This document shows positions 1-64,000 of a DNA stretch of 64,000 nt, one piece after another. The stretch is from Embleya hyalina. GTDB lineage: Bacteria > Actinomycetota > Actinomycetes > Streptomycetales > Streptomycetaceae. Below the pieces are notes generated by a model. It was not told the DNA's origin and ran no database searches. It was given only the letters and a program-made list of their open reading frames with translations. Within the stretch, counting starts at the first letter, position 1, and each line of letters begins with the position of its first letter. The position numbers and the translations under genes were made by a program. The stretch lies in NCBI RefSeq assembly GCF_003967355.1, contig NZ_BIFH01000041.1, positions 1-64,000 on the forward strand. The letters run 5' to 3'.

Positions 1-255
1 TAGCCCGGGCGGACGGCTTGCCGAACGTCGACGACCCGACCGAGGACCGGGGAACTCGGCTGGGTAGGTGGTGTCGGCTTTGTGGGCGCACCGTGCTCGA
101 CATCCTCGACCACGCACCCTCCCGCCCCACCACCCGCAACGCCCGCCCCGCTACCTGCTGCCGTCCTTCGCCGACCCGGGCCGCCACTGCCTAGACCGCA
201 CTGGGGCGGTCATCGATCGCAGGGTCTCGAGACTTCGTGGTTGACAGCGGGAGAA
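1..255. other. Left-edge upstream region, no gene supported
   Basis: No reading frame here has a convincing start, ribosome binding site and family pattern. A TTGACA hexamer lies near 241, only about 10 bases before the ATG at 256, too close to serve as the -35 box of that start. The stretch probably contains the promoter of the following gene and perhaps the tail of a gene outside the window. Confidence 0.4.
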
Positions 256-1380
256 ATGGCGTCGCCGCAGGGTCCCGGTTCCGGCATGATTCCCACCGTG
301 CACGAGAACGGGAGCCATCGCAGCCGGACGCGGTACACGTTGGTCGAGACGGAGCACGGCCATCTCTGGGGCGTCTGCGCCGAGGTGGCGGGGCTGTTCG
401 GGGAACCCCGGCGCGGGACCTACGAGTTGTTCGGCTGGGTTCCTCGCGCCGAGGTACGCGGTTGGGTCGGCACCCGAGTGTGGCTGGTGCCGGAGGACAG
501 CGCGCTGGATCCCTGGCTGTTGGAGGACGCCGAGAGTCCGGGGCGGCAGCTCGGAACGGACGCTCTCGTGCTCACCGGCCTGGATGACTACGAAGGTCCG
601 CCCGAGGGATACAGGGGCCCTGCCCGACTGCACGACGGGTACCGGTGGCTGGGCTCCTGCCGGGAATTCACCCGCATCCTGCCGGCGGTACAGTCACCAC
701 CGGCGCTCGTCCTTCGGGGGCTCGTCCCGAGCGAACGACTCCGGGCGGCGCTCCTCAAGGGCACCCGAAAGGCGTTGGAGTTACGGGAGGCCGCCTTGGA
801 GATAGCCGACGATCGTGGCGAGCCCCTCACCGATCGACTGCTGTGGGCCAGAGTCGGCTCCTGGCGACGGTCCCCCTACGGGACGGATCTGATCGACCTG
901 GAGCTCGACGGCGGCTTCCTCACACCCGTTCCCGCATACGCTCGGCCCATCTGGGAACGCTGGTTCGCCGGATCGCCGGACACCCCGGGCACCTGGGTCG
1001 GCCTCGACACCCGGCGCCGCGAAGCCTGGCTCGACCTCGTCCGTGAACGGGCCTGTCGGCGGACCGTCCGTAATCGGCCGGCCGGTCACGCCTTCGAACT
1101 CGACGGCCGGTACATCACCGACGTACCGGGTCTCTACCTCGCCCTCGGCGAGGCGGTCAACGGGCCGGGCGGCTACTTCGGCGGTTGCCTGGACGCCCTC
1201 CTCGACTGTCTGCGCGGCGGCTTCGGCTATACCGCCCCCGCGAACCTGCTCTGGCGCGATTTCGCAACCGCACGCGACCACCTGTCCCGGTTGCTGACCC
1301 CGGACGGCCAGTCCCGGGACCTGATCGCGGAAGTCCTCGACGTCCTGACCGACAAAGGCGTGAATGTCACCCTGGCATGA
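256..1380 (+). CDS. Hypothetical protein with C-terminal barstar-like domain
   Basis: A 374-residue protein. From about residue 278 to the end it shows the barstar (barnase inhibitor) pattern: FELDGRYITD, then GYFGGCLDALLDCLRGGFG, then a hydrophobic LLW strand and a final helix. Barstar-type proteins bind and neutralise secreted ribonucleases of the barnase/polymorphic-toxin group. The first 270 residues are not recognised; they are rich in Trp and Arg, with no signal peptide or membrane segment. Start ATG 256 is chosen because GGGAG precedes it; ATG 286 is an alternative. No ribonuclease or toxin gene is visible beside it, so it would be an orphan immunity protein. The domain call is by pattern; a role in immunity is inference. 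Confidence 0.7.
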   Translation: MASPQGPGSGMIPTVHENGSHRSRTRYTLVETEHGHLWGVCAEVAGLFGEPRRGTYELFGWVPRAEVRGWVGTRVWLVPEDSALDPWLLEDAESPGRQLGTDALVLTGLDDYEGPPEGYRGPARLHDGYRWLGSCREFTRILPAVQSPPALVLRGLVPSERLRAALLKGTRKALELREAALEIADDRGEPLTDRLLWARVGSWRRSPYGTDLIDLELDGGFLTPVPAYARPIWERWFAGSPDTPGTWVGLDTRRREAWLDLVRERACRRTVRNRPAGHAFELDGRYITDVPGLYLALGEAVNGPGGYFGGCLDALLDCLRGGFGYTAPANLLWRDFATARDHLSRLLTPDGQSRDLIAEVLDVLTDKGVNVTLA

Positions 1381-1694
1381 GCCACCACGGACCGCGCCGG
1401 TCATTGGCCCTGGCATCGGGGGCAACGCTTGTTCGACGTTCCGGGCTGCCGCGTGATACGACCCGCTCGCCTCGACACGCCGCCGGCCCGAGCTCGGGCG
1501 AGTGTCGTGTCGGACACGCGAGTTCGACCGGTTCTACTGGATAGGCGCCACTGAACACCCCTTCGCGGAGGATCCGATCCGTCCCGTCGGGTGGACCACG
1601 GAACGCCACCGTCGACCTCGGCGCTCCCGCGGACGCGGGCACGTCCCCGATGCGCCGTCGTCTTCTTCGCGAAGCGCCGTACCGGCATCCCGGC
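1381..1694. other. Convergent intergenic region with short inverted repeat
   Basis: Lies between two genes that point towards each other. CGTGTC-G-GACACG at 1506-1518 is a perfect inverted repeat and may be part of a bidirectional terminator, although the one-base loop is too tight for a classical hairpin. No supported gene is present. Confidence 0.35.
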
Positions 1695-2315
1695 TCATCC
1701 GGTGGGCCGGACGTGGTCGAGCAGGGCGTTGATCGTGTCGGGTTCGACCCCGGATCGGCGCAAGGCGACGAGCCGGCGCCGGATCCGGTCCCAGTGGCGG
1801 TCGCGCGCACGCGCGCGTGCTTCGGCCGCTTCGGCGGTGGTGTCGTGGGTGGCGCGGTATCGGGCCAGGTCCGGCCAGGGGCACAGGATCGACTCGCGTG
1901 CCAGCGGCATCAGTGACAGGTAGTTCCGGGCGAGCGGTGTACCTATGGGAAGGGCGTGGATCTCGCGGAAGCGACGGGTGAACTCCTCGGCCGCGGCCTG
2001 TTCGTCGGTGGGCAACGGCTCCCAGGGTTGGACCCACAGGAGGGTATCCGCGCCCGGGGCCGGGTCGTCGATGGTGTAACTCCCCCAGGACAGGCAGGGG
2101 ATGCCCACGACCTCGCCGTCCCCGATGCCCGCACCGGGCTCGGCCGGCCGCCACGTGAAGCGCTGGGCATCGGCCGAAAACCTGGTCATGACCCACGGGC
2201 GGGGATCCATGATCCGCACCGGATACGTCGGGTCGCCGGCGAAGTCGTCGAGATCGTAGGTGTCGTCGATCAGCGGCTCGGCGGCGTACAGCACGTCGGT
2301 GCGCAACTCGTCCAT
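1695..2315 (-). CDS. Hypothetical cytoplasmic protein
   Basis: A 206-residue acidic, Trp/Pro-rich protein that I do not recognise. It starts with MDELRTDVLYAAEP and has a charged C-terminal helix rich in Arg and Glu (about residues 150-195), possibly coiled-coil. There is no signal peptide, membrane segment or Cys cluster. Start ATG 2315 is preceded by GAGGGAG at good spacing; an upstream in-frame start at 2402 lacks such a site. Third-position G/C bias is strong, which supports real coding. It lies immediately downstream of the decayed genes at 2.4-3.4 kb. Confidence 0.65.
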   Translation of the reverse strand: MDELRTDVLYAAEPLIDDTYDLDDFAGDPTYPVRIMDPRPWVMTRFSADAQRFTWRPAEPGAGIGDGEVVGIPCLSWGSYTIDDPAPGADTLLWVQPWEPLPTDEQAAAEEFTRRFREIHALPIGTPLARNYLSLMPLARESILCPWPDLARYRATHDTTAEAAEARARARDRHWDRIRRRLVALRRSGVEPDTINALLDHVRPTG

Positions 2316-2358
2316 GGGGACACTCCCTCGAGGAACGGCGTCGGTACGACGGTGCCCA

Positions 2359-3065
2359 TCATGACCACCGTCGGGCCGAAGTCTCTCGCATTCGAGGCAC
2401 ACTTCCGACGGCCGGCATCGAGACGAGCACCGGTCGCGCGGGGAGCGCGGGGGCAGGCCGGTGCGGTGTCAGGTGCGGCGTGGCGTCTGCTCTCGGGCCG
2501 TCTGCTCGAGGAGGGTTTCGAGTTCCGGCGCGGGCCATGGGCGTGCGCGGGACAGTGGGACGCGGTGGCGACCCGGTGGCAATGTCCTGGAGGAGGTCGT
2601 CGAGGTAGACGATCGGGCCGACGTCGCGGGTGGTCTCGGGTGGGGTGCCGGTCCAGGCCCGGCGCAGGGCTCCGGCCAGGGCGTGGTGTTCGTCGGTGGG
2701 GGTGAGGTGGATGTGGGTGTCGGGTGCGCTGTCCAGGAGGCGGCGGGCGAAGTCGGCGGGTGGGTCGGGGACTCGACCCGGGGCGCACCACTGCCACAGG
2801 TCGACGCCGGGCAGGAACCCCACCGCGGTCCGGACGCCGTCACCGACACGTCCGTGTTCGGCGCCGGCGGGATGTGCAGGCCCTCGGCGTGCAGCAGCCA
2901 CACGGCGCGGGCCTCGTGGAGCAGAAGGGTCGCGCCGTCCGGTTCGGTGGTCGTCTTGATCTTCCAGCGGCCGGCTCGCCAGGCGTGGGTGTGGTGCGCG
3001 GTCACGGGGTGTGGTTCATCGGTGATGTCGAGGGCGGTCAGGGCGGCGGCGAGCAGCGGGTCCAT
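2359..3065 (-). pseudogene. Frameshifted kinase/phosphotransferase-like gene
   Basis: Two minus-strand frames together make one protein-like sequence. The first begins at ATG 3065 (MDPLLAAALTALDITDEP) and runs through WKIKTTTEPDG and LLLHEARAVWLLHAEGL, which resembles the N-lobe of aminoglycoside-phosphotransferase-like kinases. Near 2815-2850 the sense jumps to the other frame, which continues VGFLPGVDLWQW and RRLLDSAPDTHIHLTPTDEHH to about 2590 and stays open to 2359. One insertion or deletion would explain this. The kinase likeness is weak and rests on the hydrophobic/charged pattern only; no complete catalytic loop is visible. Confidence 0.5.
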
Positions 3066-3249
3066 CGTCACATCCCGGCGCGACCCGTTCCCGCGACCAG
3101 CGCGGCATCCGTATCCGGCTGACGACGTCGAAGAACAGGTCCTCCGCCTCCCGCGTCGCGGCGACCATCCGCGGCACCTCCCAGCCGTCACCCCGGAACG
3201 TCTCGGCAACCAGTTCGCGCCGCGCCCGCGGGTCGCGGAAGGTGTCGAA
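3066..3249 (-). pseudogene. Remnant of FAD-dependent monooxygenase
   Basis: A short stretch reads FDTFRDPRARRELVAETF, GWEVPRMVAATREAEDLFFD and RIRMPRWSRERV. This matches the segment of TetX/PHBH-type FAD monooxygenases just before their GD(A/S)AH FAD-binding motif, where the family has WSRGRVALVGDAAY. The sequence breaks off right after WSRERVAPG and runs straight into the ATG of the next broken gene, so both the N-terminal Rossmann part and the C-terminal part are absent. Clearly a deletion scar; which monooxygenase it came from cannot be told. Confidence 0.55.
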
Positions 3250-3251
3250 GG

Positions 3252-3449
3252 GCGTTTCGCCTCGCCACGTTCGCCGTCCTCACCGGACTCGGCCCGCTGA
3301 CCATGATGCGCCCCCTACTGGTCGCGGCCGGCGTCCTCGCCGCCGGGTGGGCAACGCCCGCCGGCGCGGCCGTCGCAGCGACCGCAGGGGTCGGGATCCT
3401 CCTCGTGGAACCGTACGTACACCGGCGCTGGTACCGAACACCGATTTAG
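3252..3449 (+). pseudogene. Tail of a small membrane protein
   Basis: An open frame without a convincing start ends at TAG 3447-3449 and encodes two hydrophobic stretches (FRLATFAVLTGLGPLTMM and PLLVAAGVLAAGW, followed by GAAVAATAGVGILLVEPYV) and a basic tail HRRWYRTPI. It looks like the C-terminal part of an integral membrane protein, with its N-terminus lost at the junction with the monooxygenase remnant. ATG 3303 or 3306 could start a roughly 48-residue peptide. The family is not recognised. Confidence 0.35.
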
Positions 3450-4022
3450 GTACACCACCGTCGTAGGTATCCGTGGTCCCTTCCGGCCCTGCCGAAGCGT
3501 TTGCCGGGTCGTGGCTCCGGGCCGCGTCGTGCGGGGTGTCGTCGGCAGCGCCGCCGGCGGCGCCCGAACCCGTGATGCATCCATCGGGCGGATTCGGCGG
3601 CGCGACCGGCGCGGTGCCCCGTCGGGTGTGGTCGCGCCCGCCATCATGGGATGTGTCGCGAGGCGTTCGCGTGTGGGCCCGAGCGCCCTCGTCGACGGAA
3701 CGGCCGGCCGTCCCCTCGGGGCGCCGGCCACACGACCCACACAACACCCTCGGCCCCTCCGCGCCCCGAACCCGGAGAAGTACCGCACGCGGTCGCCGCG
3801 GTCGCTCGCCGACCACTGCGAAATCCCGTGGTACGACCGGGAACCGGACGGTGGTCTCTTCCCTCGCCGGCCGACCACGAGCGCCCGTGGGTGCCGGCAG
3901 CCTTGTCGCAAGCGCGTATCCGGTTGAACCCGTGCCGTTCACGAACCGATCGCCGCCGGGCTCGTTCGGGGCCGCGCTCTATCGTTCGGCGCGGACGGGA
4001 AAGATCGAATTACGGGGGTCCG
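3450..4022. other. Intergenic region, no gene seen
   Basis: Several frames stay open here because of the high GC content, but none shows a coherent protein pattern, start site or codon bias. The 3' part must hold the promoter of the lipoprotein gene at 4023. A GGGGG ribosome binding site lies just before that start. Confidence 0.4.
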
Positions 4023-5366
4023 ATGCGTGGTTACGTCGTTCGAGCGGTCACAGTGGCGGTGCTCGGCACCGCGGTGGTCGCCGTATCGTCCGCCTGTACC
4101 TCCTCCCCCGGGCGCGGACCCGGAGCCGCCCGGCCCGATCGCCCGGGGGCGCGTACCGAACCCGCCTATCAGGGTCCGACCCTGCCCGGTCTCGAGGCGA
4201 AGCCCTTGTGGTCCTGGGAATCGGCCGACGAGCACGCAACCGGGCCCAGTCGGCCGGTGTTCGCGTTGGGGAACCGAACCGTTGTCGTCGCCGGCCCATC
4301 GCGCCCAGGGAGCGGCGGGGGTGTTGCCGTCGCGTTGCGCGACATCACCACGGGGAACGTGCGGAAGACGTTGACCTTGGACGGCGTCGTCACGGGCGAG
4401 ACCTGGCTGGGCAAGCCGGCGATCGTCGTGCGCGGGGAACGGGTCGTCCCCTCCGACGGTCTCACCGGGGAAACGTCCTTCCGCACCGTCCAGGCCTGGG
4501 ACGAACGCGGCGAGCGGATCGGCGCGGTGGAACTTCCCGGTGGCGGCGAGGCACGGGTCCAGGACGGCTGGATCATCGAACCCACCGGCACGAGGAACAC
4601 CTCCGTCGGGGTGCGGCGCGCCGACGACTTTGGCCCCGGTCGTGTTTTCACCTGCGAGCCGGGCGACGACTGCTCCATTTCCACCAGGGGGCGCACGGCC
4701 GTCGTCGTCGGCGCGGGCGAGAGCCCGATCCTGGTCGAGGGCACCGTTTTCACGTTCGAGGACGTCAAGGACGACACCCTGAGCCGGCACCGCAGGCTCG
4801 TCGCGTTCGACGCCTCGACGGGCGCACGGCGATGGGACACCGACACGGTCCGGACGCCCGCGAACACCGACCCGCTGCAACTTCGCTCCACCTACGCGCC
4901 CGATGTCGTCGGCACCGTGAACGGCAAGCTGGTCATCGCATGGATGAAGCGCCCCTCGGGCCGACTCGTGGGCCTGTACGACCCGGTCACCGGTGCGCTG
5001 ACCGCCACCGGCCCCTCCCCGAAGTCGCTCTCCGTCCTGGTCACCGACCCGACGGGCAGCGTGGTGGTCCTGGGCGGCGAAGGCGCCGAAACGGACAGTG
5101 CACGAAGCACCGCCTGGGAACCGGCATCGGGCCGCACCCTGTGGCAACAGAGCGACGACGAGATCTCGTTCACCCCGAACGCCATCGTCGGAGGCGTCCT
5201 GTACGGACGCACCCGGGCCGGCACCACGATCGCCCTCGACGTGCGCAGCAAGCAGGTCCTCGCTCGCGACCTGGACGTCGACGATCTGCCGCTGCCGCTG
5301 GGCACGGACCATGCCCTGGTGGTCGACGGCACCCGGGCGTTCGTCTTCCGGACCCGCGCGGGCTGA
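4023..5366 (+). CDS. Secreted lipoprotein with PQQ-like beta-propeller
   Basis: A 447-residue protein with a lipoprotein signal: basic MRGYVVR, a hydrophobic stretch, then SSACTSS, placing the lipidated Cys near residue 26. The rest is a series of WD/PQQ-type blades: LVAFDASTGARRWDTD, LVGLYDPVTGALTATG, TAWEPASGRTLWQQ and TIALDVRSKQVLARD. Such proteins fold as 7-8-bladed propellers on the outer face of the membrane and mostly serve binding or scaffolding. There is no catalytic signature. Start ATG 4023 has GGGGG five bases upstream. It stands alone, between a decayed region and a convergent N-acyltransferase gene, a fitting neighbour because that enzyme class modifies lipoproteins. Confidence 0.75.
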   Translation: MRGYVVRAVTVAVLGTAVVAVSSACTSSPGRGPGAARPDRPGARTEPAYQGPTLPGLEAKPLWSWESADEHATGPSRPVFALGNRTVVVAGPSRPGSGGGVAVALRDITTGNVRKTLTLDGVVTGETWLGKPAIVVRGERVVPSDGLTGETSFRTVQAWDERGERIGAVELPGGGEARVQDGWIIEPTGTRNTSVGVRRADDFGPGRVFTCEPGDDCSISTRGRTAVVVGAGESPILVEGTVFTFEDVKDDTLSRHRRLVAFDASTGARRWDTDTVRTPANTDPLQLRSTYAPDVVGTVNGKLVIAWMKRPSGRLVGLYDPVTGALTATGPSPKSLSVLVTDPTGSVVVLGGEGAETDSARSTAWEPASGRTLWQQSDDEISFTPNAIVGGVLYGRTRAGTTIALDVRSKQVLARDLDVDDLPLPLGTDHALVVDGTRAFVFRTRAG

Positions 5367-5638
5367 CGTTGCGCGGCTTCGGAGCGACGCGGGACGCCGC
5401 CGGCTCACCGGCCTCGCCATGTCACGACGACCAGACCCCTCGCCCCGTAGGCGTGGGTCACCGATCGCTTCACCGACGCGAAGGTCGGGGTCGATCCCGC
5501 GTCGACCGCCCAGATTCCGCGTCGCTGAGCGGACACGGGCGGCGACGCGGCGGGACGGCGGGACGTCCTCGGCGGAGCGGCAGTGCGGAAGCCGAACGCC
5601 AAGCCCGGCAAGGGGGTGGCGCGAGCCCGGCGTTCGGG

Positions 5639-7162
5639 TCAGTGGCGGCGCGTCGATCGGCCGTTGCCGGCGAACGCGCCGATCACGGCGGCGGCGAGCA
5701 TCGCCATCGCCGCCCACGCGAACCAGTCGCCGAATCGGGTGTAGAGGGTCTTGGAGCCGGACAGTTCGACATCGGCCAGCGCGGTGGTGAACGGGGACCG
5801 GCCACCGGTGGTGCTGTCGGCGATCACGCGGCCGTTGAGGTCGCTGACCACCAACGCGCCTCGACGTGCCGTGCGGGCGACGGCGAAGCCGTTCTCCACG
5901 CCCCGGGTGACCGCCATGCGGCTGTGGAGCCACCCGTCGGTGTCGAAGTCCCACGCCGGGGCGAGCAGCAGTCGGGTCCCGCGGTCGCCGTACTCGCGCA
6001 TGAGGCCGGGGAAGTCCATGTCCTTGCAGATGGTCAACCCCACACGCGGGCCCGTCCCGGCCATGAACGCGACGCCCTCACCGGCGGTGAACTCGTCCTC
6101 CTGTCCGGGAACCATGTGGTGCTTGCGATAGCTCACGGGCGCGCCCCCGCCGGCGGGGAAGTCGAGCGCGGTGTTGTACAGCGCGCCACCGGTGGTCAGC
6201 CGCACGCCCACGACGATGTCGACGCGCCGCTCCACGGCCAGCGCGGCAAGCGGGTCGGAGAGTTCGGGCAGCGTGCGCTCGTCCGCCTCGAAGGTGTTCT
6301 CGGAGAGCAGGACCACACGCGCGCCCCGGTCGGCCAGGCGGCTGATCTGCGCCAGGTAATCGGTCAACAGCGCGCGCCCTCGAGTGGTGCCGACGGGTAT
6401 CGCCTCGGCGTCCCGGGACGTGGACACCAGGCCCACCTTCACGCGATTGTTCGACCCGCCGATCGTATTCAGCCGGACGGCGCCGTACCCCAGCGCTCCG
6501 GCCAGCACGACACCGGCGACGGCACCCACGATCCAGCGGGATCGCACCGTGATCGCGGGCGCCAGGCACGTGGCGACGACCGCCGGCACGCCCAGGACCA
6601 GAAAGGTGATGCCCCAGGGGCCGGTGGCCGACGCGGTCTGCAACACGGGGAGCACGTCGGCCTGGGTGTACGCGAGGCTCCAGAAAGCACCGTTGGGTGT
6701 CGCGGCGGAGACCACCCACTCCAGTCCCGCCCAGGCTGCGGGCAGGGCCGTTGCGGCGAGCACGAAGCGGCGGCGCAGCAGCAGTCGGCGAACGAGCAGC
6801 ACCACGAGTGCGAAGATCGCGGCGGTGCCCACGAAGATCCCCAGTGCCGCGGGCAGCGGCATCATCAGCTTGTCCTCGTCGCGGTAGTACGTCCACACGC
6901 CGGTCTCGCCGCCCAGCCACGCGGCGAACGCGACCGCCGCGCACCACCGGGCGCCGACGCGCGGAGCGAGCAGAAGGACGGGCAGCGGCGCGAGCCAGGT
7001 GAGCCACGACAGCGGTTCCAGGCCGGTGCCGAAGCGGAACAGGGCCGCCGAGAGCAGCGCGGTCGCCGCAGCGAGCGGGATCCGCCGCCCCCGCGACGGC
7101 GGCGGGGGAGGCGCGTCGAGGCCGACGGTGGGCGGGGTTCGGGTGCGGTCGAGGGCAGACAT
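5639..7162 (-). CDS. lnt: Apolipoprotein N-acyltransferase-like protein
   Basis: A 507-residue protein with several N-terminal transmembrane helices (about residues 25-230) followed by a nitrilase-fold (carbon-nitrogen hydrolase) domain. The Glu-Lys-Cys triad is visible: LLSENTFE (Glu), SYRKHHMVPGQ (Lys) and LTICKDMDFP (Cys). One more helix closes the protein before the basic tail NGRSTRRH. This is the Lnt layout; such enzymes add the third acyl chain to lipoproteins at the outer membrane leaflet. The active-site surroundings differ somewhat from canonical Lnt (CKDMDF rather than CYE), so a related membrane amidase is possible. ATG 7162 follows GAGGAGT; the upstream GTG at 7180 overlaps that site and is rejected. 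Confidence 0.8.
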   Translation of the reverse strand: MSALDRTRTPPTVGLDAPPPPPSRGRRIPLAAATALLSAALFRFGTGLEPLSWLTWLAPLPVLLLAPRVGARWCAAVAFAAWLGGETGVWTYYRDEDKLMMPLPAALGIFVGTAAIFALVVLLVRRLLLRRRFVLAATALPAAWAGLEWVVSAATPNGAFWSLAYTQADVLPVLQTASATGPWGITFLVLGVPAVVATCLAPAITVRSRWIVGAVAGVVLAGALGYGAVRLNTIGGSNNRVKVGLVSTSRDAEAIPVGTTRGRALLTDYLAQISRLADRGARVVLLSENTFEADERTLPELSDPLAALAVERRVDIVVGVRLTTGGALYNTALDFPAGGGAPVSYRKHHMVPGQEDEFTAGEGVAFMAGTGPRVGLTICKDMDFPGLMREYGDRGTRLLLAPAWDFDTDGWLHSRMAVTRGVENGFAVARTARRGALVVSDLNGRVIADSTTGGRSPFTTALADVELSGSKTLYTRFGDWFAWAAMAMLAAAVIGAFAGNGRSTRRH

Positions 7163-7321
7163 GGATTCGGGACTCCTCACGAGCGGCGGGTGTCCTCCGC
7201 CTCCGCCGACTGCGGCGGGAGCGGACGACTCTCCGATGCTGTCGCCCGCGGGGGTCCGGCGGATCGCCGCCGCGGGTGAACCCGGGCTCGCCGGCCGGAG
7301 GGAGGCGGGGCCGCCCGGGTC

Positions 7322-8026
7322 TCAGCCGTCGCCGGGTACGACCAGTCCCGATTCGTAGCCGAAGACGACGGCCTGCGCACGGTCGCGCAACCCGAGCTTG
7401 GTCAGCACGCTGCTCACGTGGGTCTTGACGGTGTGTTCGCTCACGACCAGGGCCTCGGCGATCTCCGCGTTGGTCAGGCCCGCGGCGAGCAGGCGCAGGG
7501 TGTCGGTCTCGCGTGCCGTGAGTTCGCCGAGGCGGGCGGCGAGGCGGGGCACGGGCCGGCCGGTGCCGGCCAGCGTGTCGATCAGCCTGCGGGTCACGGT
7601 CGGCGCGAGCAGCGACTCCCCCGCCGCGACCACCCGCACGGCGCGGATCAGGTCGTGGCGGTCCATGTCCTTGAGCAGGAAGCCGCTCGCGCCGGCCTTG
7701 AGCGCGTCGTGCACGTACTCGTCGTCGTCGAACATGGTCAGCACGAGAACCTTCGCCGAGGTCGTGGCGCGGATCCTCGTTGTCGCCTCGACCCCGTCGA
7801 GGGCAGGCATCCGGATGTCCATCAGCACCACGTCGGGGCGTAGGGCCTCGGTCACGCGCACCGCCTCCGCGCCGTTGGCGGCCTCCCCCACGACCTCGAT
7901 GTCCGGTTCGGCACCGAGGATCAGCGAGAAGCCGCCGCGAAACAGTTCCTGGTCGTCGGCGACCACCACCCGCACGACGGCGCCGCCCGGCGGTCCCACC
8001 CGGGCCGTCGCCCTGGTCTCGGTCAT
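7322..8026 (-). CDS. NarL/LuxR-family response regulator
   Basis: A 234-residue two-component regulator. The receiver domain spans about residues 17-135, with the acidic pocket VVADDQ (24-25), the phosphoacceptor Asp70 in VVLMDIRMP and the Lys in FLLKDMD. A LuxR-type helix-turn-helix lies near the end (ELTARETDTLRLLAAGL, NAEIAEALVVSEHTVKTHV). Its ATG overlaps the stop of the upstream kinase frame as ATGA (8023-8026), showing translational coupling. Because that kinase frame is broken, the regulator may now be translated poorly or act without its partner. Target genes are unknown; the downstream neighbour is the lnt-like gene. Confidence 0.9.
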   Translation of the reverse strand: MTETRATARVGPPGGAVVRVVVADDQELFRGGFSLILGAEPDIEVVGEAANGAEAVRVTEALRPDVVLMDIRMPALDGVEATTRIRATTSAKVLVLTMFDDDEYVHDALKAGASGFLLKDMDRHDLIRAVRVVAAGESLLAPTVTRRLIDTLAGTGRPVPRLAARLGELTARETDTLRLLAAGLTNAEIAEALVVSEHTVKTHVSSVLTKLGLRDRAQAVVFGYESGLVVPGDG

Positions 8027-9215
8027 GCTCGTTTCCCCCGTTCCGGGCGCTCCGCCCCGGTGGGGAGCGTCGCGTCCACCGTGAACCCGTTTCCGTCCGG
8101 GTTCCTTCCCACGCGCAGCCGACCGCCGCAGGCCGCGACGCGCTCGCGCATGCCGATGATGCCGTAACCGGGAGATCCGGTATCGCCGCCGTCGGGGCCG
8201 CGTCCGTTGTCGCTCACGGTGACCCGCACGGCCGACTCCGACCAGTGCAGGTCGACTCGCAGGCGATGGCGCGCGCGTGCTTGAGGGTGTTGGTGATCGA
8301 CTCCTGGACGATTCGGTAGGCGGCGAGGCCGACGTCGCTCGGCACCGGGACGGGGGCGCCGTGCCGTTCGAACGTGGCGTCGAATCCCGCTCGACGGACG
8401 CGCTCGACCAGGTCCGCGACGGCGTCGATCCCGGGCTGGGCGCCCCGGGTCGTGATCTCCTCGTCGACGCGCAGCACGCCGAGGATCTGCCGGAGTTGCC
8501 CGACGGCCTCGCGTCCGGTCCGGGAGATGGCGGCGAAGATGGCCTCCGCGCGTTCGGGATCGCTGCGGACCACGACAGGTCCGGCGTCGGCCTGTACGAG
8601 CATCAGGCCCACAGAGTGGGTGAGCACGTCGTGCATGTCCCGCGCGATCCGGGTGCGCTCGCGCGCGGCGGCGGCGAAGCGTTCCTCGTCGAGGCGTCGG
8701 GCCCGCTCGTCCAGCGCCTCGATCCGGGCGCGGCGCGCACGGGTGCCGTTTCCCAGCGCGAGGGCGGTGGCGAATTCCATGCCCGTGTACGCGTAGTAGG
8801 GCGTTTCCTCGTGGGCCACGACGAGGGACAGCGCGACGGCCGTGGTGCCGGCCACGAGGGTCGCGGTGCGGCGGGGGGACGGGGCGGAGGCCGCGATGGT
8901 GTAGGCGCACACCAGTGCCCCGTACGGGAGTGGCGGGAGCTGCCGGTCGAGCGCGAGGACGGTGGTGGCCGCGCCCACGACGACGGAGGCGGCGATCGGC
9001 GCGCGGCGGCGCCACAGCAGCGGCAGCGCGGTCGCGACGGCGGCGAACAGGGTCCACCACACGATCGGCGGTACGACGACGATCGGCAGGACCGCGCCGA
9101 GCAGAACCGCGCCGGTGATCGCCGCGTCGGCCCGGCGAGGCGACACGCCCACGACGCGCAAATTCGGCACGCGGCGCACCGCGAGTCGTCGGATGGCCGT
9201 CGCCGCACGTTCCAC
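8023..9215 (-). pseudogene. Frameshifted NarL-type sensor histidine kinase
   Basis: From GTG 9215 (GGGAG upstream) the first frame encodes several membrane helices, then the HisKA_3 dimerisation region RTRIARDMHDVLTHSVGLM with the phosphorylated His, and reaches ESITNTLKHARA. There the sense leaves the frame at an alternating GC run (8269-8277). The other frame continues with the ATP-binding domain: VRVTVSDNGRGPDGG, then GYGIIGMRERVAACGGRLRVG, ending at 8023. Net change is +2 or -1 base. As written, the kinase loses its ATPase G-boxes and is dead. GC-run slippage may be biological or a sequencing error; the otherwise perfect family match favours a very recent event or an error. Confidence 0.8.
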
Positions 9216-9783
9216 ATCGCTCCCGTCGCCTGCGGTCCGCGTGCCGGAATGTATCGGATCGCAGTCTCGGTGCCGCCGCCGGTCGGGCCAACACGGGATG
9301 GACCGCACCGGCCGGGCCGGATCCCCGCCCGGGATGGTTTCGAAGGGTTCGGCGGGTGGTGCGCTGCCCACCGTGGACCGCGGGGACCCGGCCGGTGACC
9401 TGACGCGCGGTCGGGGCACCGTGGACGCGGCCCTCCGTCTGTGACCGGGAATCGCGGAGCCCGGCTTCGCCGACGCGGCCGATCGCGCGTCCGGGGCACC
9501 GGCGACAACAGGGCCTCCCGTGTGGGGAATCATCCGCCGCGGGTGACGAACGAATCGTACGGGCGCATCTCGCTGCGCGTCGAACACGAGCCGCGCGGGA
9601 ACATCGACCGGACACAGTCGCGCTCCAGTCGCCGGTGGGCTCGGGGGCGCGGCGGGGGTGGGCGGTTTCGGCGGCTGTTTGCCGTCGGTGAACGACCGCG
9701 GCGCGGGCCGACGCGCGCGACGCCGACAAGGGCGGGCACGCCGGGCACAGGATCCTGCCTGTGCCGACCACCGAGGCTGCCCA
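9216..9783. other. Intergenic region upstream of the kinase, no gene seen
   Basis: About 570 bases with long open frames on both strands but no family pattern, plausible start or coherent codon bias. It must contain the promoter of the kinase/regulator pair, which reads leftwards from 9215. Confidence 0.4.
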
Positions 9784-9870
9784 TCAGGGCGGGCGCCGTG
9801 CAACGGCGGCCAACAACCCGCGCCATGAACTCGTCTGCGGCTTCGTGTCGTTGGTGTGATCCAGGGTCAT
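9784..9870 (-). CDS. Possible 28-residue peptide
   Basis: A short frame starting at ATG 9870 with AAGGA seven bases upstream and ending in TGA at 9784. The peptide begins MTLDHTNDTKPQTSSWRGLL and ends AAVARRPP: an acidic/polar first half and an amphipathic basic tail. It has no Cys, so it is not a typical lanthipeptide core. I do not recognise it. The good ribosome binding site is the only real support. It could be the surviving start of a longer lost gene, since the surrounding 1.5 kb carries gene fragments. Confidence 0.3.
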   Translation of the reverse strand: MTLDHTNDTKPQTSSWRGLLAAVARRPP

Positions 9871-10894
9871 GGCATTGTCCTTCCGTTGGCGGAAATCCCA
9901 TGCCCACGGTTGCATTTCGGCGGGTGAAGGAGGAGTTGCGCCCGACCGGGACCCTGGCTGGTTCTCGCGGCCGAGCGCGGATCGTCCGAGGGGTGATGCC
10001 GAAGGTCGTACCGACGCCGAACCGGATGTGGGCCGCGCTCGTGGCCGCGTATCCGTTGCGCACTGACGTGCGATCCGCCGCGCCTTCCTGCGGCGCGGCG
10101 CGCCGGCCGGGCGAAGGTGCCCGCCCGCTACATCAATTGCATGCCTGCGGACTTCCCATCGAGGCCCATGGCCGTTGCAGGCTCGGTGAATTCGGACCGG
10201 TCTCGGTCTCCGGGACCGCTGCGGAATTCCGCGAACGCTTCCACGGTCATGTCGGGGTCGGCCTGCGGGCGTTGGGGCGCCTTGCCGTCGACTGCTCCGA
10301 GAGGAACCACGCAACCTGCGACGGACTTGCCGGATGCGTCTTGTATACGACGCCGGCCATCCTCGATGACCGAGAACCGTGCTCGTTTCCCTGAAGACCA
10401 TCCTTCGGGCAGCGGGTGTGTCGCACGAATCGATCACCGGCACAACCTGATGTCCCCATCGTCCGGGGTCCGCACCCTGTGCGTATAGCTCATGGTCAAC
10501 CCTGGAAAGGGCGGCGTCGCCGGCCTCACAGCCCCGTGCAGCATGCCGTGACCTGGCCCTTCGGGATCGACAACTTTCCAGTGCCATTCCATGGCTCGCC
10601 CGAAATCGGCTCACCGGCCATACCGCTACGATCCTTCGGTTGGGCTGCCACCATATGGAAAGTTCGTGTGTTCCGTCATTGAGCCTGCGGATGGCAAAAA
10701 TGCTCCGAGCCATTGATCGCTGCCGAGGAGAGGACGGATACCGCCACTCCGATGCAGGAACCGACAGGCACTGCGCATCGGCACCCCCGAGCGCCCGATG
10801 GGGTCGAGCCGAACGCCTTTTCCCAACGCGGGTATCTCCACATCTCGTCCCGCCGAACCGGCGAGACGGATTCGGGTTTCTTCCGCGCGGGTCA
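9871..10894. other. Long region with no confident gene
   Basis: About 1 kb, locally less GC-rich around 10.4-10.7 kb. A minus-strand frame from about 10437 to 10128 reads like protein (FSVIEDGRRRIQDASGKSV, then GCVVPLGAVDGKAPQ, then MTVEAFAEFRSG) but lacks a clear start, has a stop just upstream and matches no family I know. It may be another gene remnant. Nothing else is supportable. Confidence 0.3.
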
Positions 10895-11232
10895 CCGGCT
10901 ACGACCACGTTGTACGCGGTGATCTCACCGTCCGTCGGGACCGGTTCCACGGCGACGACTTCGGCGCCGTAGCGGACCTGGTGGGAGACGCGCGCCGCGG
11001 CCCATTCGAGGTAGCCGTGGAACTCCGCCCGCAGCGGGAAGAACACCTTGTGGTTGACGAAGTCGACGAGGCGCCCGATCGAGTGCGGATACGCGACGAA
11101 GCCGAAGTCGGTGGTGGGGTTGCGCATCGTGGCAAGGTCCTCGAGGAAGGAGACCTGCATGGTCGCGCCGTCCACAAGCATGCCCCGATGCCGGCCGAAC
11201 TCGGGTTGCTTCTCCAGGAAGAGCGCCCCCGA
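10895..11232 (-). pseudogene. Fragment of L-ornithine/lysine N-monooxygenase
   Basis: About 112 residues match the middle of the SidA/IucD/PvdA family of siderophore N-hydroxylases: LFLEKQPEFGRHRGM, ATMQVSFLEDLATMRNPTTDF, FVAYPHSIGRLVDFVNHK, FPLRAEFHGYLEWAAARV and VRYGAEVVAVEPV. The preceding FAD-binding GxGxxG part and everything after it (NADPH site, C-terminal motif) are missing, and no other siderophore gene lies nearby. The frame stays open on both sides but the flanking translation is not family-like. Full-length members have about 420-450 residues, so only a quarter survives. It points to a former hydroxamate siderophore locus or a transferred piece of one. Confidence 0.75.
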
Positions 11233-11774
11233 GCCTCTGTCGCGCAGATGGTCGATCACCCTCTCGGCCTCCTGCGGCGCCAGTCGATTTTCCCGAACGA
11301 CGAGATCGTCACCGTCCGCGCGGACAGGCGCCCCGAGGGGGGCCAGGGTCGTCGGGGCACCGTGCGAAGACGTCCCCGCCCCGGACGTCGAGGCCCCGAG
11401 CAACGGGCTTGACGTGCGGTCGCGCGTGCTCGACGGGAGCCCTGCCCTGCCCCGATGGCCGGTGCCGAGATCGGCCCATCCTGCACGTCCATCGACCGGT
11501 ACGGGCGCGCACGCGCGCCACCTCGTCGTCGACGGGATCCTCACCACGGCCGGGTCCGCGCCGGCGGCAGGCCGGCAGGCCGCTCGGCGTTACGGAAGCC
11601 GGTGACGTCCTCCCGGCCCGGGATCGCCCTACGCTCGAAATGTCAGGGGCGGCCGGCGCGATCGGGCGAGAGCGAGTCGACACTGCGGTCCGCGTCGACC
11701 GCCGATGGTGGACCGAGCGGCGGCGGCGACTGTGGGGCCTGCGAGCGTGTCGGGAAGGGCGATCCCGACGGGGA
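11233..11774. other. Intergenic region, no gene seen
   Basis: Separates the monooxygenase fragment from the 3' end of the kinase gene at 11775. Open frames exist on both strands, but none carries a start site plus a protein-like pattern. No strong terminator hairpin was noticed. Confidence 0.35.
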
Positions 11775-13046
11775 TCATTCGCGGGCGACCGCGACGACGA
11801 TGACGACCACCACCGCGAGGACGGCGAGCAGCAGCACGGTGTAGACGACGAGTACGGTCAGTGCGGTGCTCGCCTTCGCCGCGGCCCGCCACCCGTCCGA
11901 GGACAGGCCGATGAACCTGCGCGGGAGGTCTGCGGGTTCGTCGAGCCGGGGTCCGGAACGTCTCCGGCACGCCGGTTCGGGCATGGTGCGATCGACTCGG
12001 GTGACGACAGGTCGCGTCGGCGAGGGCGGCCCCGGCCGTGCGGTGGCGATCGTGGGGCGGGCGAAAGGCGGTCCTGCCGCGTCGAGTTGGCGGCCCTCGT
12101 GTTCGTAGGCGTCTATCAGTGCGCGCCAGCCGTCGGGGATGCGCAAGTCGGCGGCGTTCGGCAGGGACGGCGACGACCCCGGCTCGGTCAACGCGCCGAG
12201 CAGGTCCGCAGTCCGTGGCCGATCGTCCGGTTCGAGAACCAGGCAGGAAAGAATCAACTCCCGGAGTCCGGCGGGTACATCGGTCGGATCGACCCGGGCT
12301 CGGGCGACCAGAGCCAGCAGGCGCAGGTCGTTCCCTGTCTCCGGGTATGGCGGACGCCCGACGGCGAGGTGGAAGAGCGTGGCCCCGAGCGAGTAGACGT
12401 CCGACGCTGCGGTGGACGGCTCGCCCCGAGCCTGTTCGGGAGAGGTGAACGCGATGGTGCCGAGGGTCAGGTGAGTCCGGGTGATGTCTGCGGCGTGCGA
12501 GATGCCGAAGTCGATCAACCTCAGGCCCGCGCTCGGCAGCAGCATGTTCTGCGGCTTGAGATCACGATGCACGATGCCCATCTCGTGCAGACCCAGCAAT
12601 ACCGCGGCACAACTTGCGCCCAGTCGACGCACACACGCCTCGTCGGCGGGGCCTCGGGACGCGACGAGTTCGGCGAGCGAGGGGGCCGGAATGTACCGGA
12701 TCGCCATCCACGGACGGGCCGCCTCGGGGTCGGCGGCCAGGACTCGCGCCGTGTGCTCGCCGCGTACGCGCTGTGCGAGCTCGACCTCGCGGGCGAACCG
12801 GCGACGCTCGACCTCCCCGATTCCCCCCTGGGCGAGCAGCGTCTTGACGGCGGCCAGACTGCCGTCCGCGGTCGAGCGTCCCAGGTACAGGCGACCCATG
12901 CCACCGGAGGCGAGTCGGCCGATCAGACGGTAGTCGCCGAGGCGGTCCGGGTCGTCGCGGCTCAGCGGGTCGAGTCGGATCGCGGTGGGGGGTGGTGTGC
13001 CGGGGGCGTTCGGGGCGTTCATCGGGTGGTGTTCATCGAAGGCCAT
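11775..13046 (-). CDS. Membrane-anchored Ser/Thr protein kinase
   Basis: A 423-residue Hanks-type kinase if ATG 13046 is the start (ATG 13022 is equally possible; neither has a good ribosome binding site). The catalytic domain spans about residues 39-300: Gly-rich loop LASGGMG, catalytic Lys68 in AAVKTLL, HRDLKPQN, DFG in IDFGISHA, and SPEQARG. A Pro-rich linker follows, and the protein ends in one long hydrophobic helix (LTVLVVYTVLLLAVLAV...) and two charged residues, so it is tail-anchored with no outer domain. It lies 52 bases after a paralogous kinase gene on the same strand, probably as one transcript. The signal it senses is unknown; lacking an outer domain, it may act downstream of the other kinase. 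Confidence 0.85.
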   Translation of the reverse strand: MAFDEHHPMNAPNAPGTPPPTAIRLDPLSRDDPDRLGDYRLIGRLASGGMGRLYLGRSTADGSLAAVKTLLAQGGIGEVERRRFAREVELAQRVRGEHTARVLAADPEAARPWMAIRYIPAPSLAELVASRGPADEACVRRLGASCAAVLLGLHEMGIVHRDLKPQNMLLPSAGLRLIDFGISHAADITRTHLTLGTIAFTSPEQARGEPSTAASDVYSLGATLFHLAVGRPPYPETGNDLRLLALVARARVDPTDVPAGLRELILSCLVLEPDDRPRTADLLGALTEPGSSPSLPNAADLRIPDGWRALIDAYEHEGRQLDAAGPPFARPTIATARPGPPSPTRPVVTRVDRTMPEPACRRRSGPRLDEPADLPRRFIGLSSDGWRAAAKASTALTVLVVYTVLLLAVLAVVVVIVVAVARE

Positions 13047-13098
13047 CCCTCGGGTGGGCGCCGGCCGGCGGATGCGAGTCGCCGGGCGTCGGCGGGCG

Positions 13099-14718
13099 TC
13101 ACAGTCGCACCAGACATGCGACCTCGCCGGTCCGGACCACATAGCGGACGTACTCGCCGGAATCCGCCGTATCCCGGTCGGGCCCGCGGCATTCATGCCC
13201 GGCCGCGGGGTATTCGGCTATGCGGAGCAACTCGGTGTATCCGATGGGGAGTTGTGCCGTTCGGCAATCCCAGACCTCGTGCACCTGCACATTCGTGATG
13301 CTCCTCCCTTCGCGTTTGCCCACGGTGCACTGGCCGACCCGATAGAGGCGTTCCGCGCACAGCACGAACGTCTGTCCCTGCGGGAACGCGCGCAGCCAGC
13401 CGATGACTTCGGGGCGACTCGGGCAGGATCCGCCGCTCACGCCGGGAACCGAGGTGACCCGCGCATAGGCGTACGTCAGGTTGCAGTCGACCACTCTCGG
13501 AGCGCGTTTCGTCCACCCGCCGGCGACCGGCGTCGAATCGAGGCAGTCGCCCGGAGCAAGTGCCTGGAAGGCTCGATCCGCGGAACTTGGTTCCTTGGCG
13601 CGTTCGTTCTGCCAGTACGCGATTCCGGCAAATCCGGCGATGGCGACGAGGATGGACACCATGAGCAGCCGGACCGTTCGAACGAGTGCTCGGCTCCGCC
13701 TTCCGGGCGGAGCCTCCGGCGGCTCGGCGCCGGTGGTGGCGGCGTCATCGGTGGTGGCGTCCGCGGTGTGGTCGACATCCGTGTGCGTGGCGTCCTCGTC
13801 CCACGACCACATAGCCAAGTCCCGTCCGTGCCGGGCATATTCCGTCACCAATGCCGACCATCGCGGTGGCAGCCACCCCACGACGCGCTCCGCAGTCGGT
13901 GCCTCCGCGAGGTCCACCGCCACCCTCGACAGGACCTCCTCCGATGTGGGCCGATCACCCGGCTCCAGGGCCAGGCACGGCCCGATCACCCACGCCAACT
14001 CGGTGGGCAGACCGGTGAGATCCACATCGGCGTCGGCCACCCTGGCGAGCAGCCGCATCGTGTCCTCACCCACCGGATAGGGCGCACGGCCCACCGCGAG
14101 ATGGAAGAGCGTGGCCCCCAGCGAGTAGACGTCGGACGCGGCGGTCGACTCTTCGCCGCGGGCTTGTTCGGGGGAGGTGAAGGCGATGGTCCCCAGCGAG
14201 AGTGAGGTCCGCGTCAGATCCTGGGCGTGCGAGATCCCGAAATCGATCACACACGGGCCTTCGGCGGGCAGCAGCAGGTTCTGCGGCTTGACGTCCCGAT
14301 GCACGATGCCCTGGCGGTGCAGACCGACCAACGCCTCCACGGTGCCGCGGGCCACCCAACGCACCGCCGAACCGGACAATGTCCCGGCATGCCGGACCAG
14401 CTCGGCGAGCGACGGAGCCGGAACGTACTCGGTGGCCATCCACGGACGCTCGGCGCCCGGGTCGGCGGCCAGAACACGCGCCGTGTGCTCGGCGCGCACC
14501 TGCTGGGCGATCTTGACCTCACGGGCGAAGCGACGCCGATTCACCGCGCTCACCTCGCCGTCGGCGAGCAGCGTCTTGACCGCGACGAGATCACCGTCGA
14601 TGCCGCGACCGAGATAGATCCGGCCCATCCCACCAGAAGCGATCCGGCCGAACAGTCGATAGGGCCCCAGCCACGTCGGATCGCCGTCATGCAACGGCTC
14701 GATGCCCGGTCCGGACAT
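13099..14718 (-). CDS. Transmembrane Ser/Thr protein kinase with Cys-containing outer domain
   Basis: A 539-residue Hanks-type kinase. The catalytic domain has the Gly-rich loop IASGGMG, Lys48, HRDVKPQN at about 140-147, DFG at 159-161 and SPEQARG. An acidic Thr/Asp-rich linker precedes a single transmembrane helix (about residues 348-368, LLMVSILVAIAGFAG). The outer domain of about 165 residues contains several Cys (DCLDS, VDCNLTYAYA, GSCPSRPE, FVLCAERLYRVGQC, VWDCRTA, HECRG), suggesting a disulfide-stabilised sensor. ATG 14718 has a very purine-rich site (GGGGAGGGGG) upstream. This is the first gene of a two-kinase unit. The ligand is unknown. Confidence 0.88.
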   Translation of the reverse strand: MSGPGIEPLHDGDPTWLGPYRLFGRIASGGMGRIYLGRGIDGDLVAVKTLLADGEVSAVNRRRFAREVKIAQQVRAEHTARVLAADPGAERPWMATEYVPAPSLAELVRHAGTLSGSAVRWVARGTVEALVGLHRQGIVHRDVKPQNLLLPAEGPCVIDFGISHAQDLTRTSLSLGTIAFTSPEQARGEESTAASDVYSLGATLFHLAVGRAPYPVGEDTMRLLARVADADVDLTGLPTELAWVIGPCLALEPGDRPTSEEVLSRVAVDLAEAPTAERVVGWLPPRWSALVTEYARHGRDLAMWSWDEDATHTDVDHTADATTDDAATTGAEPPEAPPGRRSRALVRTVRLLMVSILVAIAGFAGIAYWQNERAKEPSSADRAFQALAPGDCLDSTPVAGGWTKRAPRVVDCNLTYAYARVTSVPGVSGGSCPSRPEVIGWLRAFPQGQTFVLCAERLYRVGQCTVGKREGRSITNVQVHEVWDCRTAQLPIGYTELLRIAEYPAAGHECRGPDRDTADSGEYVRYVVRTGEVACLVRL

Positions 14719-15133
14719 GCCCGCCCCCTCCCCCGTATGAACCGCCGGCAGTGTATCCGGCGCCCAACCACCACGCGAAGGCGGCGAGTTCGATCCGTCA
14801 CCGACGGATCATTCAGCCAAGGGTCGCGGGGCCGCGGATCACCAGGGAGGAGATCTCGTACATGCACGCCCGCCGCCTGCGGAAGGGATGCACGCGGTGG
14901 GGCCGGTGCCCCGCCGGCCTGCACCGGATGTCCACCGGGCGAGTTGCGGCGCTCGATGTTCGTAGTCGATTCGAGCCAGGCCCGCCGCACCGAGGAAACG
15001 GTCGGGGCTCGCGCGTCACGTAATCGCCCTCGGCGTGGTTCCGGATCCTCACGCCCCGGCCGGCGGAGACGGTGACCTCACTTGCCCAATAGTTCATCGG
15101 CCGCGCCGACCACGTCCCCGGGCGCGGCGCGGT
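14719..15133. other. Intergenic region between kinase and exporter genes
   Basis: Contains the promoter region of the tandem kinases (reading left from 14718) and the 3' flank of the exporter gene that ends at 15134. No gene with acceptable start and codon pattern is seen, and no clear terminator hairpin. Confidence 0.35.
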
Positions 15134-16600
15134 TCAGCGGCGGGCGGACTCCACTTCGTCGCCGCGGATCGGGGCGGCGGCGGGCAAGGCCGCGGCGGCG
15201 GGTCGGCGCAGTCCGAGGGTGCAGAGCAGGCCGATCACCATGCCGACGGCGGTCGGCAGCACCACCAGGAACTCGCCATCGGCAGTGGCCGCGCGCAGGG
15301 CCGAGCCGCTCTTGCCCTCGGTGCCGACGTCGGCGATCGCGGTGAACACCGCGAGGCCGATGGCGTTGCCGAGATTGAGGGTGCTGGAGGCGATGCCGTT
15401 GGCGACGCCCTGTTCGTCGGCGGGGGTACCGGTGGCGGCGGCGATCCACATGGCGGTCCAGGCGATGCCCTGTCCGATGCCGGAGACCACGAGTCCGGGC
15501 ACCGGTAGGCCGTATCCGGCGCCGTCGTCGAAGCCGAGGGCGAGTGCGGCGGTACCGATCGCGCCGGTCACGAAGCCGATCGCCAGGGTGCCGCGATTGC
15601 CGATCCGGGTGGCCAGGCGCTCGCCGAGTTGGGTGCCGACGGCGATGGCGGCCGAGGGGATCAGGAAGGCCAGACCGGTCTCCAGCGCGCTGTAGCCGTG
15701 CACGCTCTGCATCAGCACGGTGAGGAAGTACGGCAGTACGCCGAAGGTGGCCACGTAGAGGAAGGTGATGCTCGTCCCGACGGTGAGGCTGCGATTGCGG
15801 AACAGCCGGAAGGGCATCAGCGGGTCGGCGGTGCGTGCCTCGATGGCGGCGAAGAACGTGAGCAGCAGCACGGCGGCGATGAAGGCACCTGTCACCCACG
15901 TGCTGCCCCAGCCCAGTTCGGGTCCCTCGACCAGGGCGGCGACCAGGAGGGTGGAGCCGCCGGTGACGGCGAGGACGCCGGGCAGGTCGAACCGGCGGCG
16001 GATGCCCCGGGCCGGGTCGCGGGGGATGACGAACAGCGCGGCCAGTCCGGCGAGCGGGACGTTGACGAAGAACACCGCAGGCCAGCCGAAGTTCTCGGTC
16101 AGCAGGGCGCCGATGGTCAACCCGCCAGCGCCCGCGCCGCCCCAGACCGCGAGTGCCCGATTACGCTTCGGGCCCTCCTCGAACAGGGTGTTGATCAGGG
16201 ACAGGGTGGCCGGCAGCAACAGCGCGCCGCCGATGCCCTGGATCGCACGCGCCGCGATGATCGTGCCGGAGTCGGGCGCGAGAACGCCCGCCAACGAGGA
16301 CAGCGCGTACACGAGCAGCGCCGCCACGAAGGTCCGGCGCCGACCGAGCAGGTCCGCCGCGCGTCCGCTGACCAGCAGGAAGCCACCGGCGAAGACGACA
16401 TAGGCGCTGACCACGAGTTGCTGGGTCTGCCCGGGGAAGCCCAGGTCGTCGCCGATCTCCGGGAGGGCGACGAAGACGATGTTGAGGTCGAGGGCGTAGA
16501 TCAGCTGCGCCAGGGCCAACAGGGTCAGTGTCCAGCCGAGGTGTCGCCCGGTGCCACCGGCGGAGCCGCCCGTCGGCGTCGGCGCGGAGGAAGTAGGCAT
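15134..16600 (-). CDS. DHA2-type MFS drug exporter
   Basis: A 488-residue, very hydrophobic protein with about 14 predicted membrane helices, as usual for DHA2 proton-driven multidrug exporters. Family marks: LDLNIVFVALPEIGDDL in helix 1, GRAADLLGRRRTF in the loop 2-3, ARAIQGIGGALLLPATLSLI in motif C position, and WPAVFFVNVPLA. ATG 16600 has AAGGGGCG nine bases upstream; ATG 16639 lacks one. It is divergently transcribed from the ArsR-type gene at 16730, with an inverted repeat between them, so that regulator is the likely controller. The substrate cannot be inferred. Confidence 0.88.
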   Translation of the reverse strand: MPTSSAPTPTGGSAGGTGRHLGWTLTLLALAQLIYALDLNIVFVALPEIGDDLGFPGQTQQLVVSAYVVFAGGFLLVSGRAADLLGRRRTFVAALLVYALSSLAGVLAPDSGTIIAARAIQGIGGALLLPATLSLINTLFEEGPKRNRALAVWGGAGAGGLTIGALLTENFGWPAVFFVNVPLAGLAALFVIPRDPARGIRRRFDLPGVLAVTGGSTLLVAALVEGPELGWGSTWVTGAFIAAVLLLTFFAAIEARTADPLMPFRLFRNRSLTVGTSITFLYVATFGVLPYFLTVLMQSVHGYSALETGLAFLIPSAAIAVGTQLGERLATRIGNRGTLAIGFVTGAIGTAALALGFDDGAGYGLPVPGLVVSGIGQGIAWTAMWIAAATGTPADEQGVANGIASSTLNLGNAIGLAVFTAIADVGTEGKSGSALRAATADGEFLVVLPTAVGMVIGLLCTLGLRRPAAAALPAAAPIRGDEVESARR

Positions 16601-16688
16601 GCGGATACGCCCCTTCGTGGGTCGCGTGGGTCGGGTCATGGGGTGGTTCCGGCGACCGACGGGCCGGGTCGACCGGCCGATCACAACC

Positions 16689-16706
16689 GTACGAATAATT
16701 GCGTAC
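16689..16706. promoter_or_regulatory. Inverted-repeat operator candidate
   Basis: GTACG-AATAATTG-CGTAC, a perfect 5-bp inverted repeat around an A/T-rich 8-base spacer, stands out in GC-rich DNA. It lies between the divergent exporter (start 16600) and the ArsR-type gene (16730), about where the two promoters should be. Binding by the neighbouring regulator is inference. Confidence 0.5.
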
Positions 16707-16729
16707 AGTTGGACGATCCGACAAGGCCG

Positions 16730-17164
16730 ATGCCGCCGAAGGCCCCCGCCCCCGGCCCGCCCGAACCCGCGTCCGCGCACGTCAAGGGATCCGCACAACG
16801 AATTGTTCGACTGTCGCTGTACAGCGAGAGAATCAGTTTCCGCCACCCGGACCGCGACCAGGTCCGGATCGACAGCGTCCTATCGGCACTCGGCAACCCA
16901 CTGCGATTGGGCGCCGTCCGAGTGCTCGACGCGGGCGGTGAGCACAACTGCGGCAGCGTACTGGCCGTCCTGGGCGTGACCTCGAAGTCGACCATGACCC
17001 ACCACTGACGCGTTCTTCGGGACAGCGGCGTGATCACCCGGCAACCCTCCGGCCGGGAGAACCTGCTTTCGCTGCGCCGCGCCGACCTCGACGCACGCTA
17101 CCCGGGCCTGCTCGACGCGATCCTGACCGGCGCCCGCACCGACACCGCCGAACCGGTCGCCTGA
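16730..17164 (+). pseudogene. ArsR-family regulator with in-frame TGA
   Basis: A winged-helix ArsR-type regulator: RISFRHPDRDQVRIDSVLSA, LGNPLRLGAVRVLDAGGEHNCG, SKSTMTHH, then a TGA at 17006-17008, and the same frame goes on with RVLRDSGVITRQPSGREN and LLSLRRADLDARYPGLLDAI to TGA 17162. Relatives have THHWRVLR at this place, so the TGA replaces a Trp codon (TGG to TGA). The truncated product would end inside the recognition helix and should not bind DNA. ATG 16730 gives an unusual Pro/Ala-rich N-terminus; the original start may have been nearer SFRHP. It is divergent from the exporter it probably controlled. Confidence 0.8.
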
Positions 17165-17452
17165 TGTCCCGCGCCGGTGGTTGCTCGTTGGTTGCCGTGT
17201 AACTTCTTCGATTGGCGCGTCGGTTCCTCGTCGTGGTCCGAGGTTGGAGCCGTTGCCTCTCTCCGATGAGGAGAGCATGACGTCGCAGTGGTGGACCGGC
17301 GGGCAACGTCGGCTCAGGCGTTGGCACTTCGCTCGCGCATCGGGTTGGCGCGCGGGACCGGAGGTGCCGCCGATCATCGCGTTCGCACGGCCCTCGGACG
17401 CATGTCGGAGTGGGGGCGTACCGGACAACACCGGCGGAAGGTGGATGAGGCT

Positions 17453-18367
17453 GTGACGGGGCGGCGTGGGCTGTTCGTGGGGCTGTGCGTGCTGGACGTG
17501 ATCCAGGCGGTCGAGCGGGTGCCCGGGGTCGACGAGAAGGTGACCGCGCTGCGCCAGAGGGTTGCCGCGGGTGGACCCGCGACGAATGCCGCGGCGACGT
17601 TCGCGGCGCTGGGCGGGGACGCGGTGTTGGTGACCGGAGTCGGTCGGCACCCGCTGGCGGACGGGATTCGCGCGGATCTGGCGGGAGTCGGCGGCGGGGC
17701 GGGGTCGCTGCGGCTCGTGGATGCCGAGGCGGGACGTACCTCTCCTCCGTCGGTGTCGTCCGTTTGGGTGACGGCGTCGACGGGAGCGCGGGCCGTGGTG
17801 TCGACGAATGCGGTCGGGAGTGCGGTGACGGCGCCGCCCGATCTCGCCGACCTGGTGCGCGAGACCGGCGTCGTGCTTGTGGACGGCCACCACATGGAGG
17901 TCGCGCGATGTGCGGCCCGACAAGCGCGGGATTCGGGGCGGAGGGTGGTGCTGGACGGTGGGAGTTGGAAGGACGGGACGGACGCGTTGTTGCGCGACGT
18001 CGACATCGCGGTGTGTTCCGCGGCGTTCCGGCCGCCGGGGGGCGATGGCGACGTCGTGGCATACCTGCTGGATCGCGGGGTCCGGTTCGCGGCGGTCAGT
18101 CGCGGTGGGCTGTCGATTCTCTGGGGCGCTCGCGGGGCGTCCGGGCCGGTGTTTCGTGGCGAGGTCGCGATCCCGACGGGCGTGCGGGTCGTCGACACCT
18201 CGGGTGCGGGTGATGTGCTGCACGGGGCGTTGGCGTACGCGGTCGCCGGGTGGCCCGGCGAACGCAACGGGGATCATGAGCCGTTCGTCGCCGCACTGTC
18301 CTTCGCCGCGGGAATCGCCGGCCGCTCGTGCGAGGCGTTCGGTACGCGCGACTGGATGCAGGCGTAG
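17453..18367 (+). CDS. PfkB-family carbohydrate kinase
   Basis: A 304-residue sugar or nucleoside kinase of the ribokinase/PfkB type. It starts with GLFVGLCVLDVIQAVERVP, has the substrate-side Gly motif AAGGPATNAAATFAALGG and ends with the signature DTSGAGDVLHGAL, in which Asp is the catalytic base and GAGD forms the anion hole. GTG 17453 follows GGAAGGTGGATGAGG. The usual length of about 300 residues is met. Neighbours give no pathway: a broken ArsR gene lies upstream and a convergent exporter downstream. The substrate is unresolved. Confidence 0.85.
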   Translation: MTGRRGLFVGLCVLDVIQAVERVPGVDEKVTALRQRVAAGGPATNAAATFAALGGDAVLVTGVGRHPLADGIRADLAGVGGGAGSLRLVDAEAGRTSPPSVSSVWVTASTGARAVVSTNAVGSAVTAPPDLADLVRETGVVLVDGHHMEVARCAARQARDSGRRVVLDGGSWKDGTDALLRDVDIAVCSAAFRPPGGDGDVVAYLLDRGVRFAAVSRGGLSILWGARGASGPVFRGEVAIPTGVRVVDTSGAGDVLHGALAYAVAGWPGERNGDHEPFVAALSFAAGIAGRSCEAFGTRDWMQA

Positions 18368-18434
18368 GTCGACTCGCCCGGCCGCACGCGTCACCGCACG
18401 AGTGCGCGGCGGCCTGCGCCCGGGGGGTGCGCGT

Positions 18435-18450
18435 CGGGCGCCGGCGCCCG
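18435..18450. repeat. 16-bp perfect palindrome in convergent intergenic gap
   Basis: CGGGCGCCGGCGCCCG lies in the 270-base gap between the convergent PfkB kinase (ending 18367) and exporter (ending 18638). It might belong to a terminator but has no loop and no T tract. The rest of the gap shows nothing else. Confidence 0.3.
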
Positions 18451-18637
18451 GACGGTCCCGCCGGCGCGTGTGCCGAGGCACCGGTGGAACGCGCGCACCG
18501 TCAGCGTGCCCAGCGCGGTCAGCGCGTCCCACGCGTGCCCCGACGCACGATGCGACGAGCCCGGTCCGGCTCGGCGGCGACGCGGTCCGCCCCGCGGACG
18601 GGCGTGGGCCACACCGGCCCTTGGGCGCCGCGGGCGC

Positions 18638-20149
18638 TCACCCGGGCCGCACGGGATCGACGGCCCGTCCCCGTCGCGGTGTTCGTCGATCCGGCGTCGC
18701 GGCCTTGTCGTTGCCGGGCAGGAACAGGGCCACGCCGAGTGTGGTGGCCACCAGTACGGCCGCCGCGATGATCAGGCTGATCCGCATCCCGGTCATGAAG
18801 TGGGCGGAATCGGCGATCAGCGCGCCGAGCAGGGCGACCCCGACCGCGCCGCCGAACTGCCGGGCGGCGCTGAGCACTTCGGAGGCCAGGCCCGCCCGTT
18901 CGGGCGGCACGGACTCCAGCATGGCCGCCGTCAACGGCGGGACCGCGAGTCCGCCGCCGATGCCGAGCGGCACCAGCAGGCTCAGCAGCAAGGGTGTGGG
19001 AGTGTCCTCGTGGACGAGGAGCAGGCCCAGGATGCCGACCGCCTGGACGACCTGGCCCAGGATCAGCGGCAGGCGCGGCCCGAATTGATTGGTCAGCCTG
19101 CCGGCGAGCAGGTTGACCAGGATGGTGAAGGCCGTCATCGGAAGGAACATCAGCCCTGCGGTGAGCGCCGAGGCTCCGCGATACTCCTGGAAGAAGATCG
19201 TGAAGACGAAGACCAGGCCGTAGTAGCCGAAGTTCAGGGCGAGTCCCACGCTGGTGCAGACGGCCACCGCGCGGTTGCGGAACAAGGCGAGTGGTACGGC
19301 CGGATCACTGCTGCGGGCCTCGATCACAAGGAACGCGCTGCCGGCGAGTACGGCGACCAGGAAGCCGCCGATCGTCATCGGGCCGGTCCATCCGTGCGAC
19401 CCGCCGGTGATGACCGCGAACACCGGGGCCACCAGAGCCAGTACGGCGGTGACCTGGCCGGCCGGGTCCATCGGGGACGTCCCGCGTGCGGAGCGGGGTG
19501 CCCGGCGCATGGCGACGAGGGCGACGACGCCGACCGGCAGGTTCACGAAGAAGATCCAGCGCCGGCCGAGTCCGGTGGTGAGCGCGCCGCCGACCACGGG
19601 GCCGGCCGCGACCGCCGCACCGCCACCGGCGGTCCACAACGCGATTCCGCAGGCGCGCCGAGCCGGGGAGTCGTACGCCTGGCGCACGAGGACGAGCGAG
19701 GCGGGCATCATCACGGCGGCTCCGGCACCCTGAAGTGCCCGCGCGACGATGAGCACGGTGAGGTTGGGCGCGAGCCCGCACAGCGCGGACGTCACGGTGA
19801 AGACGGACAGCCCGATCATGAAGGCGCGGCTCGCGCCGATGCGGTCGGAAATGGCGCCGGCCGACAGCAGCAGGGCCGCGAAGAACAAGGTGTACGCCGT
19901 GACCACCCACTGCAGGGCGGAAACCTGGCCGTCCCACTGCCGGCCGATGCTCGGCAGGGCAACGTTGACCACGGTGGTGTCCAGCGTGATGACGAAAAAG
20001 GCCAGGCAAGCGGCCGGCACCGTCGGCGGGAACCGGGCGAGGCGGCCGGAGGAACGTCTCCTTTCGCGCCTCGGAGCAGGCTCCGACCGGTGCGGCTGCA
20101 CGGAGGAACGACGCGGGTGCCCTTTCCCCGATGACCCGGCGCTTGTCAC
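18638..20149 (-). CDS. DHA2-type MFS drug exporter
   Basis: A 503-residue protein with about 14 hydrophobic helices after a basic N-terminus. Family marks: FFVITLDTTVVNVALPSIG, SDRIGASRAFMIGLSVF, VARALQGAGAAVMMPASLVLV, WIFFVNLPVGVVAL. GTG 20149 overlaps the stop of the upstream MarR-like frame as GTGA (20146-20149), so the two are translationally coupled; a later internal start cannot be excluded because the first 45 residues are basic and not typical of the family. It is not closely similar to the exporter at 15.1 kb. A regulator-exporter operon of this type usually gives inducible drug efflux; the inducer is unknown. Confidence 0.85.
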   Translation of the reverse strand: MTSAGSSGKGHPRRSSVQPHRSEPAPRRERRRSSGRLARFPPTVPAACLAFFVITLDTTVVNVALPSIGRQWDGQVSALQWVVTAYTLFFAALLLSAGAISDRIGASRAFMIGLSVFTVTSALCGLAPNLTVLIVARALQGAGAAVMMPASLVLVRQAYDSPARRACGIALWTAGGGAAVAAGPVVGGALTTGLGRRWIFFVNLPVGVVALVAMRRAPRSARGTSPMDPAGQVTAVLALVAPVFAVITGGSHGWTGPMTIGGFLVAVLAGSAFLVIEARSSDPAVPLALFRNRAVAVCTSVGLALNFGYYGLVFVFTIFFQEYRGASALTAGLMFLPMTAFTILVNLLAGRLTNQFGPRLPLILGQVVQAVGILGLLLVHEDTPTPLLLSLLVPLGIGGGLAVPPLTAAMLESVPPERAGLASEVLSAARQFGGAVGVALLGALIADSAHFMTGMRISLIIAAAVLVATTLGVALFLPGNDKAATPDRRTPRRGRAVDPVRPG

Positions 20150-20529
20150 GCCTCGCCGCCCACGTGGGTGACGCGGTCGTCGCCGACGCGCCGCTGCACG
20201 TCCGTCGGCAGGAGGTGAAGCAGTTCCGTCGGCTGCTGCCGCTGGTCGGGGGTGAGTCCTTCGATCAACTCGGCTTCGCGCAGGAGCACTTGGTCCACGG
20301 TGGCCTCGACAAGATCGTGCCCGGCCGCGGTCGGGGCGACCTGGAGGGTACGGGGGCGCCCGGTGCCGGGATGCCGGGTCACCAGGCCCTCCCGTTCGGC
20401 GCGGGCCACCCGTTGGGAAATGGCCCCGGCCGTGACCAGGGCGCGTCGCCCGAGTTCGCGGGTGCTCAGGATGTACCGAAGACCGCTGCGGTCGCCGCGC
20501 CGCGCGTGCCCGTCCCGAGACGGCGACAC
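20146..20529 (-). CDS. MarR-family regulator, shortened at the N-terminus
   Basis: The well-conserved part reads ILSTRELGRRALVTAGAISQ, RVARAEREGLVTRHPGTGRP and RTLQVAPTAAGHDLVEATVD, i.e. the MarR DNA-binding helices and wing, then the C-terminal dimer helix. The first helix and the usual (W/F)DVLxxL lead-in are missing; upstream codons give a basic, non-family sequence. GTG 20529 is the first start after a perfect hairpin (20527-20562) that overlaps it. Expected length is about 150 residues against 127 here. It may be a deletion remnant that still provides coupling for the exporter, or a functional short form. Stop overlaps the exporter start. Confidence 0.55.
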   Translation of the reverse strand: MSPSRDGHARRGDRSGLRYILSTRELGRRALVTAGAISQRVARAEREGLVTRHPGTGRPRTLQVAPTAAGHDLVEATVDQVLLREAELIEGLTPDQRQQPTELLHLLPTDVQRRVGDDRVTHVGGEA

Positions 20530-20562
20530 CGGTCTCCGGCGACACGCCGCCGGAGACCGGTG
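20527..20562. terminator. Perfect 15-bp hairpin, likely terminator
   Basis: CACCGGTCTCCGGCG, a six-base loop, then CGCCGGAGACCGGTG. The stem is perfect and GC-rich without a clear T run, as is common for actinomycete terminators. It lies about 108 bases past the stop of the surface-protein gene (ending 20670) and on the edge of the shortened MarR gene. Confidence 0.6.
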
Positions 20563-20669
20563 CCACACGCAATCCGCATCAACCGAGAGCGTCGATCGGT
20601 GTCGCGCGTTCCATCGGACGGCTTGCACCCGGCGCCGATGTCGGGCGTCGGGCGTTGCTCACCGTCGGG

Positions 20670-21488
20670 TCAGGTCGCGGTGCCGCGGTTGCCGCGGCGG
20701 CGGCTGACGTAGAACAGACCGCCGCCGAGCACGAGCACCCCGCCGGCGGACGCGCCGATGATGGCCGTGCCGTTGTCGTCGCCCCCCGTCTCGGCCAACT
20801 TCGTCCCCGGAGCCGCGGTCGTGGTGACCGGTGTGGCGGTGGTCGGAGCCGAGCCGGTCGACGGCGCCGAGGTGGCGGGCGGAGTCGTCGGCGGCTTGGA
20901 GGTGGCCGGGGTGGAAGGCGTCGGTGTACCGGTGCACTTCTCGTTCGTGCCGCCGTTCCAGGCGCCGAGCAGGTTGTCCATGTGGACGTCGTCGTAGTGC
21001 GGCAGCGGGTACTGGCCGCCGTCGTACTTCTTGTGGTTCCCGAGCAGGTCGTACTGGACGAAGCACGGCACCGGGTATTTGGTGGCGTCGAACGTCACCG
21101 TCTTGTTCTGCTTGGTGATCGTGTCGGTCTGCCACCCGATGAACTTCTGCGTGCCCGAGGTTGCCCAGTTCGGGCCCTGGGTCGAGTACGTCGACAGCTG
21201 GACCGGGTACTTGCAGCCCTGCTCGAGCAACGACGCGAATTCGTCGCCGAGCTTGACGACGACCTTCTTGGGTCGCTCGGGCATCTGCTTGCTGCCGGTG
21301 CCGGACTTCACGGGAGGGCCGTCGTTGACCGTGTAGACGAACGAGGTGTCGGTGACCTGGGTGCACTGCGGTGCCTGCGAATCCCCGGTCGCGTGGGCGG
21401 TGCCGGCGCCGACGAGCGGAAGCGCCGCGAAGGCGAGCGCGCCGACGAGAGCGGCGCTTCGGGCCTTCTTGTTGACTGACTGTGACAC
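20670..21488 (-). CDS. Sortase-anchored (LAETG) surface protein
   Basis: A 272-residue secreted protein. It has a signal peptide (MSQSVNKKARSAALVGALAF... GTAHATG), an extracellular domain of about 160 residues with Cys in PQCTQVTD, EQGCKYPVQL, VPCFVQYD and NEKCTGT, a Thr/Pro/Ser-rich stalk, and the sorting signal LAETG followed by a hydrophobic helix and SRRRGNRG. LAxTG is the motif used by class E sortases of Streptomyces-type bacteria. GTG 21488 has GGGGAG eight bases upstream. The outer domain is not recognised. No sortase gene lies in the window, so the enzyme must be elsewhere. A strong hairpin follows the gene. Confidence 0.85.
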   Translation of the reverse strand: MSQSVNKKARSAALVGALAFAALPLVGAGTAHATGDSQAPQCTQVTDTSFVYTVNDGPPVKSGTGSKQMPERPKKVVVKLGDEFASLLEQGCKYPVQLSTYSTQGPNWATSGTQKFIGWQTDTITKQNKTVTFDATKYPVPCFVQYDLLGNHKKYDGGQYPLPHYDDVHMDNLLGAWNGGTNEKCTGTPTPSTPATSKPPTTPPATSAPSTGSAPTTATPVTTTAAPGTKLAETGGDDNGTAIIGASAGGVLVLGGGLFYVSRRRGNRGTAT

Positions 21489-21954
21489 GGTTTGAGCTCC
21501 CCGAATGTGTAATGAGCGAAGCCCCGGGATCGACGTGATCGATCCGGACGGACGAGGTCACGCCGAAGGGCCTACGCGCCGAGATACTGCCGACAACGGA
21601 TGCCTCGACCAAGCCCGATCGCGCTCCGAAATGATCATCTGTGTTCCGCTTTCCGTGCATACGGGGAGCCTTTGTTACAGGGTCATGGCATCAACGTCAT
21701 CCATGTGGACCGCCAGGGAACGCGGCGATACCCGACGTACATCGCCGATGATCAATGCGTGAGCGCATTCGACCCGGACCGTGATGGAGGATGACGGTTC
21801 GACACGGAAACGGAACTCTCTCCCTTCGATCACCGGCGCCGGCCCGCCCGTGACCCGGTCGAGCGCAACGCCCGGCCACCCGAAGGCGGTTGGTCCGCGC
21901 AAAGTGGATGTACGGGTGCGCCGCGAAGACGTCGGATCGGGCCGGGCCGGGGCC
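21489..21954. other. Intergenic region with one weak small ORF
   Basis: Holds the promoter of the surface-protein gene. A minus-strand frame ending at 21675 (from GTG near 21839, product VIEGREFRFRVEPSSSITVR, then VECAHALIIGDVRRVSPRS, ending DDVDAMTL) reads somewhat like protein but has no good ribosome binding site or known relative. Base composition is less GC-rich than the flanking genes. Confidence 0.3.
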
Positions 21955-22689
21955 TCAGCTCCTGGTAAGGGTGCGGTCGAGAAGGGGCAGCAGGCGGTCC
22001 CAGTGAAGGCGCAGCGCGGCGGGGTCGAAGGCATCGGTGTCGGACATGGTGAAGCCGTGGACGGTGCCGGGGTAGATCTCGGACGTGTAGTCGATACCCG
22101 CCGCGTCCAGAGTCCGGTTGAGCTCCCCGAGCGCCTCGGACGTCAAGTCGCTCCGGGCGTGACCGAAGTGGACCGCGGCGGTGAGCGCGGCGAAACCCTC
22201 CGGTCCGTCGACTCCCACCGGAGCGTGGAATGCGGCGAGGGCCGCCACCCGGCCGGGGTGGGCCGCGGCGGTGCGCGTCGCCCACAGGCCGCCGATGCAG
22301 TAGCCGATCACCGCGACCGGTCCGGCGGCGACCTCGGGCCGAGCGTCGAGGAACGCGAGATAGGCGTCGGCGTCGCTCAGGACACGTTCCGTGGTGTGCG
22401 CCTCGATCAAGGGCATCAGCCGGGTGAGGATCGCGGGCCTGCTCTCCTCCGCGATGTGCTCGGGAAGTTCGATCACCGGAGCCGGGCCGTGTCGATGGAA
22501 GAGGTTGGGAACGAGTACGTAGTACCCGTGCCCGGCCAGTTCGCGGGCCATCTCCCGCAGCACGGGTCGGATACCGAAGCCGTCGGCGTACATCAGCACG
22601 CCCGGGTGCCGCCCGCCGCCGTCCGGGAAGGCGGCGAACGCGTCGGCCGCGCCGTCCGCGGTGGGGATGTGCGGTGTCTCGATGGGCAT
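21955..22689 (-). CDS. Dienelactone hydrolase family protein
   Basis: A 244-residue alpha/beta hydrolase of the dienelactone hydrolase type. The nucleophile elbow is VIGYCIGGLWA with Cys instead of Ser, as in true dienelactone hydrolases; the catalytic His is in YPGTVHGFTM, and Asp in the preceding segment. Early motif GVLMYADGFGIRPVLREMA is typical. It probably opens lactone or ester bonds in aromatic ring degradation or a related cytosolic detoxification. ATG 22689 has AGGAGAAGAG upstream. It stands alone, with no other catabolic gene beside it, so the substrate is open. Confidence 0.85.
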   Translation of the reverse strand: MPIETPHIPTADGAADAFAAFPDGGGRHPGVLMYADGFGIRPVLREMARELAGHGYYVLVPNLFHRHGPAPVIELPEHIAEESRPAILTRLMPLIEAHTTERVLSDADAYLAFLDARPEVAAGPVAVIGYCIGGLWATRTAAAHPGRVAALAAFHAPVGVDGPEGFAALTAAVHFGHARSDLTSEALGELNRTLDAAGIDYTSEIYPGTVHGFTMSDTDAFDPAALRLHWDRLLPLLDRTLTRS

Positions 22690-23352
22690 GGGTTCTCTTC
22701 TCCTGTCGTGGTTGATGTGTTGTGTGGAGCGGTGATCAACACGACAGGGGGCGGAGCCCGCGCGGCGGCGCCGGATCCGCGACCCGACGGCGGGCCGAGT
22801 ACGGCCCGTACGGCGCTCAGAAGGGCACCGGGTCACCAATCCGTGTGTGGCGCGATGCCGTCCCGGTAGTCATGGCCACAACATAGCCCACGTGGCCCGC
22901 ATGGCTCACCGGCTGGAGCCGATGTCGGCCGCCGTCAGGCGAGTTCGAGCGGGGTCGGCCGGGTCGGGGATGGTCAGGCGATCGATCAGGGCGGTGCCTC
23001 GGGGCATGGGGAGCAACCGGACCTGTTTGCTGTGCCGTTGGCGGTGGAGGAGATCGGCGGCCTCCAGGGGTCGGCAGAGTGGTCGGGGCTTCGGCTCGGT
23101 CGATGTCGATGACGACTCGCACGGTCGTTTTGTGTTGCCCGTCGACCGTCGGAGGCCCGCTGCGTTCCACAGCGAGCGCCACGAACCCCTCGGGTCGACC
23201 CCGACCCGGTCGGCATGGACCTGTGCCGAATCGGTTCGTCGTGCCGAACCCTCTTCCGGATCGGCACCCGCGCGGACACTGTTGCGGTCGTGAACCTCTC
23301 CCCCACCCTGGGCCGGCCCGTCGCGCGACGCCGCCGGCCGGAGCGGACCGCC
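22690..23352. other. Divergent intergenic region with possible gene remnant
   Basis: Contains promoters for the leftward hydrolase and the rightward secreted protein. On the minus strand near 22906-23110 a frame reads LEAADLLHRQRHSKQVRLLP and RGTALIDRLTIPDPADPART, protein-like but without start, family or good boundaries. Probably a remnant. Confidence 0.3.
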
Positions 23353-23763
23353 ATGCCGAGGACACTCGCCCGCGCCCGCACCGTCGCTCGTCGCCCGCTG
23401 ATCCGCGCCCTTGTCGGTGCGGCCCTGGCCGTGCCCCTGGCCCTCGCCGGGCCCGCCGTCCTGCCGGCCGGGGCGGCCCCGGGGGTGCCGGACATCGGTC
23501 CGGACAGCGCGCCCGGTTTCGGCGTCCAGTGCGTCCAGGCGATGTACTACTCGACCGGCTTCGGCACGCACTATCCCGACGGGGTCTACGGCCCCGAGAC
23601 GACCGCCGACACCCGACGCCTGGAACACCTCCTGGGCCTCCCGGAGGACGGCGTCGTGGATCCGATCGTGGGCGAAGTGCTGTACCTGGTCATGGAGGTC
23701 GGCTCCGGCCCCGGATCGTGGCGCACGATCGGCTGCTGGGACGTCGTACCGTCGCTGCACTGA
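23353..23763 (+). CDS. Small secreted protein with peptidoglycan-binding-like fold
   Basis: A 136-residue exported protein. The signal peptide starts MPRTLARARTVARRPLIRAL and continues with Ala/Leu-rich residues to about AGAAPG (near residue 45). The mature part, FGVQCVQAMYYSTGFGTHYP, DGVYGPETTADTRRLEHLLG, LPEDGVVDPIVGEVLYLVM, resembles the three-helix PG_binding_1 repeat (DGxYGPxT...Q..LGLxxDGxVGPxT). Two Cys (QCVQ and GCWDV) could pair. ATG 23353 is chosen because GGAG precedes it and the signal peptide starts there. It may bind cell-wall glycan; no catalytic domain is present. Confidence 0.65.
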   Translation: MPRTLARARTVARRPLIRALVGAALAVPLALAGPAVLPAGAAPGVPDIGPDSAPGFGVQCVQAMYYSTGFGTHYPDGVYGPETTADTRRLEHLLGLPEDGVVDPIVGEVLYLVMEVGSGPGSWRTIGCWDVVPSLH

Positions 23764-23820
23764 GCCACCGCGATCCGCGGGGCCGTCGCCGGCGACCGGG
23801 TCGGCACCGGCCCTCGCCGT

Positions 23821-24288
23821 TCAGCCGCCGCTCTGCATGGCTTCCTCGGCCCGCTTCGCCATCTCCTGTTCGGAGACGTCCTCGACGTGCGAGGCGACAC
23901 TCCAGCGGTGACCGAAGGGGTCCTCGAACTGGCCGGTCCGGTCGCCGTAGAACTCGTCCTTGACCGCCCGCAGTTCCCGGGCGCCTTTGGCGAGGGCGCG
24001 GGCGAAGACCGAATCGACGTCCTCGACGTACACGTGAAGGGTCACCGGCGTACCACCCACGGCCTTCGGGCTGCGGAAGCCCATGTCCGGGAACTCGTCC
24101 GCGAGCATGACGATCGAGTTCCCGAGTCGGAGCTCGGCATGGCCGATCCTGCCGCCGGGCGCGGCCATTCTCATGCGTTCGGTCGCGCCGAGGACGGCGA
24201 CGTAGAAGTCGATCGCGGCTGCCGCTCCGTCGACGCAGAGGTAGGGCGTGACGCGCGGGTACTCCTCGGGCACAGGTTTGACGCTCAC
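23821..24288 (-). CDS. VOC (glyoxalase/PhnB-like) family protein
   Basis: A 155-residue single-module VOC-fold protein starting VSVKPVPEEYPRVTPYLCVD. Motifs AAAIDFYVAVLGATERMRM, GGRIGHAELRLGNSIVMLAD, PVTLHVYVEDVDSVFARALA and DRTGQFEDPFGHRWSVASHV correspond to the two beta-alpha-beta-beta-beta halves of PhnB-like proteins, with metal-site residues at the usual His/Glu places. GTG 24288 follows GAGAGG. Such proteins are often annotated as glyoxalase or bleomycin-resistance relatives; the substrate is not predictable. It is convergent with the small secreted protein. Confidence 0.85.
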   Translation of the reverse strand: MSVKPVPEEYPRVTPYLCVDGAAAAIDFYVAVLGATERMRMAAPGGRIGHAELRLGNSIVMLADEFPDMGFRSPKAVGGTPVTLHVYVEDVDSVFARALAKGARELRAVKDEFYGDRTGQFEDPFGHRWSVASHVEDVSEQEMAKRAEEAMQSGG

Positions 24289-24360
24289 GGTCGCCGGCCT
24301 CTCGGGTCGGTGGCGATACGGCCGACGGTCGGGCGCGACTGTCGGTTCGGGCAACGCGTT

Positions 24361-24410
24361 ATGCCGGGCGTAGCAGCATGCCGGGCACAGCAGCATGTCG
24401 GGCATACCGG
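24361..24410. repeat. 17-bp tandem repeat, about three copies
   Basis: ATGCCGGGCGTAGCAGC (24361), ATGCCGGGCACAGCAGC (24378) and a third diverged copy ATGTCGGGCATACCGG (24395). It lies upstream of the VOC gene start. Too few and too short for CRISPR; could be a protein-binding array or simple duplication. Confidence 0.6.
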
Positions 24411-24577
24411 ATACGTCAGATGAGCGTGGCATGCGGCGCAGCACCGCGCGCCAGGCACGCCGCAGGCCGAGTTGTCACTCACCCGCATGGCCTGAAAGCA
24501 CCCAGATCGAGGACGCGGTCGTCGGCATCGGTTCGTTGCGGCCCGGCGGTTCCGGGTCCGGGAGCCGCCGACCGCCC

Positions 24578-24769
24578 CTGCCGTTCCTGTACAACGTGTG
24601 GCTGACGTACAAGACCGGCAACAAGGTCGCCGTCGACGATCCGTGGGGCTTCGGGCGTTCGTTGGAATGGGCGACCTCGTGTCCGCCGCCGCGGCACAAT
24701 TTCACCGCGTTGCCGCGCATCCGCTCCGTGTGCCCGGCGTTCGACGCGCGGTACCCGGAGATCGCCGAC
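24578..24769 (+). pseudogene. ctaD: C-terminal remnant of cytochrome c oxidase subunit I
   Basis: One frame reads [60 protein letters not shown]. This is the family-specific tail of actinobacterial CtaD, where the consensus is ...NVW.S...G...DPW...TLEWATSSPPP.HNF..LP.IRSE.PAFD...P. The twelve membrane helices and haem/copper ligands that precede this tail (about 500 residues) are absent. It lies directly before a 9-bp tandem repeat and an IS remnant, so it was probably moved or cut by rearrangement. A functional ctaD must exist elsewhere. Confidence 0.8.
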
Positions 24770-24891
24770 CGACCACGGCGAGCCGAAGCGGTGGCAACCC
24801 CTGCCACCGTTGCCGCTGCTGTTCCCGCTGCCGCTCCCGCTCCGTTCCCCGAGCGGCGGGAGCGGCACACACGCCGCCCCGCCCAGGCGCG

Positions 24892-24933
24892 GGTCGGTTG
24901 GGTCGGTTGGGTCGGTTGGGTCGGTTGGGTCGG
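24892..24933. repeat. 9-bp tandem repeat (GGTCGGTTG), 4.7 copies
   Basis: Perfect copies of GGTCGGTTG at 24892, 24901, 24910 and 24919 plus a partial copy to 24933, ending immediately before the left inverted repeat of the IS element (24935). In one frame it encodes repeated Gly-Trp-Val. It looks like a slippage-type minisatellite. Confidence 0.85.
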
Positions 24934-24934
24934 C

Positions 24935-25686
24935 AAGAGAGCATCTGATCTATGTTGATGGCGATTCGATCCGGTCGGCGTGACCGTGATGGCGACGGCG
25001 ACGGGTCGTTGCAGGACTCATGACTCCTCGACGTTCGTATCGCAGCGATGTATCCGATGCCAGGTGGGCCCTGATCGAACCGATCTTCACAGCCTGGCGT
25101 GCCCGGCGAACCGGGCCGGGCGCACAGGCCCGAGTGCACGACCTGCGCGAGATCGTGAACGCGATCCTCTACGTCAACCGCACCGGTATCCCGTCGGAGT
25201 ACCTGCCGCACGACTTCCCGCCGTGCGAAGACCGTGTACGACTACTTCGCGAAGCGGGAAAGCGACGGCACCACGCATCGGGCCCACAACCTGTTGCGCG
25301 ACCGGCCCCGTCGGTCGTCGGGACGCAGGGTCGCCGCGTCACGTCCCGACGTGGCCAAGATCCGGGTCGACGGCGGCTACACCAACGCCACGATCGACCA
25401 CGGAGCCACCCTGGGCATCGACGTGGAGGTCGTCAAACGCCCCTCCTCCCGCGGATTCCAACCATTGCCGAAGCGCTGGATGGTCGAGCGGACATTCGGC
25501 CGGGTCATGCAACACCGGCGCCTTGCACGGGACTACGAAACGTTGCCCCAACGATCCGGGGCAATGATCCACTGGGCCATGGCCAACACAATGAGCCGCG
25601 CTCTGACCGAGGAATCCACGCTTTCCTGGCGAACGGAAACGCATTTCCACACCATCTCGGCCTGAACGCAGATCAGATGCCCTCTT
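24935..25686 (+). mobile_element. Deleted IS5-type insertion sequence with terminal inverted repeats
   Basis: The ends match as inverted repeats: left AAGAGAGCATCTGATCTATG (from 24935) and right end, read on the minus strand, AAGAGGGCATCTGATCTGCG (from 25686), 17 of 20 identical. Between them lies one transposase gene with an internal deletion. Intact relatives are near 850-900 bases, against 752 here. No obvious target duplication flanks the ends (left GGC, right CGT). The intact ends could still be mobilised by a transposase supplied in trans. Confidence 0.8.
25020..25665 (+). pseudogene. IS5-family transposase, internally deleted and frameshifted
   Basis: N-terminal part from ATG 25020: MTPRRSYRSDVSDARWALIE, PIFTAWRARRTGPGAQARVH, DLREIVNAILYVNRTGIPSE, YLPHDFPP. 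The continuation TVYDYFAKRESDGTTHRAHN lies in another frame, then goes from RPRRSSGRRV to DVAKIRVDGGYTNATIDHGA, GIDVEVVKRPSSRGFQPLPK, RWMVERTFGRVMQHRRLARD. The central part that holds the first catalytic Asp (VDAQSVKTS region of relatives) is missing, while the second Asp (VDGGY) and final Glu (VERTF) remain. The product cannot be an active transposase. Confidence 0.85.
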
Positions 25687-25687
25687 C

Positions 25688-25729
25688 GTGCCTGCCGCAG
25701 CCCACATCCTTGGGGGCTGCGGCAGGCAC
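25688..25729. terminator. Perfect 16-bp hairpin, terminator of phhB
   Basis: GTGCCTGCCGCAGCCC, a 10-base loop, then GGGCTGCGGCAGGCAC. It lies about 60 bases beyond the stop of the leftward phhB gene and touches the right end of the IS remnant. Confidence 0.75.
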
Positions 25730-25791
25730 CGCCCCGGCGCTGTGCCGCACGGCACAGCACGGCACGGGAAGCCGACGGCCCGTCGTGGGCG

Positions 25792-26094
25792 TCAGTGCGA
25801 GCCGTGTTGCCGCGCCAGGAGCGAGATCTCGCGGGCGAGAGCGACGTCGCGAACCGTGACGCTGTTGTCCGCGTCGTGAGTCTGCAGGGCCAGGGACACC
25901 TTGTCGTAGAGCAGGGTGATCACGGCGTGGTGGTTCGCGGCGTCCTCGGCCTTTGCCACGGCCGCGAGGAACGGTGTCACGGAAGGCCGCGGCAGTCGAA
26001 AGGTGCTCGTCAGCCGGCTGTGCTCGTACGTCCAGTCGGGCAAGCCGGCTACGGTCTCTGCGAGTTCGGCTTCGGTCAGGGGGTGTGGCGGCAC
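25792..26094 (-). CDS. phhB: Pterin-4a-carbinolamine dehydratase
   Basis: A 100-residue protein of standard length for 4a-hydroxytetrahydrobiopterin dehydratase. Family marks: LTEAELAETVAGLPDWTYEH, LTSTFRLPRPSVTPFLAAVA, AEDAANHHAVITLLYDKVSL and ALQTHDADNSVTVRDVALA; the paired His of NHHAV and the later His of THD are the active-site residues. It dehydrates the carbinolamine formed by phenylalanine hydroxylase so that the pterin cofactor can be recycled. GTG 26094 follows GGAGAGAAGA. It lies 77 bases after phhA on the same strand, a functional pair; a strong terminator follows. Confidence 0.9.
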   Translation of the reverse strand: MPPHPLTEAELAETVAGLPDWTYEHSRLTSTFRLPRPSVTPFLAAVAKAEDAANHHAVITLLYDKVSLALQTHDADNSVTVRDVALAREISLLARQHGSH

Positions 26095-26171
26095 TCTTCT
26101 CTCTCCGGATCGTCGTGTCGTGTCCCGCTGTGTGAAGCGAGGACCGCCGGGGTTGCTTACGCGACGGGCGA

Positions 26172-27059
26172 TCACCCGGCGGGTACGGCGAGGCGCGCGG
26201 TGGTGTCGTCGTCACAGGTGGCCCAGAAGGTGCCGACGACGTCCTCCAGGTGCTCCATCGACTCGGCCAGGAACAGAGTGTCCTGGTACCGGGTGATGTC
26301 GTAGGGCGTGGTGCCCATGGCCGCGAGGTCCAGAGGACGGATGTTCATGCCGCGGAACTCGCGGGTCTCGCCGAAGGACGACAGGATGCCCGCGCCGTAG
26401 GCCTTGGTTTCGCCGACCTCGGTCATGACGCCGAACTCGAGGGTGAACCAGAAGACCTTGGACACGAACTCCAGTGCCTCGTGCGTCTCGACGCGTCGCG
26501 CGGCCTGCCCGGCGAGCCGATAGAGGGCGGCGAACCGGTCGCTTGCGAGTGCGTTGGCGTGGCCGATCACTTCGTGGATGACGTCCGGTTCCGGGGTGTA
26601 CAGCGGCACGCTGTGGTGGCGCACGTACTGCGTGGAATGGAAGTACGAATCCGCCAGCGATCCGTAGAACTCGCGAAGTTCGACCAGTCCCGCGGCCGGG
26701 AGGTAGCGGAATCCGGTGAGCGGCGCCAGGGCGTCGCTGACTTCCTGGAGCTGGGGGATCCGGTCGGCGGGAAGCCCGAGGCGTTCGGTGCCGTGCAGGT
26801 ACTCGGCTGTTGCGAACCGACGGTGAGCGCGGCCCAGTTCTTCGGATACGACACGCCAGACCTCGTGTTCTTCGTCGGTGTAGGCCACGTCGGCGATCGG
26901 TGCGCCGACGGTGTGTCCCAGGGCCTGCTCGGCGATACGGTTACGGCGCTCCCGGTAGGCGGAGTCGGCGAAGCCGGGGTGCCCGTGGGCGAGTTCGACT
27001 TCGACGCCGCCGTCGGCGCGCACGGTGACCGGCGCGAGATACTGGGCTTCTTCAAACAT
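26172..27059 (-). CDS. phhA: Phenylalanine 4-hydroxylase
   Basis: A 295-residue biopterin-dependent aromatic amino acid hydroxylase. The iron ligands are visible: His162 and His167 in VIHEVIGHANAL and Glu208 in FTLEFGVM. Other family segments: RFYGSLADSYFHSTQY-like region, RHHSVPLYTPEPDVIHE, EVGETKAYGAGILSSFGE. It converts phenylalanine to tyrosine using tetrahydropterin and oxygen. There is no regulatory ACT domain, as usual in bacteria. ATG 27059 has GGAGG six bases upstream; upstream in-frame starts lack this. The paired dehydratase gene lies directly downstream. Confidence 0.93.
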   Translation of the reverse strand: MFEEAQYLAPVTVRADGGVEVELAHGHPGFADSAYRERRNRIAEQALGHTVGAPIADVAYTDEEHEVWRVVSEELGRAHRRFATAEYLHGTERLGLPADRIPQLQEVSDALAPLTGFRYLPAAGLVELREFYGSLADSYFHSTQYVRHHSVPLYTPEPDVIHEVIGHANALASDRFAALYRLAGQAARRVETHEALEFVSKVFWFTLEFGVMTEVGETKAYGAGILSSFGETREFRGMNIRPLDLAAMGTTPYDITRYQDTLFLAESMEHLEDVVGTFWATCDDDTTARLAVPAG

Positions 27060-27384
27060 CGCGGCCTCCGGGGGGATGTATTGGGGTGCCGACAGCGCCG
27101 GGCCGGGTGCAGCGGCACGTGTTGCTCCGTTTTCGCCGGGCATCGAGCCGCGCCGCAGCCCTGTGGAGTCGCAGGAGGGCCGCGAGCGGGCGGTGTCCGC
27201 CGCGCGGATGCGTCCTTGGCGCCCGTGTGGTGGATCCATCCTTCCCCGGACCGGCAGGCAGGGGCATCAGCCGGGCGTTGCGAATCGCGCGCGGGAAATT
27301 CGACATCCGTCGCGGTCTGCCGCCATGCGGTGAGCCGGGTTCGACCCGGGGGACGGCATACCTCGCCCACCGGACCTCCTGGGT

Positions 27385-28530
27385 CTACCGGGCGGCGAAG
27401 GCGCGGCCGATGGCGCGGCGTTGCATGCGGGTGTTGCCCGCGATGGCCTGCGAGGCCTTGGCTTCGCGCATCGAGCGCTCCACCGGCGGTATCGCGTGGC
27501 CGGCGGCATCACCGAAAACCTGCACGGCATCCTGGGTGACAGCCATTGCGGTGTCTGTGGTCGTGCCGACGACCGCGGAGGCGTGCCGAACGTAGGCCAG
27601 GGCGGCGAACGCGGCGGCGCGCGCGTCGAGGTGCACCGCCCGCGCGGAGTCGACGGCGTCCGCCATGCCGGCGAGGAGGTGCCCGAGACCGAGTCGGCCC
27701 GCGATCCGGCGGCCGGAACCGGTGCGCTCGGCGGCGTAGCGCACGGACGCGTCCAACGCGGCCTGCGCCGGTCCCGGTCGTGCAGGCGGCGATCCTCAGG
27801 CCCTGGCCTTCCACGCCCAGGAGCCGGTCGGGTTCGAAGAGGGCGCCGTCCCAGTACCCGGTCGCGGTCGGCACCGTCCGAAGGCCGACAGTCGACGCCG
27901 GGGCCTCGAAGTGCATCCGCTCGTCGGCGCCGGGCGCCAGGAAGCACGAGACGGCCTCGGGCTCGGGGCCGGTGCGGGCGAACAGGATGTAGAAGCCGGC
28001 TTTTCAGCCGGGCATCGTGCGTCGCGTGACCCCGGTGACCACGTGGCCGTCATCGGCCTTGACAGCGCTGCAGCCGAACGGGGTCTCGGATTCGCCGTGC
28101 CGCTCGGAGATGCCGAGGCCGCCGAGCCGTTGCCCCGCGAGCATGTCCGGAAGCGGGCGCGTTTGCTGGGCCGCGCTGCCGTAAACGGCCACCGGCAGAC
28201 CCGCAAGCGTGTGCGGCTGACCGCGACCCGGCGCTCCGTGAGTTCCTCCAGGACCCGCAGGTGGACCTCGTAGGGTTGCTCGCCGCCACCCTGGGCCCGG
28301 CTGTAGGGCGGGCTGAGCAGGTCGGCGCGCGCCGGCGCGGCGAACGCGTCCACCAGACAGTTGTCGTTGTGTTCGTGGTGCGCGACCTGGGGTGCGAGAT
28401 GTTCGTCGGCGACGCCACGCGCGATGAGGTGGTGGGCATCGGTCGTGGGGAGCCGGCGCTCCACGGGCACCGCGTCCTTCCGGGCAAGGCGGTCGGGGTA
28501 AGACGAGCGGTGTAGGGATCGGTGGTGCAT
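27385..28530 (-). pseudogene. Acyl-CoA dehydrogenase-like gene with several frameshifts
   Basis: Protein-like sequence hops between minus-strand frames. N-terminal piece: TTDAHHLIARGVADEHLAPQ, HNDNCLVDAFAAPARADLLS. Then MLAGQRLGGLGISERHGESE and SAVKADDGHVVTGVTRRTM (acyl-CoA dehydrogenase middle domain), then ERMHFEAPASTVGLRTVPTA, YWDGALFEPDRLLG, and in yet another frame SARAVHLDARAAAFAALAYV, MAVTQDAVQVFGDAAGHAIP and VERSMREAKASQAIAGNTRM to TAG 27385. This order is that of the FAD-dependent acyl-CoA dehydrogenase fold, including the GxxG..P.ER..RDAK-like C-terminal helix. At least three shifts are needed, so this is true decay rather than a single error. Confidence 0.8.
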
Positions 28531-28673
28531 GCGCGCCAGGCGCGGTCTCGGTCACGGCGGCGCTGTGAGCCTCGCCCGCGGGACACCCGCCATGGCGTGC
28601 ATCTTCGTGGGACGCCGTCGTCGGCGCTACCGCCGGTGTCGGCTGCGGTGGCCGGCAACGTGTGCCTCGGGGC

Positions 28674-29942
28674 TCATGACGTGTCCGCGCCACGGTGTCG
28701 GGGCGAGGGATGCAACCCCCCCGCCAATGCGCGGATTTTGACCGCGAGATGCAGGGCGAGTCGGTCGTCTCCGTTTTGGAGGGAGCACCCGGTCACCGAC
28801 TCGATCCTGCGCAGGCGGTGGTAGAGGGTGGCCCGGTGCACGCAGAGCGCTTCCGCGGTCCGTCGCACGTCCCCCGCGTTGTCGAGGTACACCTCCAAGG
28901 TCTCGGCAAGCACCTGCCGGCTGTCCTCAGCGTCCAGTGCCCGCATCACCGGTAGCCGGGCCAGCGATTTCAGATCTTCGCGTGGGATGCGCAGCAACAC
29001 TTCGTAGGGTCCGAGTTCCTCGCAACGGACGAAGCCGTCGCGCTCGGGCAGTACCGCGGCGGCGCGGGCGGCCAGCTGTGCGCGTTCGAACCCGTCGGCG
29101 ATCGCGTCCACGCGATCCACCACGGGGCCGACGCCCACCGCCACGCCCGCGGCCTGCCCGGTCAGCGCTGCGAACCGGGCAGCGGTCGTGCGTGCAAACG
29201 CCTCCGCCCGCCCGGGAGGCGGCCCGCCCGGAGCGACCAGCACCCCCCAGGCGCAGCCTTCGTCCGCCACCGAGAGGAGGCGTTCACCGGGGACCGCGCG
29301 CAGCCCGTCGACCACGGCCGCCGCCAACGCGACGTCGCAGTCGGCGCGAGCGGTGGTCTTCCCGGAGCCCGCCCGGTCACGCGTGACGACGGCGTGGACG
29401 ACAACGACCTGGAACCCCGTACCGGGTGCACCGAGGACCGTGTCGGCGCTCAGCTCGTCCACGGCCCGGCGATGGGCCGCCGGGGACCCGCCGACCAGGG
29501 CCCGCAGGGCATCCTCATGGCGAGGGTGCGCCACTGCCCGCCCGTGCGCGTCCTCGTACAACGCGATGCCGGCGCGTTCGGCGGCGTCGACTGCCAGGTC
29601 GGCCTCCGGCTCGGACAGCCCCTCTCCCGCGTCGATGAGCCACAGGTACCCGAGCAGTTCACCGCGACAGCGGATCGGCGCGCACCACCGCGGCAGGCAC
29701 CCTGGGATGTCCACGGTCACACGGCCCGGCCGGGTCCACGAGGCCACTCCGGCGGACACGATCCGCTCGACGACGTCCGTACGCACCTCGCGGTTCATGA
29801 CGGTCGCGATCCGGACCGCGTCCTCGTCGCCGAAGTGCCGGCTCGCCACCAGCAGCCGGAAGGACGAGTCGTCGATGACGACGGACCGGCGCAGGCGGTC
29901 GGCGAGGTTGTCGACCAGGGACTGGAGGACGTCGTTGGTCAT
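28674..29942 (-). CDS. PucR/CdaR-type transcriptional regulator
   Basis: A 422-residue regulator. N-terminal GAF-like part (SVVIDDSSFRLLVASRHFGD, RIATVMNREVRTDVVERIV, GVASWTRPGRVTVDIPG), a central GGDEF-like region, and the C-terminal HTH_30 motif EDSRQVLAETLEVYLDNAGD, VRRTAEALCVHRATLYHRLR, RIESVTGCSLQNGDDRLALH. ATG 29942 follows CGGGAGGTTCC at ideal spacing. It is immediately upstream of the decayed acyl-CoA dehydrogenase gene on the same strand, so its former target may be that gene; the phh genes further on could also be affected. The effector is unknown. Confidence 0.85.
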   Translation of the reverse strand: MTNDVLQSLVDNLADRLRRSVVIDDSSFRLLVASRHFGDEDAVRIATVMNREVRTDVVERIVSAGVASWTRPGRVTVDIPGCLPRWCAPIRCRGELLGYLWLIDAGEGLSEPEADLAVDAAERAGIALYEDAHGRAVAHPRHEDALRALVGGSPAAHRRAVDELSADTVLGAPGTGFQVVVVHAVVTRDRAGSGKTTARADCDVALAAAVVDGLRAVPGERLLSVADEGCAWGVLVAPGGPPPGRAEAFARTTAARFAALTGQAAGVAVGVGPVVDRVDAIADGFERAQLAARAAAVLPERDGFVRCEELGPYEVLLRIPREDLKSLARLPVMRALDAEDSRQVLAETLEVYLDNAGDVRRTAEALCVHRATLYHRLRRIESVTGCSLQNGDDRLALHLAVKIRALAGGLHPSPRHRGADTS

Positions 29943-30531
29943 GGAACCTCCCGGGAGCATGAGCAGGCGTGCGGACGCTCCTGCGGCAGCCACAACGGTC
30001 GATCCGTCGGGGCCCGCCCAGAGCTGCTACGGCCGGAGCCGGACCCATGAACTGTAGAACACTTCAACGATTGAAACGTCGCTCCTCACGCCCAGCCTCG
30101 CCGGCCGTTCCGGCGCACGTCACGTGGGTGGGTTCCTGCCCGAGCCCTGGCTGCCGCGCAGCATTTCGGTCGTGTCGAAACCGTGGCCGCTGGGGCGCCC
30201 GCCCGGTGGCCGCCGACCCGGTTCAACGTTTCGCCGACCTACGACGAGCGCACAGGCCGGGTTGGGTCTACCGGCAGTGACCTCGGCGCGGCGGTGGATC
30301 GCCCGGAAGCCCTCGACGGCCGGGCGTGCGGTCACCTCCGGGAACCTGGGCTACACCGACCGCGACATCGACCACCTCCGCACGGCTCGCGACCCTGAAT
30401 GCCCACGCCGCAGACCCCCTCGCACCCCACCCCCTCCGCGACCGCACCGGAGCCCACGCGGCGGCCGTGCACGCGATCGTCGAAGACCACGAACGATCCC
30501 GCCCGCCTCGATCACCCGAGATGGAACACTG
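29943..30531. other. Divergent upstream region with a small ORF remnant
   Basis: Carries the promoter of the leftward PucR gene. In the right part a plus-strand frame ends at TGA 30530-30532 and reads LNAHAADPLAPHPLRDRTGA, HAAAVHAIVEDHERSRPPR. Its stop overlaps the ATG of the next gene (TGATG), which suggests a coupled small gene whose 5' end is unclear. I associate such small genes with integrative-element cargo in streptomycetes, but cannot verify that here. Confidence 0.35.
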
Positions 30532-31194
30532 ATGGCCCGACGGACCCGCAACCGGGAGGACGAACGCACCCCGATCCGGGCGGCAGCCGACCGCCTCCTC
30601 GCCGGGACACCACTGCGCTCGACCTCCGGCAGACCCACCGTCACCGAACCGATCACCGAATGCGGACTACGCCGGGACGTTGTCCACGAACACGGCAACC
30701 TCGTCGGCAAGTTCAAGGCCCGACGCAAAACGCGACACGCGACACCCACCGCACTTCGCGAACTCACCGACCGCAACACCGCGCTCGTCGACGAGTTGGT
30801 GCTCGACGGCGCGATCACCGCACGCATCCGCCATCGCCTGGGCCGGGCACACGAACGCATCGACCGCGGCGAGTTGCCCGCGTTGCGCGAGTACGACCCC
30901 GTGGGCGGCATGACGGGCCTCGGCGCCTACCTTCTCCACCAAGGCCAAGTCACCCTGCGCCTCCGGGACGTCCTCGGCTACCTCACGCGCCTGACCCACC
31001 CGATCCGCTCGGGCACCGACGAACTTCCCGGCTGGTGGACCCGGGACTCGCCGACCGGACAACCCTCGCCCCACTGGCCCGGCGGTCACCTCAACCTCGG
31101 CATCGCGCACGGATGCACGGGCGTCCTGGCACTATGTCGACGGCGATGAGACACGGTGTAACCGTTCCCGAACACGCCGAAGCCATGGCCCGCA
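30532..31194 (+). pseudogene. Helical protein fused to a broken LanC-like cyclase domain
   Basis: ATG 30532 opens a 205-residue frame ending at TGA 31149. Residues 1-90 (MARRTRNREDERTPIRAAAD, RLLAGTPLRSTSGRPTVTEP, GLRRDVVHEHGNLVGKFKAR) resemble a small DNA-binding-like protein. From about residue 91 (base 30802) the sequence is LanC-like: HRLGRAHERIDRGELPALRE, GGMTGLGAYLLH, LRDVLGYLTRLTHPI, DELPGWWTRD and WPGGHLNLGIAHGCTG (184-197). Just after LALCRRR the LanC sense continues in another frame (STAMRHGVTVPEHAEAMARI) until about 31194. The zinc-binding C-terminal half of LanC is missing. LanC closes thioether rings in lanthipeptides; this copy cannot. No LanB/LanM gene is nearby. Confidence 0.75.
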
Positions 31195-31385
31195 TCAGGG
31201 TGGTGAGCGCCAGGATGAACAAGCCGCCGCAGCCGTCGCCAGAGGCGGACTTCTTCCGGGACCGCGATCCCCCCGGGTCGTTTGCCGCTGGAGTGCTTGG
31301 CGCAGTAGCGCTCGCCGGGACGGGCGTTGTTGCCGCAGGTCTTCCCGCCCCGGCTGCCTTTGGTGGACCTTCGGCAGGTGCCCAT
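31091..31385 (-). pseudogene. Small Cys-rich, membrane-anchored protein, frameshifted at a G run
   Basis: ATG 31385 has AAGGGGGACG upstream. The product begins MGTCRRSTKGSRGGKTCGNN and ARPGERYCAKHSSGKRPGG, with Cys/His spacing that could bind zinc (C-x7-11-C-x10-C-x2-H). At a run of six G (minus strand, near 31271-31276) the coherent sense moves to the neighbouring frame: SRSRKKSASGDGCGGLFILA and LTTLM, a basic stretch then a hydrophobic helix. One base in the homopolymer explains it. The 3' end overlaps the LanC remnant on the other strand, so the true C-terminus is unclear. Confidence 0.45.
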
Positions 31386-31692
31386 GCGATCGTCCCCCTT
31401 CGATCGTTGGTCACCCCATGGTCGAATCATCGCGCGCTGTGCGGGATTTCGCGCGGACCCGACGGTCGGGACGGTCGAGTGCGGGCCCCGACGATCCGGA
31501 TACCGCCGTCGGGAGGGTCCCGGTTCACGTACCGGGTCCTCGATGCCTCCGGGACCGCGATGTGGTCCCGCTCCGTCGCGGCGAGTTGATCGCGCCGGAA
31601 GAGGACATCACCGGGCGAGACGGTCTGTGCTTTCACGAAGGTCGCTGGTGAGACGGTGTCCGGTCGCAGGAACACGGAGCCTCGCTGCCGTC

Positions 31693-32136
31693 TCAGGTAT
31701 CCTCGATGGTCTCCATGGTGCAAGTGCTGGGGAGATACGTGTTGTTGTTGTAGTTACCCGCGCAAGCACGGAATGCCACCGCGTTGTTCTCGGTAAAGGA
31801 CTTGTTCAGGTACCGCCAGCCGGCGTCCTTCCCGGCCGTGTTCCAGATTTGCCCGGAACGGGACTGGCCAGTGTCGCTGTCGTAGAACTCCCACAGAATC
31901 ACGACAGGGTAGTTGTCCGCGTTCGCGTCCCGGATCTTGAACCATTCACCCTCACCGGCGAAGCAGGCCTCGGCGTACGTGGTTCCGATATCGGTGCACT
32001 TCCAGCCGTGGGGTCCGCTCGGACCGGACGAATCGGTCGCCAGTTGCTTTCCGTCTGCTGCGTGCGCGGTTCCCGAACAAGTAAGCGCCAGCAACCCGGC
32101 GGAGATAAGAGCCAGAGCCTTGGACCTGGTTCGCAT
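31693..32136 (-). CDS. Small secreted protein of unknown function
   Basis: A 147-residue exported protein with signal peptide MRTRSKALALISAGLLALTC followed by SGTAHAADG (cleavage near residue 27). The mature part is rich in aromatic, Asn and Asp residues (WKCTDIGTTYAEACFAGEGE, WFKIRDANADNYPVVILWEF, YDSDTGQSRSGQIWNTAGKD, FRACAGNYNNNTYLPSTCTM) with four Cys that could form two disulfides. Codon use is clearly less GC-rich than in neighbouring genes, consistent with recent acquisition. ATG 32136 follows AGGAAGAAG. I do not recognise a family; it looks like a compact beta-rich extracellular domain. Confidence 0.75.
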   Translation of the reverse strand: MRTRSKALALISAGLLALTCSGTAHAADGKQLATDSSGPSGPHGWKCTDIGTTYAEACFAGEGEWFKIRDANADNYPVVILWEFYDSDTGQSRSGQIWNTAGKDAGWRYLNKSFTENNAVAFRACAGNYNNNTYLPSTCTMETIEDT

Positions 32137-32480
32137 CTTCTTCCTGCCTTCCTGTGAGATTGCGCGGATGTCGGTGTATGCGAAGCTTCCGCGTCGGAGG
32201 TGGTCGAGTTCGTCTCAGGGGACGCGGGTGTCGCATGCGCGGTGGCGACGGTGCCGCCCGGTCACCAGGGCTGCGCCCGGAACAACGCCGGTCAGCCAGG
32301 CGCAAGTACGCATGCGTGTGCCCCCTTCGGCTTCGTGGGCGTGCGTGAACAACCGGAAGCCCGTCGAGCGATCGCGCCCGGTGGCGCCGTGCTTTACCGC
32401 GGGGCGAAGCCACGGCTCGCTCGCTGCTCCATGACCGGCTTCCGGAACCAGCATGTCGGAGGCAACCACACTCGCCCGTG

Positions 32481-33482
32481 TCAATTCGCGCAGAGCTGGT
32501 GCCGATTCGCGCACGCCTGACGCGACCGGTCCCGGTAGTCCCGTGGCGGCATCCCGTAGGTGGCGTGGAACAGGCGACTGAAGTGCTTCGGGTCCGTGAA
32601 GCCCCAGCGGGCGGCGATGGCCCGCATGGGGAGGGCGTTCAGGCCGGGTGCGGCCAGATCCAGCCGGCAGTGTTCCAGGCGGCGGTGGCGTATCCAGGCC
32701 GCCGGGGAGGTGCCGTCCTCGGCGAGCAACTGCTGGAGGAGACGCCGGGAGATGTGGTGAGCGTCCGCCACCGCCCCGGGCGTGAGGTCCGGGTCGGCCA
32801 GGTGCCGTTCGACGAACGCGACGACTCGCGCACGCAGAGCCGTCCTTCGGGCCTCCGGACTCAGCGTCTCCTCCGCCTCCAGGCAGCGGGCCATCACGGA
32901 TCCCAGGAGATCGACGGTAACCGAGGCCAGGGTGGGGACGTCGTCGGGAGTGAACTCGTCGGCGCGCGCGTTGAGGTCGCACAGCCAGCGGGCGAACATC
33001 CCGCCCATGCCGCTGCGCCCGCTGATCGGAACGGCGAACAGGCGCCGGATCGTCTTCGCCGGTAGCGGCAGCAGTCCCCGCGGACACTGCACGGTCATGT
33101 GCGACCACCTGCCGGGATCGGCGTGGACATCACCTCGGTAGGGACGGCTGCTGTCCATCACCATGAGGTCGCCGGTACGCACCGTCGTGTCGTACTTGCC
33201 CGCGGAGACGATGCCCTGTCCACCGAGAAAGTAGTTGATCTGATACACCTCGGGGTCGGACTGTCGGATCAGCCGCGGTGTCCGCACGACTTCCAGATGC
33301 GAGTAGGCGAGCGCGGCCACCTGTACTTCCGCCAGGTCCAAGCCGCGCATTTCGGCGCGGAAGTCGTTGCGGTCGTTGCTGTGCAGGCGATTGCGCATGT
33401 GCGACCGTTCCGTCGCGTCCTCCCACAAGGCGAACCGCTCCGGTGCCGCCACGATGTTCGTACTGAACTCCGTCACGAGCAT
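32481..33482 (-). CDS. AraC-family transcriptional regulator
   Basis: A 333-residue regulator. The N-terminal 200 residues form the AraC_binding_2 (cupin-like) domain: INYFLGGQGIVSAGKYDTTV, RTGDLMVMDSSRPYRGDVHA, WSHMTVQCPRGLLPLPA. The C-terminal two helix-turn-helix units are in ARVVAFVERHLADPDLTPGA, VADAHHISRRLLQQLLAEDG, SPAAWIRHRRLEHCRLDLA and PMRAIAARWGFTDPKHFSRL, FHATYGMPPRDYRDR. ATG 33482 follows GGGAGCTGAGA. It may control the adjacent secreted protein gene lying downstream on the same strand; that is context only. Confidence 0.88.
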   Translation of the reverse strand: MLVTEFSTNIVAAPERFALWEDATERSHMRNRLHSNDRNDFRAEMRGLDLAEVQVAALAYSHLEVVRTPRLIRQSDPEVYQINYFLGGQGIVSAGKYDTTVRTGDLMVMDSSRPYRGDVHADPGRWSHMTVQCPRGLLPLPAKTIRRLFAVPISGRSGMGGMFARWLCDLNARADEFTPDDVPTLASVTVDLLGSVMARCLEAEETLSPEARRTALRARVVAFVERHLADPDLTPGAVADAHHISRRLLQQLLAEDGTSPAAWIRHRRLEHCRLDLAAPGLNALPMRAIAARWGFTDPKHFSRLFHATYGMPPRDYRDRSRQACANRHQLCAN

Positions 33483-33791
33483 TCTCAGCTCCCGTAGCCG
33501 GTCGTCCCGAAGCTTCGAACATGGCACGAGGAAGCGTCCGCAGGCCAGCAGCGCTTCAGCCACATGCGCTGCAACGCCTCTTCTCACGACTGGGCTGTGC
33601 CCCCGCGCCACCGGCATCGTCGGCGCATTTCCGAGTCTGTCGGTGGCCCCACCAGCGGCGCGGGAAACGCCGGCCGCCGGCCGACCGGATCGACAGGAGT
33701 TCGCCCACGACGCTCGGGCACCACCGATCGTCGCCGGTGCCGTCCCGGGGCCCGCCTGTCATGCTGTTTTCTCCAGGACGGGGGGACGCGG

Positions 33792-34103
33792 GTGGGCGAG
33801 CCGATCGGTGGATGGATATGGGGACGCAATCTGCGCGCGTTCCTGGAACTGCTGTCGCATTACGCGGGCTACGCGTTCGACGGCACGGATTGGGAGACCG
33901 TCGAGGTCGGCGTCGAGGACACCGACGACGAGGCGCCACACGGGTGGTACACGTACCCCCTCGCCGGCACGAACGCCACGCTCGTCGTCGCGCTCGCCCG
34001 CGCGGTCGACGGCGAGGAAACCTCCGTCCGGGTCACCGGGGCCGACACGCCCGAACTCCGGCTGCGCACCGACACCCTCCTGACCGCCCTCGCCACCATC
34101 TGA
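33792..34103 (+). CDS. Hypothetical small acidic protein
   Basis: A 103-residue protein starting at GTG 33792 with GGGGGG eight bases upstream. It reads VGEPIGGWIWGRNLRAFLEL, LSHYAGYAFDGTDWETVEVG, VEDTDDEAPHGWYTYPLAGT, NATLVVALARAVDGEETSVR and ends with a predicted strand/helix. It has no signal peptide or membrane helix. It could be an immunity-like or small regulatory protein, but I recognise no family. Confidence 0.6.
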   Translation: MGEPIGGWIWGRNLRAFLELLSHYAGYAFDGTDWETVEVGVEDTDDEAPHGWYTYPLAGTNATLVVALARAVDGEETSVRVTGADTPELRLRTDTLLTALATI

Positions 34104-34235
34104 CGCCCCGACCACGCGACCGCGCACCACCCACAGGGCGGCGGGGGTCGAGGTCGGGATCACGAACATTCGGGCGCGCGCCCGTGGGGCCGAAAGGTTC
34201 GGGGTGTCCCGGACGTCGTGCGCGATCATGAGGGC

Positions 34236-34739
34236 ATGCTCCCTCCGCGACTGCTGTGGCGCGATCCTCGGCCGATACCCCGCCTCGACAACCAGGACGT
34301 CGTGATCGAGGTCGTGCGGGACCCGTCGTTCCACGAGCCGTTCGAGACGGACGACTGCGGCTGGTTCGTGCGGGTGTGCCTCACCCACGATCGTGCCTAC
34401 GACCGGGGCCGGTGCGGCGAGGGCGAGCACCTCCTCGCGTCGGTCTGCTCCGAGCACGGCGCGGAGAACCTCGAGGTGCACCCGCTCATGCACCGCTTCC
34501 CCACCGGGTTCACGCCCACCCTCACCCCGGATCAATACGCCGAACTCGAGGACGACCTGTACCCGGAGGGCCGCCCGCCGCCCGCCGGACGGGACACGGA
34601 CACGACTACCGGCCGAACGGAGGAATGGACCGCGACCTGGCACCGCGCCGCCAACACACCACGACCCACCCGTGGCCCCGGCCGAGAACCGAGCGGGGAG
34701 CGGGTGCGGCTGTCCACCGAACGCGACGTGCGGTGGTAG
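34236..34739 (+). CDS. Hypothetical protein
   Basis: A 167-residue protein starting at ATG 34236 (MLPPRLLWRDPRPIPRLDNQ), preceded by a modest GAGGG. Middle part: DVVIEVVRDPSFHEPFETDD, CGWFVRVCLTHDRAYDRGRC, GEGEHLLASVCSEHGAENLE; the C-terminal 55 residues are low-complexity and polar. Several Cys and His are scattered, without clear zinc spacing. Codon bias supports coding in the first 110 residues. No family recognised. Confidence 0.5.
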   Translation: MLPPRLLWRDPRPIPRLDNQDVVIEVVRDPSFHEPFETDDCGWFVRVCLTHDRAYDRGRCGEGEHLLASVCSEHGAENLEVHPLMHRFPTGFTPTLTPDQYAELEDDLYPEGRPPPAGRDTDTTTGRTEEWTATWHRAANTPRPTRGPGREPSGERVRLSTERDVRW

Positions 34740-34960
34740 ACGGCGTGCGCGAGCCAATCGTCCCTGTCCGGAACGGCGGCGGCCCGTACACAGGCGCTTC
34801 GTGGGCGGGTTCGGCCTCGGTGAAGCCTTCGAGGCCTGGCTTCGTTCATTTCTGACGACGGCGTTTGTCGAGGACTTCGGGCAGCGGTTGCGGATGCTCT
34901 CGGTCGTGAATGTTCGCGGATTCCGGCTCCGACCCGGTTGTGTGGAGCGCCGGCCGTGTG

Positions 34961-35548
34961 TCACAGGAGTGGGGCCATGCGGTATCGCTCCGGGTGGGCC
35001 CGGAGGGCAGGCGAGGTGAGTTCCAGGGCTCTGTTGTCCTTGCCCGCGGCCATGTGGTCGAGCCGGCGTTCGTACCAGGCCAGGAAGTCGGCGGCCGACG
35101 AGACGTTCGGGCCACACCAGCCCGAGCCGTTGCCGATCACGACGCGGCCGGTCAGGGGCCCCTCGAGTGCGATGAGGACCAGATCGAGACAGCCCGTCTC
35201 GGCGATGGACAGAAACCTGTCGCGCGTGGTGCCGGTTGCGGGAACAAGATCGAATCCTCGGTTTTCGCCGGGGGGATCCATCGTGTGGATCGACGCCACA
35301 GGGCGAGTTGTCGGGTCGACGAGACCGTAGAACGGCCCGGCGCCCGAACATCCGATGTGCAGCAGGAACTGTCGGTAGGCGGCGGGAAGAAGCAGGTCGT
35401 GCTCGGCTTCGAAGCCGCTCAGTCGGGCAGCGGCCAACGGGGCTCCCAGACGGAACCGGTGCCGCTCTTCTCCGAACGAGTGGCTGCGGTGTGGCCGGAA
35501 GGGGATGGCGGCCGGCTTGCGGCCGATCCGGGGAATGCGGGCGTCCAC
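34961..35548 (-). CDS. SUKH/SMI1-KNR4 family protein
   Basis: A 195-residue protein with the SUKH-superfamily signature: ARLSGFEAEHDLLLPAAYRQ, FLLHIGCSGAGPFYGLVDPT, and later CLDLVLIALEGPLTGRVVIG, NGSGWCGPNVSSAADFLAWY. The LP.xYrxFLlxxGxGGaGPxYGL motif is the hallmark. SUKH proteins are commonly immunity proteins against contact-dependent or polymorphic nuclease toxins. GTG 35548 has GAAGAA upstream. No toxin gene is adjacent, so it is an orphan like the barstar-type protein at 0.3 kb. Confidence 0.8.
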   Translation of the reverse strand: MDARIPRIGRKPAAIPFRPHRSHSFGEERHRFRLGAPLAAARLSGFEAEHDLLLPAAYRQFLLHIGCSGAGPFYGLVDPTTRPVASIHTMDPPGENRGFDLVPATGTTRDRFLSIAETGCLDLVLIALEGPLTGRVVIGNGSGWCGPNVSSAADFLAWYERRLDHMAAGKDNRALELTSPALRAHPERYRMAPLL

Positions 35549-35595
35549 GGCAATTCTTCTTTCGTCCCCGGCAGCCTACCGCCGCAACGGGACGG

Positions 35596-35931
35596 TCAGC
35601 GGAGCACTACCCGCTTGGGTAGACGGGCGAAGCCGGCGCGGCCGAACATCCGCAGTAGGGTGCACGCGCCCGCTTTTGCCGACATCTCCTCGACAACCAT
35701 CCCTGCCGAAGACACCCATTCTCCGGCGACGAACAAGCGTCCAGCGTCCGCCGGGACACCACCTCGGTTCGTCCATGCGGTCGGACTGACGACGGGTGGC
35801 GTGAGGGTGGCGGCGTCGGCCGGGCCCGGATGGCTCAGGGCCGAGCCGACGCACCACTCCGGCACCACAACACCCTGCCACGTCAACGTCACCACTTCGA
35901 GGAAGCTCTCGCTCTCCGGCTCCGCCACCAC
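35596..35931 (-). CDS. Possible hypothetical protein
   Basis: A 111-residue frame from GTG 35931: VVAEPESESFLEVVTLTWQG, VVVPEWCVGSALSHPGPADA, then VPADAGRLFVAGEWVSSAGM, VVEEMSAKAGACTLLRMFGR. It reads like protein but has no good ribosome binding site and no recognised family. The frame is open further upstream to 36222, where the translation looks like an antisense shadow. It may be a remnant. Confidence 0.3.
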   Translation of the reverse strand: MVAEPESESFLEVVTLTWQGVVVPEWCVGSALSHPGPADAATLTPPVVSPTAWTNRGGVPADAGRLFVAGEWVSSAGMVVEEMSAKAGACTLLRMFGRAGFARLPKRVVLR

Positions 35932-36185
35932 CGTTCCGGGCGGCCCACAGACGATGAGGCAAGTCTCCCCGGTTCGTGAAGGGTTCCGCTCGGCACGACA
36001 CCGCTCACGCGCGTCATCGACGCCCCACCTCCGCCACCCGCGGCGGGTCGGCGCGGCGGTCGGTCGTCCGCCGCCGCAGCGACGACCCGTACCGCGAGGA
36101 ACCCCCCGCCCTGAGAAGATCCACGGCTTCACGAGCCTCACGGGTCGGCGGCGGGGGCGGCGAGGGGCCGGTCCATACTCGCTGC

Positions 36186-37004
36186 GTGCACACACTGCTT
36201 CGGGCGCTCCTGCCGCTTTCACCGGCGGCCCTTTTCGCCATCCCCTTTCTCCTGTTCAGTGGGCCGTGGGGCGCCGTGGCCGCGATCGCCGTGACCTACG
36301 TGGCGCTGCACGGGATGGCGATGCACCAACGGGTCCGCTCGGGACTGCCGTTGCGTCTGGACAAGGTCGATCGGGCCGCGGTGGTACGGACCCGACGCTT
36401 GGTGCGCTCGCTCTTCCGCGGTGACGTCGAGAGGGCTCAGGCCCATCTGCGGGAGTTCCCCGACACTCCCGTGGGACGGGCACTCGAGGTGCAGTGCCTG
36501 ACCATGGTGCTCTTCGCACGAGGCCGAGGTACCGAAGGCGTCGAAGCCGCGCAGGATTGGCTGCGAACGCACCCCCACGACGACGCGCTACGGCGCAAGG
36601 TGGCACACCAGAGCACGGAGTACGCCGCGATGCTGCTGGTCCTGGGACAGGCGGAGCCGGCCGCCGTGTTGCCCACGCTGCCCCCGGCCGTGACGGGTTC
36701 CACGCGAGCCCATCGGCGCAGGGGCTGCATGGCCGAATTCGCCTTGGACCTGCGAGAAGGCCGAGTGGACCGCGCCACCGCCCAGGCGCGCAGGTGGCGT
36801 CGGCGCGCCCGGACGCGGCCAGGTCGTGTGCCCCGGGCGGAGGCCGAGTGTCTGGTCGCGATCTGCGCTGCCGCCGCCGGGGACCTGCCCGCCGCGCGTC
36901 GGGCATTGGCCGCGGCCGAGCGCCGGTGGCCCGTGCATCCCGCCATCGGGCCCGCACGCGCACGCGTGGCCGCCGGAACCGACGCACCAAGTCGACGAGC
37001 CTGA
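36186..37004 (+). CDS. Membrane protein with TPR-like helical domain
   Basis: A 272-residue protein. Residues 5-48 are two membrane helices (LLPLSPAALFAIPFLLFSGP, WGAVAAIAVTYVALHGMAMH). The rest is alpha-helical with TPR-like pairs: VRSLFRGDVERAQAHLREFP, ARGRGTEGVEAAQDWLRTHP, and LVAICAAAAGDLPAARRALA, AAERRWPVHPAIGPARARV. GTG 36186 is chosen because the membrane segment follows at once; an alternative GTG lies five codons earlier. A role as a membrane-tethered scaffold is inferred only from the fold. No operon partner is evident. Confidence 0.6.
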   Translation: MHTLLRALLPLSPAALFAIPFLLFSGPWGAVAAIAVTYVALHGMAMHQRVRSGLPLRLDKVDRAAVVRTRRLVRSLFRGDVERAQAHLREFPDTPVGRALEVQCLTMVLFARGRGTEGVEAAQDWLRTHPHDDALRRKVAHQSTEYAAMLLVLGQAEPAAVLPTLPPAVTGSTRAHRRRGCMAEFALDLREGRVDRATAQARRWRRRARTRPGRVPRAEAECLVAICAAAAGDLPAARRALAAAERRWPVHPAIGPARARVAAGTDAPSRRA

Positions 37005-37815
37005 CGCGCGAGCCACCCATGGAGAAAATCGTCCACCGCAGCAACGCCACCGCCCTTCCCGCCGAGGGACTGCAACGGCTGCGCTCGGCGAAGGCCGCGA
37101 CCACGCCCGAGGTGATCCGACGACTGCGGGGCGGCGTCTGTCGCACGCGCCGGCCTGCCGCCGCAGGTGCGTGGATGGTGCCGTTGCAGATACGGCCGAG
37201 TACGACTGCGGCGCGATGGGCCAACTCCGCGCCGCTCGCAGCGCGACGCTCGCCGGTTCCTGCCGGCAGCCTTCGAGGCCGGGGACGGTCGATGTCGGCC
37301 GGTCGGCGTCGACGGATTCTCGACACCCGACAACGTGGTGGGTCCGGGCGTTCACCACGCGGCCCGGACCGCCGTCCCTGTGGCGTCCGAATCGCCCCCG
37401 CCCCGGCTGTCGCCGGGCGCGCAGTATGACGCGAGACCGGCTCGCGGGGCATCGGTTCATCGGACCTGGGATTCTTCCCGGACACACAGCGGGCGGGCGA
37501 CACCCTCGTCACCTGTGCGCTCTTCGGCAGCCCCGACGCGCGGGCCTACACCGTGTGGGACAGCATTCCGGGCGACGCCTGGGACCGGATCCGACGCACC
37601 GTCGAACCATGCGTCGGCGGGGCATGGACAACGCCGCCTGGGAGCGGACGACGTCGTGCGCGACGGGGCTGGGTCGCCGGTGAACTCGAACGCGGCCGGA
37701 CAAACCATGGGAGCCTCGCCGGAGCCCTCGTCATGTGACCGTTGGTCCGGCCGCGGCGCGGCGGCAGGCCGTGGTGTCGAGACCGATCGAGCCCGCGAGC
37801 CGACCCGAAACCGGT
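37005..37815. other. Region with pieces of unrecognised genes
   Basis: A plus-strand piece from ATG 37019 (MEKIVHRSNATALPAEGLQR, LRSAKAATTPEVIRRLRGG) and another from about 37454 to 37640 (DLGFFPDTQRAGDTLVTCAL, FGSPDARAYTVWDSIPGDAW, DRIRRTVEPCVGG) both show good codon bias but lie in different frames with no continuous gene. They may be parts of one decayed gene. The family is unknown. Confidence 0.35.
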
Positions 37816-38955
37816 TCAGCCGCGCGCCCGTCCCGGCCTCGTCGAGAGCCCGTCGCGCGGGACTTCGACGATGGTTCTGTCCCCCGCGACGGGTACGCCG
37901 AGGATCTCGTGTGCGCGGCGTTGTGCCGTGTGGGCCTCGCGCAGTCCGTCGCGGCCCCAGCCCAGGAGGTCGACGGCGGTTGCCGGGTCGACCAGGAGTC
38001 GACGCCATTCCCGTCCGGTCGCCGGGTCCGGCCGCGCCGGGCCCAGGCGGGCGAGGCGGGCCGCGTAGCGGACGCGGGCGACGGGGGCGCCGCCGTAGAT
38101 CAGGGCGTCGTGGTCGTGGAGGTACCCGAGGTAGGTGTGCGCTCCCGATACAGCGCCGGCCTCCTCGTACGCCTCGCGGGTGAGCGTCGCCCACGCGTCG
38201 GCGTCCCCGTCCTCGGGGGCGCCGCCGGGCAGCGCGAGCATGCCCCGGTCCGCGACCAGGAGTACGCGCCCGTCGTCGGCGAACAGCCACCCCGACGACT
38301 GCGCGACGGGCAGCGCCTCCGGCACGGGCTCGCCGGGGTGCCAGACCCAAGGCCGGCCCATGCGCGGGGCGGGTTCCAGGCCCAGTTCGCGGCGCAGCGG
38401 TGCGTTGCCGTGGTCGGCAGCGCGGATGGCGGTCAGGCGTTGTTCGGTGTGTCGGTTGTCGTGGACGGTGTCATGGGGTTGTTGGAGGTGGAGGGCGTAG
38501 GGGGTGCCGGCGCGGATGGCGTGCAGGGCGGCTCGGGTGTAGGCAACGAGGTCGGGGGGTGGGTTGTCGGGGTCGGCCCAGACGAGTTCGTCGTGTTTGT
38601 GGGGTTCGGCGTTGTACACGGTGTCGTGGACGGTGGGGTGGCGCGCGCCGGGCCATCCCTCGGCGGTGAAGAACCAGCCGATGCGCAACGGCCCCCGGGG
38701 TGGCCGGTGTTGCAGGACGAGGTCGCAGCGGAGCATGGTCGGGTGCAGGACGACGCCCGTCTCCTCACGGGTTTCGCGGACGGCGGCGGTGACGACGTCC
38801 TCGCCGGGTTCGACCTTGCCAGAGGGCAGGCACAGCAACCCGGGGGCGTAGGGGGAGGTTCGGCTGCGGCGCAGGAACAGCAGCCGGGTTCCGCGATACA
38901 GCAGCACGTGCACGTCGACCGGATTGCCGGTTCCGGGGTGTGCGGCCGGTTCCAT
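37816..38955 (-). CDS. Protein with two Nudix hydrolase domains
   Basis: A 379-residue protein. The first Nudix domain (about residues 12-150) has the box GKVEPGEDVVTAAVRETREE followed by TGV, matching GX5EX7REUXEEXGU. The second (about 220-350) has GGAPEDGDADAWATLTREAY followed by EEAG. Both contain the RExxEE core that binds metal, so both may be active. Nudix enzymes hydrolyse nucleoside diphosphates linked to another group. ATG 38955 follows GAAGGG. A single-domain Nudix gene lies about 310 bases upstream on the same strand. Tandem Nudix proteins of this length are uncommon, so the duplication is notable. Confidence 0.85.
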   Translation of the reverse strand: MEPAAHPGTGNPVDVHVLLYRGTRLLFLRRSRTSPYAPGLLCLPSGKVEPGEDVVTAAVRETREETGVVLHPTMLRCDLVLQHRPPRGPLRIGWFFTAEGWPGARHPTVHDTVYNAEPHKHDELVWADPDNPPPDLVAYTRAALHAIRAGTPYALHLQQPHDTVHDNRHTEQRLTAIRAADHGNAPLRRELGLEPAPRMGRPWVWHPGEPVPEALPVAQSSGWLFADDGRVLLVADRGMLALPGGAPEDGDADAWATLTREAYEEAGAVSGAHTYLGYLHDHDALIYGGAPVARVRYAARLARLGPARPDPATGREWRRLLVDPATAVDLLGWGRDGLREAHTAQRRAHEILGVPVAGDRTIVEVPRDGLSTRPGRARG

Positions 38956-39265
38956 GGGTGCCCTTCGTGGGTAGCTCTGTCGTCCGGCATGCCGAGTCGG
39001 CACGGGCCGGCAGGTGGATCGGTTTCCTGTTCGCGGAGTGGGGTGTGGGCATCCGTGTGTCGGGTCGGGCGGCGGCCCGTGTTCGGCGCCGTCGGCGGTC
39101 GGGGGTTGCGGGTGTCCGGTCGTGGGGAGCCGGCCCGAGCCGTTCCCATCGCTCGCACTCGATTCCCTGAGGCCGGGCCGGCGCGCGCCGGTCTCCCTCG
39201 TCGTCGAGCGGGTGCGTGTATCGACGACGTCCTCGTGTGGCCGTGCGGGTGACGGACGCACGGTG

Positions 39266-39760
39266 TCATGTCCACCCGAACTCCGTGTAGAGATGGCCGA
39301 TTTGGATGGCTCGGATCGCGGCGCGGGTGTAGTCGACGGTCGGGTCCGGAAGGTCGTGGGGGTGCCACCATCCCCAGCCGAGGCACTTGTCGGGTTCGAG
39401 GACCTCGGGCGTGCCGGTCCACCGTCGGGCGCGGAAGACCATCTGCATGCGCGGGCACGTTCCCGGCGCGCCCGGGAGGTGGAGAGCGTGGACGAACTCG
39501 ACGTCGTCGGGGTGGATCACCAGCCCGGCCTCCTCCCGGGCCTCACGCACCAGGCAGGCGACGGCGGACTCCTGCTCGCAGTGTCCGGCCAGGAAGTGGT
39601 GCGTCGAGGGCGCGTACGGGGAATCGGGGTGTCGTAGTCCGAGCAGGACCCGCCCGCGGGAGTCCTCCGCGTAAAGGTGGACGCCCACAACGTTCAGGAC
39701 GCCCCGCGTACCGCATTCGACACGCCGGTTCGGTACCGAGACTTCCTCGTCCCCGCTCAT
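39266..39760 (-). CDS. Nudix hydrolase
   Basis: A 164-residue single-domain Nudix protein. It begins MSGDEEVSVPNRRVECGTRG, then VVGVHLYAEDSRGRVLLGLR, the box GHCEQESAVACLVREAREEA followed by GLVIHPDD, and MQMVFRARRWTGTPEVLEPD, KCLGWGWWHPHDLP. ATG 39760 has GGGAG upstream and overlaps the stop of a 38-codon frame as ATGA (39757-39760). It precedes the double-Nudix gene on the same strand, and sequence similarity (YTRAAIRAIQ/ YTRAALHAIR) shows that the two are related, perhaps by duplication. Confidence 0.88.
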   Translation of the reverse strand: MSGDEEVSVPNRRVECGTRGVLNVVGVHLYAEDSRGRVLLGLRHPDSPYAPSTHHFLAGHCEQESAVACLVREAREEAGLVIHPDDVEFVHALHLPGAPGTCPRMQMVFRARRWTGTPEVLEPDKCLGWGWWHPHDLPDPTVDYTRAAIRAIQIGHLYTEFGWT

Positions 39761-39873
39761 CGCGACACTCCCGACCGCCGGCAGACGCCGGTCTCGACCC
39801 CGGGTGTCGTGATCACGCCGTCGAGGCTGGGAAGTGCGATGTGGAACACAGGGAAGAGCAGATTCGAAGTCAT
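39757..39873 (-). CDS. Possible 38-residue peptide coupled to the Nudix gene
   Basis: ATG 39873 starts MTSNLLFPVFHIALPSLDGV and ends ITTPGVETGVCRRSGVSR; its TGA overlaps the Nudix ATG. There is no strong ribosome binding site. The overlap suggests a leader peptide or small gene that couples translation to the Nudix enzyme; chance is possible. No family recognised. One Cys, no signal peptide. Confidence 0.35.
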   Translation of the reverse strand: MTSNLLFPVFHIALPSLDGVITTPGVETGVCRRSGVSR

Positions 39874-40343
39874 CACGCGGAGTGTAGGGACAGCCACCGA
39901 CAGGCATGAGTGAAGTCGTGCGGAAGCGGCCGCCCTCGTACAATCCGGCGACCGATCGGTGTGGATCACAAGTGACCGCAGAACGTGCTTTCGGCCCTAC
40001 CCTCCGACCCGCATCCGCCGGCAACGACTGGCCATCTCCCGGCGCGACGCCGGGGTTCACCGTGCGGAACGGCGGAATCGGCGTCCGAGGCGGAGTCACG
40101 CGGTCCGGGAGCCGGGGTGGTGCCCACGCGGGCCATCCGTCGATACGGCGGGCGCCGCCACGTTCCGCGATCCGGCCCATCACGGCGCCGACCCGACTCG
40201 GCGAACATCCCGTCGGCCGTGGCGTCACAGGGGCGAGCCGGTCGATCCCCGCAGGGCTTTCGAAGTACCTTCATCGCGGTAGCCGGACGGTGTCTGTGCG
40301 TGACGCCATGTTCGTGGAACTCGACGATCGCAGGAGGATTTCC

Positions 40344-40880
40344 ATGTTCCCGTCGTTCACACCATCGGTGCGCGGCGCGGTGCTCGCCGTGACGGTGTCC
40401 GTCGTGTTCGGCGTCTCCTGCGACACCTCGGACGGCGGATCGCAGGAGGCGGCCGCGGCGAGTGCGCCGGCGAGCGTGCCCGTGCCCTCGCGCACACTCG
40501 GCACCGACTCGCCCATCCCTGCTCGTACTTCGGCGTCCGCCGGTGCGTCGATCGCGCCGTCGGCCGCGGTACCGAAGGTGAAGGTACGGGACGCGTTCGC
40601 CGGGCTCCAGGCAACCCTGAAAGAAGCCTGCACACCGAGCAACTGCGCCTACTTCCTGGGACGGGTCCACGACGAACTGCACCGCCTGGACCGGGCGATG
40701 AAGACGGATCCGAAGGGCGCAGGCCACTTCCCCGAACCGATAGCCCTGATCAAGGCACTCGACACCGAACTCGGCGGCGACCGATCCTTCGAGAACCTGA
40801 AAAAGCACCAGACCGCACTGATCAGCACCCGGGACCGGATCAACGCCTGGATGCAGGGCCACTCCGACGACTACCGCTGA
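40344..40880 (+). CDS. Lipoprotein of unknown function
   Basis: A 178-residue exported lipoprotein. The signal region MFPSFTPSVRGAVLAVTVSV ends in VFGVSCDTSDGG, with the lipidated Cys at about residue 26. An Ala/Ser/Pro-rich linker (to residue 75) leads to a helical domain: VRDAFAGLQATLKEACTPSN, CAYFLGRVHDELHRLDRAMK, FPEPIALIKALDTELGGDRS, LKKHQTALISTRDRINAWMQ. ATG 40344 has the ideal AGGAGG site. The helical domain is not recognised; two Cys (EAC and NCA) may pair. It stands alone between oppositely directed genes. Confidence 0.75.
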   Translation: MFPSFTPSVRGAVLAVTVSVVFGVSCDTSDGGSQEAAAASAPASVPVPSRTLGTDSPIPARTSASAGASIAPSAAVPKVKVRDAFAGLQATLKEACTPSNCAYFLGRVHDELHRLDRAMKTDPKGAGHFPEPIALIKALDTELGGDRSFENLKKHQTALISTRDRINAWMQGHSDDYR

Positions 40881-41255
40881 CACGCCACCACCAACCGACG
40901 AGACCACCCTCACGGTTGCGCTGGCGGAGGCAGTGGGGGCGCGGCCGGGATCCGGCGCGCTGGGAGGGGACGTGAGACATCCGCCGGGCCCCGGCCGATG
41001 GCAGCAGCGCGCGAAGGGAAGCCGACTTCGTAGTCGCCTCCCTCGAAGAACACGGGTGATGGTCGGGCCACGAGCTGTGTGTGGCACGGATCTGTCCGAT
41101 GTGAGATGGCAGGTTCTGGCTTCTCCCGTGCCGCCGGGAGTGCTGAACAGATCCGAACCGTTTGAAAGACAGGACGAGCTGAACGCCGTCCCCGAGCCTG
41201 TGCCGTCGCATCGGCCCGCCGGCTGCGGGCCGGTGGGCGTCATCGGTTGGTCCGC
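40881..41255. other. Convergent intergenic region, no gene seen
   Basis: Separates the lipoprotein from the acyltransferase gene that ends at 41256. A less GC-rich stretch near 41.05-41.2 kb shows no convincing gene or terminator hairpin. Confidence 0.35.
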
Positions 41256-42365
41256 TCACCCGGGAGGATCGCACGACACCGGGGCCCGACGGCTGGTGAC
41301 GCGCGGGACCGCGCCGCCCGTCGGAAGCCGGGGATTGAGCAGGGTGATCAGGCGACGGTGGATGGGGCGTTCGATCAGGATGGTCAGGAGCCAGCCGAGC
41401 AGCACTCCGGTGGTGATCAGCGCCGGGACCTGGCCCCAGGGTCCGACACCTCGGGCGTGGAGGCGGCCCATGACGACGTAGCCGAGCGATTGGTGCATGA
41501 GGTAGACGCCGTAGCCGATTCCGGCGAACCAGCGTACGAACGGGTGGAGGACCGCCGGGATCGCGCGGTCCCAGTCGGGACCGACGGCTGCGGCCCACAC
41601 CGCCGCAGTGAGCAGTGCGACGCCCACGGTCGTGCCCGTTTCCCGGGTCTGCGTCAGGTGCGCGGCGAGCCCCACCACCACGAGCGCGACGCCGTGGCCT
41701 CGCCGCACCCGCCGGGTCGCCACGAGATGGATGGCGACCCCGACGACGAAGAGGTGGACGCGATGCCAGCCCAACCCGTCGTGGAACATCCGGAACGGTT
41801 CGTGGGAAGTGTGCAGCCGAATGGGCAAGAGCAACATCTCGGTCACCAGCGCGCCCCACAACAACACCGGAGTCGCCGGCCTGCGACGGCCGGCGCAGGC
41901 CACGAGCAACACGGCGGTGAAGGCCGACAGTTGCACGGGCAGGGTCCAGTAGGACGCGTCCACGTACGGGGTGGCGTCGGGGGTCCACGGCCACACCATC
42001 AGCATGTTCAGGGCGGTGTCGGACCAGGACGGATACCACCACCCGACGGGGGAAGCGATCCGCATCAGCAACGTCGTCACGAGCACCGCCACCCAGAACG
42101 CGGGGAGCAGCCGACACACTCGCCCCACCCACCAGCGCAGCGCCGGACGACGGTGTACGCACACGGCGGCGAAGTAGCCGGAGACGATCAACAGCGTGCT
42201 CGCCCCGACGGCGTACGGGAACTCGACGGCGGGCGTGCCCAGTTCCGGATGGAAATGGGTGGCCATGAACGTGCTGTGGTACAGCATCACCAGCAGTGCG
42301 GTCGCCGCCCGGAGTACGTCCCAGCTGAGCCTGCGGTTCGTGCTCGGCCGGTCGGCGGGACACAT
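41256..42365 (-). CDS. Acyltransferase 3 family membrane protein
   Basis: A 369-residue integral membrane protein with about ten helices and the Acyl_transf_3 pattern: RRLSWDVLRAATALLVMLYH with the conserved Arg and His of helix 1, ASTLLIVSGYFAAVCVHRRP, WWVGRVCRLLPAFWVAVLVT and WFAGIGYGVYLMHQSLGYVV. Such enzymes move acyl groups onto sugars, glycolipids or secondary metabolites. ATG 42365 follows GGGAG. Neighbours (antiporter on the same strand, upstream) give no hint to the acceptor. The C-terminus after residue 350 is polar. Confidence 0.85.
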   Translation of the reverse strand: MCPADRPSTNRRLSWDVLRAATALLVMLYHSTFMATHFHPELGTPAVEFPYAVGASTLLIVSGYFAAVCVHRRPALRWWVGRVCRLLPAFWVAVLVTTLLMRIASPVGWWYPSWSDTALNMLMVWPWTPDATPYVDASYWTLPVQLSAFTAVLLVACAGRRRPATPVLLWGALVTEMLLLPIRLHTSHEPFRMFHDGLGWHRVHLFVVGVAIHLVATRRVRRGHGVALVVVGLAAHLTQTRETGTTVGVALLTAAVWAAAVGPDWDRAIPAVLHPFVRWFAGIGYGVYLMHQSLGYVVMGRLHARGVGPWGQVPALITTGVLLGWLLTILIERPIHRRLITLLNPRLPTGGAVPRVTSRRAPVSCDPPG

Positions 42366-42504
42366 GGACGAGGACTCCCGAGGGTGATCCGGTGTTGCGG
42401 CGGCAGGACGAAGCGAACGCACGGCGGTGACACCGTGTGGCGCCCCTTGTGGGCCGCCGTGGGAGGTGGATTCGGGCGCGGCGTCGGGACGCCCCGGCCT
42501 CGGG

Positions 42505-43722
42505 CTACTCGACCACCGGATCGGGGTCGCCGTCCCGGGCCGGCGCCGGTTCCACGGAGCGTGCGGTGGCGCGTGCGGCGAGGCGGGCGCCGATCGCCTC
42601 GCTGTAGCGCGCGGTGAGCGGGCCGGCGACGACGAGGATCAGGACATAGGCGGTGGCCAGCGGACCCAGTTGTGGTTCGGTGCCCGCGGTGACGGCCAGG
42701 CCCGCGATGACGATCGAGAACTCGCCCCGGGCGACCAAGGCGCCGCCGGCACGCCATCGACCCTTGACACCGATTCCGGCCCGCCCGGCGGCCCAGTATC
42801 CGGTGGCCACCTTGGTCCCCGCAGTGATCACCGCCAGGGCGAGGGCGGGCGCCAGCACCGGCGGAATGCCGGTCGGGTCGGTGTGCAGGCCGAAGAAGAC
42901 GAAGAAGACGGCGCCGAACAGGTCGCGCAGCGGACTGAGCAAGGTGTGCGCACCCTCGGCGGCCTCGCCCGACAGCGCTATGCCCACCAGGAACGCCCCG
43001 ACGGCCGCAGACACTTGGAGCTGCTGTGCGACGCCGGCGACGAGGAGGGTCAGCCCCAGCACCACGAGCAGCAGCTTCTCGGGATCGTCGCTGGAGACGA
43101 AGCGGGAGATGAGCCGACCGAACCGGACCGCGACGAACAGGACCAGCCCCGCCGCGCCCAGCGCGACCGCCAGGGTCAGCCCGCCGGTGACCAGACCGAC
43201 TCCGGCGACCAGCGCGGTCACGATGGGCAGGTAGACCGCCATCGCGAGGTCTTCCAGCACCAGGATGCTCAGGATCACCGGAGTCTCCCGGTTGCCGACC
43301 CATCCCTGGTCACCCAACACCTTGGCGATCACCCCGGACGAGGAGATCCAGGTCACCCCGGCCAACACGACGGCGGCGACCGGGCCCCAACCGAGGAGCA
43401 GTGCGGCCGCGGCCCCCGGCAGCGCGTTCAACACGAAGTCGACCAGCCCGGAAGGGTATTGCGTCTTGAGGTTGGTCACCAGGTCGGTCGCCGTGTACTC
43501 CAGGCCGAGCATCAACAGGAGCAGGATGACGCCGATCTCGGCGCCGATGGCGACGAACTCCTCGCTGGCACCCAGCGGCAACAGCCCGCCCCTGCCGAAC
43601 GCGAGACCGGCGAGCAGATACAGCGGTATGGGGGAGAACCGCAACCGCCCGGCGATTCTGCCCAACACACCGAGCACCAGGATGATGGCGCCGAACTCGA
43701 TCAGGAAGACCGCGGAATCCAC
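42505..43722 (-). CDS. CPA2-family cation/proton antiporter
   Basis: A 405-residue Kef-type antiporter with about 12-13 helices: FGAIILVLGVLGRIAGRLRF, LLAGLAFGRGGLLPLGASEE, IGVILLLLMLGLEYTATDL, TWISSSGVIAKVLGDQGWVG, LVLEDLAMAVYLPIVTALVA and ISAAVGAFLVGIALSG-like core. No RCK domain is attached. It exchanges K+ or Na+ for H+. GTG 43722 lies four bases after the stop of the TrkA-C protein gene, which makes a tight operon of regulatory subunit then channel, as in KhtTU-type systems. Confidence 0.9.
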   Translation of the reverse strand: MDSAVFLIEFGAIILVLGVLGRIAGRLRFSPIPLYLLAGLAFGRGGLLPLGASEEFVAIGAEIGVILLLLMLGLEYTATDLVTNLKTQYPSGLVDFVLNALPGAAAALLLGWGPVAAVVLAGVTWISSSGVIAKVLGDQGWVGNRETPVILSILVLEDLAMAVYLPIVTALVAGVGLVTGGLTLAVALGAAGLVLFVAVRFGRLISRFVSSDDPEKLLLVVLGLTLLVAGVAQQLQVSAAVGAFLVGIALSGEAAEGAHTLLSPLRDLFGAVFFVFFGLHTDPTGIPPVLAPALALAVITAGTKVATGYWAAGRAGIGVKGRWRAGGALVARGEFSIVIAGLAVTAGTEPQLGPLATAYVLILVVAGPLTARYSEAIGARLAARATARSVEPAPARDGDPDPVVE

Positions 43723-43726
43723 GCAC

Positions 43727-44212
43727 TCACTCCCGGCCCAGGATCACTGCGGCCGCCTCGACGCCCTCGCGGGTACCGATCACGATCAGGGTGTCGCCAC
43801 CGGCGAGACGAAAGTCCGGCGCCGGGGCGGGAATCGCCCCGGCCCGGCGCAGCACCGCCACGATCGACACACCGGTGGCGGTGCGCATCCGGGTGTCCCC
43901 CAGCGGGCGCCCGTTCCAATGACTGTGCGCGGACAGTTCGACCCGTTCGGCGACCAACCCCAGATCGGTGGTGTGCAGGATGGTGGGGCTGTGATGCGCG
44001 GGCATCAGCGCGTCGATCAGCGACGCGCTCTCCGCGCCGCTCAATCGCACGGACTGCGCGCAGGCGTCCGGGTCGTCGGAGCGGTATACGTTGACCGTCC
44101 GACTCCCGTCCCGGTGGGCGACCACCGACAGACGGCGCCGCTCGCGCGTGGTCAGGTCGTAGCGGACGCCGATGCCGGGCAGCGGAGTCGAACTCATCCG
44201 CGGGACGGGCAC
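43727..44212 (-). CDS. TrkA-C domain antiporter regulatory subunit
   Basis: A 161-residue soluble protein starting at GTG 44212 with GGGAG upstream. Typical segments: LPGIGVRYDLTTRERRRLSV, VAHRDGSRTVNVYRSDDPDA, AESASLIDALMPAHHSP, then the TrkA_C domain AERVELSAHSHWNGRPLGDT, RMRTATGVSIVAVLRRAGAI, PDFRLAGGDTLIVIGTREGV. KhtT-type subunits bind a nucleotide and regulate a partner antiporter; the partner gene is next. The usual length is about 160 residues. Confidence 0.88.
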   Translation of the reverse strand: MPVPRMSSTPLPGIGVRYDLTTRERRRLSVVAHRDGSRTVNVYRSDDPDACAQSVRLSGAESASLIDALMPAHHSPTILHTTDLGLVAERVELSAHSHWNGRPLGDTRMRTATGVSIVAVLRRAGAIPAPAPDFRLAGGDTLIVIGTREGVEAAAVILGRE

Positions 44213-44534
44213 GGGTAACTCCCTTGCAGAAGATGTCGGGCGCCGCAGGCGTCAATGGGCGTCGTGGGCGCGGTGCGGGCGACCGAAACGCCGGGGCGGC
44301 GCGGGGTCGTTGTACGAATCGACGCGACGAGCCATACCGGCAGCGGTGCGTCTCGCCGGTCCGACATAGTGCCACCTGCGATGCATGCGGCGATATGGGT
44401 GTCGTCACGGATGGACGAACGCCGCCGTGTTCGATCAGACTGCTCCGGGGATCTCGGACCTTCCGCAGGTCACAGGGCCAAGAGCACGCTTCCTACGACA
44501 ACGAGGGACGCGGCGGAACCGGGGGTGGACACTC

Positions 44535-45488
44535 GTGTCGCTGTTCTGGCGCATCTTTCTGCTGAACGGCGCCGTGCTGATCCTCGCCGCGACCCTGCTG
44601 CTCGGTCCGGTGACCGTTTCCACCCCGGTCCACCTCGGCCAGGCACTGGTCATCGCCGCCGGACTCGCCGCGATGCTGCTCGCCAACGCCGCGATCCTGA
44701 GGATCGCCCTGTCGCCCCTGCAACGCCTGTCCCGTGCCATGACCACCGCCGACCTGCTGCACCCGGGCACCCGCTCGCGCGTCACCGGCCCCGGCGAGAT
44801 CGCCGACCTGATCACCACCTTCAACACCATGCTCGACCGCTTGGAAAACGAGCGCGCCACCAGCAGCGCACGCATTCTCTGCGCCCAGGAAGCCGAACGT
44901 CGACGCATCGCCCAGGAACTCCACGACGAAGTGGGCCAAACCCTCACAGGTGTGCTCCTGCAACTCAAACACACCGCCGACCACGCTCCCGCGCCGCTGC
45001 GCGAGGACCTGCACCTGGCCCAGGAGACCACCCGCGCCGGTCTCGACGAGATCCGGCGCATCGCGCGCCGCCTACGCCCAGGCGTACTGGAGGACCTCGG
45101 CCTGGCGAGCGCCCTGCGCGCCTTGGCCGCCGAGATCGACACACCGCGGCTGAGGGTCCGCCACCACCTCGGACCGGACCTGCCCGTGCTGGATCCGGAG
45201 ACCGAACTCGTGGTCTACCGCGTCGCCCAGGAGAGCCTGACCAACGTCGCCCGCCATGCCGTCGCCGACCGTGCGGACGTGCACCTGCAGGCGTCGGACA
45301 CCGGGGTCGAACTGGTGATCCGCGACAACGGCAAGGGAATCGAAGGCGCACCGGAGGGCGCGGGCATCGCCGGCATGCGCGAACGCGCCCTGCTGATCGG
45401 CGCGGAACTCAGCGTGCGAACCGGACCCGCAGGCGGCACGGAGATCCGCCTGGACGCACCCTCCGACGTCGTGGAGGGTACGCCGTGA
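44535..45488 (+). CDS. HAMP-containing sensor histidine kinase (HisKA_3)
   Basis: A 317-residue NarL-type sensor kinase. Two membrane helices (RIFLLNGAVLILAATLLLGP and LGQALVIAAGLAAMLLANAA) enclose a very short outer loop, so it may sense the membrane itself. HAMP follows (LSPLQRLSRAMTTADLL), then EAERRRIAQELHDEVGQTLT with phosphorylated His130, and the ATPase motifs VYRVAQESLTNVARHAVADR (N box) and IRDNGKGIEG, GAGIAGMRERALLIGAEL (G boxes). GTG 44535 has GGGGG nine bases upstream. Its stop overlaps the regulator start as GTGA. Unlike the pair at 7.3-9.2 kb, this kinase is intact. Confidence 0.88.
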   Translation: MSLFWRIFLLNGAVLILAATLLLGPVTVSTPVHLGQALVIAAGLAAMLLANAAILRIALSPLQRLSRAMTTADLLHPGTRSRVTGPGEIADLITTFNTMLDRLENERATSSARILCAQEAERRRIAQELHDEVGQTLTGVLLQLKHTADHAPAPLREDLHLAQETTRAGLDEIRRIARRLRPGVLEDLGLASALRALAAEIDTPRLRVRHHLGPDLPVLDPETELVVYRVAQESLTNVARHAVADRADVHLQASDTGVELVIRDNGKGIEGAPEGAGIAGMRERALLIGAELSVRTGPAGGTEIRLDAPSDVVEGTP

Positions 45489-46138
45489 CCGACCCCACCC
45501 GCATCCTTCTGGCCGACGACCACGCACTGGTGCGCCGGGGCGTCAGGCTCATCCTCGACGGCGAACCCGACCTCGCCGTAGTGGCCGAAGTCGACAACGG
45601 AGCGGAAGCGGTGGCCCGGCTCCGCACACGCGACGTCGACCTGGCCATCCTCGACATCGCCATGCCGCGGATGACGGGGTTGCAGGCGGCCCGCGAACTC
45701 GCCCGCAGGCAGCCGGATCTGCGGATCCTGCTGCTGACGATGTACGACAACGAGCAGTACTTCTTCGAGGCACTCCGAGTCGGTGCGAGCGGCTACGTGC
45801 TCAAGTCCGTCGCCGACCGCGACCTCGTCGAGGCGTGCCACGCGGCCATGCGAGGGGAGTCGTTCATCTACCCGGGTGCCGTCACCGCGCTGGTCCGCGA
45901 CTACCTGGAGCGCGCCCGGCAGGGCGGGCGCCTGCCCGCCCGACTGATCACGAACCGGGAGGAAGAGGTCCTGAAGCTCGTCGCCGAGGGCCACACCTCG
46001 AAGGAGATCGCCGACCTCCTGGTGATCAGCGCCAAGACGGTCGAACGCCACCGCGCGAACATGCTGCAGAAACTCGGCCTTCGTGATCGCCTCGAACTGA
46101 CCCGGTACGCGATCCGCGCGGGACTGATCGAACCCTGA
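45485..46138 (+). CDS. NarL/LuxR-family response regulator
   Basis: A 217-residue response regulator. Receiver domain with ILLADDHALVRRGVRLILDG, phosphoacceptor Asp57 in LAILDIAMPRM and Lys in YVLKSVADRD; LuxR helix-turn-helix in TNREEEVLKLVAEGHTSKEI, ADLLVISAKTVERHRANMLQ. GTG 45485 overlaps the kinase stop (GTGA), so the two proteins are made together. Target genes unknown; the divergent antiporter operon ends on the other side of a 320-base gap and is a possible target. Confidence 0.92.
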   Translation: MTDPTRILLADDHALVRRGVRLILDGEPDLAVVAEVDNGAEAVARLRTRDVDLAILDIAMPRMTGLQAARELARRQPDLRILLLTMYDNEQYFFEALRVGASGYVLKSVADRDLVEACHAAMRGESFIYPGAVTALVRDYLERARQGGRLPARLITNREEEVLKLVAEGHTSKEIADLLVISAKTVERHRANMLQKLGLRDRLELTRYAIRAGLIEP

Positions 46139-46225
46139 CCGTCCGCGAGGCGCAACCGCCGAGACCGACTCCGCTCACCACCGCCCCACGCGTGTGACTG
46201 CCCCGTCGCGAAGAGGTCGGCCCGG

Positions 46226-46396
46226 TCATGCCGTTGTGAGTCGCGTGGGCCTGGTTGGATGACACCGTGACGATGCCCCGGCGACCATGCCGGCCCGGGC
46301 GGACACCCGCACCGTCGTCACCAATGGTGCGTCGTTCGGGTCGAGTTCGCCCTCGTGGGCCTCGTCCACGAACGGCAGGTCGAGTACGTCGCTCAT
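46226..46396 (-). CDS. Possible 56-residue peptide
   Basis: ATG 46396 opens MSDVLDLPFVDEAHEGELDP and NDAPLVTTVRVSARAGMVAG, ending in a Thr/Arg-rich tail. The acidic first half followed by a neutral/basic second half is reminiscent of leader-plus-core peptides, but there is no recognised leader motif and only one Cys. AGGA lies about ten bases upstream. It could equally be the surviving start of a longer gene, since the tail after ASSRCHP has a different composition. Confidence 0.35.
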   Translation of the reverse strand: MSDVLDLPFVDEAHEGELDPNDAPLVTTVRVSARAGMVAGASSRCHPTRPTRLTTA

Positions 46397-46457
46397 CGGG
46401 CATGTCCTGTCGGGGGATCCGGTTCGCCCGAGGCGGGCCGCGCCGTCCCGGTGGAGC

Positions 46458-46559
46458 TCAGGTGCCGGCGGGCATGCCTTCGTGCAGAGTGCGCAGCACC
46501 GCGCCGGCGACCATGTGCGCCAACGGCGCCAACGCCTCGGGAACGATCATCGAACGCAT
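46458..46559 (-). CDS. Possible 33-residue peptide
   Basis: ATG 46559 encodes MRSMIVPEALAPLAHMVAGA and VLRTLHEGMPAGT, a hydrophobic helical peptide. It lies 61 bases upstream of the 56-residue frame on the same strand. No good ribosome binding site is visible and it may be a fragment. Listed because it is in line with its neighbour. Confidence 0.2.
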   Translation of the reverse strand: MRSMIVPEALAPLAHMVAGAVLRTLHEGMPAGT

Positions 46560-46621
46560 CTCACGCACACCGGACCGGCAGCAAGAGAACGCACGGAAAC
46601 GAACAACGCAAGGAAAGACCG

Positions 46622-46834
46622 ATGAACGACGTGGCCGAGACCCCACCGAGGTGCCCCCAGTGCCGCGGCGCACACACCTACGAGATGGGCGCACGCAACG
46701 CCATCCCGCAGCCCGCCGTTGCGGACGACGATGCCGATCCGGGAGATCGCCCAACAGCGGAGACCGGGCCACCCACCGTGACGGGCCACCGCCGGGACCA
46801 CACCCGCCCCGGGACCGCTGCCTGCCGACGGTGA
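46622..46834 (+). CDS. Short protein with partial zinc ribbon
   Basis: ATG 46622 has the strong site AAGGAAAGA upstream. The product (70 residues) begins MNDVAETPPRCPQCRGAHTY and EMGARNAIPQPAVADDDADP, with one CPQC knuckle. The second Cys pair needed for a zinc ribbon is absent; the tail is polar and probably frame-shifted relative to the ancestral gene. Its TGA overlaps the GTG of the HEAT-repeat frame (GTGA), so the two were coupled. Confidence 0.45.
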   Translation: MNDVAETPPRCPQCRGAHTYEMGARNAIPQPAVADDDADPGDRPTAETGPPTVTGHRRDHTRPGTAACRR

Positions 46835-47590
46835 CGACGAAGAGCCCTCGCCCCCTCACCACCCGCACGCCGCGCACCCTCCACGACGCGCTCGGCCAAC
46901 GCGTCGCCTGGCGTACGGAAACGCTCGCGGCGCAGTTGCGCAGCCCGGACCCGGGTACGCGGCTGGACGCGGTGCGCGTGAGCTTCGACCTGATGAAGAC
47001 GTGGCGCGGCGACCACGCCGTCCTCGTGGCCCTGGTCGCGGATCAACTCGACACGGACGATGCGGAACTGGCCGCCGAAACGGTCACCGTCCCGGACGCC
47101 TGTCGTGCCATCGCCGAACCCGCCCGCGAGGCAGGTGCGACGGGCCCATCAGGCGGCGGTGTGCGCGCCGGCCCGGCACGGTGACCTGCGGGCACTGCCG
47201 TGTCTGCCCGTGGCGTTGCGCGGCGGGACCCACACCTGGCGGGCATTCCCCGCAGCGGCCCAACTACCTACGGCGTCAAGGGAGTTGGTGCCCCGGGTGG
47301 GTCGGTATCTGCGCGAGGCCGATCTCACGACCGCGCCGTTCGGACACCGCGCATGCGCTCCTGAACGCTCTGTCCGGGCTCGGGCATCCCGACGCGGTGC
47401 CCGTGATCGCCGACACGCTGGAGATCACCGTACGCGAAGGGCACTGGGACATCACCGCGGCGGCACTGAAATCCCTGGCTCCCTTCGGAACCGCGGCCGC
47501 GGCGGCCCTGCCCCTGGTCCGGCGGTCGATCGCGGCCCCCGAGGCGTGTGTCCGGTCGCCGAACGCCGGTCGCGTACGGCGGCTGGGAAG
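46831..47590 (+). pseudogene. Frameshifted HEAT-repeat protein
   Basis: From GTG 46831 the first frame reads LHDALGQRVAWRTETLAAQL, RLDAVRVSFDLMKTWRGDHA, LVALVADQLDTDDAELAAET. Near 47.12 kb the sense moves to another frame (RRAHQAAVCAPARHGDLRAL, LPTASRELVPRVGRYLREAD, LTTAPFGHRA) and then to a third (HALLNALSGLGHPDAVPVIA, DTLEITVREGHWDITAAALK, SLAPFGTAAAAALPLVRRSI), ending near 47.58 kb where intact relatives go on with more repeats. At least two shifts and a 3' deletion make this a pseudogene. Such HEAT proteins are scaffolds; its role is unknown. Confidence 0.75.
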
Positions 47591-47766
47591 GCGTCAGCGG
47601 GTGCGTGTGCTTCTCGCGGTTGCCGCGGACAACCATCGGATACCAGCGGACACGGTTGGTGCGGTTGCGGTCGAGCAGGAACAACCGGCCCTCGTCGTTG
47701 GCGCAGGCGCGTAGCCGGCCAGGCGTCCGCTGTTCGATGGAGGCCCGAACGAGAATCGCCTCGACG
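47570..47766 (-). pseudogene. Degraded CGNR zinc-finger regulator remnant
   Basis: Minus-strand sequence VEAILVRASIEQRTPGRLRA, CANDEGRLFLLDRNRTNRVR, WYPMVVRGNREKHTH lines up with the CGNR domain (RL..CAN..CR..F.D.S.N..R.WC.M..CGNR.K). Three of the four zinc-binding Cys are replaced: Gly for the second, Tyr after Trp, and Arg before GNR. The N-terminal ABATE domain (about 120 residues) is not seen. Without zinc the domain should not fold, so this is a remnant. It overlaps the 3' edge of the HEAT pseudogene on the other strand. Confidence 0.6.
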
Positions 47767-48147
47767 CCGGGCGGGCGTGCCGCGGAGTCTCGACCGAAGG
47801 CCGTCCGAAGTGATTTCCGGGATCCGGTGGATCCCTTCGACGAGCGGGCCCAACGCGGCGGGAGGGCGTTGTCCGCGCACTATGTCTCGTGGTTGGGAGT
47901 GTCCCGGCCGGGCCCGCCGCCCCGTTGGCGGTTCAGGGTGACGGGCCTTTGCGTCGCCGGGGCACGGTTGCGCCCCGGTGGTTGCCGGACATTCGGGGCC
48001 GGGCGGCATGGCTTGGTCCGGGCCGGCCGGTCGTGGGCCGGCGACGAGCGGTGGGACAGATGCCGCAGGTATGGTCGGTCTCGCCGCAGGCGTGGGCCCG
48101 GGCGACCTGGTCCAGCGCGAAGACCTACGGGTCCGCCTTGTGCCGGC
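47767..48147. other. Intergenic region, no gene seen
   Basis: Between the CGNR remnant and the 3' end of the oxidoreductase gene. Open frames exist but no start site or family pattern supports a gene. No terminator hairpin noticed. Confidence 0.35.
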
Positions 48148-49068
48148 TCACAGTGTGATCACGATTTTTCCGTGAACATGCCTCTCGGCCTGCGTCGTCA
48201 CCGCTTCGCGAATCCGCTCGACCGGGAAGGTCGCCGCGATCGGAACCGTGATCTCGCCGGCATGGATCGCGTCGGCGATCCGTTCCATGGCGCCCGGACC
48301 CGCATCGAGGGCGCCGACCTTGCGCACACCGGGCGGCGGGGCGGGTCCGTCGGCTACGACGGAGATCCGCTCGGGTGCCGCGCCGAGTTCGAGCGCGGTC
48401 TCGGCCGCCTCCCTTCCGAACAGGTCGGTCGCGGCGGTAATCCCCTCGGGCGCCAGGTCCCGCACCCGGTCCGCCAAACCGGGGCCGTACGCCACGGGTT
48501 CGGCGCCGAGCCCGCGCAGGAAGCCGAACGTGCCCTCGGAAGCCGTGCCGAGCACCCGGGCACCCGCAAGCTTCGCCAACTGCACGGCGAAGATGCCCAC
48601 GCCACCCGCGGCCCCACCGATCAGGACGGTGTCCCCGCCGCGAAGCCCGATCGCGGCGAGCGCGGCGGAGGCCGTCAGAGCGGACACCGGAAGCGTGCCC
48701 ACCACCTCGTCGTCGACGCTCTCCGGGGTGCGCCACAGGTGGGCTGCGGGCGTCTTGACCAGCACGAAATCGGCGACGGACCGGCCGATCGCGGCCCCGT
48801 ACACCCGGTCGCCGATCGCGAATCCCGTGGCTTCGGCGCCCACCTCGTCCACCACCCCCGCGAAATCGCTGCCGAACCCGGCGGGCAAGGTGATGCCGAA
48901 CCGCGCCGCCATGTCGGGCTGCGTGCTGATCTGCCAATCCATCGGATTCAACCCGGCAGCCGTGACCCGCACGCGAATCTCGAACGGTGCGGCGTGCGGC
49001 TCGGGTATCTCCTGCAGTTCGAGCACTTCGGGACCGCCGAATCGCCGGTACCGGACAGCTTTACTCAT
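48148..49068 (-). CDS. Quinone-oxidoreductase-like NADPH-dependent enzyme
   Basis: A 306-residue zinc-free medium-chain dehydrogenase. N-terminal GroES-like part: AVRYRRFGGPEVLELQEIPE, EIRVRVTAAGLNPMDWQIST, LPAGFGSDFAGVVDEVGAEA; nucleotide-binding motif DTVLIGGAAGGVGIFAVQLA (GxxGGVG) and C-terminal AGEITVPIAATFPVERIREA, QAERHVHGKIVITL. No zinc-ligand Cys cluster is present. It reduces quinones or enones with NADPH. ATG 49068 follows GGGAGAGG. It is divergent from a TetR gene, with two palindromes between them, a standard repressor-enzyme pair; the TetR gene is frameshifted. Confidence 0.88.
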   Translation of the reverse strand: MSKAVRYRRFGGPEVLELQEIPEPHAAPFEIRVRVTAAGLNPMDWQISTQPDMAARFGITLPAGFGSDFAGVVDEVGAEATGFAIGDRVYGAAIGRSVADFVLVKTPAAHLWRTPESVDDEVVGTLPVSALTASAALAAIGLRGGDTVLIGGAAGGVGIFAVQLAKLAGARVLGTASEGTFGFLRGLGAEPVAYGPGLADRVRDLAPEGITAATDLFGREAAETALELGAAPERISVVADGPAPPPGVRKVGALDAGPGAMERIADAIHAGEITVPIAATFPVERIREAVTTQAERHVHGKIVITL

Positions 49069-49092
49069 CGGTGACCTCTCCCGGCCAGTGAT

Positions 49093-49137
49093 GGGACTTG
49101 GTCTCATAACCGTACACCAGTGATGGGACGAAGTCCC
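49093..49137. promoter_or_regulatory. Paired operator sites between oxidoreductase and TetR
   Basis: Two 13-base sites with the same plan: GGGAC-TTG-GTCTC at 49093-49105 (imperfect) and GGGAC-GAA-GTCCC at 49125-49137 (perfect), centres 32 bases apart, both inside a repeated CCAGTGATGGGAC. This is the expected layout for a TetR dimer pair controlling both divergent genes. Binding is inferred. Confidence 0.65.
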
Positions 49138-49150
49138 GTGCACTGCTCCC

Positions 49151-49728
49151 ATGGCCCGCCGGCAACCCGACGCACCGGGACGACTCGCCGCCGCCCTCGA
49201 CCTCTTCGAGGAGCACGGCTACGAGAACACGACCGTGATCGAGGTCGCGGAGCACGCAGGACCCACCAAGAGCACGTTCTTCCGGCACTTCCCGGACAAG
49301 CGCGAAGTGCCCTTCGGCACGGGCACGATGACCGATCTGCTCGTCGAAGGCATCGCCTCGGCGCCGCCCGCAGCCGGCCGCTCGACTCGGTGGCGAACGC
49401 TCTCGACGCGCTCGGCCGAACGTTCTTCACCGCCGACCGCCGCGAGTTCAGCGGCCGACGCCAGGCCGTGCCGAACGCCCATACGGAACTGCGCGAACGC
49501 GCAGCCCTGAAAAGAATCGACCTCACCGCCTCGATGATCGAGGCCCTCAACCACCGCGGAGTCCCCGACCCAACCGCGCGCGTGGCCGCGAAACTGGGCA
49601 CGCTCGTCTGGGAGATCGCCTATGACCGGTGGATCGACACCGCCAACGACGAGGACTTCTGCCCGCCGGCACGGCAGGCACTCACCGAAGTACGCGCGGC
49701 CGGAACCGTGCGCCAGTTGTCATGTCAA
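49151..49728 (+). pseudogene. Frameshifted TetR-family regulator
   Basis: ATG 49151 starts MARRQPDAPGRLAAALDLFE, EHGYENTTVIEVAEHAGPTK, STFFRHFPDKREVPFGTGTM, the TetR helix-turn-helix. Near 49375 (GCCGGCC) the sense moves to another frame: LDSVANALDALGRTFFTADR, REFSGRRQAVPNAHTELRER, AAKLGTLVWEIAYDRWIDTA, ARQALTEVRAAG. One missing base explains it. In the first frame the product stops at 49510 without a ligand domain. The second frame has no stop after the regulator and stays open into the rhodanese gene. Loss of this repressor would free the divergent oxidoreductase. Confidence 0.8.
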
Positions 49729-49965
49729 CAACCCTGCGGGTCACTACCGGACGCGGTCGAGACGCTCCCGCAGGTCCTCCAGGTCGTGTTCGGGAACATG
49801 CACGGAAAGGATTCGATCTCAGCCATGGCCCTGACACCAGGCCAACGCCGCCGCACGCACAAGCGGCGTGGTGGATCGGTGCTCCGAGTACCCGCCCGCC
49901 GGCCGCACTTTGCTGTTTCGGCAAGAAATCTTGCTCGGATCGTCCGTCTGTGGTCATTTACCTCC

Positions 49966-50883
49966 ATGGCTATCGAGATCCCGAGCGCGCTGGTCACCAC
50001 CGACTGGCTCGCCACCCATCTGGACGACCCCGCGCTGCGCATCCTCGACGCATCGGTACTGCTGGCGCCCGATGCCCCGCACCTGCGCCCGATGCGTGAT
50101 GCCTACCGGCGCGCCCACATCCCTGGTGCCGTGTTCGCCGACCTGGTCCAAGATGTGGTTGAACTCGACAGCCCATTCGGCATCACCCGCCCCGGCTCCG
50201 GGCGTGCCGCCGAGGTCTTCGGGCGCCTGGGCGTCGGCGACGCGACGACCGTCGTCGTCTACGACAACGAGTTCGGGCAGAACGCGGCCCGACTCTGGTG
50301 GATCCTCAAGGCCGCCGGGCACACACGGGTGGCGCTCCTCGACGGCGGCCTGCGCAAGTGGACGGCCGAGCTTCGCCCCATCTCCTCCGGCGAGATCACG
50401 CCTGCCCCGGCCGTCTTCACAGCCCGTCCCAGGACGGACATGTGGGCCGACCGCGCCCAAGTCCTCGACGCCATCACCAACCCGGGCGGCGCGACCCTGG
50501 TCAACGCAGTCCCCGAACTTCCCGACGACGTGTCCGTCCTTCCCCCCGGCGCCGCCCAGGTCATGTCCACCAGCCTGCCCGGCAGCCTCGACGCACCGTT
50601 CCCCTCCTTGGGCCAACCCGGTACGGAGGCCCTTCCCTACCCCTCGATCAACTGGCCCGGCTCCCCCACCCTCCGCCCCCGCCCCGACCGCCGGCGGCTC
50701 TTGGAGCACATCCCCGCCGAACGCCCGGCAATCGTGTACTGCAACTCCGGGCTCAACGCCCCGCTGGTCGCGCTGTGCCTGGTGGACGCCGGACACACAA
50801 CGGTGAGCGTCTACGACGGCGGCCTGATGGAGTGGCTGAGCAACCCGAACAACCCCACCGCTCCCCGCCACCCGACCGTTTGA
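49966..50883 (+). CDS. Rhodanese-type sulfurtransferase (two domains)
   Basis: A 305-residue thiosulfate/3-mercaptopyruvate sulfurtransferase. The N-terminal domain is the inactive type (LVTTDWLATHLDDPALRILD, RRAHIPGAVFADLVQDVVEL, DATTVVVYDNEFGQNAARLW); the C-terminal domain carries the sulfur-accepting Cys259 in IVYCNSGLNAPLVALCL. The canonical CGSGVTA loop is altered to CNSGLNA, so the donor may differ. ATG 49966 has a weak ribosome binding site; no better one exists. The frame is open far upstream because the frameshifted TetR lacks a stop, but the intervening translation is not protein-like. Confidence 0.82.
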   Translation: MAIEIPSALVTTDWLATHLDDPALRILDASVLLAPDAPHLRPMRDAYRRAHIPGAVFADLVQDVVELDSPFGITRPGSGRAAEVFGRLGVGDATTVVVYDNEFGQNAARLWWILKAAGHTRVALLDGGLRKWTAELRPISSGEITPAPAVFTARPRTDMWADRAQVLDAITNPGGATLVNAVPELPDDVSVLPPGAAQVMSTSLPGSLDAPFPSLGQPGTEALPYPSINWPGSPTLRPRPDRRRLLEHIPAERPAIVYCNSGLNAPLVALCLVDAGHTTVSVYDGGLMEWLSNPNNPTAPRHPTV

Positions 50884-50889
50884 GTCGTG

Positions 50890-51230
50890 GTCGCGGGTGG
50901 GCACGAGGTGGCCGTCGATGATCGGGACGGTGTCCATGCGGAACCGCTTACACGGTTGGAGCACGAGCAGCGGGCCGTGGTGGTTGACGACGCGGTCGGC
51001 GGCGCGGCGGACTTCGATATGCCGAACAGCGGGGCGAGCTGCCGCAGTGTCAGATTCGCACGCCGGTATGTGGAGATCGGCAACACCCGGTCCTCCAACG
51101 GCACCGCCCACGGCCGGCCTTTGCCGGTCCGCGAGCGGTTCGCCCGTTGGGAGGCGGACGGCACATGGGCGAAGCTTCCGGAACACACGCCCAGGTCCGC
51201 GACGACGCGGCAAGCCGGGTCGAGTGGACA
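50890..51230 (-). mobile_element. Remnant of an IS5-type transposase gene (HTH part)
   Basis: Minus-strand pieces in two frames: RPWAVPLEDRVLPISTYRRA, NLTLRQLAPLFGISKSA, then in the other frame ADRVVNHHGPLLVLQPCKRF and RMDTVPIIDGHLVPTRDHDS. This is the helix-turn-helix and first catalytic segment of transposases with a DDE_Tnp_4 domain. The rest of the DDE domain is gone; the remnant ends a few bases from the rhodanese stop. No terminal inverted repeats were found. Confidence 0.7.
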
Positions 51231-51284
51231 TGCGCTTTTGGCGCCGACCCCGAGCAGCCGGCCCGCGACGGCCGCGGCCAACCG

Positions 51285-51671
51285 CTACGTGGATGGAGAC
51301 TTGAGCGGTCGAACCCGGGCGATCTGGTTGCGTGAGCTCTTGAGCAGGTCTTCGGACAGGTGGGGGTCGTCGGCGTACTTGTTGCGGTAGGCGTCGTCGA
51401 CGTGGTCCTTGACTGCGTCCCGGGTGACCAGGGTGAACTCCGCAGGCAGCGCATTGCCGTCGATGGACACGGAGCCGCGCCGGTGGGTCACCGCGGAGGC
51501 GAAACATCGCGAGTTGGGGTTGGCGGAGCGAGCGTAGATGTCCTCCTCGATCGTCACTGCCCAGATCCGGATCAACCGTCCCGGGGTCAGGTTGGCGTCG
51601 CGGTCGGGGGCGATGCGGAAATCGTTGCCGCGAGCGATGTGGTGGAACCGGTCGTGGGTCCAGCGGGTCAT
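51285..51671 (-). CDS. DUF2255 family protein
   Basis: A 128-residue protein with the DUF2255 pattern: DRFHHIARGNDFRIAPDRDA, LTPGRLIRIWAVTIEEDIYA, RSANPNSRCFASAVTHRRGS, DAVKDHVDDAYRNKYADDPH. The fold resembles the flavin-binding split barrel of PNPOx-like proteins, but a cofactor is not certain. ATG 51671 has GAGGACC upstream. It is followed by a transposase remnant and preceded by two hydrolase genes on the same strand. Function unknown. Confidence 0.75.
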   Translation of the reverse strand: MTRWTHDRFHHIARGNDFRIAPDRDANLTPGRLIRIWAVTIEEDIYARSANPNSRCFASAVTHRRGSVSIDGNALPAEFTLVTRDAVKDHVDDAYRNKYADDPHLSEDLLKSSRNQIARVRPLKSPST

Positions 51672-51782
51672 GGCGGTCCTCGGTCGGTGAGGTGGACGGT
51701 CGTCGACGCCGTCCCGTGGTCGGCATGGCGGCTGTAACGGTCACGGGCCGGGGCGGGAGGGATCAGGAGCCCACGTGCCGCA

Positions 51783-52754
51783 TCATCTCTTCTCGCGCAC
51801 CGTTGCCAGGTGGGCTGACTCGCGAGCCAGCCGTGTCGTCGCCTCGGTCCAGGCGTGGGGGTCGAGTCCGAGTTGGGTGCGCAGGAATGCGGCGGTCAGG
51901 CGCATCACCATGGCCGCTCGGGGGAGGCTCTCGTCGGTGGTCTCGGCGACGTCGTATCCGGAGATTCCTCCGAGGCTGTGTTCGCCGCCGTGCACGTCGA
52001 GCAGGAACTTCGGGCCGGGTGCCAGGTGGTACGCGTCCGCCTGCCAGGCGGCGCCGATGACGTTGAGGTGCCGGGCATGGTCCCGGTCGCCTGCGACGAC
52101 CAGCGTGGGTGCGGTCATAGCGGTGAAGTCGGTGTCGGCGAGGACCGGGTAGCGACGCGCCGCGTTCGGATCGAGGGCGTCGCCACCGCGACCCGGGGCG
52201 GCCATCATCACGCCGGCTTTGATCCGCTCGTCGCGGGCGTTCACCGGCTCCCCGGTGGCCGGGTCACGCGGGCGGGCGCCCAGCACCATCCCCGCCGTGT
52301 GACCGCCCATCGAATGCCCGACGACGGCCACGTTGTCGACGTCGAGGCGTCCGGCGACCTGGGGCACGAACTCGGCCAGGACTCCCAGATGGTCCAGCAC
52401 GCGTGACACGTCGTGGGCGCGTGAGCGCCAGTAGAGCGGCGCTTCGGGGGAGTCGGCACCGCGCAGCCCGAGGGTCAGTGAGTCCGCGTGGGTGGGCTGA
52501 AGGACCACGAAGCCACTGGCCGCCAGGTGGTTCGCGAGCGAGGCGTACCCGTACAGCGACGAGACGTACTGGGAAGGACCGTGCCCATGGGAGAGGACGA
52601 CCACGGGCAACCTGCGGTCCGTCATCGGCGCCGTCACCCGCAACTGAAGCTCGGCCGGCCGGTTTTGGGACGGCAACGCGATGGGCGCCACCGAGACGAG
52701 CGGTCCGGACAGTGGCTCGCCTGCCCGAGTGGGGATGGTGATGTGTTCGGTCAT
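51783..52754 (-). CDS. Alpha/beta hydrolase (PAF-acetylhydrolase-like)
   Basis: A 323-residue cytosolic serine hydrolase. LPVVVLSHGHGPSQYVSSLY holds the oxyanion loop, VAVVGHSMGGHTAGMVLGAR the nucleophile Ser, and EHSLGGISGYDVAETTDESL the catalytic His; the Asp lies in LVVAGDRDHARH. ATG 52754 has GGAGACC upstream. The gene is a paralogue of the next one (same EHxLGGI.G..V.ETTD motif) and probably in one unit with it. No signal peptide. Substrate unknown; esterases of this group act on short acyl esters. Confidence 0.85.
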   Translation of the reverse strand: MTEHITIPTRAGEPLSGPLVSVAPIALPSQNRPAELQLRVTAPMTDRRLPVVVLSHGHGPSQYVSSLYGYASLANHLAASGFVVLQPTHADSLTLGLRGADSPEAPLYWRSRAHDVSRVLDHLGVLAEFVPQVAGRLDVDNVAVVGHSMGGHTAGMVLGARPRDPATGEPVNARDERIKAGVMMAAPGRGGDALDPNAARRYPVLADTDFTAMTAPTLVVAGDRDHARHLNVIGAAWQADAYHLAPGPKFLLDVHGGEHSLGGISGYDVAETTDESLPRAAMVMRLTAAFLRTQLGLDPHAWTEATTRLARESAHLATVREKR

Positions 52755-52886
52755 GAGGTCTCCGATCCGGCCCAGGGGCCACCGGTAGTGCGCTCCGGGG
52801 TGCCTCGGCGGGTACCGAGGCCCCGCGACCGACCGTCCCCGGTCTGTGCGACCCGGGGCGGGGGTCGGGAGCAGGGATCGCGGGCG

Positions 52887-53792
52887 TCAGTCCTTGCGCC
52901 GCAGGGATGCACTCCGCTCGGTCTCCACCGCAACGCGGAACTCGGACCAGGCGTCGGTGCGGATGTCGAGAGCGTCGAACAGGTAGGCGCCGACCGCGTC
53001 GGCCACGAGGGTCACGCGGGCGGGGTCGGTGTCGGTGGTCTCGGTCACGGCTTCCCCGGCGATGCCACCCAGGGTGTGCTCGCCGTTCGCCACGATCATC
53101 AGTCGCTTCGGCGCGGGGCTCAGGCGGTAGGCGTCGAAGAACCAGTCCGGGCCTCGGGTGGACATCCTGGATTGGTCCTTCTCGCCGGCGATGACGAGCG
53201 CGGGAGTGGTCATGGTGCCGTAGTCCGGCCTCATGAAGGACAGGTGCTCGACGGCGAACGGGGTCAGGGAGTCCCCCGTTCCGGTCGCGGCGATCAGGAC
53301 GCCGGCCTTGATGCCGTCGCGGGAGAAGTCCTCACCGGGGTTGCCGGCGTCGTCGAGGACACGGGCACCCAGGAGCGCGCCCACGGTCTGGGCGCCCCAG
53401 GAGTGCCCCACCAGCGCGATTCGTGACCGGTCGACCCGGTCGGCGAGGCCGGCCTGCTCCATGACGTGGCCGAGGTGGTCGAGCACACCATGGAGGTCGG
53501 CGATCCGAACCCGCCAGATGGCACCGAAGCGCGGGTCGTCGAACCCGATGCCGAACCGGCGGGAATCGAGATGCGTGGGCTGGACGACGACGAAGCCCGC
53601 GGCGGCCCAGCGGTCGACCAACGGCTCATAGCCGTCCATCGACCACGCGTTGCCGTGGGAGAACACGATGACGGGCAGATCGGCGCCCCGCACGGGGGCG
53701 GTCACCTTCACCTGCAACTCGAAGTCTCGACCATCGGCGGGAACGACGATCGGCTTGATCGCGATCGTCGGCTGCTGTGCGGAAATAGGCAT
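52887..53792 (-). CDS. Alpha/beta hydrolase, paralogue of the downstream gene
   Basis: A 301-residue serine hydrolase. LPVIVFSHGNAWSMDGYEPL (oxyanion loop), IALVGHSWGAQTVGALLGAR (nucleophile Ser), LVIAGEKDQSRMS (Asp region) and GEHTLGGIAGEAVTETTDTD (His). ATG 53792 follows GAGGAAACG. It starts close to two palindromic operators and a divergent, broken TetR gene, so it was probably repressed by that TetR. The downstream paralogue lies 132 bases further on. Duplication within one unit suggests two related ester substrates. Confidence 0.85.
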   Translation of the reverse strand: MPISAQQPTIAIKPIVVPADGRDFELQVKVTAPVRGADLPVIVFSHGNAWSMDGYEPLVDRWAAAGFVVVQPTHLDSRRFGIGFDDPRFGAIWRVRIADLHGVLDHLGHVMEQAGLADRVDRSRIALVGHSWGAQTVGALLGARVLDDAGNPGEDFSRDGIKAGVLIAATGTGDSLTPFAVEHLSFMRPDYGTMTTPALVIAGEKDQSRMSTRGPDWFFDAYRLSPAPKRLMIVANGEHTLGGIAGEAVTETTDTDPARVTLVADAVGAYLFDALDIRTDAWSEFRVAVETERSASLRRKD

Positions 53793-53834
53793 GGGTGCTC
53801 GTTTCCTCGTGGAGGGCACGTGCCGCATACTTCG

Positions 53835-53874
53835 CGGAACGACGTTCCGTTTACTTTAACGGAACCGTGTTCCG
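53835..53874. promoter_or_regulatory. Two palindromic TetR-type operators
   Basis: CGGAAC-GAC-GTTCCG at 53835-53849 and CGGAAC-CGT-GTTCCG at 53860-53874: identical 6-bp arms, three-base spacers, centres 25 bases apart. They lie between the divergent hydrolase (start 53792) and TetR gene (53892), just where a TetR would control both. Strong visual evidence; binding is inferred. Confidence 0.8.
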
Positions 53875-53891
53875 CTAATCAAGGAGGGGCC

Positions 53892-54145
53892 GTGCCGCGA
53901 GAAGGAGGCGCCCGGGCGGCCGGAGCCCGGCGCACCCGCCAGGCACGCTTGACGGCAGCGGCCCGGGTCTTCGTCGAGCAAGGCGTGAACGCGCCCATTC
54001 GTGCCATCGCCGGCCGCGCTCGAGTGGGTTTGGGCACCGTGTACTGACACTTTCCCCATCGCGCGGAGATGGTCGTCGCCGCCTACCGCCATCGGATCGA
54101 AGAGTGCGTCGCCCTCGCGATCGAGCCGGCCGACTCGCCCGACCC
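53892..54145 (+). pseudogene. TetR-family regulator with in-frame TGA and lost C-terminus
   Basis: GTG 53892 has the ideal AAGGAGGGG site. The frame encodes RTRQARLTAAARVFVEQGVN, APIRAIAGRARVGLGTVY, then TGA at 54045-54047, then HFPHRAEMVVAAYRHRIEEC, VALAIEPADSPDP in the same frame. Relatives have TVYRHFP, so the stop replaces an Arg codon (CGA to TGA). The ligand-binding domain is missing altogether because an IS110 fragment begins near 54150. The truncated product would be only 51 residues, ending in the recognition helix. Confidence 0.85.
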
Positions 54146-54519
54146 CGGGAACGCGCCGTCTCGGTGGACCGAACGAACACGCCGCCGTGATCGCGAGCAT
54201 GCCCGGCATCGGACCACTCCTCGGCGCCGAGTTCCTCGCCGCGACAGGCGGCGACATGGCCGCGTTCGTCACCCCCGACCGCCTCGCCGCCTTCGCCGGC
54301 GTCGCCCCGGCCCCGCGCGACTCGGGCAAGGTCAGCGGCAACCTGCGCCGCCCGCAGCGCTACAACCGGCGCCTCCGAAGCGTGTTCTGCACGTCCGCGT
54401 TGATCGGCATCCGCTGTTGCGAGGAGTCGCGACGGTTCCACGACCGCAAGCGGGCCGAGGGCACGCGACACACCCAGGCCGTCCTCGCCCTCGCCCGCCG
54501 CCGCGTCAACGTCCTGTAG
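54146..54519 (+). mobile_element. IS110-family transposase C-terminal fragment
   Basis: The frame reads AAVIASMPGIGPLLGAEFLA, ATGGDMAAFVTPDRLAAFAG, VAPAPRDSGKVSGNLRRPQR, YNRRLRSVFCTSALIGIRCC and HTQAVLALARRRVNVL, the Transposase_20 domain of IS110/IS1111 elements with its normal end. The N-terminal DEDD catalytic domain (about 200 residues) is missing. It sits directly on the truncated TetR gene, so the insertion or a later deletion removed that gene's 3' part. No terminal repeats can be expected for this family. Confidence 0.8.
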
Positions 54520-54602
54520 GCCCTGCTGCGGAACGGAGTGACGGACGGTGCTACCAGCCCACACCATCCGTCACCCTCGCCGCTTGACAACAAGATCAGG
54601 AA

Positions 54603-55331
54603 TCACGGTTCGTGCGTCGGGTCGGTCCGCAGTGAGCGGATGTGGCCGAGGTGTTCAGACATGGCTCGGTGTACGCCTTCACCGTCTCCGGCGATGAGCA
54701 AATCGAGGATTTTTGCGTGCTCCTGCGCCGTGACGACCGGCACGGCGCGCTCGGGGAGCGCCATGAGGCCGTACAGGCACGAGCGCTTGCGCAGGTCACC
54801 GACTACCTCGATCAAGCGCTGGTTGCCGGCGAGGGTGAGCAGGCCGAGGTGGAACCGCCGGTCGGATTCCAGGTATCCGACGAGGTCGCGCCGCTCTGCG
54901 GCGGCCACGATCGCGGCCGCCAGCGGGCGCAGCGCCTCCAGTGCGGCGCGGTCGGCCGTCCGAGCCAGGCGTACCGTGACCGGGATCTCGATCAGCGAGC
55001 GGATCTCGGTGTATTCGTCGAGGTCGCGGCCGGAGAGCACGGCTACCCGGAAGCCCTTGTTGCGGACCACCTCGACCAGGCCCTCCCTGACAAGGTCGAG
55101 CACGGCCTCGCGGACCGGGGTGACCGAGACGCGGAACTGGGCGGCCAGGGTGCGCGCCGAGTAGACCACATCGGGGCGTAGCTCGCCGGCGACGAGTGCG
55201 GTGCGCAGGGCGTGCGTCACCTGGTCGCGGAGGCTCCTGTGCCCCTGCACGCGCGGCAGGTTGAGCGGCTGGTCTCCGGTTTCCGCCACGGAGGTGGTTG
55301 GTCCGGTCGACACCTCGGCGTCTGCGATCAT
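54603..55331 (-). CDS. GntR/FadR-type transcriptional regulator
   Basis: A 242-residue regulator with the winged helix GHRSLRDQVTHALRTALVAG, RTLAAQFRVSVTPVREAVLD, LVREGLVEVVRNKGFRVAVL and the FCD domain EYTEIRSLIEIPVTVRLART, ESDRRFHLGLLTLAGNQRLI, HLGHIRSLRTD; the metal-site His/Asp residues are at their usual places. ATG 55331 follows GGAGGAACC. It lies on the same strand downstream of the peptide ABC operon but 400 bases away, so it is separately expressed and may control that operon. Confidence 0.9.
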   Translation of the reverse strand: MIADAEVSTGPTTSVAETGDQPLNLPRVQGHRSLRDQVTHALRTALVAGELRPDVVYSARTLAAQFRVSVTPVREAVLDLVREGLVEVVRNKGFRVAVLSGRDLDEYTEIRSLIEIPVTVRLARTADRAALEALRPLAAAIVAAAERRDLVGYLESDRRFHLGLLTLAGNQRLIEVVGDLRKRSCLYGLMALPERAVPVVTAQEHAKILDLLIAGDGEGVHRAMSEHLGHIRSLRTDPTHEP

Positions 55332-55732
55332 CCGGTGGTTCCTCCGATGGCGTGGTCGTGTCTACGGTCACTGGGCAATGTCACCGTGGACCCGCCGCTC
55401 CGGTCGGGTCGGGTCGGCGGCAGGCTCGCCGTGCAGGCAGGGGCTGAAGCCGTGGTGGGCGCCCGGCGCGGCGCCTCGGCGAGGGTCGGGAACACGGCGC
55501 CATCGCTGGGGCGGCGAGCCGGCGCGGCGCGGTTTTGGATTTGCGTCACCCGTCCGACGGCAGGTTCCGCAGGTGGACGTCACCTCGCCGGCGCCGACCC
55601 GCCCGCATGCAAACGGCTCGACGTCTGCGCCAGGCACTGTGAGGTGAAGGCAGGCAACCGCTCTCCGGTCCAGGAAGCGATCCTCGCCTGGACGAGCCGG
55701 TCCTGTTCGCAGGAGTTCGGGAACCGGGGTGA
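55332..55732. other. Intergenic region upstream of GntR gene
   Basis: Separates the end of the ATPase gene (55733) from the GntR start (55331); must hold the GntR promoter. No gene or strong hairpin seen. Confidence 0.35.
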
Positions 55733-57715
55733 TCACGCCGCCCCATGAGTATCTCCGCCGTCGCACACTTCACCCATGAGGTCGCGTCCGCCGGTTCGCC
55801 GCCCGCCGCCTGCGGGTGTGCGTCGGGCTTCCGTCGTGACGGGTGCGTCGATCCAGGCGGCACCCGACCGGGGGATCGACTGCAACAGTTTGACGGTGTA
55901 CGGGTCGGTCGGATGGTCGAGGATTCGGTCCACCGGACCGGATTCGACGAGACGTCCGCGATGCATGATGCAGACGCGCTCGGTGATCTGCCGCAGCATC
56001 GAAAGGTCGTGCGTGATGAAGATGAAGCCGACTCCCCGTTCGCGCCGGAGCGTTGCGAACAGGTTGACGATCTGGGCTCGTACCGAGACGTCCAGGGCGG
56101 AGACGGGTTCGTCACAGACCAGGAGCCGCGGGTCGACCGCGAGTGCCCGGGCGATCGCGACACGTTGACGCTCTCCGCCGGAGAGGGCGGCCGGTTTGCG
56201 TTGTGCGTACGCGGGAGGGAGACCGACCGTCTTCAGCAGGTCGGCCACCCCTCCCGCGGTGTCCTTGACGCCGCGATCGTGCGACCTGATCGCCTCGGAC
56301 AGGGTCGATCCGATGCTTCGCATCGGGTTGAGGCTCGCGTAGGGATCCTGGAAGACCATTTGCACGGTCCCACGAAGGCGACGTCGGTCCGCGGCGCTCA
56401 GCTTGGACCAGTCGTGCGCGGGAACGCCGTCGATGCAGATGTCTCCGCTGGTACACCGCTCGAGCCCGAGGAGGGTACGGGCGAGGGTGGTCTTGCCCGA
56501 GCCCGACTCCCCGACGATGGCGACACTCTCGCCTTGGTTCACCGACAGCGACACCCCGTCGAGCGCGGTGACGGTGCGCTTCCCGATGCGGAACTCCTTG
56601 CGCAGGTCCCGGATTTCGATCAGCGGTCGCTCCGACCGCGCCTCGCTCGTCGGGGGCTCCGCGACGTCGATCCGGGCGCGCTTCGCGTCCATGGCGGCAC
56701 CGATCTCCGGCAGACGCACACACGCCGACCGGCGCAGCCTGCCGACTTCGAGCAGCGGCGGCCGTCCCTGGCGGCACGTGTCCGCGACCCACTCGCACCG
56801 GGTGGCGAAGGCACAACAGTCCACGACCTCGCGGGCCTTGGGGACCGACCCGGGGATGGAGGGAAGCTCGACGACCCGGCGGTCGAGCGAGGGCTCGGAC
56901 AGCAGGAGGCCCTGGGCGTAGGGGTGCAGCGGCCTGGATTCCAGGTCGGCGGCGGGCGCGACCTCGATGAGCGAGCCGCCGTACATCACGTGGATGCGGT
57001 CGCACATCGCGAAGGCGACACGCAGGTCGTGGGTGATGAGTACGAGGCTCATTCCCCGCGCCTTCTGGACGCCGCGCAGCAGGGTGAGCATCTCCTTCTG
57101 GGTCGTGACGTCCAGAGCCGTCGTCGGTTCGTCGGCGATCAAGATCTTCGGATCGCGGGCGAGCGCCGCGGCCACGGCGACGCGCTGGCGCATTCCCCCG
57201 GAGAGCTGGAAGGAGTACCGGTCCGCCACGGAGGGGTCGGTGAGTCCGACCTCGGCGAGTCGGCGAAGGACCTCCGCCCTGCGCTCGGATCGCGGCGGGC
57301 GTCGGCGGCCATCCCGGATCAACGACTCCTCGATGATGCGCCCGCAGCGAAACACGGGGTTGAGCATCGTGAACGGGTCCTGGAGTACGAACCCGATCTC
57401 GCGTCCTCTGACGTGGCTCCACTCGCGTTCGGACAGCTCGAGGAGGTTGCGGCCGCCGTACTCGACCTGGCCGCGGGCGACGAGTGATCCCGGCAGGAGA
57501 CCCATGATGGCGCGGGCGGTCAGGGATTTTCCGCTCCCGGACTCGCCGACGATCCCGACCGTTTCGCCCGGGGCCAGGTCGAGGTCGAACGAGGACACGA
57601 TGGGGTCGGTACCGTCCGGACCGACCGCGTCGACGCCGAGGTCGCGCACCTTCAGGACGGTGCTCGTGGTCGTCTCGTGCGCGGCGGGGCGGTGCGACTT
57701 CCCGGGGGCGATCAC
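55733..57715 (-). CDS. Peptide ABC importer, fused double ATPase
   Basis: A 660-residue protein with two complete nucleotide-binding domains joined in one chain (OppD-OppF type). First domain: Walker A GESGSGKS, signature QLSGGMRQR, Walker B LIADEPTT; it ends in the Cys-containing oligopeptide tail (DCCAFATRCEWVADTCRQG). Second domain: GESGSGKT, ALSGGERQR, LVCDEPVS. The fusion is common in Dpp/Opp-like importers. It powers peptide import with the adjacent permeases. GTG 57715 overlaps the stop of the permease gene (GTGA). Last gene of the transport operon. Confidence 0.93.
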   Translation of the reverse strand: MIAPGKSHRPAAHETTTSTVLKVRDLGVDAVGPDGTDPIVSSFDLDLAPGETVGIVGESGSGKSLTARAIMGLLPGSLVARGQVEYGGRNLLELSEREWSHVRGREIGFVLQDPFTMLNPVFRCGRIIEESLIRDGRRRPPRSERRAEVLRRLAEVGLTDPSVADRYSFQLSGGMRQRVAVAAALARDPKILIADEPTTALDVTTQKEMLTLLRGVQKARGMSLVLITHDLRVAFAMCDRIHVMYGGSLIEVAPAADLESRPLHPYAQGLLLSEPSLDRRVVELPSIPGSVPKAREVVDCCAFATRCEWVADTCRQGRPPLLEVGRLRRSACVRLPEIGAAMDAKRARIDVAEPPTSEARSERPLIEIRDLRKEFRIGKRTVTALDGVSLSVNQGESVAIVGESGSGKTTLARTLLGLERCTSGDICIDGVPAHDWSKLSAADRRRLRGTVQMVFQDPYASLNPMRSIGSTLSEAIRSHDRGVKDTAGGVADLLKTVGLPPAYAQRKPAALSGGERQRVAIARALAVDPRLLVCDEPVSALDVSVRAQIVNLFATLRRERGVGFIFITHDLSMLRQITERVCIMHRGRLVESGPVDRILDHPTDPYTVKLLQSIPRSGAAWIDAPVTTEARRTPAGGGRRTGGRDLMGEVCDGGDTHGAA

Positions 57716-58581
57716 TTGCTTCCTCCACGACTCGAAAGCGACTCGTACAACCAGTCGCCGATGATGTTCATCGAGACCGCCGTCGCCACGATCATGGCGC
57801 CGGACGCGAGTGCCGCCGCGGGGTTCTCGAAGAGCAGGTTGGTTCCGTCGCTGAGCATGCGGCCCCAGTCCGGCGAACCCGGGTCGACCCCGAAGCCGAG
57901 GAACGAGAGTCCGGAGAGCGCGACGATGGCGCCGGCGAAGGTGAGGAACGCGTTGGCGACGGCGGTCGCGGACAGATTCGGCCAGATGTGGAGGAGCATG
58001 ATCCGTCGATTCGACAGGCCCAGCGCACGTGCGGCTTCGACGTAGGGCAGGGTCGCCTGCTCCAGCGTCGCGCCTCGGATGATGCGCGTGTCGAAGGGGA
58101 TGGTGAGTACGAGGAGGAGGGCGACCGCCATCCAGTAGCCCCCGCCGAACGCACCGGCGACGACCACGATGATGAGCAGTCCGGGCAGCGCCCACATGAA
58201 GTCGACCCAGCGCATGACGATCGCGTCGACGGCACCGCCCTTGTATCCGCTCCACAGGCCCAGCAGGTTCCCGATCAGCATGGAGCCGATCGTGACGACC
58301 AGCGGGCCGACGAACGCGGTGCGTGCTCCGGCGATCAGCCTGGAGAAGACGTCTCGACCCAGTTCGTCGGTGCCGAGCCAGTGGCCGGAACCGGGCGGGG
58401 CCAGGACCTCCGTGAGGTGTTGCGCGGCCGGGTCCTGCGGGGCCAACGCGGCTCCGAAGACGGTCATGAGGACGACGCCGGCAACGATCACCAGGCAGAC
58501 CAGTACGGTCCAGGGCAGGCGCTTCGAGCGGCGGCGCGTGGACTTCCCGAGGTCCCCGAGCTGCGGGACGATGGCACTCAT
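57712..58581 (-). CDS. Peptide ABC importer permease (DppC-like)
   Basis: A 289-residue inner-membrane permease with six helices and the N-terminal OppC_N helix (LPWTVLVCLVIVAGVVLMTV). Motifs: LGTDELGRDVFSRLIAGART, VRWVDFMWALPGLLIIVVVA-like, and the EAA loop YVEAARALGLSNRRIMLLHI. Start overlaps the stop of the upstream permease as ATGA (58578-58581); its own stop overlaps the ATPase start. It forms the channel with the DppB-like partner. Confidence 0.92.
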   Translation of the reverse strand: MSAIVPQLGDLGKSTRRRSKRLPWTVLVCLVIVAGVVLMTVFGAALAPQDPAAQHLTEVLAPPGSGHWLGTDELGRDVFSRLIAGARTAFVGPLVVTIGSMLIGNLLGLWSGYKGGAVDAIVMRWVDFMWALPGLLIIVVVAGAFGGGYWMAVALLLVLTIPFDTRIIRGATLEQATLPYVEAARALGLSNRRIMLLHIWPNLSATAVANAFLTFAGAIVALSGLSFLGFGVDPGSPDWGRMLSDGTNLLFENPAAALASGAMIVATAVSMNIIGDWLYESLSSRGGSK

Positions 58582-59543
58582 GTGGTCGACCTTCCGTGCC
58601 TGATCCGGGGATCCGCGGCCATGTAGAGCAGGTCCGCCGCCAGGTTCGCGACCATGATCAGCGCGGCCACCAGCAGCGCGATGGCCTGCAGGGTCGGGAG
58701 GTCCTGGCTCGCGGCGGATCGCACGAGCAGGTCGCCGATCCCGGGGATCGAGAAGGTGACCTCGACGAGGACCGCTCCGGTGACCAGGGAGGCGAGCAGG
58801 GGCACGCTGACGGTGATCACGGGGATCAGGCCGTTGCGCAACGCGTACAGCAGGTACACCCGGCGAGACGTCAGTCCGCGTGCTCGGGCGAAGGTCACGT
58901 AGTCCTGGTCGAGCACCTTGATCATCACGGCCCGCGTGTGCTTGACGATGAGCCCGGCGCCGGCGATCGCGAGCGAGATCGCCGGGAGGGTCAGGTGCCA
59001 GAGCTTGTCGACGAAGCCGGTGCCGGCGCCGAAGACCGGGAACCAGCCCAGAAGCACGCCGAAGACATAGAGCAGGGCCACCGCGCCCACGAAGACCGGC
59101 GTGCTGAACCCGACGATCACCGAAGCCACGATGCCGCGGTCGACGGCCGTCGATTTCTTCGCCGCCGCGGCCAGGCCCAACGGTATTCCGATGAGCATGG
59201 TCAGCACGTAGGCAACGCCCGCGAGGATGAGGGAGTTGGGCAGTCGTGCGTTGATCTCGTCGGTGACCGGGAGTGTCGAGACCGAGGAGTTTCCGAAGTC
59301 GAACCGTACGGCGTCCTTCAACCAGATCCAGTACTGGGTGAGGAACGGTTCGTTCAGGTGGTACTGCCGTCGCAACAATTCCTCGGTCTCCGGGGTGCGC
59401 CTGCGGGTGCCGAGCAGGTTGCCCACGGCGTCGCCGGGGGTGATGTACAGCAAGGAGAAGATGACGAACGAAATCAGCACCAGCATCCCGGCGTAGACCA
59501 GGATCCGGCTCACCACCAGGGAAGCGGTCGCTCGTGTTCGCAT
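58578..59543 (-). CDS. Peptide ABC importer permease (DppB-like)
   Basis: A 321-residue permease with six helices: LVVSRILVYAGMLVLISFVI, FSLLYITPGDAV, PNSLILAGVAYVLTMLIGIP, VGFSTPVFVGAVALLYVFGV, the EAA loop DYVTFARARGLTSRRVYLLY and LEVTFSIPGIGDLL-like end. ATG 59543 is preceded by AAGGCAACG. It follows the binding-protein gene after 65 bases and overlaps the next permease (ATGA). Confidence 0.92.
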   Translation of the reverse strand: MRTRATASLVVSRILVYAGMLVLISFVIFSLLYITPGDAVGNLLGTRRRTPETEELLRRQYHLNEPFLTQYWIWLKDAVRFDFGNSSVSTLPVTDEINARLPNSLILAGVAYVLTMLIGIPLGLAAAAKKSTAVDRGIVASVIVGFSTPVFVGAVALLYVFGVLLGWFPVFGAGTGFVDKLWHLTLPAISLAIAGAGLIVKHTRAVMIKVLDQDYVTFARARGLTSRRVYLLYALRNGLIPVITVSVPLLASLVTGAVLVEVTFSIPGIGDLLVRSAASQDLPTLQAIALLVAALIMVANLAADLLYMAADPRIRHGRSTT

Positions 59544-59608
59544 CGTTGCCTTGTCTCGTCGGGGCTTTCGGCCGGTGTGGCCGCGGCTCTCCCGGCCGCG
59601 TCGTGCGA

Positions 59609-61210
59609 TCACGACGCGGGCTTGAGTTGCGCCACCCACGCGGCCGGACCGTACGCGGAGGAGAAGGGGTTCAGCTCGGGCCACGCGAACCTGCCGGACA
59701 GCGCCAGAGCGTTCTTGCCGAGGTAGAGGGGGATGTAGGGAACATCCTCGGCGGCGAGCCTGTCCAGGGCGGAGTACGCCTGGAATCGGCCGGCCCGGTC
59801 GGTCGTGGAGATTCCCGCCTTGACCAGCTTGTCGGCCTCCGGGTTGCGGTAGGCGGCGTAGTTCGCGTAGGCGACGTCGGCCTGGGAACCGTCGAGGAGG
59901 AAGCCGGCCGTGGTGTTCGGCTCCTCCGAGCAGTCCAGGCGCTGGATCGTGAGCTGGACCTTGTCCTTGGCTGCTCCTTCACCGACGCGCTGGGTGTACT
60001 GGGCCTCGGAGAGGACCTTCACGTCGAGTTCGATCCCGGCCTTCGCGACCATGCCTGCGATGGCCTGGGCGATCTTGGGACGGACTCCGTCCTCGGGAAC
60101 CTCGAAGGTTCCCTTGACGCCGTCCGGGTGGCCGGACCGCGCGATCTCCTCCTTCGCCTTGGTCAGGTCGAACCCGTACGTCGGGAGCGAGCCGATCATG
60201 GCGTCGATGTCCGCCTTGTCGGCCACCTTTGCCAGGACCTGGGCCGGGAGCAGGCTGTCGTAGGGAACCGCGTCGTCGCCTTCGGCGATCGCGAGGTCCT
60301 TGCGGTTCAGCGCGTAGGCGAAGGCGCGCCGGACGTGCACGTCGTTCCAGGGGTCCACCTGGGTGTTCAGCGACATGAACGTCTGCTTGCAGCCGGGGAC
60401 GCTCACCGGCTTCGCCTTGGAGCTCGCGGCGAACGCCCGGGGGTCCGCGAGCGGGTACACGGCGTCGAGTCCGCCGGACCGGTAGGCGAGCGCGGCGCTG
60501 GTCACGGTCTTGAAGGGCTTGACCGACACCTTGCGGATCGTCGGCGTGCCGCCCCACCAGTCCGGGTTGGCGGAGAACTCCGCGCCTTCGGTCGGGTTCA
60601 GGGTGTCGACCCGGTACGGCCCGGTCGCCATGGTCAGGGTGCCCGGCTTGCCGAAGTCGGTCTTGTGCTCGTCGTGGAACTTCTTCTGGAAGATGCTCGC
60701 TCCCACGCTGGCGAGCAGTGACAGCACACTGGCGTCGGCCTGTTTCATCGTGAGGACGACGGTGTACGGGTCCTTCGCGGTCACGTTCGCCACGTTCACG
60801 AACAGCGACTCGTACGGGGACGGCGACAGGCGGTCGTAGTCGAGCGAGGCCACCACGTCGGCCGACGTCATCTCGGTGCCGTCCCAGAACTTGACGCCCT
60901 TGCGCAGGTGGAAGACGTACGTGAGGGCGTCGGGGGTGTCCCACGACTCCGCGAGACCCGGGGCCAGTTGGCCCTCGGCGTCGGCGGTGAGCAGGGCGTC
61001 GTAGACCGTGGCGAGCAGGGCGTTGCCCGAGGTCAGCGTGAGCGGGTCGACGCTGTCGAGGCTGTCCGCGACGATTCCCCACCGGAGGTGGTCCGCTTTC
61101 CCGCCGATGGCTCCCGGCTTCTCGGCGCCGTTGCAGCCGGTCAGCAGCGCTGCCACACATACACCGGTGGCGCCGACCGCCACGAGTCTCTTGGACCTCT
61201 TACGCGTCAT
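59609..61210 (-). CDS. Peptide-binding lipoprotein (SBP family 5)
   Basis: A 533-residue extracytoplasmic solute-binding protein. The lipoprotein signal MTRKRSKRLVAVGATGVCVA is followed by ALLTGCNGAEKPG with the lipidated Cys near residue 26. Family-5 marks: WDTPDALTYVFHLRKGVKFW, DGTEMTSADVVASLDYDRLS, FDLTKAKEEIARSGHPDGVK, VRRAFAYALNRKDLAIAEGD. It captures peptides outside and hands them to the permeases. ATG 61210 has GAGGAGG upstream. First gene of the import operon and divergent from the PucR regulator. Confidence 0.93.
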   Translation of the reverse strand: MTRKRSKRLVAVGATGVCVAALLTGCNGAEKPGAIGGKADHLRWGIVADSLDSVDPLTLTSGNALLATVYDALLTADAEGQLAPGLAESWDTPDALTYVFHLRKGVKFWDGTEMTSADVVASLDYDRLSPSPYESLFVNVANVTAKDPYTVVLTMKQADASVLSLLASVGASIFQKKFHDEHKTDFGKPGTLTMATGPYRVDTLNPTEGAEFSANPDWWGGTPTIRKVSVKPFKTVTSAALAYRSGGLDAVYPLADPRAFAASSKAKPVSVPGCKQTFMSLNTQVDPWNDVHVRRAFAYALNRKDLAIAEGDDAVPYDSLLPAQVLAKVADKADIDAMIGSLPTYGFDLTKAKEEIARSGHPDGVKGTFEVPEDGVRPKIAQAIAGMVAKAGIELDVKVLSEAQYTQRVGEGAAKDKVQLTIQRLDCSEEPNTTAGFLLDGSQADVAYANYAAYRNPEADKLVKAGISTTDRAGRFQAYSALDRLAAEDVPYIPLYLGKNALALSGRFAWPELNPFSSAYGPAAWVAQLKPAS

Positions 61211-61355
61211 GACCGTCCTCCTCGTGCCGGGGATCCGACCCCGGCCGATTGTGTGCCGCCTGCTCGAACGTGATCAGGCTCACGGATTCGGACGAGAGTA
61301 TGTCCGTGGATCGGAACGGTTCTGGTGACGATCTTCCAAGTTTTCCCGCCCGAAT

Positions 61356-61482
61356 CGTTCGGCCGAACGAACTTGCGCAACCTTCCCTTCACCTTCGCCC
61401 GGGTCCGCCGGAGGTTGTGGCCGTGGGTCGCGCGAACGTCATTTTTGGTAACCGAAGATGAACAGGAGTCGCAAGTTCGTTC
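61356..61482. promoter_or_regulatory. Palindrome and 13-bp inverted repeat in the divergent promoter region
   Basis: CGTTCGGCCGAACG at 61356-61369 is a perfect 14-bp palindrome. GAACGAACTTGCG at 61365-61377 is repeated, perfectly inverted, at 61470-61482. These lie between the binding-protein gene (start 61210) and PucR (61530). They are good candidates for PucR or GntR binding with looping; the direct evidence is the symmetry only. Confidence 0.6.
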
Positions 61483-61529
61483 ACTTTTCCCAAGACGTGC
61501 GGTCGGGCTTCTCGTAAGGTACGGAAGGT

Positions 61530-63170
61530 ATGAGCGAGATGTCCGAACCACAGCGTGCGAGCCTGTCGAGGATCATCAATGACCTGGGCGGCACGTTCCT
61601 CGAGGTGATCGTCGGTGACGTGAAGGCGCACGAACAGGTCGGCGCCGTCGTCATGCACGACCCCGGAGACGGCAGGGCGCTTCCGCCCGAGGCTCTGGTC
61701 CTCGGAATCGGCGTGTACGGCGCCTCCGACGTCACGGAGCTGCTGCGCCTGCTCGGGACGCGGAACGCCGCGGCCTTGATCGTGCGGGCGCCGCTGGACC
61801 GCGCGCCGGAAGTCCTGGATGCCGCCCACGACTCGGGCGTCGCCCTGCTCACCCTGACGGAGGGCGCGGACTGGCTTCAGCTCGCCGACCTGCTCCGTAC
61901 CGTCGTGGCCCAGGACGATGTCGGGGACGACGTGACGAGCACCCTGGGCGGTGTCTCGGCGGGCGACCTGTTCTCACTCGCCAACGCCGTGGCGGCGCTG
62001 ATCGACGCGCCCGTCACCATCGAGGACCGTCGCTATCGGGTGCTGGCGTTCTCGGGGCGACAGGACGAGGCGGACGCCGCGCGCATCCGGACCATCCTCG
62101 ACCGCCAGGTCCCCGAGGTCTACCTCCGCGAGGACGAGGGTCGGGGAGTGTTCAAGGCCCTGTACCGCACCGAGGGGCCGCTGTACGTCGAGGCCTCCAA
62201 GGTCAGCGAGAACGAGATTCCGCGCCTGGCCATCGCGGTGCGCGCCGGCGACGAGATCCTGGGGTCGATCTGGGCGGCCGTCGCCGGACCGCCGTCCCCG
62301 GAACGGTCACAGGCCCTGATCGACGCCGGCAAGCTCGTCGCGCTGCACCTGCTGCGTCGACGAGCGGGAGCGGACGTCGACCACCGCCTGCGCGCGGATC
62401 TGGTGGCCACCGCTCTCGAGGGAGGACCCAAGGCCGCCTACGCGCTCCGACGCCTCGGGTTGCTCGGGAGGACCGTCAATGTCGTCGCGATGGACATCAT
62501 CGACGACGGCGTGCACGAGACCGATCCGTCGCGGCACGCGAGTGATCGTCAGCGTTTGGCGGACGCGTTCGCGATGCACTTCAGCTCGGTCGCGGCACGC
62601 TCCGCGACGGCCCTGCTCGGCAACGTGTCGTACGGGCTGATCCCCCTGACCGGGAGCGTCGAGCAGAGCGAGCAGCGCACCAAGCGACTCGCGGTCGACT
62701 TCCTCAAACGCACGGGGACGCGGGTGCCGGCCGTCATCGGCGTCGGCATCGCGACCGGCGACCCGATCCGCCTGGACGAGTCGCGGGCGCGAGCCGACCG
62801 CGCACTGCGCGTCCTGCGCGCACGGGGAACGCCGGGCACGGCGGCCACGATGTCGGAGGTGCACTACGACGCGCTGGTGCTGGAGCTTCAGGACCTGACC
62901 CTGGCGCATCGAGCCCCGGTGGCCGGCCCGTTGAGCCGGATCCTCGAGTACGACGAGCGGCGCAACGGAAGCCTGCGCGAGACACTCGAGTGCTGGCTGA
63001 ACGCCTTCGGCGACATCCACGCGGCCGCCGCCCTGGCCGGGGTGCACCACAACACGTTCCGCTACCGACTCAAGCGGCTCGGCGAGGTCGGGGAGATCGA
63101 TCTGGAGAGCCCCGACGAGAGGTTCGCGTTGATGCTTCAGCTGCGTCTGATGAACCCCGCGGTCGAATGA
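61530..63170 (+). CDS. PucR-family transcriptional regulator
   Basis: A 546-residue regulator. The N-terminal part is PucR-like (LIVRAPLDRAPEVLDAAHDS, GVALLTLTEGADWLQLADLL), then a GAF/GGDEF-like middle (APVTIEDRRYRVLAFSGRQD, RLAIAVRAGDEILGSIWAAV), and the HTH_30 end NGSLRETLECWLNAFGDIHA, AAALAGVHHNTFRYRLKRLG. ATG 61530 has GGAAGG almost adjacent; ATG 61539, nine bases later, has the same site at better spacing, so the start may be there. It is divergent from the import operon and 10 bases convergent with the D-aminopeptidase gene, making it the probable local regulator. Confidence 0.88.
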   Translation: MSEMSEPQRASLSRIINDLGGTFLEVIVGDVKAHEQVGAVVMHDPGDGRALPPEALVLGIGVYGASDVTELLRLLGTRNAAALIVRAPLDRAPEVLDAAHDSGVALLTLTEGADWLQLADLLRTVVAQDDVGDDVTSTLGGVSAGDLFSLANAVAALIDAPVTIEDRRYRVLAFSGRQDEADAARIRTILDRQVPEVYLREDEGRGVFKALYRTEGPLYVEASKVSENEIPRLAIAVRAGDEILGSIWAAVAGPPSPERSQALIDAGKLVALHLLRRRAGADVDHRLRADLVATALEGGPKAAYALRRLGLLGRTVNVVAMDIIDDGVHETDPSRHASDRQRLADAFAMHFSSVAARSATALLGNVSYGLIPLTGSVEQSEQRTKRLAVDFLKRTGTRVPAVIGVGIATGDPIRLDESRARADRALRVLRARGTPGTAATMSEVHYDALVLELQDLTLAHRAPVAGPLSRILEYDERRNGSLRETLECWLNAFGDIHAAAALAGVHHNTFRYRLKRLGEVGEIDLESPDERFALMLQLRLMNPAVE

Positions 63171-63179
63171 GTCGCCGCG

Positions 63180-64000
63180 TCACGGCGCGGCGCTCGCCTG
63201 CGTGGCGACCACGTGCGCGGCCAGCGCTCCGGCGACGCCGATGAAGGCGTAGATCTCCTCCACGTCGGCGCACCGGATTCGCACGGTGTACTCCGACGTG
63301 CGTTCGGCCGTCGCGACCATGGCGACGAGGTCGGCACTCGCCGACAACTTCAGGTCGATCTCCACCTCCAGCGCGGGCGGGACGATCGCGGGCCGGATCG
63401 ACGAATCCGCGACGGCTCGCGCCGCGCCTTCCCGGATGCGCGCGCCGGCGGTGGTCGGGGACAACGCCTCGGCGGAGGTGTACGAAAGGTGGCGCTTGAC
63501 CTCGACGCGATGCACGCCCTCGACGCCCGCGATCCCGGCCGAGCAGGTCCGATCGTCTCCCGTGATGAGCTTCACCGGAACTCCGAACCGGCCGGCGTAC
63601 AGGGCGTTGACGTCCGCCTCGGAAACGGCCCGGCCGTTCAGCCGAAGCTCCGTCCAGAACCCCGTGAACGTGTGCGAGAGCACCCCGGAGGCGCCCGCGG
63701 CGGCGTGGTACCCGATGAACAGTGCCGCGTCGAAGTCGCCGTCGAGGCCGTGCACCATGCCGCAGGTGCGGGGGCTGCCGTTGATCAGCCGCGCACGTGG
63801 GTCCAATCGTGCGGGCAGGATGTTGTCCATCGGGCCGTGGCTGTCCGCCACCACCACCCGGGTCGCTCCCGCGTCGAACGCCCCGGCGACGGCGGCGTTG
63901 GCCTCCGCGGTCATCAGTTCCTGGCCGCGCGCGTAGGTGCGGTGCCCGGGGACGACGTTGTGCAGGCGCGAGACACCCGCGACGCCCTCCATGTCCACGC
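63180..64000 (-). CDS. dppA: M55 D-aminopeptidase (DppA-like), partial at right edge
   Basis: At least 272 residues; the true start lies beyond base 64000, since the visible frame opens inside the first strand (VDMEGVAGVSRL). Zinc-binding and active-site marks of family M55: DMEG, VADSHGPMDN, ALFIGYHAAAGASGVLSHT and LRLNGRAVSEADVNA. These enzymes remove N-terminal D-amino acids from short peptides and form a decameric ring. In Bacillus subtilis dppA heads a dipeptide transport operon, which matches the importer here and suggests use of D-Ala-containing peptides such as cell-wall fragments. Confidence 0.9.
   Translation of the reverse strand, partial: VDMEGVAGVSRLHNVVPGHRTYARGQELMTAEANAAVAGAFDAGATRVVVADSHGPMDNILPARLDPRARLINGSPRTCGMVHGLDGDFDAALFIGYHAAAGASGVLSHTFTGFWTELRLNGRAVSEADVNALYAGRFGVPVKLITGDDRTCSAGIAGVEGVHRVEVKRHLSYTSAEALSPTTAGARIREGAARAVADSSIRPAIVPPALEVEIDLKLSASADLVAMVATAERTSEYTVRIRCADVEEIYAFIGVAGALAAHVVATQASAAP

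Follow-up and report, generated by a model that had tools for sequence, protein, structure and literature searches.

The 205-amino-acid open frame that runs from the ATG at 30532 to the TGA at 31147–31149 belongs, with a probability of roughly 90%, to a rearranged chimeric pseudogene composed of mobile-element and lanthipeptide debris. Within approximately 1.1 kb of the window (the whole 64,000-nucleotide stretch that was analysed, in whose coordinates all positions are given), fragments of three unrelated loci adjoin one another, each of them truncated and each frameshifted, and it is this density of broken pieces that argues for a rearranged pseudogene. The initial annotation had described an in-frame fusion of a small protein with a broken LanC-like cyclase, and this description stood, because two unrelated protein pieces meet at around residue 90, with the boundary at approximately 30796–30805. 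Its suggestion that a lanthipeptide locus had been joined to other DNA, leaving the frame as a scar, was also upheld, whereas the alternative that it offered, a new hybrid gene, found no support. The broken region is wider than it had reported, extending from approximately 30334 to 31479, and includes a broken recombinase upstream and a broken Cys-rich gene downstream, both of which it had missed. The pieces are as follows.

30334–30532, forward strand: C-terminal end of the last recombinase of an integrase–hypothetical–integrase–small-gene operon, with its frames split at about 30381 (tblastn, L041).
30532–30798, forward strand: first 89–90 or so residues of the small recombinase partner, truncated (59% and 49% identity to plasmid copies; 103 bits with a six-relative profile).
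30796–31134, forward strand: middle of a LanC, in frame with the small-partner piece (Pfam, 26.1 bits; 61% identity to L002; 54% to an FxLD LanC).
31134–31202, forward strand: LanC resumed in a different frame, shifted by one base, before the homology is lost (profile positions 210–232; L002).
31193–31479, reverse strand: remnant of a small Cys-rich gene (69–79% DNA identity to copies in the genus; final 8 residues gone, frameshifted).

The second half of the frame had initially been read as LanC up to the motif GGHLNLGIAHG, and two profiles agreed with this. Residues 99–202 aligned with positions 79–173 of the 350-position Pfam family LANC_like (PF05147), and the score was above the curated cut-off of 23.2 bits; such a match was what the initial reading depended on. 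A profile built from 38 LanC relatives, with which the three forward frames of 30100–31600 were searched, gave 155.8 bits at 30796–31134 in one frame. In a second frame, at 31134–31202, the same profile resumed with position 210 directly after position 209 and ended at position 232 (8.5 bits), and the best score in the third forward frame was −4.4 bits, elsewhere in the searched region. The relatives came from 51 loci (L002–L030 and L055–L076) that were read on both strands and screened by motif, with 38 kept and 13 dropped. The nearest LanC, L002, was 61% identical over 113 residues, and its residues 613–633 aligned at 31134–31196, after the frameshift, with 67% identity over 21 residues. The resumption of the LanC sense in another frame for about 20 residues, as first proposed, was therefore recovered both by the profile and by the nearest relative. 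A programmed −1 frameshift at 31134 was considered and rejected; no slippery heptamer was seen by eye, and the LanC homology in any case ends about 65 bases further on.

The LanC piece retains the YD..G and GGHLNLGIAHG motifs but stops at position 232 of 400 in the profile, short of the WCYG and CHG motifs that its relatives have. About a third of LanC is thus present, split over two frames, and not the full α/α toroid in one continuous frame. As described for NisC, LanC cyclases require a zinc ion, whose ligands are Cys284, Cys330, and His331, and Asp141 and His212, which lie near the zinc, are the proposed acid/base residues (PMC9889658). The piece aligned with chain residues 132–212 of NisC (E = 0.16) and with residues 150–241 of MadC (E = 4.6e-5). 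In a manual count on the NisC alignment, which assumed that the chain and the published numbering differ by 6, it spans the Asp and the His and contains none of the three zinc ligands. Since roughly one-third of the toroid is left, lacking these ligands and carrying a frameshift, the piece is not expected, judging from its sequence, to have cyclase activity.

Residues 1–90 had been recognized as a separate small protein, which was correct, and no family had been named for them; they correspond to the small partner of a recombinase operon. Comparison with relatives showed two separate families and no continuous single-family protein across the frame. The best plasmid copies were a 146-amino-acid protein from Rhodococcus (59% identity over residues 1–100) and a 145-amino-acid protein from [Kitasatospora] papulosa (49% identity). 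Of the 12 rows from the search of 100 relatives that matched the N-terminal half only, six were fetched, and these genome loci were 38–51% identical to residues 1–90; a profile of six small-partner relatives scored 103 bits on the N-terminal piece. The plasmid relatives are 143–146 amino acids long, and only residues 1 to approximately 90 are present here, so the homology does not extend over the full length of the family. In all three fetched plasmid records with annotation at the place (L085, L086, and L107), the small gene follows genes for an integrase, a hypothetical protein, and an integrase, with a stop/start overlap before it (in L085 the small gene is unannotated, although the frame is present); a fourth fetched record, L108, had no gene table there. 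A further plasmid match (H6, residues 5–144) was to a 143-amino-acid small gene behind the same three genes, with no LanC annotation. The end of this arrangement is seen in the window, where the recombinase stub lies directly upstream and its TGA overlaps the small-partner ATG (TGATG). NCBIfam and PHROGs contained nothing matching the N-terminal piece and gave chance-level rows for some of its relatives, and in Pfam one relative matched DUF6262 with 13.7 bits, under the cut-off of 29. The possibility that residues 1–90 are also LanC was rejected, since the small-partner family matches residues 1–100 at 49–59% in plasmids. Some LanC rows extended back to residues 68–80 of the fusion, and one plasmid row (H4) covered residues 24–201 at 34% identity; this match starts 12 bases before the start codon of that LanC, indicating a weak extension along the N-terminus of LanC itself.

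The stub upstream consists of two pieces in different frames, at 30334–30381 and 30383–30505, which were found by tblastn with two plasmid recombinases, and residues 680–727 of the L041 open reading frame aligned at 30383–30526. The L041 recombinase itself gave weak integrase rows in NCBIfam/PHROGs (16.7 and 12.9 bits) and no match in Pfam or the PDB. Upstream of 30532, the frame of the fusion stays open back to a GTG at 30124. In a genus mate (G003:C1551, L093), a recombinase end and a small-partner piece occur in one stop-to-stop frame of 629 amino acids.

On the other side of the LanC piece, the Cys-rich remnant gave DNA matches spanning approximately 250–290 bp, with 79% identity to G001:C155, 74% to two near-identical places in G003, and 69% to a second copy in this genome (contig C13, G000:C13:868169-868417); relatives were thus present in two of the three other genus genomes. 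The relatives L046, L047/L048, and L049 align up to 8 residues before their ends. A frameshift lies between 31269 and 31276, where the window has an extra base near 31270, in a C run, relative to L046, L047, and L049. The Cys-rich open frame extends into antisense LanC. At approximately 31174–31199 the DNA is similar to a LanC as well as to the Cys-rich gene, which limits how precisely the second join can be located. Members of the Cys-rich family carry a C..YC.KH-type motif and a hydrophobic tail, and two members that were scanned had no Pfam family above the cut-off.

Farther from the frame, pieces of an acyl-CoA dehydrogenase occur in different frames at 27388–28530 on the reverse strand, with the C-terminal domain at 27388–27756 (43.8 bits) and the N-terminal domain, below the cut-off (17.5 bits), in 27799–28530, seemingly the remains of a further broken gene. 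The PucR-type regulator beside these pieces appears intact, and its best matches outside this genome were 34–38% identical, with no ortholog seen in a search for synteny in the genus. At 31696–33617, the reverse strand encodes an AraC-type regulator and a small protein that looks secreted, and relatives of the two lie side by side in G001:C190.

No other copy of the fusion was found. None was present among the matches listed from 100 relatives (49 with a match to either half) or among those listed from 394 genomes of the family (208 with matches), where the listing reached E values of approximately 4e-22 and a good fused copy should have ranked above this. Forty plasmid records matched; the best 20 were listed and query coverage was tallied over all 40, and the single place with 80% coverage was H4, a plain LanC. 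A scan of genome contigs with the fusion gave 43 pattern stretches and no confirmed relative. At the DNA level, 2.3 kb of the locus had no full-length match in three genus mates, and the search of four genomes of the genus with this sequence returned, outside the window, the Cys-rich gene, the secreted-protein gene, and four matches of <60 bases.

These searches bear on the proposal that the frame is a newly arisen hybrid gene with a function of its own, the N-terminal region of a recombinase partner having acquired a LanC fragment that might serve, for instance, as a scaffold for binding peptides. If this were true, the 205-amino-acid hybrid would be translated, and its LanC fragment, with the acid/base motifs and without the metal site, would serve as a non-catalytic peptide- or protein-binding tail. 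The frame is open and keeps the native start of the small partner, the YD..G and AHG motifs are retained, and GC by codon position in the fused part (0.73/0.56/0.82) is coding-like at the third position, as in three neighbouring genes (0.79/0.53/0.85, 0.69/0.50/0.86, and 0.50/0.54/0.78). In the 38 LanC relatives, however, the corresponding 336-base stretch was stop-free not only in the coding frame (38 of 38) but also in 3 and 24 cases in the other two forward frames, that is, in 65 of 114 forward frames. A random join into such a stretch would therefore often read through, and the open frame is little evidence of a gene. The coding-like GC is the main observation favouring a living gene, but a recent scar would be expected to keep it too, and the retained start is likewise what would be expected of a young scar. 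Meanwhile, the LanC toroid is cut and frameshifted where the fused frame ends, the flanking genes on both sides are also broken, and a second fused copy was lacking among the listed matches and in the plasmid records. We regard a functional hybrid gene as highly improbable, and the same applies to a translated product with a binding tail.

An assembly or sequencing artefact that joined unrelated sequences, or that produced single frameshifts (most of all that near 31270, within a C run), would also account for mosaic pieces within 1.1 kb, and the genome is a draft of 78 contigs with an estimated contamination of 3.97%. Nevertheless, the locus lies inside a 152-kb contig and not at its edge, a misjoin would need closer matches elsewhere in the genome than those found (LanC, 44% protein identity; Cys-rich gene, 69% DNA identity), neither the small partner nor the recombinase has a match elsewhere in the genome at E ≤ 0.001, and each piece has decayed in its own way; we consider an artefact very improbable. 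A more specific history, which overlaps with the pseudogene reading, is that a GInt-like island with an FxLD lanthipeptide cargo decayed by a deletion running from the end of its operon into the cargo. The recombinase end, the small partner, and lanC follow one another in the order and on the strand that this would require, and the cargo of GInt islands is described as beginning directly next to the ginD stop codon, on either side of it (PMC5385486). On a Streptomyces plasmid (L107, NZ_CP109047.1), mercury-resistance genes lie directly behind an operon of the same kind, as GInt-like cargo might. On the other hand, the join lies inside the small partner, approximately 55 codons before its usual end. 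Moreover, when 62 recombinase rows from 51 of the 394 genomes (E ≤ 1e-30, two candidates scored per genome) were compared by eye with the LanC matches listed, at least two near pairs (≤21 kb) were present, and the two seen, at 20.6 kb in G045:C67 and 12.4 kb in G294:C1, both had LanC upstream of the recombinase and not on the cargo side. We consider this island history unlikely, if still a realistic variant of the preferred reading.

Under the preferred reading of a rearranged pseudogene, one or more deletions or illegitimate joins would have produced the locus. At the first join, the small partner would have lost its 3′ end and lanC its 5′ part, together with any partner genes upstream of lanC, and the reading frame would have been kept by chance (one in three); the second would have removed the 3′ part of lanC and the final codons of the Cys-rich gene. 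In the simplest history, a recombinase operon lay beside a lanthipeptide cluster, a deletion that began within the small partner reached into lanC, and the Cys-rich gene was brought in by a second join; separate events for the joins are as possible as this single-neighbourhood history, and the searches found no relative with the locus as it was before rearrangement. If a protein were made, it would consist of a truncated recombinase partner followed by a LanC tail without catalytic activity. The pieces suggest that an FxLD-like lanC and an integrase–hypothetical–integrase–small recombinase operon were once present in this genome or in a source of its DNA. The locus is otherwise ordinary, a genuine rearrangement scar and a common kind of dead gene, and it illustrates clearly, on a small scale, how long open frames arise across gene scars in GC-rich genomes, where an annotator could call a 205-amino-acid "LanC-like" protein that is a chimera of debris.

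Among known systems, the LanC piece can be compared with the FxLD LanC on a plasmid of Streptomyces sp. NBC_01174, which is encoded with an FxLD precursor, LanB, and FxlM. The two are 54% identical in a 125-residue alignment that starts at 30760, i.e., before the join, and both have the YD..G motif and a GHxNLGxAHG-type motif. They differ in that only the middle of the protein is present here, frameshifted and without the zinc-ligand part, and in that no partner genes were found. Specifically, a tblastn search of the 64-kb window with a query set limited to the FxLD precursor, LanB, and FxlM of two clusters gave no match at E ≤ 0.01; the initial observation had been that no LanB, LanM, or precursor is adjacent. 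These three components of the two clusters are thus not seen near the LanC piece, and weak window rows (28% at 60347–60565; others at 25350 and 34610) look like chance. Relatives of the FxLD LanC and FxlM lie near each other in G002:C5 and G003:C18, in the same genus, among other places. In this genome, the FxLD query matched a single other LanC, at 37% identity, and seven other regions scored above the LANC_like cut-off. The window copy of the Cys-rich gene differs from those in G001:C155, G003, and C13 in lacking its final 8 residues at the join with LanC. The recombinase side can be compared with the ginABCD genes of GInt islands, which are described as three putative integrases, one of which frequently bears the annotation "hypothetical", together with a small GinD that may contain a helix–loop–helix and has low identity to TnpC of Tn554 (PMC5385486). 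As far as that description goes, the relatives of residues 1–90 are alike in being small genes behind an integrase–hypothetical–integrase series in the three annotated plasmid records, and by position and size alone the small partner resembles GinD, whereas here, unlike ginABCD or TnpC, there remain only its first 90 residues and a frameshifted recombinase stub.
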